NCBI GenBank assembly: GCA_963691655.1
Contig: OY829329.1
Location: 8,384,708-8,448,707 of the forward strand
DNA: 64,000 nucleotides
DNA from: Toxonevra muliebris
Taxonomy: Eukaryota > Arthropoda > Insecta > Diptera > Pallopteridae
Direction of reading: 5' to 3'
Both the position numbers and the translations under genes were made by a program. Below, piece after piece: positions 1 through 64,000 of this stretch (the first letter of the stretch is position 1; every line of letters begins with the position of its first letter). The notes beneath the pieces are model-generated. The model saw only the letters and a program-made list of their open reading frames with translations, was not told the DNA's origin and searched no databases.

Positions 1-1761
1 TCTTATAAAAAAGCAATTCACCATAGAATTGGTCATAGCTATTAACAGCTACCTTAACTGCAGTTATACATAGAGAAAAGAAAAATACTGAGTGCTTCAA
101 CATCGTTTTTTCACATTTGAGGTGGAAAAATTTAAAAGTCGGCAATTTATGTATTTTTGCGCGAGGTAAACTAAGTCAAAAAACTCAATTATATGTATGT
201 GTTTCGAAAAGTTTATCGAATTTCTTAGGCAGTTTGATTATGAGGGGTGTAGTGCACTGCGACTTTAAAAGGTCTATTGTACTCAGCTTGATGAATCGCA
301 TATTTTCAGTCCCAACAAAATACCGAAACAAACTTTTGCTTACCACTCCGCTGCGTTAGCGTAAACCAGGGATCTAATCAAAATCGAAACAGTTTTGGCT
401 GTTTGCTAATTAACAAAGACTTACATATGTAAAAAGGTTTAATTGTACGTTTCTAAAAATTAGCCTCCATTTATTTTATGATAATTCCCAAAATATTTCG
501 CCTTAGCGAGTATCGTTCGTGAGCTGGATTATTTTGAAAAGACTTTTAAAAATAGACTTTTGTATGAAGAATTTTTTTGTCGGGTATTTTTGGCTAATTG
601 AAAGCTCAAAACTAATATATACTCAAAAATGCTGTGGTTGTGCATGAAAATTCTTTAAAAATCTGGTAACAGATAAGAGATAATAATGTTTTTCATACGA
701 TTTCTATGAAAATTAAAATAATTCCGTAATTTTTTGTTTAATTTGTTAGCAGATTTTGGAATATTTTGATGCAGAACCCAATAATTTTTTAGTATTTATA
801 ATTTTTGAGCTATTATTTAGCCCTATACAAAATTCGAGTTTTAGCAGTTTTTTTTTTCAAACCATCCAGCTTACGTACTGTAATCGTTAAAGCCGAATTA
901 TTTCGGTAATCGTTATAAAGTAGACCGAGGTTCATTTTTATAGTAACACAATAAAACTTTCTTCTTTTTTTTTGTACGGCTTTCGATACACTTTTATGGA
1001 TATATATTATGTCAAAATGAGGAAAAATAAGGTATTAAATAGAAAATTTAACGAAAACTGCGACGTGTTGGAGAAATTCGGCAAATCCCATTGAGCTTAA
1101 CATATTTAAAATATATAGAAAAATATATCATACCTCGTTTAGGTACAATTGTATCCGAAAAAGTATGATTTCCACATAATTTAGGTACTTTGAAAAAATT
1201 TCAAATATCAACACTGGGTTGCATACAAAAAAATGGTTAGAGAAATCGTCGTAAAATAATCGAGTGTGCTCGTAAAGATGACGAAATATCAAAGCGAAGA
1301 TTACAAGCACCGAATTGTTATTGTATATCTACATTGAGCACTACATTTGCCGCTTATTTTCGTCTTCTTACGACAAATATGATGTCATGGCCGCATTTTT
1401 CCTCAACATTAGCATGCCACCATACATTTGTTTGTTTCTGCATACAGAAAGTCGTGGAGTCTGGTTTGGCCCGATTCATAGGAACTATATTCACATAACT
1501 AATTATTTAATTTTTTTTTTTTATATTGATAACGTTTGTTTTAACCGTACTTTTTTATGGGACTCCTCTTTGTGTGCCCCCGCAAACGAACACTTCCATT
1601 CACCACGACGCACAAAATGGAAGTTAAAACTTTTTTTTCCATACTTTTCATATTTCACAACCAGATGAGAATGTGTGCGTATGAACAACAGCAAATAACA
1701 AACTTGCTCTTTGAGTTCTCTTGATTTCTTACTCTCTTTCTAGAGGTTTTTGATTAGAATT
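1..1761. other. Intergenic, no gene seen
   Basis: AT-rich sequence downstream of gene A. Short open frames exist (for example 1315-1668 on the plus strand), but they have no recognisable domain, no insect-like splice context and homopolymer-rich codons, so I do not call genes here. Confidence 0.5.
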
Positions 1762-1764
1762 TAA

Positions 1765-1901
1765 AGGCGAATTCACCGGCCGAGTGCTACACTCTCTTTG
1801 CTTTTTTTATATGAAGTTTTTACACCCACAATTTAGGAGAGCGAAAAATTTCATATATATAAAAAAAAAACGAAAAGAGAACGCAGCCGGTGAATTCGCC
1901 T
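1765..1901. mobile_element. MITE, GGCGAATTC family, copy 1 (137 bp)
   Basis: Terminal inverted repeats begin AGGCGAATTCACCGGC and end in the complement. The element is flanked on both sides by TAA (1762-1764 and 1902-1904). The inner part is a tract with ATATGAAGTTTTT and its complement. TAA duplications are typical of PIF/Harbinger elements. The same termini occur at 6249-6434, and left-end pieces occur at 39.6-40.1 kb. Confidence 0.75.
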
Positions 1902-2001
1902 TAAGTGACCACATCCTCGCTCATCATGTTTAGCAACTTTGTTTTTCTATTTCCAAACAAATTTGATAATTCTGATTTAAATTTAATATTTAAAAACTTT
2001 C

Positions 2002-2007
2002 TTTATT
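2002..2007 (-). promoter_or_regulatory. Candidate polyadenylation signal of gene A
   Basis: The minus strand reads AATAAA about 55 bases past the gene A stop codon. It is the nearest canonical hexamer. No transcript evidence is available. Confidence 0.45.
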
Positions 2008-2060
2008 TCGATTTTTAGGAATGTTAATTATTCGTAAAACAAAAAATTTAAATTAATTAT

Positions 2061-5000
2061 TTATGAGTGAAGACTATAGCTGCTGACTTTGCCATTATCA
2101 TCGAGCGTTGTGGTAGCAGCTTTGTAGCCAGCACGTTGTCCATTAATGTCATAGTTTTCACTTTCGCCAGTAGATAATTCCTTGAAATTCTTAACTTGGC
2201 CATCAGATCCAAACTAAAAAAGAATCAAAAAAAGATTTTAATTAAAAATTATAAATTGATTCTCGATTTTTTTTTAAACCTACTTCAGATTGAGATGACC
2301 ATTTGGAGGCTTTCTCCCATGATTTTGTTTTGTAACCGCTGTTTGAGCCGCCAGCACCAGCTCCATAACCACCAGCGTTTAGACCGCCATAACCACCACT
2401 TGCACCCCCAACGCTACCGAAACCACCTCCAAAGCCGCTTTCAAGATTGCTCGCCTGGCTACTGCCAACGCGTACTCCTCCTACATTAATGCCTTGAGCC
2501 TGCTGCTTAGCTAAACGTTCAGCCTCTGTCATATAGTGGGTTAGACCAGAAGAACTTGCTGCCCCAGTTCCGCTGAAACCAGAGTCAGCACCAAAGTTTG
2601 ACCTTGAACCGAATTTCGAATTGAAATTGGACTCAGTACCAAATGCAGAACCAAACTTGTGTTGTGCACCAAAATTTGAGCCAAATTGAGAAGCAGCATT
2701 GGATCCAAAACCAGCTTGATTTGAAGCACCATATCTAGAGCCTGAAGTAAGACCAGCTGAAGTTAGTGCACTAGAGCCTAGCAAAAAAAAAAAGAAGCAA
2801 GTGACTTAAGATGCATTTAAGATGATCGTATTTTAATAGTTACCGAAACCAGTTTGAAGTCCCGCATTAGATCCAGAGTAAGAGTTCAAGTTAGAAGAAG
2901 AAGTTAAACCTCCTGAAAGCAGAGCGCCCAGCTGAGATCCAGCATTGGACGAAGAAGAGGTCTGATGAACATATGACGAGTGACTGCCTCCAGATGGTTG
3001 TACGATCACTTGAGGTTGTGACGATGTTGTTACTTTCCTGTATTTAACATAAGATTCATGACCGCCAGATGGAGCAGTATATTGAATGACGGGTTGACTC
3101 TGTACGCGACGTTCTTCATGGTGCACGTAGTTTTCTGAACCACCGCTTGGAACAGTGTATTGCAGAACAGGGCGACTCTGTACACGTCTCTCTTCGTGAT
3201 GTATATAGTTTTCGGAACCACCTGATGGTGCAATATACTGAACAACCGGTTTACTTTCAGTGTGACGCTCTTCATGATGCACATAGTTCTCACCACCCGA
3301 AGGAGCCGAATAGATTACTTGAGGTTGAGCCTGAATGACACGACGTTCTTCATGATGATAATATTTCTCAGCACCACCTGATGGTGCAATATACTGAACA
3401 ACAGGTTTACTTTCAGTATGACGTTCCTCATGATGTACGAAGCTTTCACCACCAGTGTTACCACCGCTAGAAACAACAACTTGAGGCACACTTTGAGATT
3501 GAACATTTTCCGAATGCTCTGAGAAGGTAGATGATGATGCGCCACCAGCTGTAACTGGAATAACCACTGAGTGAGTAGAAGCACCTAAGCTAGCGCTACT
3601 ATCATAATTGGAACTACCTCCAAAAGATGAAGCAGCCTGAGTACCAAAGTTGGCAGAATGGCTACCACCAAATGAAGCGGCATTTTCAGCGCCAAATGAA
3701 GCAGCATTTTGAGCACCGAATGAGGCAGCATTTTCAGCACCAAATGAGGCAGCATTTTGAGCTCCGAATGAACTTTCTGAACCGAATGAAGCGGCATTTT
3801 GTGCGCCGAATGAAGCAGCATTTTGTGCGCCAAATGAAGCAGCATTTTGTGCGCCAAATGAAGCAGCATTTTGTGCGCCGAAAGAAGCAGCATTTTGTGC
3901 GCCAAACGAGGCAGCATTTTGTGCGCCAAATGACGCAGCGTTTTGTGCACCGAATGATGAGTCATAACCGCTTGATGCTCCGAAATCAGCGCCGGATCCA
4001 CCGGATACACCAACAGTTCCAACACCACCATATGAACCGATTTCTTCGAACGATGACTGATGTTGTCTGTGTGTTAGAAATTAAATTTATTTAGAATTAT
4101 TTGAATTACTGAGTATAGATCTAAGTGATTTAAATCTTACCCATCATAACTAGAGCCTAAGGTGTCACTGACTTTCTTCTTTGCCTCTTCAACTGTTTGG
4201 TGATGTTGGCTATAATGTCTATTATAAATGTAAAAAGTTATGATTAAATAATAAATGAAAAATAAAATTTTGAAAAAATTTTGAATTTTGTTAACTAAAT
4301 AATTTAGTTTTCTATAGTTTAATAGAAAAACTGTAAATTTTTGTACCAAGCCAATTAGGAATTCTTTTTACCAATTATAAAAAAAAAAAAATATTCCATC
4401 ATTGTTAAGGTACTTACAAATGGTGAAAACTTCTCCTTCTGTATTTGTAATATTTTTAAATAATAAAATAAAATTAAATACATAATTAAATAAATAAAAG
4501 TCTAAAGTTTTTTTTTTTTTGAAATTTATACATTAATTAGATTGTATATTTACCTTCCTTCCAGATCATCTGAAAAAGAAAATTCAATTTAATAAGTTTA
4601 TATACAATTTTCGATAGAATATCGTTTAATTTTATTTGAACGAATAATAATTACTAAGCATAAAGCCTAGTAAACTTAAATTGATCACACTCTAGGGCAG
4701 TAATTTCCAAAACACTGCCCGCGGGCAAATACCGAACGTAGGCTCACACATACTTAATATGTGTACACTGAGAGATCTCGGTAGTTGGCGCTGAAAAATC
4801 AAGCAAGTGAGATGGTACGCTGTAAAACTTCGTATTAATTGTAAATGCAAGAGAGCAAGTCAGTCATGTTGTGGTACACGCAGAATAAATGAATTTTGCA
4901 TGTACTTATTTCAAACAAAAAGAACCATTTATTTCATACTATGTATTCATATCTATGCTCTCAGTGTAGCGCTCTCACAAACTCACCCATACACTATAAA

Positions 5001-7192
5001 TAAATTGAAATGCTTCTGCATAAGTTGTGGAAATGACTGCTCTAGGGAGAAAAATTAAAATGGGAGCACATTAGCATTCACAACAACAAAAATTGTTCTA
5101 TTGCAAGTGTTGTTGTGAAATGAAAAGAAAATAACATTCTTCTCTTCCCACGTATTCGATTGCCAACGATTCTGTACTGTATGAATGTTAAAATGGAGGA
5201 ACCACTCAACTGTTAAATGATTCTGTACTGTTAAACAATTTTGAATGTTAACTGACAAACTACTCTACTGTTAAACGATTCTGTACTATTTGAATGTTAA
5301 AACATTGACGATTTCAAACTATTTAATTATTGAGACATTGTCTCAAAGAAATCACTTAAGTCATAAGTAGATAATTATATTTATTAAGTAAATTTATTAA
5401 AATTAAGTAATTAAGGAAGTAAATATTTTATTTCTCAAAATTATTGCGTTATAATTATCAATGACGACAACATTTCATTATCACATGTACTATATATATT
5501 TATTAAACAGGATGTTATTATCATTTTGTTTAATCAGACAATCATTGCATAATAATTAAATTTTATATTTTTGTTTAATTTTCTAGTTAGAAGAGGTGAT
5601 AATATTATACTGCTACGATTCAGTTTCACTAAATATTTTATGTCACAAATGTCAATCATTATCTCTGGACCATAAATTATGAAACAATCTCATTTATAAT
5701 GCTAAATTTAGTTAATAATTAAAAAAAAAAAAATTCAATTACTTAATTTTAGAATGGTTTATTGCTAGGTGAAGATTTAAAGAAAAAACAATAAATATTT
5801 TCGTTTTTGATAGTGCAATCGAAATTCCGTTATGTGATTAGGTGCGTATTGAACTGAAAATAAATGCACTGGAATATTGAAAAATATGAAACTAAAGTGC
5901 GTTTAATCAGTTTAAACAGTAATTTACATATTATAGAAAGGAAACTATACCAATATCTTGTGAAATATAAAATTCAGATAGGATCTTAGAAATTCATAGT
6001 ACCAGCAATCAACATATGAATTTCAAAATATTTTTCTATATAAATTTAGTGATGGTGCACATTCCTTTTTATTTAAATATTTAAAATTTTATTCAAACTT
6101 TTTTTTTATATATATTTGACAAATCGTCGCCTGAGAATTAATTTGGCGTATGTGTATAAGTATTCCTATGCCTATACGCCAAATCAATTCTCAGGCGACG
6201 AAATAATAGTATTAAAAAAACCCTAAATTAATGACAATATAAATATAACGGCGAATTCACCGACAGAACTCTACTCTCTCTTTTCTTTTTTTTTTTTTTT
6301 TTTGTATGAAGTTTTAACACTTTTAATTTATTAGGGCGAAAAACTTCATATGAAATGAACGCTCTCAATTTAAGAGAGGGAAAAACTTCATATAAAAAAA
6401 AAGAGAGTGAGGTACTCGGTAGGTGAATCCGCCATAATTCATACCAAGAGAGTTGACAATTGCACACATTCGCAAAGAAAAAAAAATCAATTAACTAATT
6501 ACAGTTTTTAATCGCCATTGAGTGAGAGTTGAAATCTTTCAATATATCGATGATTAAGCTGGCAAATCCATTAAGTGCACTTTTGCGTAAAAAAAGAGGT
6601 TAACTGCATTTTTTAAGTCATCAATATATCGCTCATTTACTAAAAAAACGTGATTTTGCAGAAAACGCGTTTAAAGTTTTCAATTGACTCACACTTTGGA
6701 TTAAAAAAGAAGAAATCTTATAATTCTCATGCACAGAGTATACAAGGTATTAATATGAAATTTTTACACAATATTACTCAAAAATCGTGTTTTTTGACTT
6801 ATGACAGTCTTTTAGTAAATGAGAGATATAATCCCAGCCTATTGTGTAGTTGTTTCAAGTGATTAGTGACAGTAATAGCGATTCAAGGCGCAATTGAAAT
6901 CGATATTATGTAATTTTAAATTCGTAGCTTGTGTAAATTTTCAAATTTGGCACTTAATACATCTAAGAGTTTAGCCATCAATATGCAGTAGAATGTACTT
7001 TTCAGATAATTAAAATTTAATGACATATAGTTCCTCTTTTTTTTTAAATATATTACACAAACATCTTCACACTTTTCACTTTTTTTCAAACCAATAAATA
7101 TTAATTACTAATCTCTAAATCCTACAAAAAAAAAAAAATTTACCTGCCACTACAGCACAAAGGCACAATGCCAATACGATGAAACACTTCAT
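2061..7192 (-). CDS. Gene A: secreted Gly/Ser-rich protein with two internal repeat domains, 677 aa, 7 coding exons
   Basis: The exons, in transcript order, are 7192-7144, 4569-4554 (16 nt), 4438-4418 (21 nt), 4218-4141, 4066-2844, 2777-2284 and 2213-2061. All have GT/AG borders and compatible phases, totalling 2034 nt with the stop. Exon 1 encodes a clear signal peptide (MKCFIVLALCLCAVVA), cleaved before DDLEGRRRS. Residues about 93-200 are an 8-residue repeat close to SFGAQNAA. Residues about 240-395 hold five units of roughly 25 residues built on HHEERxxxSxPVxQYxAPSGG plus a degenerate sixth. Exon 6 is Gly/Ser/Ala/Phe-rich. The last exon has a distinct non-repetitive tail with YDINGQRAGY and TLDDNGKVSSYSLHS. 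The tail resembles gene B's (ADVNGKKTGSRG, TINDNGKVTTYRVHN). No enzymatic domain or chitin-binding (R&R) motif is seen. The composition suggests an extracellular structural, silk-, glue- or eggshell-like protein, which is an inference. The start is chosen for the signal peptide; the 2.6-kb intron 1 carries several transposons. Confidence 0.8.
3000..3450 (-). repeat. HHEER...APSGG tandem repeat domain in gene A exon 5
   Basis: Five in-frame units of 72-75 bp, plus a decayed sixth, are readable on the minus strand as HHEER(H/R) followed by a basic/Gln stretch, PV(V/L/I)QY, then PSGG. Units alternate between HTESKPVV and RV(Q/I) versions, suggesting duplication in pairs. The repeat respects reading frame. 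Confidence 0.8.
3625..3965 (-). repeat. 24-bp coding minisatellite (SFGAQNAA) in gene A exon 5
   Basis: About a dozen 24-bp units encode S-F-G-A-(Q/E)-N-A-A. The 5' half of the coding direction is nearly homogeneous, and the 3' half varies (GSESS, GGSHSANFG). The unit is a codon multiple, so copy-number change keeps frame. The plus-strand open frame over the same bases (3627-4094) is its antisense shadow. Confidence 0.85.
4683..5330 (-). mobile_element. Copy 2 (short, reversed) of the 'TTTAACAGTACAGAAT' element
   Basis: The reverse complement matches the element at about 19.6-21.16 kb: the same GTACAGAATCGTTGG(C/T)AATCGAA block, the same GAGAAGAATGTT, the same GTTGTGAA(T/C)GC(T/A)AATGTG block, and the same end CTGCCCTAGAGTGTGAT (here reversed at 4684-4700). 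Only three or four of the CAGTACAGAAT minisatellite units are present, against dozens in the other copy. It lies inside intron 1 of gene A. Confidence 0.65.
5331..6123. other. Gene A intron 1, unique AT-rich sequence
   Basis: No open frame, repeat or splice-like exon could be supported in this stretch. Confidence 0.5.
6124..6201. mobile_element. 78-bp near-palindromic MITE, copy 1
   Basis: The 27-bp arms start TCGTCGCCTGAGAATT(A/G)A, with one mismatch between arms, around a loop of about 24 bases. The same hairpin recurs at 22891-22967 and 28923-29000. It codes for nothing. It sits in gene A intron 1, so the pre-mRNA would carry the hairpin. Confidence 0.8.
6249..6434. mobile_element. MITE, GGCGAATTC family, copy 2 (186 bp)
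   Basis: It starts CGGCGAATTCACCGAC and ends GTGAATCCGCCA, flanked by TAA at 6246-6248 and 6435-6437, the same duplication as copy 1. Internal AAAACTTCATAT and its complement occur on both sides, as in copy 1. It lies in gene A intron 1. Confidence 0.75.
6624..6831. mobile_element. MITE, 'CTCATTTACT' family, copy 1
   Basis: The termini are ATATCGCTCATTTACTAAAA and the complement TTTTAGTAAATGAGAGATAT. The interior matches 44527-44752, which lies in the opposite orientation (shared AAACGCGTTT, AAGAAATCTTATAATTCTCA, AATATGAAATTTTTACACAA). Here the left terminus has lost its inner GACTGTCATAA part. Confidence 0.7.
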
Positions 7193-7703
7193 TTTGTATA
7201 TTTTTGAAATGTACAAAGTTTTATTAATTTTCAGTTTAATTCGGATCCTCTACGTCTAACTGCTACCACCAACTTTTTATTAATGAATTCAACTTCTGAC
7301 ACCAAGTAGGTTTTCAATTCCAATTTAATCTTAAATAATAAAGGAACTTTGACTCAATTTATTTGTTTCGAATTCGCGTATTGAAATTCCGAGAATTTTT
7401 ATAAAAATTTTGTTTTTTCATATTTGACTGTCACTTTTGCTGATAAGATGAGCTGAATTAAATAGAGCATTATTTTATATGCTGATATACAGTGGTACTA
7501 TTTATTGAACAAGTAGTGAAAAAAAAGAGAACAAATTTTTGAACCGCTCACCATTATCCAATCAGAATCGGATTGAATAATATCCTTATGCAAAACCCAT
7601 GAGTTTATTAGAATTCTACTTAAAAAAAGTCTGGTTTTAATTTTACACCGGGAACCCAATTTCCATGACGATTTTTTTTTAATTCCAATATGAGATTTTT
7701 GTA
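7193..7703 (-). promoter_or_regulatory. 5' flank and probable promoter region of gene A
   Basis: This stretch lies directly upstream of the signal-peptide exon. AT-rich boxes such as TTAATAAAAAG occur about 90 bases upstream of the ATG on the minus strand and are followed by GCAGTTAGACG, but the spacing is too short for a standard TATA-to-initiator pair. I cannot place the transcription start. Confidence 0.3.
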
Positions 7704-8035
7704 AGGCCCGTCACACACACGTTAGCGAAAATATGAAAAGAGAGCCAACGAGTTTTTCATCTCCGAGTTGTAAACATTAGTTTTTCGACGAGAGAGCGTA
7801 CTCAGCGAACTCGTTGGCACATTAAAAGTTTCAACGAGTGCCACTACTTCGTTCACTCATACATGCTTAATTGCACATACATACAATGAGAATGACGATT
7901 CGCTGAGTCTATACGCAAAATATCAGAGATGTCATTTTCGCTCAAATGTGCAGTTACGGCGAAATGCTTCATCGCATTTTACAACAACAACAAAATTACT
8001 CTCACACATCTTCGCTGAAATGTGTGACGGTGCCT
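7704..8035. mobile_element. MITE, 'CCGTCACACA' family, copy 1
   Basis: The ends are GGCCCGTCACACA and TGTGTGACGGTGCC. The interior shares CTACTTCGTT(C/T)ACTCATACA, CGCTCAAATGTGCAGTTAC and GCGAAATGCTTCAT with the copies at 44070-44340 (reversed) and 60753-61070. No transposase is present. Short open frames here are incidental. Confidence 0.7.
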
Positions 8036-9290
8036 GGGTTTTACTGCGCCATATTCCATGTGGAAGAGAGAGAAAGAGAGAATTTCCTATATGAAATTGC
8101 CAGTGTGGCCAACTTTTATTTTTCAAAATCCGCTAAAATGAAGAATAAAACGCGGATTTTCTTTGAAAAAGCGTTAAATTTTTTCACTTATAAAAGTGCG
8201 AGAAAACCCAATACATTTAAACTTTTTCACTAATACCGGCAAACATTTGATACTTCTGGTCACTGAAAATTTCTTCGATTTTCCCGAAGATATTTTAAAT
8301 TGAAAAATTGAGCTGAGCGCTAAATCACTTTTTTCCGCGTTTTAATTTTCAAAAAGCATTAAAATCAGCGGGAAAAGCGCTGAGTTGGCCACACTGGAAA
8401 TTGCCAATGTATTGTCAAGTTTGACTTAGTTCATATATTTTCTTTTAGAGTTTTTTTCTTTTTCACCCACAAAAAAAATCTCGGTGTGAAAGTCACGACC
8501 TGTGTAAATTAAGGCAAAAAATCGTAATTTTTTCTAAGAATTTTTTTTTTTGGATTATCTCAATAAAAAAAAAAAATGTACTTACTATTATGAAAAAGAA
8601 AATTTTTGTCCAATCATTTTATCAATAAGTTAAGCCACTGTATGCGCTATGAACATCGATCGAATTATTACTTGAAACTTGAAATTAATTAATATATATG
8701 TATGTACATATGTACGTCTTGACCTAGAGAAAACAGTTCAGCACAGATAATGAATTTGTTTGTACTTGTATATACCAAAAATAATTAAAATAAAATGTTT
8801 GTATGAATATTATTATTTTTTTTTTTACTTTTTAATTACTTTTTATTAATGAACCTGAGCCTTATGAAAGTGCAAGGAAAAACAATAAAAAATTATTATG
8901 AAACCTTGAAATAAATTGAATTAATCTTATAAATATACAGATATATATATATATATACCAGAATAAATTTATTGCATACTTAAACTCATATAAGACAGCA
9001 GCTTTCAAACATTCAAGTATTTTTGTCGGACCTTAACTTTTATTACATTTCCTTTTAATCATCAACCGTCACTTCTACCAAAATCAGCTAAATCAATTCT
9101 ATTTTTAGTTTGTCATAAAAGTATGATCATAAATATTTTTTTTTTTTTTAAGTGAAAGTTTATTGAAAAGAAACCTCAATATTTACATATTGTAGTTGAT
9201 TGCTTTAGAAAAAAAACAAAAACGTTTTCAGCTGATTCAGGCTTGCTTTCATAAAAAAAAGATTTTCAGTACATGTCGATGGTTAAACTT
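8036..9290. other. Intergenic, AT-rich with simple repeats
   Basis: There is a short (TA)n tract near 8940-8957. The start (8031-8110, TGCCTGG...GAATTTCCTATATGAAATTGCCA) resembles the MITE at 9291-9411, so it is a decayed relative abutting the previous element. Inverted pieces GCCAGTGTGGCCAAC (8099) and GTTGGCCACACTGG (8383) bracket about 300 bases that may be one more small element. No gene is seen. Confidence 0.45.
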
Positions 9291-9411
9291 ATGCTTGGTT
9301 TTCACTATGTCATATTTGCCATTAAAGAGAGAAAATGAAAGGATTTCCCATATAAAATTTGCCAACATGCTAGCAAATTTGATTGAATTTGACATAATGA
9401 AAACCAGGCAT
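9291..9411. mobile_element. MITE, 'TGGTTTTCACTATGTCA' family, copy 1 (121 bp)
   Basis: The termini are ATGCTTGGTTTTCACTATGT and the complement ending AAAACCAGGCAT. The copies at 30373-30495 (complete) and 21166-21271 (left end missing) share the interior AAAGAGAGAA and GCCAACATGCTAGCAAATTT. Perfect outer symmetry and repeated occurrence make this a real element. Confidence 0.75.
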
Positions 9412-10199
9412 TATAGATTTTTCAAGTGTCGCAGTTTGCTCCTAAAAAAGGATTATTGTGAATAATCTCATAATGCAACTCTGGTTTAACGAAAGCCTAA
9501 TCATTTGGTAGCCATGCTCGTCAAATTTTACTCTCTCTCTCTCTCTCGCTCTCAGTTCTTCATTTTATATAGAAACAACAACAAATCTTGCCCATGACAA
9601 TGGTGAAAATAAATAAATAGAAATGGCGGCCACTTTTCTGTTCGCTGATGCCTGCCAAATTTAAAAATGTTTCTTTTATTTCTCCAAAAGTATTTGACAT
9701 TTCAAAAGTTATTATAAAAAACAAATTAACTCAATGATGCAGCACAATATATAAATAAATCAGAAAAATTTGAAAAACCAGGAAAATATGTGTAACAGGA
9801 CGTTGATAAATGAGATCTCCGAAGGCTGTTTGAAAATACCCGAAGAGTTTAATCGAAAATTTAACGATTATTTTGTTATGCAACTCAATTAAGAACTCTG
9901 CCTCTCTCTGCCAAAATTTAATTAAAAACCTTTTGAAATCGGCAAGACTATATTTTTAATATATAAGAGAAAACTTTTAAAGAAGATATTTCCTTTTTCT
10001 TGGAATATTACGAATAATAATGAGAAATTTTACTGACTTTAGAACGCTCCCGTAGGCACTGGCATGAAATTTGCTTTGATGACATGATTCTTTCTGGCAC
10101 GATTAAGAGATATGGCTGCTGATTTAGAGATTTAGCTCTCTTCGCTGTATCTCTTTTACTTAACAAAAAGTTTAGGTGAGTTTCGCAAAAACTTTATGC
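9412..10199. other. Intergenic, no gene seen
   Basis: A (TC)n tract lies at about 9530-9553. The remainder is unique AT-rich sequence without supported exons. Confidence 0.45.
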
Positions 10200-10501
10200 A
10201 CCATACACATTGACGACGGCAGCTACACGACTACATCACTCAAATTATAAAAACAACATGTTTTTATGGAGATGATTATTTTGGCGACGACACGACTACA
10301 TGACCACCGACCACAATTGTGGTTGTAGCCAATTTGAAATCTATTTCTAATTTGGCAAGCTGTTCTTGTTGTTTTGGCTGTGTTTGCTGCAGGTGGTGCC
10401 GCTTCCATTGTGTTTAGTAGCTGACTACACGGCGACAGTTGTAGCCGACAGAATTTCGTAGTCGTGTGTTCGTGTAGCTGCTGTCGTCAATGTGTATGGA
10501 C
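10200..10501. mobile_element. 302-bp inverted-repeat element
   Basis: The left end CCATACACATTGACGACGGC is mirrored by the right end, whose complement reads CCATACACATTGACGACAGC. Both arms continue as CAGCTACACGA and CGACTAC. The arms are about 40 bases with small gaps, and the interior is GC-richer than its surroundings. Only one copy is seen in this window. Confidence 0.65.
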
Positions 10502-11186
10502 CATTATGCTGCATGGACTCATCGATATCTCAGGAAACTGCAATTCTCTTGATAATACAACTCGTTAGTTTTCGATTTGAAATTGGAATGAACCAAGGAA
10601 GGTTTTCTTTAACCCAGATAAACTTGGCAACTTAATTGGAATTCTTTTCTCTCAGTAAATTTAGAATTTTAGAAAGGTTTATAGCTGAGGTTATATGTCT
10701 GTTATGCATCCAATAAGGGACCCAGAGGAGGACTATGAAGGCTGCTATCTTTTCCAAAAAAACCGGAAAGCTTATAACCTTAAAAATCTTTCTACAGCGT
10801 AACTATTCTGCAACCACGTATCTCCACTTTGACCCAAATTAAGTTTTTTTTGCTTAGATTGTATAAAATCACCTAAGAATCCATATAGAAATAAGTTCTC
10901 AGCGAGTCCGTAAGTTGATTTTCAAACCTTTAGTTTTTTTTTTCTGTTTTCTAGGAAATGGTTCTTTTAGAGATACGTGTTTGAAGAATAGAGGTAGCGA
11001 TACATAAAAATGAGTTGAAATATATAAAATTTTTTCATTATCGAATTTATTTATTAATACTTACCGATTATTCGCCATTTTGAGAGAGTAGACTTAACTA
11101 ATTTCAAATGCAAATTTTGTTAAAAAACATTTTGCAGATTTTTGTCCTTTTGTTTACGTTTTCAACACAAGATGACTGCCGTGCAG
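10502..11186. other. Intergenic, no gene seen
   Basis: Unique AT-rich sequence with no supported exon or repeat. Confidence 0.4.
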
Positions 11187-11479
11187 GGTTGTATTATGGT
11201 GCTCGACGAACACCATGAAATTGTTGTTGCACCGAGCACAAAGAGAGTGTCTTTACTCACTCTCACAGCGAACACGATATACTCGGTGTATTATACACCG
11301 AGTACGCTTAGTATTCAGGGTTGCACTGAGCTATTTCACAAAACAGTATTATTGCATACAAAAGAGTATTAAACAAACGAGTATATTTTGACACAAAAGG
11401 AACTCTACAACGAGCTGAATGTAACCGAGCATGGGAGAAAATGTTTTGTGTTCGTCGAACATTGAGCACCAATATAACC
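11187..11479. mobile_element. 293-bp inverted-repeat element
   Basis: It starts GGTTGTATTATGGTGCTCGA and ends in TTGAGCACCAATATAACC, with GACGAACA and TGTTCGTC continuing the symmetry. The interior carries an inner palindrome, ACTCGGTGTATTATACACCGAGT, near 11281-11303. The 76-codon frame inside it is incidental. Confidence 0.65.
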
Positions 11480-11594
11480 AGGCACTTACAGAATAATGTG
11501 TGTGTTTTTTTTATTTAAGCATTTCCTTAAGAGCCGAGTAGCCATTACAGATAAAGAGCTTCATAATGGTTTTTGATGAAATTTTTATTCTATT

Positions 11595-12640
11595 TTAAGT
11601 TTGAATTTATGGTATTGATTTTAGTTTTATTTGCTTTGAATTTTGTGTCTAAATCTTAGTTTTTGAGTTTTAGTGATTGAGTTTTTGTTCTGAATTTTTG
11701 CCTGATTTTTCAACTGAATTTTGATTTGAATTTAGATTTGAGTTTTGATCTGAATTTTGGTTGAACTTCTGCTCTGAGTTTAATTCCTAATTTTAGTAAA
11801 TTTTTTTAATCATATGTTGATTTGATTTTTTTATCATATTTTGGTTTGAAGCTTTTTCGAATTTTAGATCTGGGGGGTTACGCTGTGGTTCGATTCGAAA
11901 GACAATTCTATTCAAATGCCAGATTCGATTCGGAAAGGCACAAAATTTAATCTGAACATCGAACAAATATTATTCGAAAATGTTTTCTAGAGTACCAATC
12001 GTTTGAATTCGAGTAAATTTTCTTTCGAATCGAACTACAGAGACACCCTGAATTTGGTGTAAATTTTGGTCGGAAATTTGCCTGAATTTTTATCGGCTTT
12101 TGATCTGACTTTGAGTGTGAATTTTGGTTTGTTTTCTAGACCTTTGAGTTTCGCTCTGCTTCCGCTTTTAATTTTAATCTGAGTTTTAGGTCTGAACTTT
12201 TGGTTTGCTTTTCGCCTGAGCTTGTATGTGAACTTATGTCTAATTTTTTTTATTTAAATCTGGTCTGCTTTTTATTTGAGTTTTGATCTGCTTGCAGTGT
12301 GAGATTTGCCTTGAATTTTGGTCTGACTTTTCGTTTGGTTTTTTGTCTGAAATTTGGTCTGAATTTTGATGTGCTTTTTATATTAGTTTTGGTCTGAATA
12401 TTGCAGTGACTTTTAGTTTTAATTTTGTTTGGAATTTCTTCTGGATCGGGTCTGTGTTTTGATCTGTTTGTTGTCCGAATTTTGTTTTAGATCCGGTCTA
12501 AATTTGGTTTGAGTTTTTTTTTCTTCTAATTTTCTTTGGTGTGAATTGTGATTAGATTGGATTTTGATTTGGTTTCTTTTCAGTTTTCTGGTTTGTGTTT
12601 TGATCTGATTTTTGATCTGGATGTTTAGTTATTTCTCTAA
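11595..12640 (+). repeat. Degenerate TTTTGGTCTGAATTT array 1
   Basis: A loose chain of 14-16 base units of the type TTTTGGT(C/T)TGAATTT, GATCTGAG and TTTGGTTTGA, highly diverged. It is interrupted by an inserted MITE at 11872-12050. Similar arrays occur at 19.4, 33.2, 35.4-36.8, 43.4 (complementary strand) and 50-51 kb. Confidence 0.75.
11872..12050. mobile_element. MITE, 'GGTTACTCTGTAGTTCGATT' family, copy 1
   Basis: It starts GGGGGGTTACGCTGTGGTTC and ends TCGAACTACAGAGACACCC, with about 30-base inverted ends including GATTCGAAAGA. It is nearly identical internally to 50619-50799 (AAAGGCACAAAATTTAATCT, then GAACATCGAACAAATATTAT). Both copies sit inside TTTTGGTCTGAATTT arrays. Confidence 0.8.
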
Positions 12641-12944
12641 AGACATCCGATAATTTAACGAAATCACCCCTTACCAAATCCAAGTCCTAAATCCGCTTTG
12701 AAAAAAAGATTGCTGGAGCTTCATCCATGCTCTCAAATCTCTTTTTGTGAGAATTCTTCATATTCTATCAATTTCTACTTAATATATTAAAAAATTCTCT
12801 GGGCTAGCAATGGTTCATTAGGAACCATTCAATGAACATTTGATAGAGCCTCTTCCGTTAGCGTATCACTTTCGCTACTGAGCCCGATATGTATTCTCTT
12901 TTCTGTCCTTTCTCCATGAAATTATCTAACAAATAAATGACAGT

Positions 12945-13275
12945 CTGAGAGGAAAAGCGGGCTAAAATTTATGTTAGAGCAAAAGTGAAATAATTTAGAG
13001 TGTCAGTGCAAGAATGGCGTAAGTAATACGGTTTAGAGTGAAAATGAAACGCCTTAAAAGTAAGAGCAAAAATGGTATAACAATTCTTTAAGAGCAAGAA
13101 CAGCGTAGTTTTTTATTCCGTTTTCGCTCTGAACATATTTCGTTTCACTTTTGCTCTGAACATATTTCGTTTCACTTTTGCTCTGAACATATTTCGTTTT
13201 GCTTTTGCTCTTAAGTAAAATTATTCCATTTTTTTCTAAACGTTGAAGTTATACCACTTTTCCTCTCAGCCTCTC
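12945..13275 (+). mobile_element. 'GAGAGGAAAAG' MITE with 27-bp repeat, copy 1 (3 units)
   Basis: The ends are TGAGAGGAAAAGCGG and CCACTTTTCCTCTCA (inverted). The interior reads CAAGAATGG, then AAGAGCAAAAATGGTATAA, then three copies of the 27-bp unit GCTCTGAACATATTTCGTTT + CACTTTT. Copies at 55114-55420 (2 units) and 31451-32454 (about 29 units, reversed) share the same order of blocks. Confidence 0.8.
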
Positions 13276-13572
13276 AAATACACAAGTAATTTCTGAAGGA
13301 AGAAAGAAGTTCCTTCCCTTTGTTGGAAATTTCAGGGATATGAAAAAAAAAAATTCTTTTTTTTTTTTTGTACAAAAACAATTTCAGTATTATAATAGTT
13401 TTAATCCATTCATGTATGTATGTATGTATTTCATAAATATTACAAACTTAAAAAAAATTTCATATTATTCTTAACACCATTTCAAGTACATGCATGTGTT
13501 TTAAAATTTCGAGTATATGGTAAAATAAATACATAAATTCAAAATACAAAAGCCGACAAATATCTACATAAC

Positions 13573-14164
13573 TTAATTGTGGACACGATAAGTGGTTACT
13601 TTGCCATTATCATTGATTGTTGTCTGCGCGCCACGACTGCCGGTCTTCTTGCCATTAACATCAGCGCTGGTGGCAAAGGAACTCACGGATACGCCCTGGA
13701 AGCCTCCAGGTCCTGAAGAACTACCGCCAAATCGGTTGCTTATATTAGGAATGGCCTAATGGAAAAGTAAATAGAAAAGTCAAATATTAGTAAAAAAAAA
13801 AGAAATTAAATATCGCTGAAAAGAACTTACCGGATTTTCAGGACTTATATAAGCAGTTTGTGTATGTCCCCCGGGACCAATAGAACCACCGGCTGCAGCA
13901 TATGATGGCGCATAGCGGTGTGATTTATAGCCTTTGTTGTTGTATTGATTCTGGCGTCTGATATTATCGAAGAACGATTGTTGTGCAGCGATTTGTTGTT
14001 GAATGTGACTAAATTTATATAGATATAAATGTACAATCGGGGACAAAATTGAATGGACAAAACGCTAACTAAAATAATAAGTTTGTTTCTTGTAAAGAGA
14101 AAAAAAAAATAATCTATACATTTATTGGTGTAACTACATACTTATTCCAGAAGATCCAGAAGTG
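13573..14164 (-). CDS. Gene B: secreted-type Gly-rich protein related to gene A, 5' incomplete
   Basis: Two exons are well supported. 14008-13831 reads HIQQQIAAQQSFFDNIRRQN and on to YISPENP. It splices in phase 0 to 13755-13573 (AIPNISNRFGG ... stop). The last 25 residues (SADVNGKKTGSRGAQTTIND then NGKVTTYRVHN) match gene A's C-terminus in pattern. HIQQQIAAQQ echoes FHQQLTAQ of gene C. A 23-nt exon at 14164-14142 (HFWIFWN, donor GTATGT) joins in phase but is uncertain. No signal-peptide exon could be found; the sequence upstream is occupied by a 2.7-kb transposon, so the 5' end may lie beyond it or be lost. At least 119 residues are supported. Its function is unknown. Confidence 0.65.
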
Positions 14165-15893
14165 CTACACTAACATATTATATATCAATTAAAGAGCTTG
14201 ACGAGTAGATTAGCCAAAAATCAGATTTAAAATCGGTTAAACCAATTCCAAGTTTTTTAAAATTCATTCACTGAACAAAGCATTGCATTCATCGTTGTAA
14301 AAATCATTGCTTAAGCGGGAGTAAATACTTAATAAATGAGAGAGAGGGAGAAGACATGAGTAACGGCTTCTCTCAGAATTATCTAACGAATTAACTGCAT
14401 CAGTGATGCCAACTTGCGGGGAATTCACTGATTTGCGGGGAATTTCACTTAGTACGGGGAATGAGCTGTTTTTTGCGGGGAATTTAAAACCGTTCAGCTT
14501 TTAGTTAGTAAAGTCTCTAAAATATTTTTGGTCAAAATTTTTGGAATGTAAATCATTTAACTTTAGCAATACTTCATATTTTAGGTTTTATAACCTTAAT
14601 TTCTTCTTAAGAGAGCCCTGCACTTTCTTGATTTGGCGAAATCGATTTTTAAAAAAGTGTGTAATTTTTAAGTATTATATTCCAAAAGTATTTTATAAAA
14701 ATTTCAGAAAGAAACTCAAAGTGCTTTCGTAGATATAGACGATTATAGCGGCGAGTGTCAGTCAGGCCAAAACAATCGTTAGTTAGCTATGCCTTCGTCC
14801 AGCACCTCCTGATTAATAACTCCGGACTGCCCGTTGAGATTCGTTGATATATTTAAAAACCGATAGCCAAAACTTTGAACCCGTTCTTCTCAAAACAAGA
14901 TTTTCGCCATTGGCACGTATGGTCTAAAATTTAAATATGTTTTTCTATACAACAATGGCCCCAGGACATAATAGAAAAAAAGTTTGGTTAACTTTTTGTT
15001 CTATTTGCGACGTTGTACTTTCGAAAAAAGTCCAATTTTTGAGAAAACTAATTTTAGCTGTCAGCCATTTCCTGAATTATCAGTCAAACAAAATAATAGT
15101 AGTATGTTCTAAGACCATAGTCATAATTTTTCTAAGGGTTTTTCTTTTCATTCGTGCAATGATGATTTTCAAAACGTCCTCCATTAAGCTACAAAAAAAA
15201 ATTATTACACAATTTTTTCTTATATTTGAAGTCTTTAAATATATTTATGCAGTAATGGGAGATTTTGTGCCGATCGGGCACAAACTTACACAAAGTTTAG
15301 CCTTATTGGGTAGTAGTTACCACACCAAATTTGAAAGCGATCAGTCAAAAAATCGCCGAGTGGGAGAGCGGCAGATTTTATACATTTTGGCCCCTGTTTT
15401 GGATTCATGTAACTAATCGCCTATTGCATTTGGAAATTTTTATGGAACACGTTATTTATTTAATCTTTCGAAAAATTAAAAAAAAATCTTAACAATTCAA
15501 AATGTGACCATTTTTTTTTTCAAAATCGAAAGTAGTTTTGACTTTTTTCAAAAGGAAACGTTTTTTTATTTTAATTTGGGTCAAAAGAAAGCCCATGCAT
15601 GTATTTTCCTTTGAGAACTTTGAGTGTTTATCTAACAAAATGAACGTCGAGTCGCTCGGTACACCGGATTCATTTGAGCTCAATCGATTTTTAAAGTGGA
15701 TTCCCTTGAGATGAAATCTCCCATGTGTCAAAAGAATTTCGGAGTCAGAAAGTACCTTACTGTTAACCTTCCAGTTTTGGACCGCATTCAAATAATATTA
15801 ACCTTGATCACTTTTAAACGTGTCTCACTGTAATAATATAAAATTATACCGGTGCGGGGAATTTGATTGAAAATCGGGGAATTTCTCGAGTCA

Positions 15894-17085
15894 AGGCCGT
15901 ATTTAGGGGGGAGGTTTTGAGGGTTCTGACCCCCTCAACCCGCCCCCCCCCCCGAAATGTGGAAACTTTATTCTAATTTTTTAGATTAATTGCCAATGGA
16001 TGGAAAAGTCAAAATAAAATCTATTTAACGATATTTTTTACTTCCATCGGTTTTTTTTTTCTAAAAAGTCAAATAAAAAAAATAAATTTAAAATCTTAGT
16101 TACACTATGCGATCAAATCCGATTTGTTTTCTTCGACATGAGGTTTGACTACGGATTCAAAACGAGAAGGTGATACTGAGCACTCCTGCATTCCTAGTTT
16201 TTCTAGGTCAGTAACTGTTTTTGATTTAAAGTTCCGTCCTGAATCAGTTTGAAAAGTTTAAAAATTAATAAAAAATTGAAAAAATTATCGGATTTGTCCT
16301 AAATCAGTTTGAAAAGCTTAAAAAATTAATAAAAAATAGAAAAAATTATCGGATTCGTCCTGAATCAGTTTGAAAAGCTTAAAAATTAATAAAAATAGAA
16401 AAAAATTATCGGATCCTTGTAAAATTAGACTTGCTTGAACCCCATTTTTTCCTAAAACGAGACGTGATGGAAAGTTTTTAACCTCGCATTCGTGTTCAAC
16501 GTGAAAAATTCTTTCGCAAAGACTCCATCTTATTAGCAAAACCCATGCAGTTTTAGGAGGCAATCTTAAGATATAATTAATTTTTAAACGCATTATTGCA
16601 CTAGAGCACCACGACTAGAAATATCTCTTTCAATGCTGTGACTTTACGAATTTAGGGAATATAAGCCAACCTCATCCGGCTTCCTTATCATTGGTAATGG
16701 CTCAAATTCCCAATGATGATCATTTGAAAAAAAATGAGCCTCTACTATTTTTGCTAATTTTTTTGAGGTTGGGTACATCATCAGTAGTGGGAAGTCAATA
16801 AGTTAATGAAATTATGTCCCTCACGATAAAAAAAAAGCAAATGAGTAATATTTTTTTGAAAAAATTTAATTTGATTATTCTGTGAATTTTTTGTCACTTT
16901 TGGCCATTTTTTTGAGGTTAAGATTAAAAAAAATTGGAAAATTTTTCCTAAAATTTTAATTTTATAGGGTCCATCAAATGTATTATCGATTTAAATTATT
17001 GTATTTAAAAATCAGTTTGATAAAAATTATTTATGAATATTTTCTTCGAATGAAAACCCCCCGAAAAAAATTTCTAGCTACGGCC
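15894..17085. mobile_element. 1.2-kb element nested in the hAT-like element
   Basis: It starts AGGCCGTATTTAGGGGGGAG and ends, in complement, with GGCCGTAGCTAGAAATTTTT. C- and G-runs occur just inside both ends. The interior has a 60-bp tandem repeat and AT-rich filler with no recognisable coding capacity. Removing it would join the two parts of the outer element. Confidence 0.5.
16228..16412. repeat. 60-bp tandem repeat, three units
   Basis: Three successive units contain GTCCTGAATCAGTTTGAAAA, then (G/C)(T/C)TTAAAAATTAATAAAAA and AAAAATTATCGGAT. They lie in the nested element. Confidence 0.75.
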
Positions 17086-17394
17086 CTGTCTCTGGGGCTA
17101 TCGGGAAGACAGAAAAAATGAGTTGGCATCACTGATCTGCATACACAAATAACAAAACAAACACTAATGAAGAGTTTGGCTCTCTTTTGATATTTGTTTT
17201 TTCATAAAGAGATTTCTTTCGCAAATAAATAGCCCCAGTTACTGGAGCCTTACCGACTAGTTAAATATTATTTTCACGATTTGCTAATTTACTCCATATT
17301 TAGCGAATTTTTTCCCATATTACTTTTTCAATACTATTTGCCGCACACGAAATGGCGTCATATACGTATATAATACATAAGAGGAAAATTCAGT

Positions 17395-17575
17395 TACTTG
17401 CAAAAATAAAAAAGCAGCGACGTCGACTCTCTCACTAAAGCAACTGAGATGAAACTGCGAGAGTCGAGTCTCTGCTCAAATGCATGTAGCCGATCTCCAT
17501 AAAACTTCGTTTGCTAAACACTAACACCAGCATAACTTCGTTTCTTATTAGTTTTGTATGAATACAACAACAAAG
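17395..17575 (-). mobile_element. 'AATAAGAAACGAAGTTAT' repeat family, copy 1 (reversed)
   Basis: The reverse complement shares CTAATAAGAAACGAAGTTAT, GTTAGTGTTTAGC(A/G)AACGA, CGGCTACAT and CTTTAGTGAGAGAG with copies at 28855-29145, 29150-29460 and 48135-48475. The termini are not defined. Confidence 0.6.
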
Positions 17576-17766
17576 CAATTGCGGTCATTATTCAATTAAA
17601 CATAATTCAATTAAACATTATTATTTCAGTTGGTTTTTGTTTTGTCCTCTCAATTCTGCCCCAGACTGTTAATTGACATTGGAAATTCATATTCTACTAA
17701 GAATGCTTTAAGTTAATAGTTTTTAAGTATTAATTTAAATATTAATAAAATAAATTTGGTTAATAA

Positions 17767-18377
17767 TTACTTATCATCTGGCAAAGAAGAAGCATCAGCA
17801 GATACAAAAGCATCACCTTCAGTAAATGTGGAAGCAATAGCTCTGAAGAATTAAAATATAATACAAAGCAAATACTTAATAGCAAAAAAAAACAACAAAG
17901 CAATAGATTAAAAGCTCACCAAGTACCAAACCCAAAAATTTCTATTTTTACAATTAAATTCTCTACTCACTTATTATTTGCAGCTTGATCGGCGAAAATC
18001 TGTGCTGTCAATTGTTGATGGAATTGATATGGATCAATGAAACCGGCTCCAAAATCGGGAGCATAACCATAATCGCCATAACCGAAATCATTGCCACCGC
18101 CGTAACCTCCTCCTCCTCCTCCATATCCACCATAATATGCACCAGTATTTCCCCCGGCACCAGAACCAGCATACGCTCCCGCTCCACCGCCAGCATAGCT
18201 TCCTGTATAACGTTTTTTATAGCGATTAGCTGTGGAAGGAAATGTTTTCAAACGTTTCAAACATGCTCTAGTTTTACATGAACGGATTTCTGATATCCTT
18301 GTATTTGTTTTGAGATTACCTCCTTCAGCACTCATCGTTCCAATTACAACACAAACCAGCATTAATTTCCACATCAT
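17767..18377 (-). CDS. Gene C: small secreted Gly-rich protein, 160 aa
   Basis: Exon 1 is 18377-17971 and exon 2 is 17842-17767, with GT(GAGT)/AG borders and phase 2, giving 160 residues plus stop. The N-terminus MMWKLMLVCVVIGTMSA is a signal peptide. Next comes a short basic segment with two cysteines (RSCKTRACLKRL), then KKR at about residues 54-56, a plausible proprotein-convertase site. After that is a Gly/Ala/Tyr-rich region (AYAGSGAGG, YGGYGGGGGGYGGG) and a less repetitive C-terminus (FIDPYQFHQQLTAQIFADQA, then STFTEGDAFVSADASSLPDDK). QQLTAQ parallels QQIAAQ of gene B, and the final exon AIASTF... aligns by position with gene B's AIPNIS. It may be an extracellular structural or peptide-precursor protein; its role is unknown. 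The upstream second methionine (ATGATG) makes either start possible. Confidence 0.8.
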
Positions 18378-19354
18378 GAATTATCTTTTGAAGAAGTTAA
18401 AAATAAGTTAGTTAAGATGGGGGGTAAGAAGGTCTCTATACTATTAAGAATTGCGTGTATGTAATATGTACAGATGCATGAATCCTTTCACTGGCGGTGA
18501 GATGTAATGACGAATTTCGTATTTCAAAAAGGGATTTTTTTTTTAGATGATTCAAATATTAAATTTAAAATTTCTAATATTTAAATATTTCCACCAGTTT
18601 GGAAACACGAAGATTTAAAGAATTGTAAATTTCCTTCATTAAGTCTTCGTGATTTAATTTTAATAATAATTATGATAATTTTTTTATAGGTATGTGCAGT
18701 GAATTATAAAATTTCTGTTATTAAATTTTTGACCTAAAGAAGGACATTAATCCAACAAAAATTTTTAACTATAGGTCGAACTAGATTGCCACAAAGCATT
18801 CATTTTGGTTTTCAACGTCGTTTTTTTCAAATTATCTCAGCAAACTAGTTTAAATATAGTAAATTAAAAGTCCCATAAAGGCAAACTTTTCAATCCTCAT
18901 CATAATCCAAATGACAATTTTTCGAAATATTCTTAATTAACTTGCATATCACTGAAGAGGTCTTATACATAATTCCCAATTTTCGAATTTTTGTGTGAAT
19001 TTCGGTTTAACTTCTTGTCTGAGTGTCCAAGCCATCCACTCTATTTCATAATTTCTTTTCGGTCCAATTTCTTTCTGTATTTAGGCGCCTTCCACATACT
19101 CATTTTCTTTGATCTTTTTCAATCTTCTTCCTTTTTCCCTAAGTTCGGTCGCGATCTCTATCCTTTTGAATATTTTCAATTTTTCCTACAAATAAACTTA
19201 TTATAAATTAATTTAAAGACTACTCCTACTCTATTCCATCGTTTTTCTTATCTCTATTTCTAATTTTCAAATTTCTAAATTTAATAAATCCTGTTTATAG
19301 ATCTACAATCGAGTTCCATTGTGTTTCCTTTTTTTTCTATTTAAATTCATTTCT
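18378..19354. other. 5' flank of gene C and intergenic sequence
   Basis: No further exon is seen. A weak TAGTATAGAG box lies about 65 bases upstream of the gene C ATG on the minus strand and could be a TATA element. The open frame at 18991-19206 is low-complexity pyrimidine-rich sequence. Confidence 0.35.
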
Positions 19355-19570
19355 CGAGTTTTACACTGAGGCTTGGTCTCAGTTTTAGTCTGATTTTTAA
19401 TTATATTTTATTTTGTTTTTTTTATCATACATATTTTAGTCTGAAGTTTGATCGAATTTTTTATCGAATTTTGATGTGAATTTTGGTCGCAAATTTCCTT
19501 GAATTTTCTTTTTACGGTTTTTGGTCTGATTTTGCATGTGAATTTTGGCTTGATTTTTTGTCTATTTTCT
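19355..19570 (+). repeat. Degenerate TTTTGGTCTGAATTT array 2 (short)
   Basis: Units such as TTGGTCTCAGTTTTAGTCTG and GATGTGAATTTTGGTCGCAA are seen, of the same type as the arrays at 11.6, 35.4 and 50 kb. Confidence 0.6.
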
Positions 19571-19599
19571 ATCTGTCTCATAAAAAATGTTCTGTAGTC

Positions 19600-21160
19600 G
19601 TTAATGCTGGTAAAAAGTAGCTAAGAAGTCGCGTGTGTAGAGCACAATAACAATAACAGTAGAGTAGTTTTTTTCATTTAACATTCAGAATCGTCTAACA
19701 GTACAGAATACTTTAACAGTAGAGACAGTGGAATAGCTTTTCATTTAACAGTCAGACAGTGCTCAATGGTTTAACAGTAGAGTTTTTTCCCTTTTAACAT
19801 TTTGAATTGTTTAACAGTACAGAATAGTTTAATAGTAGATACAGTAGAGAAGCTTTTCATTTAACATTTAAACAGTGCATTAAACAGTCGAGTTTTTTTC
19901 CATTTCATTTAACATTCAAACAGTGCATAAACATTAAACAGTCGAGTTTTTTCGATTTTAACAGTACAGAATCTTTTAACAGTACAGAATAGTTTAACAG
20001 TTCAAAATAATTTAACAGTAGAGACATTCAAATAGTACTGAATAATTTAACAGGAGAGTAGTTTTTCATTTAACATTCAGAATCGTTTAACAGTACAGAA
20101 TGCCTTGACAGTAGAGACAGTAGAGAAGCTTTTCATTTAACATTCAAACAGTGCAAAAACATTTAACAGTCGAGTTTTTTCGATTTTAACAGTACAGAAT
20201 CTTTTAACAGTACAGAATAGTTTAACAGTACAAAATAATTTAACAGTAGAGACATTCAAATAGTACTGAATAGTTTAACAGGAGAGTAGTTTTTCATTTA
20301 ACATTCAGAATCGTTTAACAGTACAGAATACTTTAACAGTAGAGATAGTAGAGAAGCTTTTCATTTAACATTCAAACAGTGCATAAACATTTAACAGTCG
20401 AGTTTTTTCGATTTTAACAATTCAGAACAGTTTAACAGTACAGAATAGTTTAACAGTACAGAATAGTTTAACAGTAGAGCCATTCAAATAGTACTGAATA
20501 ATTTAACAGTAGAGTAGTTTTTACATTTAACATTCAGAATTGTTTAACAGTGCAGAATCGTTTCATTTTTCATTTAACATTCAAACAGTACAGAATCGTT
20601 GGTAATCGAAAACGCGGAAAGAGAAGAATGTTGTGAATGTAAATGTCTATACTCTCACTCCAGCAGACATATGAACAAAATGTTTTATTTTTCATTTCGT
20701 TTCACCTTAGCACTTCTAAAAGAATATTTTTTTTTTGTGGTTGTGAACGCAAATGTGTGCGCTCAAAATGTGCACCCTATTTCATTTTTATCTCTAGAAC
20801 AGGGGTATTCATATTCACTTATAGAAGTGCAAACACCAATACATATAAACTTTAGTATTATAAAGGAACAAAACAAAATAACACGTTAGACAACAACAAA
20901 ATCTACGTTGAATATAACTGTCGCCAATGTGCACCAACAAAGCATACGAAAGTGCCGTTGCTTTGCTCTTTGGTATAGGCTAAGAAGAGAGATGAGAAAC
21001 GAAAAAAAAACAAAATTGTTTGTGTATTTTGTATTGCTTAGTGCGGAGAGCTGTGTGCGTGTGTGCACTAGAATGCACAGCATATGTTTAAGTGCTTTTA
21101 CAAAAACAAATGTGCACTGAGTGCATAGGACGTAGGCACACCTGCCCTAGAGTGTGATAA
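19600..21160 (+). mobile_element. 'TTTAACAGTACAGAAT' element, copy 1 (expanded)
   Basis: The left two-thirds (19640-20600) is a minisatellite of TTTAACAGTA(C/G)AGA(A/G) words arranged in higher-order blocks of about 230-240 bp. The right third is non-repetitive and ends at CTGCCCTAGAGTGTGAT. The reversed copy at 4683-5330 carries the same right end and adjacent blocks but few repeat words. Two open frames at 20599-20889 are not conserved between copies and are not called. Confidence 0.65.
19640..20600 (+). repeat. AACAGTACAGAAT minisatellite with about 230-bp higher-order period
   Basis: Words TTTAACAGTACAGAAT, TTTAACAGTAGAG and CATTTAACATTCA(A/G)A recur. The block beginning GAGAGTAGTTTTTCATTTAA appears near 20053 and 20281, with a diverged copy near 20520. 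AACAGTCGAGTTTTTT marks each block. Confidence 0.85.
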
Positions 21161-21165
21161 AATGT

Positions 21166-21271
21166 TGAACACTATGTCATATATGTATACCTTGTCAAAA
21201 AGAGAGAATTTCCTATAATTCCCAGCATGTTGGCGAATTCGATTGAATTTGACATAGTGAAAACCAGGCAT
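21166..21271. mobile_element. MITE, 'TGGTTTTCACTATGTCA' family, left-truncated copy
   Basis: It retains CACTATGTCATA and the right end GACATAGTGAAAACCAGGCA. It lacks ATGCCTGGTTTT on the left, replaced by the end of the preceding element. Confidence 0.65.
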
Positions 21272-22890
21272 AAGATTTCCGGTTAGTATTTATAAGGTTT
21301 TTTATATAAAAAGTAAAGTTAAAAATTTCTATTTTTTAGTGACGTATAATAAAACTTTATGAGTCACATTTCTTTAAAGTATATTATTTTTTTTTGAATT
21401 TTTTTAGTAGTTAAAAAATACATTTTCTCAGGAAAAAAGCTAAAAAGACCCGTAAAGAAGGCAGTTAAAGGGTTAATATGTTTCACAAAAATAATTTCCA
21501 GATAATTTTACTGAAAGTCGCTGCGAAACTAATCAAAATATTTTAGGTTTTTGATGCCAAAATTAAAAAAAAAAACAGCGGCACGTGTAGTTTATTTTTT
21601 TTTAGCTTCTGAAAGAAATTTCAGAGACTTGTTATTATTTTTTTGTTGGACTTTGTATGCTGATAGTTCTGCTATAAGAAAAATTTAATATTTTCACATT
21701 ACAATTGTAATTAAAATGTAATTTGCCAACATTTCTAATGTCTCAAGTTCATTTAAATATTTTTATAATTTAATTTAATCAACCCGCAATATTCTGTCTA
21801 TCTCATAAAATAAATATTCAAATATTCAGTAGCTTTGAATGCTACAAAAAAAAAAAAAGTTTCTTATCATAACGTAATCTGAGACATGTGAATACGATTA
21901 AAATCAAAATTGATGAATTTTAAATGATAAATTTAAAAAAAAAAAAAAATTTATGAAGTGAACATATAAACTAGGAATAATAAACTAATAAGTTAATGCC
22001 AACAACTAACTATAAATTCAAATTAAGAAAAAGAAATGTAATATGCAAATGTCCTAAATTATATTTTATTGGGCATTGCTCTTTCTTTTAAACTTCACAC
22101 AAAAAAAAAGAAGCCTTTTCAGTGAAAGGCTATAATCTATAAAAAAAAAAACAAAATTGTTTTTTAAAACTTTAATTTATCTGTAAATTATTGGGCACTT
22201 AAGTTTTTTTATTTTTTTATTATTTTATTTGATTTTTTTTAAATCTCAGTTTAAGTATATGGAAAAATTCCTATTACTAATTTGCATTTTATTGCATATT
22301 AAAAATTAAAAATTTATTGCAAAAATTGATTGAAGTTTTAAGCTGGAAACAATTGCAAATGGTTGGAATAGAATTGCTTACCACAAAAAAATTAAGAAAT
22401 AAAAATTATATCTAATAAAAATAAGCATAAAAAATATATACTATATAATTTTTGGGAAAAACCAATCACTAAACACCGCATTTCTTTTTTTTTTTTGTAT
22501 TAACTTTAAATATAAATAAATTATTCTAATTTAACCGGCTGATTTTTTGATAACCGGATATTTAATGCTAAGATGACGTTATCTATTTACAGCGTTTATT
22601 TTTGTGGTTAAATTTTGTTGTTGTTTTTTTCTTTTCTTCTCTGTTTTTTTTTTGTTTATGAATATTGTTATTTTTCTTTTTTGTGTTTTTTCTGTAGGTC
22701 TACAAATAAATTTAAGTGCGACTTGGTAATTTTCAAGTTTGACTATTCATAAAATTTTGGTACGAAATTTAATTTTTTTTATTTTCTTATTTATTTATTT
22801 ATATTTTTGTTTGAATCTAGAACGTGTTGATTAAAAGAACAAACAAACACTAATTCTACATAAATTTTTTAAATAATTTTTTTTTACATA
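21272..22890. other. Intergenic, homopolymer-rich
   Basis: Very AT-rich with many A and T runs. No exon, repeat family or hairpin could be supported. Confidence 0.45.
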
Positions 22891-22967
22891 TCGTCGCCTG
22901 AGAATTGATTTGGCGTATGTGTAAACGGTTTCATATACCTATACGCTAAATCAATTCTCAGACGACG
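22891..22967. mobile_element. 78-bp near-palindromic MITE, copy 2
   Basis: The left arm TCGTCGCCTGAGAATTGATT is mirrored on the right by AATCAATTCTCAGACGACG, with three mismatches in 27. It is flanked by TA on both sides (ACATA before, TTA after). Confidence 0.8.
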
Positions 22968-25308
22968 TTAATCGTGAATTTTTTTCCTTCAAAAAAAGAA
23001 GAAAAAAATCAAAATAACAAAAACGAACAAAAAAAAAAACATTTACATTTCTTAAGAAACACTTTATAGCCAAGCTTTGGTTGAAGTCAAGTTCAACGAC
23101 AGACAAATATAGCTATGTAAAAATACAACAGGAAGCTTCACTTCTTATAGAATAAACAATAAAAAAACTTGATTTTTCTTGAAATTTTCTAAAGTATTTT
23201 CTATATGAAAAAAAAAATCAGTATCTATAACTATAAAACAAACGATGAACTGGCAGAGAATGAGCTCACAATCGAAGCGAAACTCACGCGAATGTCGAGA
23301 ATCTTACGAGATTTCAGCTTAAACAAAAAAAAAAAAAAAAAAAACAACAACAACAACACTATGTTTAATTTAAATTCTGCTAACATTGAAATATTAATTC
23401 AATGTTTTTGTAATTTTTTTTTTTAATTTTTATGTATATATATATTTTTTTTTTTGTATTTTCATAATTTTTTTTTAGTGAGATCTGCGATAACACTCAA
23501 GATCACTTTATTCAATTTAAAGATTTAATAAAAAACAAAAAAATGCCCAGCGTTTGAAGTGCGTTCAAAATGAAAACAAACATCAATCAGTTTAATCTCG
23601 TGTTTATTAGGAAAAAAAAAAAATAAAAACAAAAATAAATTAAAACGCCAACGTCATATTGCGATTTAGAATTAAATAAAACTTAAACGAAATATTAAAA
23701 CAAAAATTCATTAGAATAAAACAAAACTCACAAAATAAAAACACACGTTTGATCGCTTAGATCAATTAGAGTTACAATGAAAAAAGTTTTTAAAATTTTT
23801 TTTAATTTTTTCACTATTATTTTTTCCAAAACAAAAAAAATACAAAAAAAACTTTTATTTCTTCAACACAAAAACGTTCGAAAAAATACGTCCGCACTGC
23901 GCAATACCTTTTAAGCGAATAAGCAAAACAGGTACTAGAATGTCTTCTTATAAATGTTGAATTGGTTAGAGTCGAGCTGGAGAATCGTAGCTTAGAAATT
24001 CGTTGTAGCTCGTTTGCTTTTATGCCAGATCGAAATTGAACGATACTTTTAGAAGAGGAGTGAAAAATAAGAAAAAAAATAAATTAGAAATAAAAATTGT
24101 ATCTTCTTTTTTTGTTGTTAACAAGTACCTGCCTACATACGTTTAACCAATAATAATAATTAATTAATGAAGTCTTTATAACCAAACAACAACAACAACA
24201 GCAGAAACAACAAGAAAACGTCAACAATCTCAGTCACAACACCAAAGAAAAAAAAAAACAACAACAACAAAAAAAAAACCAATAAAAGTAAGTGCACACC
24301 AGACACTCGCGCTATTGTTGTTGTTGTTGTCGAAGCGCGCGTGAGTTATCTTTATTATTTTTTTTTTTTTTGCATAAATGTATCGATATTAGAAGTCAAT
24401 CAAACTACAACAACAACTGCCCCGCTGACAAAAACGTATTTAGCTAGCACTACAAAAACAACAAAAAAAAGAGAAATTTTTGTTCTCTCCCCTCACCCCC
24501 CCATTCGATATATGCAAATCGTTTGAGTTTACAAAACGCTGAAAAAGAAAGAAGAAATCATCTTTATGAACATGATTATCATATTTTTTTTTTCCACAAA
24601 TCCAGTTTGACAGTCGTCGTCGTCGACAGTGATGACAGTTAATATTACGAACCATTATAGCAAAAAAAAAAAATTAAAAAAAAAATTTGTTTTATATTGG
24701 GAATCACCCACTCGTTTAGACAGAGTTGCCAACACCTTTAGCGCGCTAGAGCATAAGGCTATCAAGACATTTTATTTCTTTTTTTTTTATGTTATACATT
24801 TTGTAATTAGTTGTTAATTTGCATATTAGAATGTTATATACTATTATGCATTATTAGAAATTTAATTTATCAATAACATTTTTCATATGCAATTTTAGTT
24901 TGGTTTTGTTTTTACCTTTGAAACACTTTGAAAATTAAAAACTTTTATGAGAGACAGTCATAACCAAAGCGAGAAGCGCTTTTTCATTGAGATTTTTAAA
25001 TTAGAAAATTATTTAATTATTATTTTGCTAAATACACCTAGAGATTTTTCTACTTTTAATTCTAAGTCAAAAGTTTTCACTGGGCATAAAAAGATGTTCA
25101 TTAAGTAACTGTACAATTGGACGCAAGCATGGACGTCTGTTTGCCTTTCAAGGGGGAAAATATATGTAGTAAGAAAGAGATAGAAGAGCTGCGTCAAAAC
25201 TCCATCTTCAAATTATGATGGCTGCCGCTTCGACTACACTACCATAGAAATCTGTTAGAATTCTCTCAATTTCAGCATATTTTCTCTCTTGTGAGAGAGG
25301 GAGACATT
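22968..25308. other. Intergenic, simple-repeat-rich
   Basis: Many A/T runs and (AAC)n tracts (about 23341-23358, 24186-24206, 24262-24272, 24312-24330). The moderately GC-richer segment 23880-24060 carries TATAAA on the plus strand (23950) and CATAAAAG on the minus strand, so it could hold a promoter or first exon of an unseen transcript. I found no splice-consistent coding exon. Confidence 0.4.
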
Positions 25309-25590
25309 GTCTGCTCTTAGGTAATGAGATTTGTCTCATGCAACTTGAAAAAAAATGCGGAAGAGGGGAGAAACGACAGGGGGATAGCCGAAATCTCACG
25401 GGCAGTGTTGTGATGAAACTTTTAGTCATTTCGTTTTTTATATTTTCGTAATTCAATGTTTTTCCATAGCGACGAAAACTATACTCGCGAAAGTTTCATG
25501 CAACTAATCTCATTGTATAAGAGCTACATGAAACTGCACAAGGGAATGCAAAAAATCGCATGAGATTAATTTCAACGTTAAAGAGCTGAC
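25309..25590 (+). mobile_element. MITE, 'GTCAGCTCTTAGAC' family, copy 1 (282 bp)
   Basis: It matches 29468-29751 in reverse: GCATGAGATTAAT, AGAGCTACATGAAACT, TTTCATGCAACTAA(T/A)TCTC and GAGGGGAGAAACGAC. The right end AAAGAGCTGAC is intact. The left end reads GTCTGCTCTTAGG. Confidence 0.75.
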
Positions 25591-28500
25591 ATTGCTATAT
25601 TTTCAATATCAGAGATAAACGAAGTGCTGCCAAGTTTTAGCATGTAAATATATGTATTTTTTTGAGTTTTGCTTTTTCGTTTCTTGATTCTTTTGATGAT
25701 CTTGACGATTTTTATTTATGCAATAATTATTTCAAATTGCAGAATTTTTAAATTTGATTTTTTGACAATTGATAGCATTTATAAAAACAAAATGAATTGA
25801 AAATAAAATAAAAAATCAAATCCAATTGCTTTTCATCTACATTCTATTGACGTTAGAGGTTGATACTTTTCTTGTATTTATTCTCTCAGAAAAAGTCGGC
25901 GGTTGAAGCACTGTTACCGCATCGCCTTAGACGCCATTTATAGCCAAAGACATTTGTTGACTGCAAAATTACGTTTTTTTTTTTCAGCAGCTTTTTAAAG
26001 CATTATGAATAATTTTTAAAAATTATGTACATAGATACAAAAAATTAACCCTGAAGCTCAAGAATGTTCAGTTCTGAAATGTAGTAAAATCAATTGGACT
26101 CTTTCTAAATAATCTGGGGCAAATTTTGTCAATCACGATTGATTCATATAGCGAAAACACCGATTTTTGTGTTAAAACCTCCAACCATTCTCGAATATGA
26201 AAAAAAAAAAAAAAACGATAATTTTGCACTTAGAAGAACATAAAATTTTGTTTCAACACCAAAAATCGCATGAAAGTGTGAAAATATTGGAAAATTGCAT
26301 TCAGCAAAAATGCTCCTCGTGAAAAAATACTACAGGGTCCTGAATTGACACTCCCCCTATCTATTCCTCCCACTAAATTCCGGCACAGAGATTGATTGCA
26401 AACATTTTTCCTCCAAAAATGGACGTCAGGGTTTCGGTCTACCACAAATGCCTGAACCAATTCCCCTATGATTTTGAAGCCTATTATTTTGAAGCCATCT
26501 GTTTACCAGATAAGCTCGCTGGTAATAATTTTTCAATATTCTAGTACCTAGTTCTGATAAAATTATATATTAGCCAAATATTTCTAGCTGTAAAACAAGT
26601 GAAGAGTCTGTTGCTCCTTCAATCTAACGATTCCAAGTAGTAAAAAAATAAATACGCCCTAACCTTGCCTAGGGAAATTAGAAACTGAAACTTTAGAAAT
26701 TTTCAATTATAAAATTTATAACTACGCATTACTTCCACATAATAAAAAATCAAAACCAAAACTCGCAATAAACAGTATGGAGTAAAACTGAGATAACTTA
26801 TCAATAAATAATGCCTTAAAAAAAGTTTCTGCTTTCCAGATGAATACAGAGGAAAATCTGTTTTTCGAAATCAGATAATATCTTCAAGTCCTCTTCGGTC
26901 TGTGTGGCGCTTCAAAGCACCAAAATTTCCACAATTTCACGATTGACGATTTTATTTAATTTTCAACTATGATTTTCGAAATTTTACCATTGTAAAATTT
27001 TTCATTATTAATAAGAATACAATACGAACACAGTTTTTCAAATTGGATAACGGTAATTGGTGTCGCAAAGAAGGTCAGAAATGAAATGTGTTTCGAAATC
27101 GGGTGAAAATCGTAAGGAAATTGGTTCAAATCTTTGCACCAATTAATATTATCCAATTTAAAAAATTCGTTTTGCATTTGATTTTACTAAAAAATTAGAT
27201 AAATTCACCCATTTCAATCGAAATTTTATTCAATTTCAAACAATTGTTTTTTCATGCATGCATCTGAATGATCAGCTACTTTGCAGAGCTATTACTTTTC
27301 GATTTCTCCTATATTTATGATCAGTAATAGCGAGTGACCCAAAAAATCTTGTACCTTGTCTACAGTTTCGCCTCTCACTGTAACTGCACCCAAAAAAAAA
27401 AAATTCGCAATTATTTCTTTCTGTACAATTTCACTCAAGAGTAATTTATCTTTTTTACTTCAATGAAGAAGAATTTAAATAGAAATTTTTTTTTTTTTTT
27501 TATTTATTTGTACATTTATAGGTACTAATTCTGAAATCCAATTAATCAACATCGATAACACCTTTTTTAAATAATAAAAATAATAATAAATTACAAACCG
27601 TGTAGTTGAAAATCTTCCTAACGAACTATTGATTTGCGTATTTGCAAAATTAATTAGTACGCGAAAAAAATAAAATCACTTAACCGCTTCAAATTCAAGA
27701 AAATTTGTTAGCAAAAAACGAATGTTACGAAGTTTTTTATACATTCAAGAACTAACAGGTAAATTCCCTGAGGAAGTTGGTAAATCCCAAATAAAATGTT
27801 GGATTGATGAAAGCACTTCATTCATTCTCATCAAATGAAAAAAAAAATCAAAGGCAATAACCTCTGAAATTAAATACAAATCTTACATGGTTAAATATTA
27901 AGATACCTCGAGCCCCTTTATAGAACCCTCGCCAAAGAAGAAACTTGATTTATTTTATAAAGACTCTTTAAATATTTTGGCTTTAGTAATATCCTGAAGT
28001 TCACTGGCTTTTTTTTTTTTAGAAAAATAACTTAAACTTTGGTAAACTGTAGACCTATTAGATAGCAAAATTTAAGGGTAAACGGGTGAAAAATGTTTCT
28101 TCCTTATATTAGCTCCTATAGATTGTGGAGAAAGCTTAGTTAGATGGTGGCTGATAGTCCCCAGGCGTTAAGTTTTTAAATAACTGAACTGTAATAACTG
28201 AACCTGGCAATGGTAATTGCTAAAGATAAGTTTCTTGCAAAGTTTTGCTAAAAAGTTAGTTGGCATTACTGGTGGACGATGTTGCCACCCCTGTATAAAA
28301 TAGACAGTAAAATACATAGCAACATTTTTTTTTTGGAGATCAAATGAGAAAAACTTAATCATATATCAATTAAACTCACGTACGAAACTTTCGGGATTTT
28401 CTTATAATATCGTTGATGTCGTGAAAAATCGTGACGTACTGATTCGTTCTTCTTCTTTTATGGCACACCAGCCCACGGAGAACTTTGACCGAGCTTTACG

Positions 28501-28854
28501 CATCCATTCAAGTCATGTTAGTGCTATTTGTACACGATTGGAAGGAAGCTATAGTTTTATACCAAGTCCAAAAGGCGAAATGAAAAGCTTTTCATTTTTA
28601 CTATTACAATTTTTACTCTTGCAGATTTGCCATTGCCAGCCAAGAGGTGGTGACGTGTAGAAAAATTGTGGTTTTCTACTTTTGATTTTTGACTGTGCTG
28701 AGTAATTTTATTTATTTTTTCCTCGTTTATTTTACAATATTGAAACTTTTCGCGTATTTTAAAATTCATTATAATTTTTGAAGTGAAACTTCTTGAGCGG
28801 GGCTGTGAATTGAAAATTTTTAAAACGGTGAAATTCAACGGAAACGATATTTTA
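25591..28854. other. Intergenic, no gene seen
   Basis: AT-rich unique sequence. The plus-strand frame at about 28390-28660 (containing SSSFMAHQPTENFDRALRIH) has more coding-like composition than its surroundings but no recognisable domain; it may be a transposon or exon fragment. Confidence 0.35.
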
Positions 28855-29145
28855 TCACACTCAAACGAAACTAATAAGAAACGAAGTTATACTATTGTTA
28901 GTGTTTCGCAAATGAAGTCATATCGTCGCCTGAGAATTGATTTGGCGTATTGGTATATGAATTTGTACACACATACGCCAAATCAATCCTCAGGCAACGA
29001 TATGGGGATCGGCTGTATACAATCAAGCAAAGAGTTGACTTCTCACAGTGCTTTAGTGAGAGAGCTTAATTCCATATAGCTGAACTTTCCTTTCATGTGT
29101 TTGTGCCAATAAATGTAGAAGAGAGTACCAATAGAAAATAGAAAA
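28855..29145 (+). mobile_element. 'AATAAGAAACGAAGTTAT' repeat family, copy 2
   Basis: It starts ACTCAAACGAAACTAATAAG and runs to CTTTAGTGAGAGAGC and beyond. It is interrupted at 28923-29000 by the 78-bp hairpin MITE. Comparison with 48135-48475 shows the uninterrupted order. Confidence 0.65.
28923..29000. mobile_element. 78-bp near-palindromic MITE, copy 3, with empty-site evidence
   Basis: The arms are TCGTCGCCTGAGAATTGATT and the complement AATCAATCCTCAGGCAACGA. It is flanked by TA on both sides (TCATA before, TATGG after). The related repeat at 48135-48475 has a single CATATAAGAATCGG at this place, consistent with insertion and TA duplication. Confidence 0.85.
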
Positions 29146-29149
29146 ATAG

Positions 29150-29460
29150 CTTCAGTTGCACTCATACCAAACCAATAAGAAACGAAGTTATGCATTTGTT
29201 ATTCGGCTACATACAATCAAGCAGAGATTCGACTTCTCACAGTTTTATCTCAGTTGCTTTAGTGAGAGAGCCGACGTCTCTGCTTTTATCTTTTTTTTTT
29301 CTTGCATATAACTGAACTTTACTCCCATGTGTTATATACGTGCGTGAACAACGTCGTGTTTGTGCCGTTAAGTGTAAAGAGTACAAACAGAAGAAAAGCA
29401 ACAACAAAATAGAGAGAAGAAGACAGCAAAAACTTTAACAGAATGTATAGTAAATGTTTT
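29150..29460 (+). mobile_element. 'AATAAGAAACGAAGTTAT' repeat family, copy 3
   Basis: A direct neighbour of copy 2. It has CCAATAAGAAACGAAGTTAT, CGGCTACATACAATCAAGCA, TTTTATCTCAGTTGCTTTAG and GTGTTATATACGTG. It reads into a leader-like segment ending AAGAAGACAGCAAAAACTT, shared with the copy at 48135-48475. Confidence 0.65.
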
Positions 29461-29467
29461 CTAATAA

Positions 29468-29751
29468 GTCAGCTCTTAGACGTTGAGATTAATCTCATGC
29501 GATTTTTTGCATTCCCTTTTGTAGTTTCATGTAGCTCTTATACAGTGAGATTTAGTTGCATGATACTTTCGCGATTATAGTTTTCATCGTTATGGAAAAA
29601 CATTAAACTACGAAAATGTAAAAAAAGAAACGACGAAACGAGTTTCATCGAAAATGCAGCCCGAGCGATTTTATCTACCCCTTGTCGTTTCTCCCCTCTT
29701 CAGTACATTTTTTTAAGTTGCATGAACAAATCGCATTGTCTAAGAGCTGAC
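29468..29751 (-). mobile_element. MITE, 'GTCAGCTCTTAGAC' family, copy 2 (284 bp)
   Basis: Both ends are present: GTCAGCTCTTAGACGTTGAG and CATTGTCTAAGAGCTGAC. It is nearly colinear with 25309-25590 in the other orientation, with the same length within two bases. Confidence 0.8.
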
Positions 29752-30372
29752 TAACTTTCAAATAAAAAACAAAGTTTCACTTCACTTCTACTGGGGGTGC
29801 CTGCAGACATATTTGTTTTTTTTTTTTTCTTCTTGTTTGTGATCTCCGTTTTTCCGGTAGAGGACGACAAAGTAGACATCTAAAAAAAATGTCGCTCTTT
29901 CGGTTGTAGCTCCATTTTGCTCAATCTAAAATAAAAAAAAAACGTAATTTTAAAATTGAGACTTACCTAGTTTGTGCAAGAGTTTAATATGTCACGATAT
30001 CTGGAATTGTTCAATGGACATTTCATCAGAGCTTGTTGTAATAGGATGTTCCATTTTTAGTTTTGTGATATTAAATTCACATTACATGAAAGTGTTGATT
30101 TATATGGAATTTTTAAAAAACATTCATATATTAAAACTAAAAGGGGTGGTACTCCTCACGAATTTTAAATGAATAATTTTTTAATTAATTAGATATAAAC
30201 AACAAGTAGTTAAATATCTGTCAAGAAATACATAGTTTCCCCTGCACCCGCAGTTTCTTTGAAAGGTATTTTCTTTTAAAAATATTATAGGTGTTCATAA
30301 ATTCAGCTTACTTGATGTCGTATCTATCATTGAATCAGTGAATCCCCCTAGTTTCTTCTATTTTCAAACTAA
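29752..30372. other. Intergenic, no gene seen
   Basis: Unique AT-rich sequence. The open frame at 29972-30172 has no recognisable feature. Confidence 0.4.
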
Positions 30373-30495
30373 ATGCCTGGTTTTCACTATGTCAAATTCA
30401 ATCAAATTTGAAAGCATGTTGGAAAATTTCATATAGAAAATTGTCTCTTTCTCTCCCTCTTTGACAGGGAATATGACTTAGTGAAAACCAAGCAT
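30373..30495. mobile_element. MITE, 'TGGTTTTCACTATGTCA' family, copy 2 (123 bp)
   Basis: The termini are ATGCCTGGTTTTCACTATGT and the complement ending TGAAAACCAAGCAT. The interior shares CAAATTTGAAAGCATGTTGG with the other copies in inverted order. Confidence 0.75.
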
Positions 30496-31450
30496 TAAAA
30501 TCCACTGTGAACACTCCAATTGTAGTTATTAGGTATATACAGAATTTTGTAAAATCATCTTCATCTTAATTAACAAATCTTAATTAATTGCACATGATAA
30601 TTGATAATATCGTATTTTTACATTAAATATGAATCACTATTAGATTTTCAGACAAAACAAAAAAATGAAATTTCATCATGCAGCAATTCTAAATTATTTT
30701 AACTTAACTACACTTGGTCCGGTTTTGTCATACTCGTTGTTTTTTTCTCTTAGATTGAAAATGTTTACAAACAAATCAAATGCGTACGTTGTTTGAATTA
30801 TAAAATAACCCAATAAATTTGTTGATATTCCCGTATATAGAAAATATATAAATTATTTAATTTAATTTAAAAATTTCAAATATGCCCATATTAAAGTAAA
30901 CCGAATAAAATTATTTTAAAAATATTAAAGTATCACTAATAAATCTTAGTTTTTATGTAGTATTTTTGTATCACTTATAAACACAGAGTAACCAAATGAT
31001 AAATTTATCCGCGGACCAGAGATTTTGTGAAGTTGCTGTAGTTTAAAAATTATACTGAGAGAAAATATGAGACTTAGTTCTCCCTCAGTACGTTTGGGTT
31101 TCGAGCTGCGAGGCTCAAAAGTTGGGCTGAGGGTATTCGGCATTCTCAGTAATTTTTTTTTATTTTCCAGCATAAAAATGCACGCCGCTTGCTATGAATT
31201 ATAAAAGTTACTTGTAGAAAGCTTTATATAAAAATAAAGAATAGCCTAAGACTTAGCTTAAAACTAAACCTACCTTCAATTAATTATTATTATTTGAACT
31301 TAATCGAAGAAATAATTCTTATATTCCAGTTTCTCAAATGGTTCGGGACATGGTTATAAATCATTTGAGCAAAGGGACATTACATGAGTATTTCTGTTAT
31401 TAACGTAGAAATAATTACAAGTGAAATCAGCATTTTATATTACCATATGA
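30496..31450. other. Intergenic, no gene seen
   Basis: Unique AT-rich sequence; no supported exon. Confidence 0.4.
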
Positions 31451-32454
31451 GAGGTTGAGAGGAAAAGTGGTACAACTTCTACATTCAGAAAAAAGTGGAA
31501 TAATTTTACTTAGGAGCCAAAGTGTACCAAAATATGTTTAGAGCAAAAGTGAACCAAATTACATTCAGAGCAAAAGTGAAACAAAATATGTTCAGAGCAA
31601 AAGTGAAACGAAATATGTTCAGAGCAAAAGTGAACCAAAATACATTCAGAGCTAAAGTGAAACGAAATATGTTCAGAACAAAAGTGAAACAAAATATGTT
31701 CAGAGCAAAAGTGCAACGAAATATGTTCAGAGCAAAAGTGAAACGTAAATATGTTCAGAGCAAAAGTGAAACGAAATATGTTCAGAGCAAAAGTGAAACG
31801 AAATATGTTCAGAGCAAAAGTGAACCAAAATACATTCAGAGCTAAAGTGAAACGAAATATGTTCAGAACAAAAGTGAAACGAAATTTGTTCAAAGCAAAA
31901 GTGAAATGAAATATGTTCAGAGCAAAAGTGAACCAAAATACATTCAGAGCTAAAGTGAAACGAAATATGTTCAGAACAAAAGTGAAACGAAATATGTTCA
32001 AAGCAAAAGTGAAATGAAATATGTTCAGAGCAAAAGTGAACCAAAATACATTCAGAGCTAAAGTGAAACGAAATATGTTCAGAGCAAAAGTGAAACGAAA
32101 TATGTTCTGAGCAAAAGTGAAACGAAATATGTTCAAAGCTAAAGTGAACCAAAATATGTTCAGAACAAAAGTGAACCAAAATATGTTCAGAGCAAAAGTG
32201 AAACGAAATATGTTCAAAGCAAAAGTGAACCAAAATATGTTCACAACAAAAGTGAAACAAAGTATGTTCCGAGCAAAAACGAAATAAATCATTATGTTAT
32301 TTTTGCTCGGAAAGAATTATTATACCATTTTTGCTCATACTTTTAAGTCGTTTCATTTTCACTTTAAGCCATATTACTTCAATCCATTCTTGCACTGAGA
32401 TACTAAATTATTTCACTTTTGCCACAATTTAAATTATAACCCACTTTTCCTCTC
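31451..32454 (-). mobile_element. 'GAGAGGAAAAG' MITE with 27-bp repeat, copy 2 (about 29 units)
   Basis: The ends are TTGAGAGGAAAAGTGG (left) and CCACTTTTCCTCTC (right). Outside the array it keeps the blocks of the short copies in reverse order (TTTTGCTCATACTTTTAAG, TTTCATTTTCACTTTAAGCC, CATTCTTGCACTGA). It is three times longer than the other two copies only because of the internal array. Confidence 0.8.
31510..32290. repeat. 27-bp minisatellite, about 29 units, with 108-bp higher-order repeat
   Basis: The unit is GTTCAGAGCAAAAGTGAAAC + GAAATAT, nearly head-to-tail throughout. A four-unit block beginning CATTCAGAGCTAAAGTGAAA recurs at about 31833, 31941 and 32049, exactly 108 bases apart. 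Since 27 is a multiple of three, long stop-free frames run on both strands; these are not genes. One unit has a one-base insertion near 31745. Confidence 0.9.
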
Positions 32455-32499
32455 GATCGATCATATAGATATCCTTCGTATATTTTTCAAGTGTGTGTG

Positions 32500-33190
32500 A
32501 CCAATCCACTTCCTTTTACATAGCTTGATGATATTAGCTACCGGATCCACATCCACATCTCTTGTACAGATCTACGTTCGAGATTGTATGGGGCTACCAG
32601 ATTTTGAGAATGCGACGGAGGCTACTGTTGACGAAAGTTTAGATTTTATTTGCTAGAAGTTCGGAAACTAACCATGTTTTGACATCCATAGAGAAGAACT
32701 GAAACAACATTCGACTTGAAGATTCTTATTTTGGTGTTTGTTGAAATTTGGGTTGAATTCCAAATGTTGCGCATACGCTCCTTTCGCTTTATTTATCCTA
32801 GCTGAGATGTCCTTTTTTGCGCTATTTTCTGCTGATATTACGCTGCCGAGGTATACAAAGGAATCAACTAGTTTAATCAACTTCTTCAGAGTCAACTCGG
32901 AAGTTATTGTTCTTGGTAGATTTAATTTTCATCGCTTTCGTTTTGTCTATGTTTAAACTAAGGCCTACCTTTACAGAATTTAAATTTAGGTCATTGATTT
33001 TTTCCTGCATATCGGAGTGTTTTACAGACAGGAGACAGATATCATCTGCGTAATCAAGATCCTCGGCTCGGCAAGCTGCTCGGTAAAGTTCCAGAAGATG
33101 CCTCAGTTTTTTCCGTCCATAGCGTTGCCTAGAACTTGATCGTGATCAGGAAAAGAATCGGAGATAATAGGCAACATTGTCTGACTCCCG
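32500..33190 (-). pseudogene. Non-LTR retrotransposon reverse transcriptase relic (RTE-like)
   Basis: On the minus strand, in shifting frames, one reads LSPI(L)FLI-like residues, then EDLDYADDICLLS with the catalytic YADD. KVGLSLNIDKTKAMKI follows, then FVYLGSVISAENSAKKDISA, then LLYGC and, further on, RRILK and PHTISN(V)DLYKR. These are conserved blocks, in the right order, of the palm, thumb and C-terminal region of LINE reverse transcriptases of the kind deposited as endonuclease-reverse transcriptase. Stops and frameshifts break it, and the endonuclease and 5' part are missing. It is inactive and is bordered by the 27-bp-array MITE on the left and a TTTTGGTCTGAATTT array on the right. Confidence 0.8.
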
Positions 33191-33194
33191 TTTC

Positions 33195-33540
33195 CGTGCT
33201 GAGTTTCGGACTGAGTTTTGGTTTAAATTTTTCATTTAAATTTTGGTCTGAATTTCGATCCGAGCTTTAGTTTGAACTTGACTTCTTTTCTTCTGATTTT
33301 TGTTCTGAATTTCGGACTGAGTTTTGGTTTAAATTTTTCATTTAAATTTTGGTCTGAATTTGGTTTTCGACTGATCTGAGTTTAGGTTTGAATTTGTTAT
33401 TAATTCTGGTCTAAATTTTGGTTTGATTTTTGATTTGCTTTTGATCCGAGTTTTGGTTTGATGTTTGATTTTTTGGCCCAAATTCGCTCCCTTTTTTAGT
33501 ATAAATTTCCTCTCCTTTTTGGTCGAAGTTTTCATTTGAG
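33195..33540 (+). repeat. Degenerate TTTTGGTCTGAATTT array 3
   Basis: It contains a 110-bp direct duplication (TTTCGGACTGAGTTTTGGTT at 33206 and 33311) within the usual loose units. Confidence 0.7.
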
Positions 33541-34182
33541 AAAGGCGGAGCTGCCATTTAGTGAAGAGAATAAAATGGTGTTTTTCAGATGGCTATTATC
33601 TTTTTAAATAACGGAAGCCGCAAATGGTTGGGGTTTGAAAAAAAAGCATAAAAATAAAAGTAAAAACTCTGAGCTTCAGATATAGATACAAATATTTTTA
33701 GAAAACATAAATCTATATATATATATATATATATATTTAGTTAAAATCTTTTAATATTTCTTAAATGATTAACAGAGAAAATACATTTTAAGTGCCCATA
33801 GACGGCAATAACAATTTCAACATAAAGTTTTACAAAAAGTCGCGTGGAAAATATGATTAGATATACATATGTATATTTATATATATATATAGTTATTATA
33901 TATAGTTTATATATAAATTTAAACGTGTTTGTATGTATCTAAAAGTCCAAAGAATGATTACCCAAAATATCTGTGTGTGTGTATAGTTTTACGATTATTA
34001 ATTTACAATATTGCGGTGGTCCTAATTGCGACATCGACATAAGTAGTTTATAATTTGCAAGGTTTTCGTTTTTATCCTAATATTTTTCATAATAATTATA
34101 TAGTAAGTTGCTATATTCTAAAGGAAAATGCGAAATTCTTCTTAGTCCTGAAACAAAAATGATGATTGTTTTCCTCTTCATT
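33541..34182. other. 3' flank of the acyl-CoA oxidase gene
   Basis: (TA)n tracts lie at about 33714-33736 and 33880-33900. No clear AATAAA hexamer close to the stop is visible on the minus strand, so the polyadenylation site is not placed. Confidence 0.4.
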
Positions 34183-37100
34183 CTAAAGCTTTGACTTAAC
34201 TTGAGGAATAATAATATCTTTCCACCACGAAGGCCTCTCAAAAGCCCCTTGATTGGTCATGAATTCACTTTGTAAATTCTCATACAAAAGACCATCGGAT
34301 TTGCCAATAACCGAATCGAGTGCAAAATCGGGCGGTGCAATTGCATCGGCCACGGATATCGCTGAATCCTTTAGTTCGGCGCATTTCCTGAGGAGATTCG
34401 AGCGTATCATTTCCGCAAATTGAGGTTTATTAGCGAAGCCACCCACATAGAAAGTGGTCATGCGTCGATCAATGCACCACATCGAGTAGATGGCAAAGAG
34501 TAGATTCATTACTTTAGCATATTCACCGGTTACATCGGAACGCTTAAAACGTTCGGCATAACGAGAAAGTGCAAAATATTCTGCATATGCTAGCGAGAGT
34601 TCACGCGCCCCGTACACTTGTGAGTTATTACGTGCATCGAAACGATGTGCTCCTGCATCAATATCACGGGCGACACGTTTTGCTGTTACATCGAGCAGAT
34701 AGCACAGCATCCATTCATAAGATTTCAGCACAACTAAGTAAATACAAAATAGGGGAATCAATTAAGTTGTCATATTTAGATATTTGTTAACTGATTAAGT
34801 TCTCTTACATTCCATCGACTCAAACGGATACTTTCGCAAGACGTCTTCATATGTTTGCTGTAGTATTTCTTCGCGTTTGTGCAAGAAGTTTGCCGTTCCC
34901 ACTGGACTTTCAATGTTACCTTTCAACTGTCGCAGCAACCAATTTGAGGCTTGCTGACCGAGTACATTATTATCGCCTTCGTAGGTGCAGCTGGGATCGT
35001 GATCATTACGTAGATCGCCCAGTTTTGATGCCTTCAAATAGCCATGGCCTCCGCATGCTTCACGTGCTTCTTGTATTGCATCACGTGCCGTCCATGTAAT
35101 TAACGGTTTGGACGATGAAATCACTGCGTGGATCTCAGATACAATTTGGGTCTAGTTGGGAGGAAAATTGTAGTTAGCATTCAAAGATCACAGACTTAAG
35201 TTGCTGCCATTTAGTTTTTATTAAAAGTATTTCAAGTTTCAAACTTTCTAAGAAATATTAAGACTTAATATTGAGTTCGAATCCTTCCTTATGAGCTCAT
35301 GACCTGATTATTTGAGATAGAGCATGGAAAAGCGAAGTTCGACTGTATGTATTGCATACTTTAAATAGCAGGTTTGGCTTAAGTTTCGGCCTGAGTTTTG
35401 GTATTTTGGTTTTTAGATAAATTTAGCTGTGAATGCGGTTTCCTTTTGATTTTAGTTTGAGTATGAATTTTGGACTGATCTTTGGTCTGGACTTGGTTTC
35501 ATTTCGATCCGAGTTTCTGTTTGAATTTAGACTGATTTTCGTTTCAAATTTTTGATTAAATTTTTCGTCTGCATTTAGTTACTTTTCGTTCTGATTTTCT
35601 AAATAAAGTTTTGTCGGAGTTTTGCGTCCTTTTGATCTGAGTTTTTGTTTGAATTTCGGCCTAGTTCTGTTCTGAAATTCGGTTTGGTTTTTGGTCTGAT
35701 TTTAGTCGGAATTTTGACAAGATTCCGGTTTTTGCAACGCATTTGGTTTAATTTTCTGTTCTGTTTTTTAAGTTCTGGTCTAAATTTTGGTCTGAATTTG
35801 GTTTCCGATTGATCTGAGTTTTGGTCTGAATTTGTTATGAATTCTGGTCTAAATTTTAGTTGGATTTGTTGTCTTTTAGATCTGAGTTTTGGTTTGGTTT
35901 TGTATCTGAAATTTGTTCTGAAGTTTGATTTGATTTTTGATCTGAATTCTGGTCTGATTTGTTATCCGAATTTGGCCCGATTTTTGGTCTGAATTCGAAT
36001 CTTCGTTTGATCTGAGTTTTGGGTCTGAATTTTGGTCAGAAGATCGGGCTGAATTGTGATCTGAGTTTGGTAGTCCAAATTTCGGTTTAATTTTTAGTAT
36101 CGATTGAGTTTCATTTTCATCTGTGCTTTGATCTGAATTTCCATCCGAGTTTTAGTTTGAATTTGGTCCGATTTTTGTTCTAAATTTTGGCTTAATTTTT
36201 GGTCCGAATTTTATCTCTTTTTCTTCTGACTTTTGTTCTGAATTTCGGAGTGAGTGTTGGTCTGATTTTTTATTTAAAGTTGGGCCTGAATTTTGTGTAC
36301 TTTTAATCGAGGTTTTTGCCTGAATTTCAGGCTGAGTTTTAGTCTGATTTTAGTCAGATTTTTTGCCAAGTTTTGGTCTGAATTTCAGTTTGATTTTTGC
36401 TATGAATTTGGTTTTATTTTGTTTTGAGTTTTGGTCTGAATGTTTCATTTAAATTTTGGTCTGAATTTGGTTTCTTATTGGTTTGAGTATTGGTCTAATT
36501 TTTTTATGAATTCTGGTAAACGTTTTTTGTTTGATTTTTGGTCTCCTTTTGATCTGAGTCTTGGGTTGATTTTTAGTCTGAATTTCGGTCCGTTTTTAAT
36601 ATGAATTTCTACCCTTTTTGGTTTGAGTTTTGATCCGCTCTTAGTCTAAATTTCGGTTGAAAATTTGATCTGTAGTTGGGTCCGATGTTTGGTTTGATTT
36701 TGATGTAGATATCGGTCTAAATATAAGGTGAATTTTGATCAGATTTCTGCACAGGTTTCAGGTTTACGACTGGGGTTTCTAATTTAATTTTTGGTCGGGT
36801 TTTGGGTATGAATTTTGGTCTAGTTATTTGTCTGGTATCCTACAATATTGCGATCTGGCCTCCCCAAACCCAAATTCTTGATGCGCCACTAAGCACAATG
36901 ATTAATGTATTAGAAAATGCCTGGATCTTATCAAAACATCAATAATTCCCCTTCTATTCAAAAAGTTGTAACAAAAGCACGTACATAATTTTCAACCCCA
37001 ATATTTTCCCTCTACACTTTGAATACTCTTTTGTTTACCATGAACAAAAATTGTTTCCCTCCCAAATATTCTTACCAGCAACTCGAATCCATTTGAATCT

Positions 37101-38398
37101 GCCTGTGATCGCTCAATAATTTCGAGGTAAATATTTGTTAGCTCTACGACAGCCACCTTAAGGACGCAAGCAGCTGCCAAATAAGGAAATATTCTCCATT
37201 GCTGTGAAAAAACATCAATAATAATAATCAAAATCGATTCCAAAATATAAAAAAACTTCAACTCACATGCAACTGATATTCGATAATTGGCATCTCGGGC
37301 CCATTCATCTCATGGCCGAATTGCTTTCTCAACGCCGCATAACGCACTGCAATCACAGCTGCACTCGACAGCGTATTTGCCGCTTCTTGCATAATTCCAA
37401 TACGTCCAGCCGAAAACGATTCTAAGGCAGCACCCAAAACTTTCCCCGGCTCGGTGAAGACACTCTCGTAGACACCATCGGGCGTTACGTCACCAGTACG
37501 ATTCAGTAGATTCTCACGTGGAATGCGATAGTTCGTAAACACAACGAAACCATTATCAACACCATTCAAGCCAATTTTCTCACCAATATCACCAACCAAT
37601 ACACCGGGATACGATTGTAGTGTCTTTGGATCACGTATTGGAATTAGAAATCCATGTAGGCCATGATTGACACCATCCGACGTATACAAATTGGCGAATG
37701 TCATTGCAACCGTTGCGGTCTTACCCAAATTGCCCACCCAGCATTTGGCTGCTTCGAAATCGGGCGTATTAATAATGAATTCCTGCGTATTGGGATCATA
37801 GACGGCAGTTGTACGAATACTCTTCGTATTGCTGCCATGCTCCATTTCAGTTATAGCCAAGCAAGTAATCACTTCACGATTCCAAGCAGCGTCATAATAT
37901 TTCATATGACGCTCAGTGCCCATAGCGCGTATTGCATTATTGAATAGACCCACACCCAAGGCGCTTTTCACCGACAAACTGGGGCAATACGCATGCAATG
38001 CCTCATTGATGCACATCAGGCATTTCGTTTTCTCGCTAAACGAACATTCTGCAATTTCCTTTGGAATTAGGTCCAAATGTGCCATGCGATTCATTTGCAT
38101 TGCACAGAGGCGTTTCTGTTCATCGGCGGGAAGGGTTGTCTTCGATTTCGAAAAGAGTGGATCATTCTCCAGAATTTTCCAAACTTTATACTGGAGTTGG
38201 AAAATATTTGAGAAAATTAGAAATTTATAAAAAAACAAACGTTGATTTTATTCTGCATACCTTAATTCTTAATCCTTGCTCTTTTTCGAAAATAAGACTC
38301 AATCGCTTCCAATCGAAATTCGCACGTTTACGATAAACACAAAGCGGGCCCTTGGGAAGGTCTGGAATGAACGTTGTGTCCGCAGCACGTTGATCCAT
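34183..38398 (-). CDS. Peroxisomal acyl-CoA oxidase, 693 aa, 5 coding exons
   Basis: The exons are 38398-38261, 38190-37267, 37201-37076, 35151-34809 and 34733-34183, totalling 2082 nt with stop; all are GT/AG and phase-consistent. The product is an FAD enzyme of peroxisomal beta-oxidation that oxidises acyl-CoA to trans-2-enoyl-CoA and passes electrons to oxygen, giving hydrogen peroxide. Sequence support: an acyl-CoA-oxidase N-terminal helical region; TEMEHGSN (160-167) and CWVGNLGKTA (about 196-205), typical of the FAD/substrate middle domain; REACGGHGYLKAS (426-438); and TYEGDNNVLGQQ (452-463), whose Glu454 is in the position of the family's catalytic base. The C-terminus SKL is a textbook PTS1 import signal. 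The length equals the family norm (about 660-700). The start MDQRAADTTFIPDLPKGPL is the only in-frame ATG in exon 1, 8 nt after an AG acceptor, so an upstream non-coding exon is expected. The 1.9-kb intron before exon 4 is filled by a degenerate repeat. It appears intact. Confidence 0.95.
35375..36845 (+). repeat. Degenerate TTTTGGTCTGAATTT array 4, in an acyl-CoA oxidase intron
   Basis: About 1.5 kb of loose units (TTTGGTCTGAATTTGGTT, GATCTGAGTTTTGG, TTCGGTTTGATTTTT). Right after it comes CTCCCCAAACCCAAATTCTT and GATGCGCCACTAAG, a border also seen after array 6 and, complemented, before array 5. Confidence 0.8.
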
Positions 38399-39494
38399 CT
38401 TGTGATCTAATGAAATGAAAGAAAATCATTTTGTTATTTAAAACAACATCAAATGCATAGAAACTATAATTGAATTTACTTATTTATTTTACTTCAGTTT
38501 GTTGTAACTTTATACTATTCGGTGAAGACTCTAAAGTGCGGTCAAGAAAAATTTCCAAAGGTAAACAAACTTCATTCAAAACAACAACAACAAAAATCAA
38601 GTAAGGTATTTCTACAGATATATCAGCAAACATAATTAGGTACATACATATGTGTGTGAGTGAGTGAGTGTGTATGTGTAAAGAATGTTTAAACATTAGT
38701 TTAAAATATCATAAATATATTTACTACATCTCAAGTGGCAATAAATCGAAAAATTCAATAAACAACAATTAAACCAAAATAGTATAATGACAAATTTATT
38801 TGTATGTAAACAAACATAATCGTTTGTTTGTATGTATGTGTATGCACGTGTAATTAACATGATAACGTAACGGTTTCGTTTGCTCTCTAAATATTTTCAC
38901 TATTACTCAATTTCTTGTATTTATTTTTTTCTCTTTCTCTCTCTCTCTCCGTCCATGTGTCTAATTACTGTCATTGAGACTACACGTGAATCACTTTCCT
39001 TCATTCTTTTTTTTTTTTTTTTTTGTACCTACTTAAAACAAATACGAATGAATGAATGATTACTTTCAATTGAAATAAAGTACCTATGTAATCTTATTTA
39101 CGAACAATGTTGTGTTATCTTAAAGTATTCATAACAATATTAATAGAATTTTTAAAAGGAAATGTTTATGCTCTCTTAATTTGAGAAGATTGAAATTTTA
39201 TTTGTTTATAAGTGCATAAACGTGCGTATTAGTTTTCAAGATTTACACTATGATAATTTTTTATCAAGTTGTCAAGTCAGTTTTAACTGAAGTATATGCG
39301 TATATTTCGTTTAGTTCAATTGACAGTTTCGTTTGGTCTCCCGTGATATAACAAAATCAAATCTGGAGCCAAAAATCTATTTCAGACTTTTAACCACTTT
39401 TTCCTATTTGTTTTTTAAGTACTTTAAATTTAAAAAACAAAAAAAGTAGCTTGAATTGGCTTAAAAAAATTAATTAATTAAAACGAAAAACTTT

Positions 39495-40115
39495 CCTTTC
39501 GCATTTTTTTTATTGTACCATTTGATTCCATGGCAGAATGATAAAAGAAGAAACATGGCGGTCTTTTTCTCTCTCTCTTTATATAAAAACCACTACGCTC
39601 AGCGCTCTAATTTCATAGTTTAACATTTTAGGCGAATTCGCCAACTGAGTGCCGCTCTCTCATTTTTTATTGTACCAATTGGTTCCATGTCAGAATAGTA
39701 AAAGAAGAAACATGGCGGTCTTTTTCTCTCACTCTCTCTCTGGGCTCTGCTGTTAAATCAAAAATCATATTAAGTGCATAACGTGTGTGTGTGTGTGTTT
39801 GGTGATTTCAATTTATATAAAAAGCACTACGCTCAGCGCTTTCATTTCATAGTTTGACAGTTAAGGCGAATTCGCCAACTGAGTGCCGCTCTCTCATTTT
39901 TTATTGTACCATTTGGTTCCATAGTAGAATAATAAAAGAAAAAAACATGGCTGTCTTTTTCTCTCTCTCTGGGCTTTGCTGTTAAATAAAAAATCATATT
40001 AAGTGAATAACGTGTGTGTGTGTGTGTGTCTCGTGCTTTCAATTCATATAAAAAACACTACGCTAGCGCTCTCATTTCACAGTTTGACAGTTAAGGCGAA
40101 TTCACCAACTGAATG
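39495..40115 (+). repeat. Three tandem copies of a 150-240-bp unit
   Basis: Each copy has CATTTTTTATTGTACCA(A/T)T, then GGTTCCAT, AAGAA(G/A)AAACATGGC(G/T)GTC, CACTACGCT(C)AGCGCTCT and AGGCGAATTC(G/A)CCAACTGA. The first copy is shorter, lacking the GGGCTCTGCTGTTAAAT section with a (GT)n tract. AGGCGAATTC is the left end of the TAA-duplicating MITE family. A reversed copy lies at 44345-44525. Confidence 0.75.
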
Positions 40116-43100
40116 CCGCACTCTTTGGTTTTTTTTATATGAAGTTTTTCGCTCTCTTGAATTGCGGAAATTTCCTTGCAAATGTAAACTAAGCTTTAAG
40201 GGGCTAGTCTGGTAGAATTGAGTCTTTTTTAAAATTTTTTTTTCTCATAGAAAAATATTTTCATACATAATATTGAAAATTAATGATATAAAGATATGAT
40301 ATGAAAAAAAAATTAATATCTTGGTTTTTTGATCATTTGTTGATTTCAAAGACGCCTAAACAGAGCCCAGCTAAAATCTGTTTGAAATTATTAAGAAAAA
40401 AAAAACTGTGGCACCGATCAGGCTCAAATTTTGAGGGCTTATTCCACACAATAATAGCTATTGTTGGAACTATAGATGATTATTCACTAATATTTAACCA
40501 TATTTTTAAACAATTAACTTCGCAAAAAGTTAATAGTAGTATGTGCCCCTCAAGGCAATGTTCTCTTTCCAACAAAATTTATGGAGTAATTTTCACGAAA
40601 ATCAAAAAAAAAACTTATTTGTTTTTCTATATAGTTCACCAAAACCGTAGAAAAACTACTTCTAATAATGCCCCAACAACAAACTATTTACCTTCAACCG
40701 TTTCTCTATTGAAGTCATGTCCATCAAGCAGTTTAACTAACTGTCAGTAATGGGTTAAGAAAAAAGAAATACTTTAACACTTTGTGAGCGGACTTTATTT
40801 TAAAATAATTTTTACGCGTGTTTAACTTGTTAAGCTTCTACTGTACTGTCAATTATGTGAGCTACTGTTATTGCTAAAATAGGAATAGTAAAACCTAAAG
40901 ATTTTATATGATAAAACAAAGAAAGAAGCTTTCAATTGTCTATCATAAAAGTAAAGTGAACTTGGCACGTTTCAATTTGTTAAGCACTAGTATCGTACTG
41001 TCAATTATGCATGTTACTGTTTTCTAATGTTAGGTTTTTCTAAACCAAACAGACGATCGTGATTTCCCATTGTATACTGAGAATTTAACCAACTAAGAAG
41101 AAAACAAACATGAGTCATGATGCGCAGACTATAAACCGATTAGAAACATACTTATTTGGAGTTCTACTGAGAATGGAATAAACTTTTTATATTTATATTC
41201 TTTTGTTTCAAATAAAATACCAGCAAGACGGAAGTGTATAATTTCTAATCTGTAAGTTGCTCTAACTATTTGCCAATGACTCTAATGATTCATTACTAAA
41301 AATTCTAAAAATTCTAGACTAAAAATGATATCTGCACTTCAGAGATTATTTCAGTTGATTTATTAAATTAATGAATTGACAAACAAGCAAAATTGACGAA
41401 TTTTATTTAGGTATATATTTATGGTAAATATGAAAATTTAAGTACAATTCATGAGTAATAAATATATGAACAGAAAATAACGGGAACTCACAAAAATTTT
41501 ATAGTAGATTGACCCATTACCAAGCATCGATCATTACTGAAATTTAGTATTTGGTGTCATAACTTTTAGATAACAATCGTAATATTTCTATTGCGCATGC
41601 TGAGAGAATTTTATGCTCATTCAACGAAAATTAACTGGCATGATTGGTTAATTTAAAACGAAAGAGAGAGAGAGAAAAAGTATTCTCTCTTTCAACCAAT
41701 TTTGAAAGTGTCAATTGAGAGTTAATCTTTAACTTTCGTAAGTTAGTAAATTAGTTATTTATTTTTTTTATCACATTACTTTATACAAAAGTAAATATTG
41801 TCAATATTTTTTGAAGCTCAATCATCAAAATGCATGCAAAAAATAAAATAGACAAAAGATTGTATATATTTGGCACTTAAACTGATAAAATACAATACAA
41901 GTTAATCAAACGTTGGCAGGTGTATGTAAACACTTGAATATCAACTAGCATTATAATATATATATAGGGGAAGTTGGTGTGTCTTGGACTGAATTTCAGT
42001 TTTTCTCATCTATTAGATATATCTACTAATAAAATCTCTTTAATTTAGGAACTTTTTTAATCAATTAATAAGAATTAGATACAATTTTTAAAACAGCTTT
42101 AAATAAACGGTAGGTAAAAGATGCTTTTAAATGAAGTTTATCTCTCCAAATGGAAAATGAAACACAATTGGGAGCAAATATCATTAGCCGTCACCTTCAA
42201 CAATATCATATTTTTTATTTTCCTTCGGAGAACAGACAAAATGTATTAATAAAATGTACCCACAAATTTCGAATTCATTCACCATTCAGTTCACAGTTCA
42301 ACCGACTTGCACTTAGATCAGTTCAATCAACAGACAATCAATTACACATTATGGACAGGAAAAATTAAATTTCCCTGGTATTCTAAATAACTGCTAATAA
42401 AACTTCATATAATAAATAAAAAAATATGTATAAACTCAACAAAAATGCATAATTTTTTTCAAGCAAAACAACACATTCAGCTTTTAAAATCACGTTCACA
42501 CAATCGTGAAACTAAACGTGCGAAAGCAAACTAAATTAAAATAATTCTTTACAAGGAAAAATATGATTTTGCATATTTATTATTTATTTGTTAGACGAGA
42601 TAATTACCGATAATTACAATGAATAGTTGTAAATAAGTCCAAGGTACAACGTATTCCCTCATACTTTAATATGCTCTCTTTTTTTCTAATAGCCAAATTC
42701 TTAATTATTCGACTCACGCAAAATAAATAATATTTAAGACTTATCGCTTTCCAATGATTCGCAATCAAATTATTGAATAGAAATTATTAAAATACTGATT
42801 TTTAGAATGTAGTTTTCCTGAAGCACCTTAATTGAAATTTAGTAACTCTCTCTCCGGTTAACAGCAATCGAAATATTAGAAAGCACTAAACCCAGGTGTG
42901 AATTTCAACTAGTCTCAAGTTAAAAAAAATAATATTATTATTGAGTATCCAACATACTTAAATCAAATTCAGTTCGTGCCTACCACTATCGATTATTGAT
43001 AGCATCAATTATTTTAAGTGTATTTTATTTGTTTGTTCACACATTAGCGGTAACTAAACTATTAAAGTTTAATTATAATTTTGTATCAATAAAAAATATG

Positions 43101-43399
43101 TAGTTATCGGATTATCATTGAGTTAAGTGCAATTACTATGTAATTAGTGGAACCAAGTAAAAACAAATAAACTAAAAACAACAATATTTTGTTAACTAAT
43201 TAATTTGTGAATGTTATTAATACTCTCTAAATTGCATGAATATTAATTATTTACTAATTCCCCAAACTTTTCAAAATAATTATTTATTTTGTAACTTACA
43301 CCAATGCAGGACAGTGGCGAATTTAGAATTTGATTTTGGGGAGCGCTTATTATAAAATAATTCACAAACTAATAACAAGATAAAAATTCAAATTAAAAT

Positions 43400-43870
43400 A
43401 AATCTGTTCAAAAATCTGTTATTCCGATCAGGTCTAAAATGAAATTAAAATTTAGTCCAAAATTCAGGTTAAATTTAGATCCAATTATGACTAGAACTCC
43501 GACCGAATTCAAACGAAAAATTAGTTCAAAAGCTAAATCAAAATTCAGGTTTAAATTAAGACCAAAAATCGGATCAAATGCAGAAAAAAATTCAAATCGA
43601 AGCTCCAACCAAAAATCAATCCCCAAAGTCAAACTAAAATTCAACCAAAAATCAGACTGAAGGTCAAACCAAATTACGATAAAAAGCCTCATGAAAAATC
43701 TGTTAAATTCTGACCGAAACTTAAACCAAATATCAAACCAAATTAAGTTAAAAAATCAAACCTAAATTTAGACCAAAAATCAAACCAGAAATCAAACCGA
43801 AATTCAAACCAAATATCCAGATAAGAACTGTAAAGTTAAAAACATGTGGAAGCCCAAACCAAAAGTAAAA
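43400..43870 (-). repeat. Degenerate TTTTGGTCTGAATTT array 5 (complementary orientation)
   Basis: It reads as AAATTCA(A/G)ACCAAAAATCAAA on the plus strand. On its left lies GACAGTGGCGAATTTAGAAT followed by TTTTGGGGAGCG, the complement of the border seen to the right of arrays 4 and 6. Confidence 0.75.
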
Positions 43871-44069
43871 CTGTTGTAGAATAACCTTGAAATGCAGATT
43901 CTATAGAGTCCAAGTCCATATACTGAAGGGTGCAGTGAAATCATTTTTTTTTTTTAGTAAAACTATTTCGGTTTCAAAAGAAATCTCTCTGTACGAAATT
44001 GAGAGCGATTCGATCAAAATAAAAAAAAAAATTCCCGCGTGTTCAATTTAACCAGATAATGCCGACCAT

Positions 44070-44340
44070 AAGGCCCATCATACAATTCAGCGAAGATGTG
44101 TGAGAATAATTTGTTGTTGTTGTAGAATATAACACGCCATTTCGCCGTAGCTGTACATTTGAGCGAAAATGTCAGAGATGTTTTGTGATGTTTTGCGTAT
44201 AGATTCGACAATTCCACACACACATATATATATTTTTTATTTATATACAATTAAGAATGTATGAGTAAACGAAGTAGTTGGACTCGTCGAGAACGAGTTC
44301 GCTGAGTACGCTCTCATCGAAAATACTCATTTACACATTT
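44070..44340 (-). mobile_element. MITE, 'CCGTCACACA' family, copy 2 (reversed)
   Basis: It starts AAGGCCCATCATACAATTCA and shares CAGCGAAGATGTGTGAGAAT, ATTTGAGCGAAAATGTCAGA, GTATGAGTAAACGAAGTAGT and GAACGAGTTCGCTGAGTACG, in complement, with the copies at 7.7 and 60.8 kb. Confidence 0.7.
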
Positions 44341-44344
44341 CTCT

Positions 44345-44525
44345 CTTAAGTATGCAGTGTTCCATGGCAGAATAATATAGGGAGGGAGGGAAACTAAGTT
44401 TAACTGTCAAACTATGAAATGAGAGCGCTGAGAGTAGTGGTTTTTATATGCATTGAAATCACCAAACACACACACACACACATATATGTTATGCAGTCAA
44501 TATGATTTTTGATTTGACAGTAGAG
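44345..44525 (-). repeat. Reversed copy of the 39.5-40.1 kb repeat unit
   Basis: It contains GTTCCATGGCAGAATAATA, AACTGTCAAACTATGAAATG, AGAGCGCTGAGAGTAGTGGT, a (CA)n tract and ATATGATTTTTGATTT, the complement of the order in the triplicated unit. It abuts two MITEs on either side. Confidence 0.6.
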
Positions 44526-44526
44526 C

Positions 44527-44752
44527 ATATTCGCTCATTTACTAAAAGACTGTCATAAGTCAAAAAACACGATTTTTGATTGTGTAAAAATTTCATATTA
44601 ATATCTTGTATACTCTGCGCGTGAGAATTATAAGATTTCTTCTCTATTCTGCAAAGTGGGAATCAATTGAAAACTTTAAACGCGTTTTCTGCAAAATCGC
44701 GTTTTTTGAGTTATGACAGTCTTTAAGTAAATGAGCGATATAATGAAAATGA
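44527..44752. mobile_element. MITE, 'CTCATTTACT' family, copy 2 (226 bp)
   Basis: Near-complete inverted ends: TCGCTCATTTACTAAAAGAC, then TGTCATAAGTCAAAAAACAC on the left; GTTTTTTGAGTTATGACAGT and CTTTAAGTAAATGAGCGATA on the right. It is the better-preserved reference for the copy at 6624-6831. Confidence 0.75.
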
Positions 44753-45531
44753 GAGACACTGGCGGTCAACACCATACCTGTCTGATATGATTTCAAATCT
44801 CTTATGAGAAGATCTTCGATCATAGAGAATTCATAAGTTTTGAAAGAATGAGAAGAGGAGTTTAGTTTCTTTCTTTTTTAAAAAGTCTTCTTCTCTTTAC
44901 TTAAGTGCAAGCGCCAAGATATGTTTCGATAAAGGAGTGAGGGGTTATCCTGAAGCCCTTGGATCTAGATTCGCCTATACTATAAAGAAAACTTTTATTG
45001 ACTATATCAACAATTCTTTTTTTTTTTTTTGCAAATACATACTTTCCACAGTTTGCAGCATTTAAAAATAAATATTTTATTTTTAGCTTTAATTTGTTGA
45101 TAAATTAATAAACACAACAATAATTTTAGGTTGAGCAAACAAATTCAAAATATTTAATTAAAATTTATACAAGAGAAGTTGAATATTTTTTAAAGTATTT
45201 ACTGTTAAATATTTAAAAATTATTATCTGCTTCAAGTAAACGCAATGATAAGTTACTTTTTTTACAAATATTATTATTTAAATACAAAAATTTTTCAGAA
45301 TTTTTTTTTTTTTTAATTTTTATTACTTTTTTTCTTTTTTCTTTAAATAAAAAAGAAAATATTTGTTGTGTGGTTGCTTGAAATTCCAAAAGGATGAATA
45401 AACGTAGCTTGTTTCTTAAAAAGCGTTACAAATTGCCCTGATTGTGCTTCTAAATAATTTTTTACTCTATAGAATGATAAGCATTTTGCATAATAAGTGT
45501 TTCCTCATACATACATATATCCACTAGCGGA

Positions 45532-45695
45532 TCCAGAGATTGCCTAAGGGAGGGATGGGGTGTGGGTTTAATTTTTTCGACCCCTAAAATTGTTTTTTGA
45601 TTCACGGCCAACTATAAAAATGTATGAAATTTCCATCGGTAATGGTAAGGGTAGGGGGGAATTAACCCCGAAATGCCCCTTTGGATTCGCTAGTG
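45532..45695. mobile_element. 164-bp inverted-repeat element
   Basis: The left end CACTAGCGGATCCAGAG and right end CTTTGGATTCGCTAGTG are complementary with two mismatches. G-rich and C-rich stretches lie just inside. Only one copy is seen. Confidence 0.6.
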
Positions 45696-46273
45696 CATAT
45701 ATGTATATTTACATAAACCCATAATATCAACAGATGACGTATATACGCACATACATACATATGCTTAAAATATACGTACAAAAGTGTATAAATGATTACT
45801 GAATGGCCGAATCATGCTAAATTAGGTATATCAAATATAAAAAGTAAACACAAACACATAATTTGTGTTGTTTCTATATATACACAAGCGCCTCCAACGT
45901 TGCCACCGCAGACTGACAACTTCATTCGGGAAGATAGCAAATGAAATATCAATAAAATTGCTGGAACAATTTCCCAACAGAAAAAATTTGTTTGAGATAT
46001 AAGAAATATGAGAAAACTAAAATTTACCGGCATTTGCGGAAGAATTCACATCGCAACAACAAAATAAATAGATATAGATAACATTTTTGTATTTGTATCT
46101 CATGAGAGCATTCATTTGCAGAGAGCATCAAATAAAAATTACAGTGCTTCTTAAACTGTCATAAGGCGTTATTTATGAGAAAGAGCAAAAAATAAACAAT
46201 TAATAAACCTCATGAATGTGAAATAATTAAAAAAAATATAAATAAATGGAAAACATATGTAAACTTAATATAC

Positions 46274-47250
46274 ATATGGGACATTCTCTGTCAATGGGAG
46301 ACCCCTCCCCCCCTGATCAAAATTGGTTAAGGTATTTTAGAGCATGTTTGGGCTCAAATGAAAGCTTATTATCTCTATGTTTCGAATGCAACAACGCCTT
46401 TTTTGATTTTGCATGATGGCGGACCAATATGGCGGCTGCAAGTCTACCACCTCACCTTAAAATAATAGTTTTATCAAGCGTACGTTTAGCCAAGTCATCT
46501 TTAAAAAACAGATAAAGCCTTTTTTCGTATATTTTTTTTTGCTGAATATGAATCTAATATTATTTTTTACGGGATATGTCATGTGTTGTCCCTAACCTCA
46601 AAAAAGGTCGGGACTTACGCTTACCAAAGTCGTCATAAAACGACGGGGAAGTCTTATTTTTGTGTAGTTTCAACTGATAAACATGAATCAAATATTATTT
46701 TCCACTGAAAATGTTACATGTCGTCCCTAACCTCAAAAAATTAAAAATCTCAAAAAACTTTTTTTCATGTCTCATGTGTCCCAAATCACCAGAAAACTTC
46801 CCAAAAACCTTATTCTTCATTATTAATTTAGTTTTCACTCTAATAAAGCACCGCAAAGAAAACAGAGGCTTACTAAGTTAACGTCGTTGTTTCTGGGTAA
46901 CGTTAAAAGTATGTTACAGCCAAGTGAAGGAATGAAAATTGAAAAACAAGTCATTTGGGAAGCTTTCTGATGACTTGGGATAGGTGAAACACGAAAAAAA
47001 GTTGTTTGGGATTTTTCATTTTTTGAGGTTAGGGACGAAACATAACATTTCCTGTAGAAAATAATATTGGATTCATGTTCATCAACTGAAATTACACGAA
47101 AATGGGCTTTTCCGGTCGTTTTATGATGACTTGGGTAAGCGTAAGACCCGAACAAACAGCCTCTTTGGACCTTTTTTGAGGTTAGGGACAACACGTAACA
47201 TTTCCTGTGAAAAATAATATTAGATTCATTGACAGAGAATGACCCATATA
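46274..47250. mobile_element. Foldback element, about 980 bp
   Basis: The outer inverted ends are ATATGGGACATTCTCTGTCA and the complement TGACAGAGAATGACCCATAT. Inside, each arm carries tandem copies of a section with AATATTATTTT, GTCCCTAACCTCAAAAAA and GTCGT(C/T)ATAAAACGAC, in opposite orientation in the two halves. The minus frame at 46835-47194 is made of these arms and shows no domain. Confidence 0.7.
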
Positions 47251-48134
47251 TATGATAACTATATTACATAAAATTCTTTTCTTAATAGTTCTAAAAAGTA
47301 ATAACTTTTGCAATCTAAATTACACTAGAAATGCTTATGACATGTAGAAAATAAATAAAAGTAAATCTTTTCTCTCTCTATAAATATTTCATGCTCACTT
47401 ATTAATAAGTAAATTTCTGCAGATATGCATAAACTTTATAGCGGTCTATAATTATACAGCATGTTGTAGGTGTATTCTCATGTGTGATATATAAAAAGTT
47501 GAGTTGCTAATATTTGCTTAATTAAATAATGAACGCTCTTCACAAAAATTCCTCATCAATTGTTGCGGTCTAAATTAGTTGGTCTACAATTTTCCATAAT
47601 ACAGTACCCTACACTATTGAAACAGTTATTTAAATGCACTTTGAAGATCAAAATCAATCAAAATAAATAAGTGCTTATCTATAATGATCATGGCCATAAT
47701 CAGAACATGATTTATTTCGTATAAGTTTTGCTCCATCGATTTCTCAATGATAAGTTTTATATGGAAATATATGAATTCAGTGATCAAAACGATTTAATTT
47801 GAGGAGATAACGTGTGCTTATTTTAATCATAGAATTTATCACCAATTATAAATAAGATTACGGCTATAATCGGATTTTGATTTATTTTAGATATTTTTTA
47901 CCCGTTAATTTCCACATGAAATGTTTTACATGATTCTCATAGATTTGCATTGTAGAATATGCGACTTTTTCATGACTTTTGATCACAAAGTTGTTATAAT
48001 TTGAAAAAATTATACTTGTTCATTTAAATCAATCTGTGTAAAAATAGTAAGCTTTTATGATATGATTGATATTTCATGTTATTATTAAAGATCAATGTCT
48101 GTAGGTTTACATTTTTGAAGTGAAATTTGTTCGT

Positions 48135-48475
48135 TGCACTCATATGAAACTAATAAGAAACGAAGTTATGTAGTTGTTAGTGTTTAGCGAACGAGCACAT
48201 ATAAGAATCGGCTACATACAATCAAGCAGAGAGTCAACTTCTCGCAGTTTTATCTCATGTGTTTTAGTGAGAGTCCAACATAGACGCGTCTCTCGCTCTC
48301 TCTCTCACTCTGTCTGATTGCATATAACTGTGATTTCGTCTCATGTATTATATACGTGTACCACGCCGAGTTTGTACCGATAAGTGTAGAGAGTATCAAA
48401 AGGAAAAAAAAGCAACAAAAAATAGAAAGAAGGAGACTGCAAAAACTTCAATAATAAATTCAAAATGTTAATGAA
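48135..48475 (+). mobile_element. 'AATAAGAAACGAAGTTAT' repeat family, copy 4 (uninterrupted)
   Basis: It contains AACTAATAAGAAACGAAGTT, GTTAGTGTTTAGCGAACGAG, CACATATAAGAATCGGCTAC, TACAATCAAGCAGAGAGTC and later GTGTAGAGAGTATC and AAGGAGACTGCAAAAACTTC. It serves as the empty-site reference for the hairpin insertion at 28923. Confidence 0.65.
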
Positions 48476-49321
48476 TGTTTTATAATAACACTGTGCAACA
48501 GCCAAAATCGGACTGGCGATTTGACATGTAGTTTTGAGTAATTTGGGATCGTTGAGCTCGAATCTGAAAACCGTTTTGCTCCATCACGACAAGGTTTTCG
48601 AGATAATGGTACATGAAATTATGAAAATGGATTTATTAAGACTGTACCAGGACATTCTTAATTTATGTCTTATCGTTTTTGGTGTCTATAGCAAAGTTGT
48701 TTAGTAGAAAAAGAAGCACACATTGTGAACACAAGAATCCTCCATCTAAGCTCCATACCCAACGCTCGCTTTTTCAACTCCAAAACCGCATACCGCGTTT
48801 ATACTAAGAAAAAAATATAAAATTTTTAAACACTACGACATTCAAACTTATCAATCACAATGCAAAACGTGCCTTTGAAAGAAGTGGAAACATTGAAGGC
48901 GATTCTTGTCGTCAAATGTAATAACCATGCGTTGATTTCTATAAATACCTCATAGCAAAGCCTCAAAGCACAAATTCAATACAACTACAAAAGGAGATAT
49001 GAAAATGGAGAACGAAGACGATGTCGATGATGGATAAATTGCTTTCCTGGTTAATTTTGATTGAAAAAAATTGATACCGCGAAATATACAGTTTTTTTCA
49101 AATCGATTTACAGTTTTTTAAACAATTTTTGGTAGAAATATACAGTTTTTGGTCGGAAAAAAGATACGAGCGTTATCCATACCCCAAAATTTTGGAAGTT
49201 TTTTAAGTACAGCTTTGAACAATATTTGCCTACAGGCCAAAGGAATGATAAAAGTATTAAGTATAAGTTTGAGAAAAAGTGTGCTGATCAAAAAGTATGA
49301 GGAGCCCTAGAACAACAAAAC
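48476..49321. other. Intronic or intergenic, no gene seen
   Basis: The sequence begins CACTGTGCAACAGCC at 48490, which resembles a transposon end, but I could not find its partner. Confidence 0.35.
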
Positions 49322-49521
49322 ACCCTCCACCCCCTTATTCTTGGAAAAATGACCTCACAAAGTCAAATTTCATATAATTTTTTTATATTTCTTAAATTAA
49401 TTTTGTAAAATTCAAAGTAAAAAATATTTTTTAAAATTTAAAATTTTACAAACTTTATTTGTGAAATGTATAAAATTTGACATTTTTATGTTATTTTTCT
49501 AAAAATAAGGGGGTGGAGGGA
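49322..49521. mobile_element. 200-bp inverted-repeat element
   Basis: ACCCTCCACCCCCTTATTCT on the left is mirrored by AAAAATAAGGGGGTGGAGGG on the right. The centre is AT-rich and itself nearly symmetrical. Confidence 0.65.
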
Positions 49522-49974
49522 ATTTTGATGGATAAATATTCTCTCGGAATCGGAAAAATGGCGCGAGTCAATGGCGGATTTATGGTGATACAGGAAGTAT
49601 AAAAGATTTGAGACTTCAAATTTTTAGATAATATAAAAAATATTTCATTTTTAATGATTTTTTTCAAAAATGTACTGCGAAATTTTTCTGCTCAGCTGAA
49701 TCCCAATTCAAAACCCCAAGGGAACTTTTAATCTCAAATGCATAGAAAATATTTGAATAGAAAAAAATGCAAGGTCGGCGGCAAATTATAGGAGAAGGTG
49801 GGGTAAAATGGAAATTATAAGCAAAGCTGAGTATTCTTCCCGAAAGAATCCATTTGAACCCTTTAAAAATGTTTCTACATCGGAACTTTTTATTAAAATC
49901 AAGTGTTTTATTAAATCTCAAATTTTATAGTCAGTTTAAAGATATCCTATTTTTGGAGAACTTGTTAATACTTT

Positions 49975-51150
49975 TAGGTCTGAATTATTATTGCTTTTTT
50001 GGTCCGGTCTCATGATCTGTTTTTTCGTCATGTGTTAGATCTGATTTTTGATGTAAATTTTGGTCTGATTTTTGGTCTAAACTTAGTCTGATTCTTGTTT
50101 TTATTTTTTGTCTTGAATTTGTTTTTTTTTCTTTGGTCTTAATTTCGGTCCGGTATTGATTTGAATTATGTTCTGGTGGTTGAACTGAATTTTGTCTCTT
50201 TTTAGTCTGAATTGTGATTTAAGATTTTGGTCGGGTTTTTGGTTGGGTTTTTGATACAAATTTGGTCTCATTTTCATTAGTTTTAGTCTTAATTTCAGCT
50301 TGATTTTAGTCTAAATTTGGTCTGATTTTCGTCTGAATTTTATTCTGAGATTTGTTTGAGTTTAATCTTCTTTGAACTGAATTTGGTTTGATTTTTAGTC
50401 TTAATTTAATCTGAATTTTGCTTTTGACTTTTGGAAGGATTTTTAATCTGAATTTTGCTTTTGACTTTTGGAATGATTTTTAATCTTAATTCGGTTTGAG
50501 TTCTAATCTCTCTATTTCGCCTAAATTTGTTTTGAATTTTAATCTCTGGATTATGGAGGAATTTTTAATTTGAATTTTGGTTTGATTTTTGGTCTCAGCG
50601 CAGTATAATTTTTGGTTAGGGGGGTTACTCTGTAGTTCCATTCGAAAGACAATTCTATGCGAATGCCAAATTTGATTCTGAAAGGCACAAAATTTAATCT
50701 GAACATCGAACAAATATTATTCGAAAATGTTTTCTAAAGTACCAATCGTTCGAATTCGAGTAAATTTTCTTTCGAATCGAACTACAGAGTAACCTCCCTG
50801 TATTTCGGTTTGATTTTTGACCGAATTTTGCTCTGAATTTGGTTTACTTTTGGTCTGGTGTTTGATTTGTTTTTATTTTGTTGATCTAAATTTGATCTAC
50901 TTTTTATTTGATTTCAGTTTGAATTTATGTCTGATTTTGGTCTTCATTTGGTCTGAATTTTGATCTAATTTTTGCGCTGAATTTTAATCTGATTATTGGT
51001 CAGAATTTTGGTACGAATTTGGTCTCATTTTAATTTTTTTTTTTTGTTTCGTTTTGAATTTTCATTTAGAACTAAATTTGATCCGATTTTTGGGCTGGTT
51101 TTTATTTATTTCTTAGATCTAATTGAACAAAATTTTAGTTTAGTTATTTT
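49975..51150 (+). repeat. Degenerate TTTTGGTCTGAATTT array 6
   Basis: Loose units as in arrays 1 and 4, interrupted at 50619-50799 by a MITE. It is followed by ATCTCCCCTCGCCCCACTC, CCAAATCCTCAATACGCCAC and TGA, the recurrent border. Confidence 0.8.
50619..50799. mobile_element. MITE, 'GGTTACTCTGTAGTTCGATT' family, copy 2 (about 181 bp)
   Basis: It starts GGGGGGTTACTCTGTAGTTC and ends GAACTACAGAGTAACCTCCC, with the inverted ends matching at 19 of 20 outer bases. The interior is almost the same as 11872-12050. Confidence 0.85.
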
Positions 51151-52821
51151 TCTGACAATTATTTTATAATGTACTAAAATCTCCCCTCGCCCCACTCACT
51201 CCCAAATCCTCAATACGCCACTGACTGCACACAGCACGCGCTGTTCGGGCGACTGGGAAATGTTTTGCGGTTTACGAGAAATGTCAATTGCTCAGTTTAG
51301 CCCGCATGCCCCAGCTTGCCCTACCAAATAACAATTAAAACTCGTGCACTTATTCCCTATAGAAGGTTATGGTATTCATGAGCTGTGGTATAATTCTATA
51401 TACAATAATATTTCATTTATACGAATTTTTTTTATTTATGGAGAAGCGCGTGAAACTAATAAATTTTCGTTTCTGCAAATATGAACGAATTCATTATTTA
51501 GAAAAAGAATTCAATACAATTTAATTACTTTTATATACTAATTTGAAAATATTTCCTATATCTGCTAATGTCTGACAACAAAAGAGAGAAAGAGAGAGAG
51601 AGAGGGAGAGAGTGCTCAAGAGTATTACTCTCCCCAAAAAAATGATGTTAATTAAAAACCACAGGCCGCAATGAAGACGACGAGAGAGAGAGCGAAAGAA
51701 ATTCTTGTCTCAATGTTATTTTTAGCACGATTTACAAAATCACAAACATGAGAGCGGCGAAATTAATTAATAAAATCATTGAAGATTTTCATTGTCAGTG
51801 TCGAGAAAAAAAAAAAATGAAGAAAAAACAAGCACAAAATTTTTTTATCTAAGCGGTTGAAAATTATACATAGAACGAATGAATAAAACGATTACATGTT
51901 TATGCCGGCCGGAATGAAAATGAATGAATGTTTTTTTTTTTGTGATTGAATATTGCGCGTAAGTATGTATGTGTGGCTGGTAGTTATGGAGTCTAGTCTC
52001 TAAGTAAGTGCTGCGGCCACTGCTGCTGTGAATAATTGATGAATTGGAGGCTACGCTAATATGTTCATTTGGTAATAGTTTTTCTTAAAATTTTTTTGTT
52101 CTACTTTTTTTTGGTGAAGTTGGAGAAGGAGATGTGCGTGACATTCACCATGGGAAGAATTTCTTTGTATTCATATGTTTATAAACGTGTAAATTTATTT
52201 CCTTAATTTTTTGGCACATGCCACACCCGTCAATAACGCAATATTGCTAATGATGGCGTGCGTGCAATTCGGTTTCACCCACACAGCACAACAACTCCCC
52301 AACCTCTGAAATGAGTAAATGTTTTGTTTTTCTAACTTTATGATTAATTTCTATATAAGTAATTTCCCAAGTAAATTGTAAGCCTAGGAATTACTAATAA
52401 TAACTTTTTTTTTTTAATTTTCTTTGCAGTTACAAGTTTTTCATTAATGTTATTTTGTTATTGTTGTTGTTGTTGTGATAAGGTTGGCATTACATCATTA
52501 CATTTTACTGCCAAACCTAATGATTGCAAAAAAAAAAAAAAACCAACCCTCTTATGATAATTTTGCATTTACTTGCATTGACTTGACAATTTTTTTTATC
52601 GCATTTTACACATGCAATTGAAATGAAATTAAAACCAAAAAAAAAAAAAACAAAAACTGAACATGCCATCGTAATTGCAACAAGTATGAGATAGTATCTT
52701 CTAGATAGTATCACATTTACACACTCCACAATGTTAAACAAATATTAATTCAGATACTAACCAGTCTTGCTTTAGTTTCAATTGGATTTTTCCAAAAATG
52801 TAGCCGCACTACGTCACTCAC

Positions 52822-53378
52822 GCTGAGCAGAAGAATTATTGCTCTGATTGTTGGCACTTGTATTTTGCAGATTTCCACAAAAGAAACGAACGCGCCTGCA
52901 GCCGATTTCTTTTAGCACGTCAAGATTTAGAACTCTTTGATTTCTGATCTTTTCCGAATATTTTCGATGTGTATATACAAAAACAAAACAAACAAAAAAA
53001 CCAATACAAATTTCTAAAATATTTTCTGCATTTTTTTCGTTTTGTTTTTTGTTTTTTTTTTTTTGTATGTGTGTTAAACCGAAAGAAGGCAAAGGAACTA
53101 ACGTATCCGTTAGTAACTTTTGCTATTGTTGTTGCTGCTATTGCTTTCAACTTCAATCGTCGACGTTGTCGTCGTTGTGCGCACACGAGAAAAACTACCA
53201 CAATCGGTGATGTATCTGAAAGTACTGAGAGTTTTATGGAAAATATGAAACAGTGGAACGCCTTTAAATTTTCAATTTCAATGGCACGGCACAATCAGTG
53301 CAAACAAGCAAAAAAAAAACAATAACGAAAAAGGGGGCGAAAAGAAAACAGAATCGAAGAGCACGCCGAGAACGAACT
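52822..53378 (-). promoter_or_regulatory. Candidate promoter and non-coding first exon (acyl-CoA oxidase?)
   Basis: The minus strand has TTCTCAGTTCGTTC (initiator-like TCAGTT near 53375-53379). Next comes sequence typical of fly 5' leaders (AAGTTGAAAGCAATAGCAGC, then AACAACAATAGCAAAAG). It ends with a strong donor, CTGCTCAGC|GTGAGTGACG, at 52822. Open frames within it lack any domain and contain homopolymer runs. Pairing with the oxidase acceptor at 38407-38408 is a guess from proximity and strand. Confidence 0.35.
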
Positions 53379-54080
53379 GAGAACGAGTGAGAACTAAAGA
53401 ACACCAACAACAACCGGCAGATACTATTTTGTAATTTCGGATAAAAAAAAAATCATATAACCACGAGGGCGAACAGCGAACGACAAGAAAACACAAGTAT
53501 CTGAAATAATGAAATAAATAGAAACGAAACGTAGAAGACAATAGTAAATGAAACATGCAGAATGAATGGAATTGGATCGATTTAATAAAGATACAACCGG
53601 CATTTGAGTCATCGCATGCAATGCAGTATACTCCAGTAAAGAGAGAGAAAAAAACAACAACAACTATATTGGTTAAATAATAAAACAGTTAAGTTTTCTT
53701 CTCAACGCAGTTGACAGATGGTGAAGAAACTAAAGATGAGATAAATAAGTTCACAAAAGAATCTGTAATCACAGTTAGGAGAGTGAGAGGCTCTAAGAGA
53801 GAGAGAGCACATGCCGACATGACTATTTGCACGTCACACTTTTATCTCAGCCTCACTACCACCTTTACCTCCCGGTCCAGCCACTATACCGCATGATGCC
53901 ATGTCCGTGTGTATTTTTCTCAATTGCCAATGCACACATACATACATATAAATATGCGCGCGCCAAGATAGATTGAATTCGTAATTTGTGTTAGACAAAG
54001 ATAACTATATGGTATAGTGATATAGCTGTGCTATTTACTAGTTCTGTAAATATTGCCATAAAGAAAAATTTGTTTCAATT
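53379..54080. other. Intergenic upstream region
   Basis: It lies between the candidate promoter and the Harbinger relic. No exon or repeat can be supported. A CA/TA-rich tract occurs near 53930-53955. Confidence 0.35.
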
Positions 54081-54735
54081 AGTGTTGATATCTTTATGGA
54101 TACCTTACTTCATGAATTGGGTCGATTCAGTGTGAAGTTAATGATACAAAAAAGTGAAATCGAAGCACTAGAACTTTTAATAAAAGTATTTCAAAAGTTT
54201 TCTGTAAAAAATAAACTTTTTTTTATAGTGGGTATCACCACGGTTGCCACTTACTCATTTTATTTTGTACCAATATTTACAAAAAAATGTACCAAATGGG
54301 GAAAAAATGTACCAAATTTTTATATAGAATAAATAACTTTATTAAGAACTTTTTGTCTGTTTATTATTCAAACTATTGATTACTATAAAAGCTAACTTTA
54401 CCAACAGAATGTACCAAATTTTGAAAACATGTACCAAGCGCAGAAAAATGTAAAAAAATTTACCAGAATTTTGGTAGAATTGTACCAAATTGGCAACCGT
54501 GGGTATCACAAAAAGCAGAGAGTTACATCATTAAAGCACGTTGTTGCTTTACGATTTCTGTCAGAGGTTGGATATCAGCATGGTGTGGGAAAAGATCATG
54601 AAAGTTGGAATGGTACAATCAATGAAGTCAAAAGCAATAAAACGGAGCTTGAATATTTTGGAAACGAAGCTTTGAGCAAAACGGATAAAAGTGGATTTAG
54701 TCATATCATGAAGAAACAAGGGAGGACAAAATAGA
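54081..54735 (+). pseudogene. PIF/Harbinger transposase relic, split by a hAT-type MITE
   Basis: Readable pieces, in order on the plus strand and in more than one frame, are: MDTLLHELGRFSVKL at 54096; FQKFSVKNKLFFIVGI just before the insertion; then, after it, VVALRFLSEVGYQHGVGKDH. A shift of frame gives GMVQSMKSKAIKRSLNILET and AKRIKVDL. From knowledge of HARBI1-like nucleases, the pattern LRFLxxGxYQxxVGxDxxxxxAQSTVSKxIxxVLNxLE followed by (C)PKWIKF is characteristic, and these fragments follow it closely. At least one frameshift and a stop are present, and the catalytic C-terminal part is absent. It is an inactive relic. Family members cut TWA targets, which fits the TAA-flanked MITEs in this window. 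Confidence 0.65.
54239..54501. mobile_element. hAT-type MITE, 263 bp, with exact 8-bp target duplication
   Basis: The ends are CACGGTTGCCAC and TTGGCAACCGTG (11 of 12 complementary). GGTATCAC occurs immediately on both sides (54231-54238 and 54502-54509). An 8-bp duplication is the hAT signature. Internal GTACCAAATTT motifs repeat near both ends. It has no coding capacity and interrupts the Harbinger relic. Confidence 0.85.
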
Positions 54736-55113
54736 TTTCTATGAAAATTATTACGAAAAACTTTTAAAGCTCCATTTCATTCGGAATTAGAGATGCCAAT
54801 CTCCCGAATTTAGAAATTTCGTGGCGACGACGGAATTAAGAATATGCAGTGTTCATTCGTAGCTATGACGCGGGCTCCGTCGGTATTAGTGATAGAGCTG
54901 ACAAAAACAACAAATGTTTAACTACCTCTAAAAGAAGAATTTTCCTACCGATTCTCATCAGCACTACCGCATGACCTTGAATGCACCGTAAAGAAAACTT
55001 ATAGATTAGAAACACGCGTCGTCGGAATAATTGATCAAGTAGTGTCCTCGCGGAAAAGTGTTGCTCATGCTCTGCCAGGGTTAAAGGGAAATGAAGAAGA
55101 AGAGACAACTGAC
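54736..55113. other. Intergenic, no gene seen
   Basis: Somewhat GC-richer than average. The minus frame at 54863-55108 has no recognisable domain; it could be further decayed transposon sequence. Confidence 0.35.
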
Positions 55114-55420
55114 AGGCTGAAAGGAAAAGCGGGCTAAAATTTATATAAAAGCAAAATTGAAATAATTTAGAGTGTCAGTGCAAGAATGGCATAAGTAATA
55201 CGGTTTAGAGTGAAAATGAAACGCCTTAAAAGTAAGAGCAAAAATGGTATAACAATTCTTTCAGAGCAAGAACAGCATAGTTTTTTATTCCGTTTTCGCT
55301 CTGAACATTTTACGTTTCACTTTTGCTCTGAACATATTTCGTTTTGCTTTTGCTCTTAAGTAAAATTATTCCATTTTTTTTTTAACGCAGAAGTTATACC
55401 ACTTTTCCTCTCAGCCTCTC
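55114..55420 (+). mobile_element. 'GAGAGGAAAAG' MITE with 27-bp repeat, copy 3 (2 units)
   Basis: The ends are GGCTGAAAGGAAAAGCGG and CCACTTTTCCTCTCAGCC. It is almost the same as 12945-13275 outside the repeat, with two 27-bp units instead of three. This sets the likely ancestral state of one to three units. Confidence 0.8.
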
Positions 55421-56307
55421 AACTAATCCTGTTAAAGTTCTGAGAAAAAGAAACAATAAAAAAACTCACTACATTTTTCTATTATAAAATCTTCTTTAGC
55501 ATGAAGTAAACAGTAATGAATTCGGTATTGCTACATAGCTTAATCAATGCACGAAAATAAATAACGCTGTCTCATTCTTCGCGCCCTAATGAAACCCGCT
55601 GAGACAAAGACAATGGAGACCAACGCTGTTGAGGTTGATGAGATAATTTTAGAGGAAAATACTTCGCAGAATTTATGGCGAAAAAAACCTGGACGACGTG
55701 TATCGAACAAAATGGAAGTATAAGTTGATTGAACCTTAGATCCGGTTAATAAGATATTTTATCTGGAATGCGATGGTTAAATACGCAATAGAGAATAATC
55801 TATTATTTTTTTGAACAGGAATAAGTTCAGAATGTCTTGTTATTTTACATTCGCTACATTTACCGCGGAGACGAATATGTTTTTTCCTCTTTTGGCGAGT
55901 CGTCAGTTATTAAAATTACTCTCTCAATATCTCTCTTTCATCTCTTAATCTTATACGGGAAACAACAGCAATTTTGTCCCTTCGGCAACAACTGTTGCCA
56001 GAGCGAAATAACTCTAATAATGAAGATATGAAAATTTTACGCGGCGGCCAAAATCGCTCATTGGCTGTAGCGTAATTTTTTCGATTACTTTTCTTAATTT
56101 CTCCTCTCAGATTTATTTTAAGTGGTGCCAAACTTATCCCAGGCACTGTAGCTTATTAAAAATCTCTCTAATATTCTAAATATCAAATTATACCCAATAT
56201 GTCTGCTTGTAAACACAATAAAAATGCTTAACAATAACAAAAAAATCAATTAAAAATAAAAGAAAAACACACAGACGCACACAGACGCAATATTCGTTCG
56301 TTACATT
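55421..56307. other. Intergenic region between paxillin 3' end and the oxidase promoter
   Basis: No exon is supported. The frame at 55837-56031 shows no domain. Confidence 0.4.
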
Positions 56308-56313
56308 TTTATT
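56308..56313 (-). promoter_or_regulatory. Candidate polyadenylation signal of paxillin
   Basis: AATAAA on the minus strand, about 665 bases past the stop codon. The AT-rich stretch between would be the 3' untranslated region. Confidence 0.3.
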
Positions 56314-56977
56314 AATAGGTATATATTGGGGGTTAAAGAGGAGGACTTTTCATCAAAAACAAATTTAATATTACATTGATTATTGTTTAATATTTTCACG
56401 CTATATCAGAAATGCATAATTGCGTATTTTTATTACAATATTACTTTAATTGAGTTATGTTTTTATGCAAAACTTTATATATTTGACTTATCGATAAACA
56501 AAATATTAAACGTGTTGTTGTTGTTGCTCTAAAAAGAACAAAAAACCATCTTAATAGAAAACGCTACTACAAAATTTAACGATAAAGCGCAAATAAAAAA
56601 TTCGTAAAAAAATATTTCTCTTAATATAGAGGCACAATATGGAATACGAAAAAAAAATAACGAATAAAAAAATTAAATAATATTAGTTGCAGCTAAATTA
56701 AGACAAGACAATGAAAAGTACAAATTTACAAAAATAAATATTTTGCACAGAAAAACACAATGAAATTGAAAAAAAAAAAATATAGAAAAAAAAAAACAAA
56801 AAAATTACAAAAAAAAACTTGAAAATGCAAGCAATAGATACAATATTCAATCTTTTTCCTATATCCCTTTTAAATACAGATACAAAGATAAAATTACAGT
56901 ATTTCAGTATTTCAAAACGCTAAAAGAAATTGTGCCTTGTCATATGCATAAAAATCAAATTGAAATTTCTTTTAATT

Positions 56978-57244
56978 TCAACCGAAAATCTTCTCGAAAC
57001 ATGTATGGCAATAGGGTTTATCATTTTGCTCCTTGAAGGTGCCCTTGTTGAGTTGCTTGAGGCAGAAGGCGCATACGAAATGTTCGGGATGGAATTTCTT
57101 GAACATCGCAGTGATACAGCGTCCGGTAATGGGTTTCGAACAACCGGCACAGAGGGAGCCACGCTTGGCATGATAATGTGTCTCGCAGTAGGGCAGACCT
57201 TCATGATCGAAGAATGAGCCTCCCTGGAAAGGTAGTCGGCAATC
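56978..57244 (-). CDS. Pax: Paxillin, last coding exon (end of LIM3, whole LIM4, stop)
   Basis: The acceptor TTTCAG lies at 57245-57250 and the exon opens in phase 0. It encodes 88 residues plus TGA. The first part, [20 protein letters not shown] then ETHYH, is the second zinc module of LIM3. The rest is LIM4 with zinc ligands CAGC, HFVC, CAFC and YCHTC, plus the paxillin hallmarks [20 protein letters not shown] and [18 protein letters not shown]. It ends in FEKIFG, a few residues after the last Cys as in paxillins. Paxillin is a cytoplasmic adaptor of integrin adhesions; in the family the LIM domains serve focal-adhesion targeting and partner binding. Upstream exons are not found in the 6.7 kb to the right, so they lie beyond the window or are too short to recognise. 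Hic-5-type paralogues are a vertebrate alternative; in flies paxillin is the expected identity. Confidence 0.93.
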
Positions 57245-57419
57245 CTGAAAGACACAAAAGAAAAAGAGGGGGAAAAATATGAGTAAGAAGTTAATGAAAT
57301 TGTAATTTTTTTGAATAGTTGCAAAGATAATAATGTAAAATAAGAATTCAATTGAAAATATATAAATTTAAGATGTGTAAATTTGTATATGAAATAATGA
57401 AACTGAATTCAGAAATAAA

Positions 57420-58670
57420 GACGATTTGAAATCTGAAAGCAAAAGTTAAATTGGAATCAGAAAACGAAAAATTGAATTCAAAATTGTCAAATTGAATTCA
57501 GAAAACGACAACTTGAATCTTGAAAACGACAATTTGAATTCAAAATAGTCAAATTGAATTCAGAAAACGGCAATTTGAATCTTGAAAAGGACAATTTGAA
57601 TTCAAAATAGTCAAATTTAATACAGAAAACGGCAATTTGAATCTTGAAAACGACAATTTGAATTCAAAATAGTCAAATTGAGTTCAGAAAACGACAACTT
57701 GAATCTTGAAAACGACAATTTGAATTCAAAATAGTCAAATTGAATTCAGAAAACGGCAATTTGAATCTTGAAAAGGACAATTTGAATTCAAAATAGTCAA
57801 ATTTAATACAGAAAACGACAACTTGAATCTTGAAAACGACAATTTGAATTCAAAATAGTCAAATTGAGTTCAGAAAACGACAACTTGAATCTTGAAAACG
57901 ACAATTTGAATTCAAAATAGTCAAATTGAGTTCAGAAAACGGCAATTTGAATCTTGAAAACGACAATTTGAATTCAAAATAGTCAAATTGAGTTCAGAAA
58001 ACGACAATTTGAATCTTGAAAACGACAATTTGAATTCAAAATAGTCAAATTGAGTTCAGAAAACGGCAATTTGCATCTTGAAAACGACAATTTGAATTCA
58101 AAATAGTCAAATTGAGTTCAGAAAACGACAACTTGAATCTTGAAAACGACAATTTGAATTCAAAATAGTCAAATTGAGTTCAGAAAACGGCAATTTGAAT
58201 CTTGAAAACGACAATTTGAATTCAAAATAGTCAAATTGAGTTCAGAAAACGACAACTTGAATCTTGAAAACGACAATTTGAATTCAAAATAGTCAAATTG
58301 AATTCAGAAAACGGCAATTTGAATCTTGAAAAGGACAATTTGAATTCAAAATAGTCAAATTGAATTCAGAAAACGGCAATTTGAATTCAAAATAGTAAAA
58401 TTGAGTTCAGAGAACGACAATTTGAATCTTGAAAGCGGCAATTTGAATTCAAAACTGTCAAATTGGAAACAGAAAACGAAAATTTGAATCCGAAAGCGAC
58501 AATTTGAATTCAAAATTGAATTAAGAAAACGACAATGCGAATCTTGAAAACGGCAATTTGAATTCAAAAACGACAATTTGAATGTAAAATAATCAAATTG
58601 AATTCAGAAAACGAAAATTTGATCCGAAAGCGACAATTTGAATTCAAAATAGTCAAACCAAATTCAGAAA
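57420..58670 (+). repeat. 62-bp minisatellite in the paxillin intron
   Basis: The unit is TGAATCTTGAAAACGACAAT + TTGAATTCAAAATAGTCAAA + TTGA(A/G)TTCAGAAAACG(A/G)CAA + (T/C)T, with about 14 well-matched units from 57510 to 58385 and decayed half-units at both sides. Neighbouring units alternate GACAACTT and GGCAATTT endings, giving a partial 124-bp higher-order period. Open frames across it are incidental. Confidence 0.9.
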
Positions 58671-60171
58671 ATGTATTCAAATTTGTTCCATGTATGTCTG
58701 CAGATCAAGTCATATATGGCATGGAAATTTTTTGCTTTAGACGGACGAAAGCTAAAAATACGTACCTATTTATTTCACAAAACAAATAAATGAAAAAAAC
58801 AAACTTTATTACATTTTATTTTATGACAAAATAAATTATTCACTTTCAAATTTCACTACAAATCGGTCGATTATGGCGTTGGTGGGCAATATGACATTGA
58901 AAATGTACTCAAGGATTTCATTAAAGTGTCACCAAAAAAAAAATCAACTAAAAATTATTTCGCCGTAAAATTTTTGAATTGCGTTGTCAATAGAAATGAC
59001 AGCAATAACAACAGCAACTGTTGTTGCGATGAAGGTGATGTTGGCTGGTTCGACAGCAATAACAGCAACAACAACTACCCAAAAACCAATATCAACCTCA
59101 AAAACATTAAAAAAAAACATAATAATAAAATAATTGAAAATAAGAACAAATACTAGAGACCAGACAAACAGAAAGACAAACATGCAGGCAGGCAGTCAGG
59201 CAATTTTGCTCTATTTTCATGCGCCGCTTTAGGCCAACCTACTAATTAAATGCAATAAATTAGCGTTCATTGAGCGCGCACCGCAAATATCATTTTGCAT
59301 TGAAACGGAAGAATAATTTTGTTGCGAGAATGTCGGAAATGAATTATAGAGATACAATTACAGACAGACAGAGAGACAGAACGAACGAACGAACTACTCG
59401 TTCTACTATTGCAATGCCAACAATTTTTAATACAAGAATTTTGGATGTCAAGATTTTTGCAATATAAATAAAATTTTTTATATGAACTATGAAAATGTTG
59501 CCAAATATGTAGATAAATAATTACGATGAAAGCGACAATAAACGCGACGACAGTAACAAGCTTTAAACATATGCAATTCAAATAGATGCAAATTTGATGC
59601 TTGATAATAAAATATTGGATATAAATTAATTAATAATTATATAGAGTTTTTTTGCACAGTGGATTTGAAATAATTTTTATATTGTTAATGTTTGAAAAAT
59701 GACAAGAAATATATCGCAATTATTTTATGTATGGGAATAGAAATTGGGGCATCTGGGACAATTAAGTCATAAATGGTTTTAACAAAAATATACAAAGTTT
59801 AAGATTTTAATTTACACCATTATGCATAAACAGTGCAAGAAGATTTGCCTGAAATATTTACGACGAATATTTTTGAGAAATTATTATTTTCATTATTATT
59901 GAAAAAGCAAGCAGTAAAAATGAAAAAAAGGAAGGTAAGGGAAGAAAATGATGATGGATATTTATTGTTATAATTATAATTTTTGCATATATATACAACA
60001 GACCATAGAGCACACTTTTGGCAATATGTCAAAACAAAACCAAAAATATACTATAAAAATACACTGCGAAGCAAAAATCTCCGAACGCTTGATTAAATGA
60101 TACTAAACTTATAAGAAAACATTATTAAAACTGTGAGGCAGAGTGCGGTACTTGGTACTTGAATCCTCTTT
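58671..60171. other. Paxillin intron, unique sequence
   Basis: It includes AAC/GAC-type simple repeats near 59000-59080 and GACAGACAGAGAGACAGA-type repeats near 59365. No LIM, LD-motif or other exon can be supported. Confidence 0.4.
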
Positions 60172-60303
60172 AAGCCTAAATTACAAAAGTGCGTCGGCAG
60201 TGGCAGTGGCAGTTTTTTGTGTGTATAATGGGAGCACATAAAAACAATGTAAAAACAAAAAACTGCTACTGCTACTGCCGACGCACTATTGTAATTTAGG
60301 CTT
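60172..60303. mobile_element. 132-bp hairpin element
   Basis: The arms are about 49 bases, starting AAGCCTAAATTACAA and continuing GTGCGTCGGCAGT(G/A)GCAGT, with three mismatches. The loop of about 33 bases contains ATGGGAGCACATA. Folded, it would be one long imperfect stem. Only one copy is in this window. Confidence 0.7.
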
Positions 60304-60752
60304 TGTTGTTATGGTTTCTGGTTTCTTTGTTGTTACTTGCAACAAAACAATAGCAATACACTGATTTGTTGCTATAAAGAGACAGAGATTTCAAAAATCC
60401 AAGAACAAATACATGAGCAACAACCAAAAACAAGAACAAAGATTTTAACAGTTCGGAGTCTCTTCATAAAAAAGAGCAAGAGAGAGAGAGAGTTGGCGCT
60501 GCTAATACCTGTTGTATAATTCTGCCATTTTGTGTACGTTGCAGAGTTCGTAAAAACCCGCTTTAGATATATATATATATACACTCCTCCTACTCAATAA
60601 TTTATAGTTAAAGAGCAGCTCTCTTTAATTCTTCATTGAGGATAAAAAAAAATTAATTTTTTTTGGGTGAATTGAACTTATTCCTTTTTCTTTAAAACTT
60701 ATTGCTCATAGAATGAGTTCCTTAAAAAACGCTAATAGTTTTTCAGTCGTTT

Positions 60753-61070
60753 AGCCCCGTCACACATTTCACCGAAAATGTGAGAGCATGCTCAGCGAAT
60801 TCGTTGATACATTACAAATCTCGACGACTTCAACTACTTCGTTTACTCATACATGCTTAATTGCATATACATACAATGAAAAATTGCAATGTGTGTGTGG
60901 AATTTTTTTTTTTTGACAATTCGCTGAATCTATACGCAAAATATCACAAAACTCTCTCTCTCTCTTTTGCATTTTCGCTCAAATGTGCAGTTACAGCGAA
61001 ATGCTTCATAACATTTTGCAACAACAAAATATTATTCTCACACATCTTTGCTAAAATGTGTATCGAGCCT
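60753..61070. mobile_element. MITE, 'CCGTCACACA' family, copy 3
   Basis: It starts AGCCCCGTCACACATTTCAC and ends GCTAAAATGTGTATCGAGCC. The interior includes CAACTACTTCGTTTACTCAT, ACAATTCGCTGAATCTATAC and CGCTCAAATGTGCAGTTACA. It is the longest well-matched relative of copy 1. Confidence 0.7.
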
Positions 61071-62006
61071 TAATATTTCTCACTAGAAAAATTTTGCAAT
61101 GGTAAACTCATTTCGATAACGGTATTATATACACATTCATTTCTTCTCTCTCTCTCTATTCTTTTTCAATTTCATTTTCATTGGCTTTGACTTGTAACTG
61201 CTAATATTATTTGATTCAAGTTTAGAAAGAAGTTTGCCACTTTTACTGCTATATTTTTGTATACAATCTTGTTCATAATTCATGAGATTAAATGAAACAA
61301 TTTTTAAAACTTACTTTCGCTTGATTTTGATTATTTTAAGTAAATTAAATGAAAATATTTTAATACATTTTTACTTTATATTTAAAAAAAAAATTTGTAT
61401 GAGGCTCACATGTGCTTATAAAAAAAATAAATAAAAAGTTTGTTTTAGTGCTAAAAATGTGTTGTAAAGCTAGTTCAAATAAAAATTGTCATCATTGCAT
61501 ATCGTGCGAAATGAGTAAAAAAAAAAAAATAATAAAATTCTTGTATGGGCGATGTTACACGTTCAATGTTTTGCTGTCAAACAATGAAATTGTTGTTGCT
61601 TTGAAAAATAAACACTGAGCAAAAGAGAGAATGAACAGATTTCACTTGAAATTTATTTACTGACGAAAAAAACCTGCATCACTTCAAATAAAATGAGGTT
61701 GCTGAAGATACACTGTTGCATTTTATTGAAAAATACTAATATTTTATGAAAAATACTAGACTTTTTACTAACTTTTAAACATGGTAATTCAATGGCCAAA
61801 TAACAAAGTGGCAGACCTTATTTTAATAGTTCGCAAATTTTAAAGATTATATTTCTACGTTTTTCATATATGAATGCAATATTTTTTGTATAATTTCCAC
61901 CAACATTATCTAATATTGTCATTATAATTATTTTCTATCCAATTCCATTGCAATTGTTGAATTTTCATTCACTCCAAAGTACAATTAAATACCTAATCTA
62001 TCACTA
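61071..62006. other. Paxillin intron, no gene seen
   Basis: AT-rich. The short frame at 61412-61618 contains a Cys-rich piece (KMCCKASSNKNCHHCISCEM) with no family match that I recognise and no clear splice context. Confidence 0.35.
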
Positions 62007-62055
62007 AGATCACTGATGAGGAATTGTGGCGGATTCCGAAACGGCCGTCTGATTT
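62007..62055 (+). ncRNA. Hammerhead ribozyme motif, minimal form
   Basis: All conserved core parts are present in order on the plus strand. Stem I 5' strand AGATCA is at 62007-62012. CTGATGA is at 62013-62019. Stem II is GGAAT/ATTCC (62020-62024 with 62033-62037) around the 8-base loop TGTGGCGG. GAAA is at 62038-62041. A very short stem III, CGGCCG, is at 62042-62047, and the cleavage triplet ends in TC at 62048-62049. Stem I 3' strand TGATTT is at 62050-62055 and pairs with AGATCA through five Watson-Crick pairs and one G-U. A15.1 pairs with U16.1 as required. Predicted cleavage is after 62049. Such minimal hammerheads with tiny stem III are known from Penelope-like retroelements and other retroelement-derived repeats. 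No reverse transcriptase is seen nearby, so this may be a short terminal fragment. It lies antisense to paxillin. Confidence 0.7.
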
Positions 62056-64000
62056 GCCCGTCTCTATATACATTGTTGATGTGATGACTACATTTGTTCA
62101 TTAAGCCTGTTTAAATATAACTTCCAATAACGAAATTAACATGAACTTTAGTCATGACTTTGAAAATTAACCTCTAGATTTAATTTTTATAGTCTCCTAA
62201 AAAACTAAATACTTTTTAGTTGGAAAAACATAGTTGCAGATAAAACTATTAAAAAATAACATTCAGCAAAAAACTGATAGAGTAACAGGGCATCAAACAA
62301 AACGATTAAGAGAGAGTAAAAACAGAAAACATTGACAGCAAAACATTGACCGTGTAACATCAGCCTATGTCAAGTTGTTGCTGTGGCAAAAAACTAATCC
62401 GTGCAGAGCACACACTGAAACTTTCTAAATACTTTCTGCTGAATAAAAAAACAGCGAAAGTAAATACTATTGTGTAAATTTGACGATCGTCAGCCGTAAT
62501 TTGTTTTTAGGTATAAATTTTCATTAACAATTCATTAATCTACTATTTTTCTACACCTTTATGTTTTACTAACATTACAAATCAATATGTAAATGCCAAA
62601 ATACAATATGGAGTAATTACACCTCATCTGCTTTTTGTTCTCCTTTCACAATACCGTTCACCCAAAAAAAAAAAAACAAAAAAAAAAACAAAAGAGCTGA
62701 GAGAAATCGTCGTTGCGTACTCGCAAACGCAGCCGAATACCCAAGAGCACATATTTTTTTTTATTACCAACAACATGCAATTGTAATTAAATGAGAGAGT
62801 ATTAGTAAAAAAAAAAAAAAGAAGAGCTCAAGAGAACAAGAAAGTCAAAGAGCAAGGTTTGTTTACTTTGATGTTGTTTTTGCATGAAGGAAGAGAGACA
62901 AGACAAAAACTAGGTCGTTTAAAATGAAATGAATATTTAGTTGCATAAGAAATTTTAATATCAAAAACTAAAATGAATTGATGTTATCATTTTTGTAAAA
63001 AAATTTCTCGATTTTGAGCTGCTCACACACCCACACTAATTATTTTTTCGTCAAGCTTTTTTTTTGGTGTTTTTCTTAGTTGGAGTATTTCATTTAAAAT
63101 GACACAAAATTTGTTTGGTTTTGATACTATGAATTTTTTTGCGATGGGTTAATTATCAAGTATACGAAAACTTTTCCACCGCAGTGTAAGTATATCTGTG
63201 CAAATGCAATTTATAGAACATTAAACAAAAATAAGAAGATAAATAAGAATTATTATGTAGATTTGGAGAAAACAACAGAAATTCAGATGAAAATAAAAAA
63301 ATAAAAATAAAATAAAAAAGTGAAAACGTTAAAAATAAAAAAAAAATAAAAACACACAATAATACACATAGAGATTAATGTTAGCAATTAAATATATACA
63401 TATGTAGATACTAATGAATAATATACTTAAAGCATATGAAACAACAATTGCAATTTGTTTACTTGAAGTTTTTAAGAAAAACAAAAACATATACACCAAT
63501 GAAAAATTATGTGTATATTGGTCCAAGGAAAAATTGAACTTAAGTCGCAATGCTAGACGCAGGTGTGCGTAATCAATCAGGTTATAGAATATTGGCCTAA
63601 ATATGATTGTGACTAGCACGCAATAGATAAGTAATTTATATACATAGTAACTATGACCTGTAAGAAGGTGATGATAGAGAGACTAACACACACACACACA
63701 CCTCACAAAAAAAAGGCAATCAGTGCCACCAGCAACACCTTGAACTTATGAATAAAGTGATGGATGAAGGTGTCGAAAAAGATGAAAGAAAGCAGTGCCA
63801 ACAGCAGGTGTAAACACTTGCGTTTTAGACATGCACACACTCACACACACACGTACAAGCAACACACAGAAAACCGAAACTAATCATAAAACGATCGATT
63901 GAGAGTACGTTGAATGACAACCGTTACGCATCGCAATGACTCGATCGTTGATTAGTTCGTGATGTGAGTGAGATATTGGTGTTGTTTTTGTTTTAATATT
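62056..64000. other. Paxillin intron or upstream region, no exon seen
   Basis: Long A and T runs and a (CA)n tract near 63688-63702. The first 80 bases after the ribozyme motif (CCCGTCTCTATATACATTGT and on) may belong to the same retroelement fragment. No other feature is supported. Confidence 0.4.

Follow-up and report, generated by a model that had tools for sequence, protein, structure and literature searches.

The stretch of DNA that we analysed, a window of 64,000 nucleotides from contig OY829329.1 of the fly Toxonevra muliebris, contains a hammerhead motif on its plus strand and, as the recognised exon nearest to it, a LIM exon on the opposite strand (Table 1); the gene is a putative paxillin gene, and the motif would lie in one of its introns. 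A pattern scan for additional LIM or LD motifs gave no match, but it also missed this LIM exon and so says little. The joined translations of two ACOX3 exons in the window were closest, among the best 120 matches listed, to those of tephritid, stalk-eyed, and blow flies (87-88% at 63% query coverage).

Table 1 Features at and around the hammerhead motif, in window positions
Feature	Position	Strand	Basis or remark
LIM exon, nearest recognised exon to the motif	56981-57367	-	motif lies on the opposite strand
TIR-bounded host element, interrupted by the hammerhead element	61547-62367	.	outer limits approximate
30-bp inverted repeats of the host, 29/30	61551-61580 and 62332-62361	.	
Left target site duplication TAAATAC, 7 bp	61986-61992	.	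single in the empty copy L019
Hammerhead element copy, single, 5'-truncated, 213 bp	61993-62205	+	empty-site alignment to L019
Right target site duplication TAAATAC, 7 bp	62206-62212	.	single in the empty copy L019
Hammerhead type I motif	62007-62055	+	full-length RF00163 match; 1,539 exact genome cores
Stem I, 5' strand, AGATCA	62007-62012	+	pairs with 62050-62055
Hammerhead core CTGATGA	62013-62019	+	
Stem II GGAATT/GATTCC, loop GTGGCG	62020-62037	+	6 pairs including one G-U
GAAA of the hammerhead	62038-62041	+	
Stem III palindrome ACGGCCGT, 8 nt	62041-62048	+	
C17	62049	+	predicted cleavage between 62049 and 62050
Stem I, 3' strand, TGATTT	62050-62055	+	

The motif follows the order of a type I hammerhead, with a CUGANGA core, stem II, GAAA, stem III, an NUH site, and an open stem I. 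A first-pass annotation of this DNA had reported a complete hammerhead core here, and we confirm that observation as real: every part is found, in correct order. Its predicted cleavage site agrees with the position of C17, and the palindromic stem III, which it had likened to those of dimer-acting hammerheads, is present; stem II also stands, with 6 pairs (counting one G-U) rather than the 5 given for it. The interpretation that had been built on the ribozyme is, as a whole, partly supported, as set out below. According to structure prediction, the hammerhead fold lies 5.5 kcal/mol above the MFE for a monomer; for a dimer in which the 8-bp helix III and a single helix I have formed, it lies 1.9 kcal/mol above. 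Single-strand folding of the motif region on its own was unremarkable (z -0.48, 0.22, and 0.01).

To score the motif we used the Rfam hammerhead model RF00163, which in a run on 86 bp matched over its full length (model 1-45/45) at exactly 62007-62055, with 23.8 bits and an E-value of 3.4e-4 over all 4,227 Rfam families. This score is under the gathering cut-off of 34 bits, a value that is curated and is not a structural feature of the hammerhead family, and the covariance check proposed earlier therefore gave a full-model match together with a score that falls short. At the gathering threshold nothing was listed in the whole 64 kb, and the hammerhead row was absent from E-value runs on 1,101 bp around the window motif and on 501 bp, enough for a whole unit, of another copy. 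A strict descriptor (a minimum of 5 pairs in stem II, 3 in stem III, and 5 in stem I) fitted 25 times in 32,000 simulated windows, which bears out the earlier argument that a chance match to every part is unlikely; a loose descriptor fitted 445 times in 32,000 (3/300 in an earlier small run).

The chance question is settled by the genome itself, since its 491 Mb (96 contigs searched) contain 1,539 exact copies of the 37-nt core (760 + 779), whereas the reversed core, used as a control, does not occur at all. Related copies, which the first-pass annotation had suggested looking for, are thus abundant. A 251-bp query gave at least 41 matches including the window itself (40 of 1,588 candidates scored), the others beginning at window positions 61995-62000. 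We fetched 20 of the 24 separate places listed (L009-L028) and found tandem units of 483 bp; across the arrays examined the unit measures about 482-487 bp, and at L009 five 483-bp units are letter-identical. We number the unit from window position 61998, so that predicted cleavage follows unit position 52. Among the motif instances at the first 28 loci, some of which overlap, 57 of 65 are identical over 53 nt. The unit has a GC content of 33.7%, and as a circle of 483 nt it is predicted to fold at -130.3 kcal/mol, compared with -86.8 +/- 9.4 kcal/mol for 60 Markov shuffles. Inside the insertions at L009-L028, two of which contain N stretches, every stop-to-stop frame is shorter than 150 aa; an ATG within CTGATGA opens a frame of 22 codons.

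The window copy consists of unit positions 1 to about 209 preceded by five unmatched 5' bases, CTAAT, and is 97.1% identical to an array unit over 210 columns. All 6 of its differences from the unit lie outside the motif, which is identical to that of the family. The copy sits in a TIR-bounded element, and locus L019 keeps this host uninterrupted, with TAAATAC present once, providing an exact empty site. The 30-bp repeats first suggested that the hammerhead was carried by a TIR DNA transposon, an idea we rejected because L019 is the TIR element without the insert: the repeats belong to the host element rather than to the ribozyme element. Inverted repeats equally long and close were found in 0 of 200 simulated windows, compared with 14 listings in the real window. 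Pieces of the TIR element, which is non-coding and has repeats of about 30 bp, are also found at L019, L029, L031, L032, and L055, the last of which has another hammerhead-element copy elsewhere in the TIR element, and a possible TATG duplication was seen by eye at the ends of the TIR element.

To see how the hammerhead element inserts, we read the ends of 26 insertions, comprising 20 best-hit loci (a sample biased to young copies), five loci that simply come first on contig C1, and the window copy. From the eight first places on C1, three were dropped as duplicates (L056 of L027, and L059 and L060 of L011). The two ends share at least 7 bp in 15 of the 26 insertions, compared with 83 of 991 random pairs, and at least 9 bp in 14; in the other 11 there is no common end of 7 bp or more, and one of these (L025) borders an N run. 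The 5' ends are variable and the 3' ends are clustered. Nineteen insertions have a single orientation, and 15 of these have their 3' end at unit 206-221, with that of L025, L053, and L058 at 95-135 and that of L016 at 178. The remaining seven (L009, L010, L017, L024, L028, L054, and L057) are head-to-head, and every one of them combines an end at unit 204-223 with an end at 111-134 and has a common end string of 9-14 bp; part of the L010 joint is N. Whole arrays lie within one duplication at L009 (five full units) and at L010 (12 full units in two arms). The insertion ends do not coincide with the cleavage site.

The first 100 of the 1,539 places fall into 75 clusters, namely 65 single cores and 10 arrays. 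Six of the seven arrays with at least three cores hold one period (483, 486, 484, 485 apart from a 738-bp joint, 486, and 486), and the seventh mixes 486 and 487. Because of this array, and because L010, which is outside the first 100 places, mixes units of 482 and 483 bp, an array-specific unit length is a tendency. In sequence, units differ about as much within arrays (mean 1.17, 83 pairs) as between them (1.23, 217 pairs). That the period is mostly constant within arrays and differs between them suggests that single units were multiplied, as by the copying of a circle; the copying of an existing array would look the same. At L010 variant units are interspersed: the change G47A in the stem III palindrome is present in both head-to-head arms, and a one-base deletion at 338 is confined to one arm.

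The genome also has resident Penelope-like elements (PLEs). A fragment of one of them, family A, lies at L010 (934-1554, minus strand) next to the hammerhead array and outside the array's duplication; the array itself sits in a PLE-A tail, as both flanks read as such tail. With the C-terminal PLE fragment of L010 as a query we obtained at least 151 matches (150 of 342 candidates scored), from which families A, B, and C were defined as groups at about 92%, 51%, and 38% identity. PLE-A has a long frame with RVT_1; its fragment gave a weak GIY-YIG match (16.7 bits, compared with a Pfam cut-off of 22.6), and a scan of the longer PLE-A frame gave no GIY-YIG match. The PLE label therefore rests on the reverse transcriptase, the hammerhead-like motif, the ends, and the general features of the group. 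Among the matches listed, protein relatives of PLE-A go up to 57% at 99% query coverage and to 60% at partial coverage, and the named ones among the best 120 listed are from flies. The ends of PLE-A fall at two places: in 18 readings, nine were short, eight were tailed, and one was cut by a contig end.

All three PLE families have a hammerhead-like motif, in PLE-A about 215 nt past the ORF stop (17 of the 19 loci L030-L048) and in PLE-B and PLE-C no more than 400 bp from the protein match (two loci each). By reading, these motifs are UCCC-CUGAAGA-A-GGC..GCC-GAAACGUU-GGGA in PLE-A, CUCC-CUGAGGA-U-GGUCUU..AAGACC-GAAACGCGUA-GGAG in PLE-B, and UGUC-CUGAAGA-U-GACUUC..GAAGUC-GAAAUAUU-GACA in PLE-C. 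Their stems differ in sequence and keep their pairing, and all three have one extra base ahead of stem II, which the window motif does not have. No Rfam hammerhead was listed for PLE-A or PLE-B, and none of the sampled families was found to have a motif of the window type. We tried the 483-bp unit as a pseudo-LTR (pLTR) of PLE-A, B, or C and rejected it, as the ends of the sampled copies gave only short, weak DNA matches.

In the fetched loci the TIR element lies beside or around PLE-A or hammerhead-element insertions three times, and at L031 and L032 PLE-A copies are joined within a few bases of the TIR family's TAAATAC site, the one that the window insertion used. A pattern search for one of these PLE-A junctions gave 19 matches, compared with 56 for the reversed control, and among the eight that were fetched only the already known locus was confirmed. 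As the hammerhead-element copy at L055 also lies elsewhere in the TIR element, a common target preference of PLE-A and the hammerhead element is only suggestive.

We infer that the element is a retroelement, present in many copies and without a protein of its own, that belongs with the metazoan non-LTR retrozymes and has PLE-like insertion habits. Metazoan non-LTR retrozymes are described as elements of 150-450 bp, from insects among others, whose circles are stated to be highly self-paired (PMC7229834). Like them, the fly element is AT-rich (the GC content of its unit is below 50%), has tandem units in many copies, every unit with a type I hammerhead, is apparently non-coding and free of LTRs, is predicted to form a highly self-paired circle, and has duplications of more than 4 bp, namely 7 bp in the window and at least 7 bp in the 15 insertions above. 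It differs in that its unit is just above what seems a descriptive size range, in that most copies are single cores, in its fly host, and in its head-to-head insertions with two end types, the main text of PMC7229834 having 0 words that begin with 'inverted'. A literature search found no published fly retrozyme, which is weak evidence, and viral contig scans gave 0 matches.

The insertion habits recall PLEs, which are flanked by inverted pLTRs, have duplications of 8, 9, or 10 bp, and optionally bear a tail on one side (PMC3846280), and for which minimal hammerheads have been described (PMC7761336, PMC6155905; also Cervera and De la Pena 2014 and Lunse et al. 2017, through citing papers). The fly element resembles them in a short palindromic stem III that suits dimers, in its tandem and inverted arrangement, in 5' truncation, in end strings of 7-14 bp (about 8-10 bp for PLE duplications), and in having one end longer than the other. 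The inverted arrangement, with its two end types and its duplications, is a likeness of mechanism, not of membership. The insertions examined differ from PLEs in having no reverse transcriptase or endonuclease frame, and the motif differs from those of the PLE-type families of this genome in having no extra base and in being recognised by RF00163. Of the link to Penelope that the first-pass annotation had drawn, the style of insertion thus stands, and a place of the copy within a Penelope LTR is not supported, given the absence of long frames in the 20 insertions and the different motifs of the PLEs. Our verdict is that the fly element belongs to the known retrozyme kind and inserts like a PLE.

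We consider it probable that the motif belongs to a retrozyme-type element whose self-cleaving tandem RNA is copied by an enzyme of PLE type, and that the window copy is truncated debris. Transcripts of tandem copies would cut themselves by means of dimeric hammerheads, in which two motifs pair with each other through the 8-nt palindrome of stem III, and the resulting unit-length RNAs would be ligated into circles. A Penelope-type reverse transcriptase would then start copying at internal sites, near unit 216 and 125, on a template that is circular or multimeric. With both strands of a staggered break serving as primers, this would give head-to-tail arrays as well as head-to-head joins, the window copy being a 5'-truncated insertion into a TIR transposon. 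As insertions end near 216 and 125 and span the cleavage site, the template must have been uncut or religated at 52. Head-to-head joins that combine the two end types are compatible with both strands of such a break acting as primers. The mobilising enzyme would be of PLE type; PLEs have been named a strong candidate to mobilise metazoan retrozymes by authors who left the machinery open (PMC7229834). In the PLE of Anolis, initiation is internal, hammerhead mutants had no effect on insertion in vitro, hammerhead cleavage needed protein, and zero reads started or ended at the cleavage site (PMC11167929). A need for hammerhead cleavage in insertion is thus not established even there. More tentative, and in our view somewhat doubtful, is the full proposal that a circle made by the hammerhead is copied several times round by a PLE enzyme, from both strands of the break and from two fixed sites at about 216 and about 125, with each array having its own unit length and many arrays being joined head-to-head.

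The strongest alternative is that the unit is the pLTR of an autonomous Penelope-like family we have not found, of which the arrays and single copies are ORF-less derivatives. Tandem and inverted pLTRs, duplications of 8, 9, and 10 bp, and a tail on one side are known in PLEs (PMC3846280), and the three sampled PLE-type families have hammerhead-like motifs after the ORF. The ATG in CTGATGA with its 22-codon frame recalls pLTRs that hold the first codons (PMC3846280), and likewise the Anolis ORF that starts at stem II (PMC11167929). We nevertheless consider this reading unlikely, as no stop-to-stop frame in 20 insertions is as long as 150 aa, the unit shows at most short, weak DNA matches to the ends of PLE-A, B, and C, and the motifs are set apart both by the extra base before stem II and by RF00163, which is listed for the window whereas no Rfam hammerhead is listed for PLE-A or PLE-B.

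It is very improbable that the element is satellite DNA, amplified and homogenised through unequal exchange or through DNA circles, and that its ribozyme is irrelevant to its spread. Tandem units with a mostly constant period are what such DNA would show, and the pDo500 satellite of Dolichopoda cave crickets is, like the fly element, an insect repeat with a hammerhead (PMC2837043, PMC2808323). Unlike that satellite, however, the fly element consists mostly of dispersed insertions, many with duplications: single cores make up 65 of the 75 clusters from the first 100 places, common ends surround whole arrays, 5' ends vary while 3' ends cluster, and head-to-head joins have one end of each type. 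For the window copy, the empty site with its duplication is a further argument against a satellite. Still less probable is a domesticated ribozyme that regulates paxillin or an antisense transcript. The exact agreement of the window motif with that of the family, compared with 6 differences elsewhere in the copy, could speak for it, yet 0 differences in 49 positions are unremarkable given 6 over about 150 other sites, and the window copy, which is truncated and lies inside a transposon, has only one of the 1,539 cores and is oriented opposite to the nearest LIM exon. The window ribozyme, alone and antisense to that exon, most likely does nothing for the gene. A chance or dead hammerhead look-alike, for which the score under the Rfam cut-off and the several runs without a listing might be cited, has a negligible probability in view of the full RF00163 match, the exact core found 1,539 times and its reverse never, and the near-uniform motif (57 of 65 instances from the first 28 loci, some overlapping).

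If the retrozyme-type reading with circle copying is true, this fly family would document a step that has been missing from accounts of how retrozymes transpose. Genomic evidence would then link retrozymes to PLE enzymes, and head-to-head PLE insertions could be accounted for with no need of self-priming. The 1,539 intact cores, the near-identical arrays, the empty site, and at least three PLE-type families make a workable system, a fly in which insertion ends, unit lengths, and RNA circles could be compared directly and a PLE protein could be offered this RNA in vitro. The window also illustrates how a hammerhead that lies in the region of a host gene can be nothing more than the remains of a transposon.

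Other repeats in the window include an open frame on the minus strand (2833-4080) with SFGAQNAA-type repeats and no Pfam match at 0.001, and a foldback element of about 610 bp with nested inverted repeats (46583-47194). A short hairpin repeat starting TCGTCGCCTGAGAATT is present in two copies, at 6124-6201 and 28923-29000, and a 62-bp tandem repeat, searched for from position 58000 on, has about 11 copies at 58000-58671.
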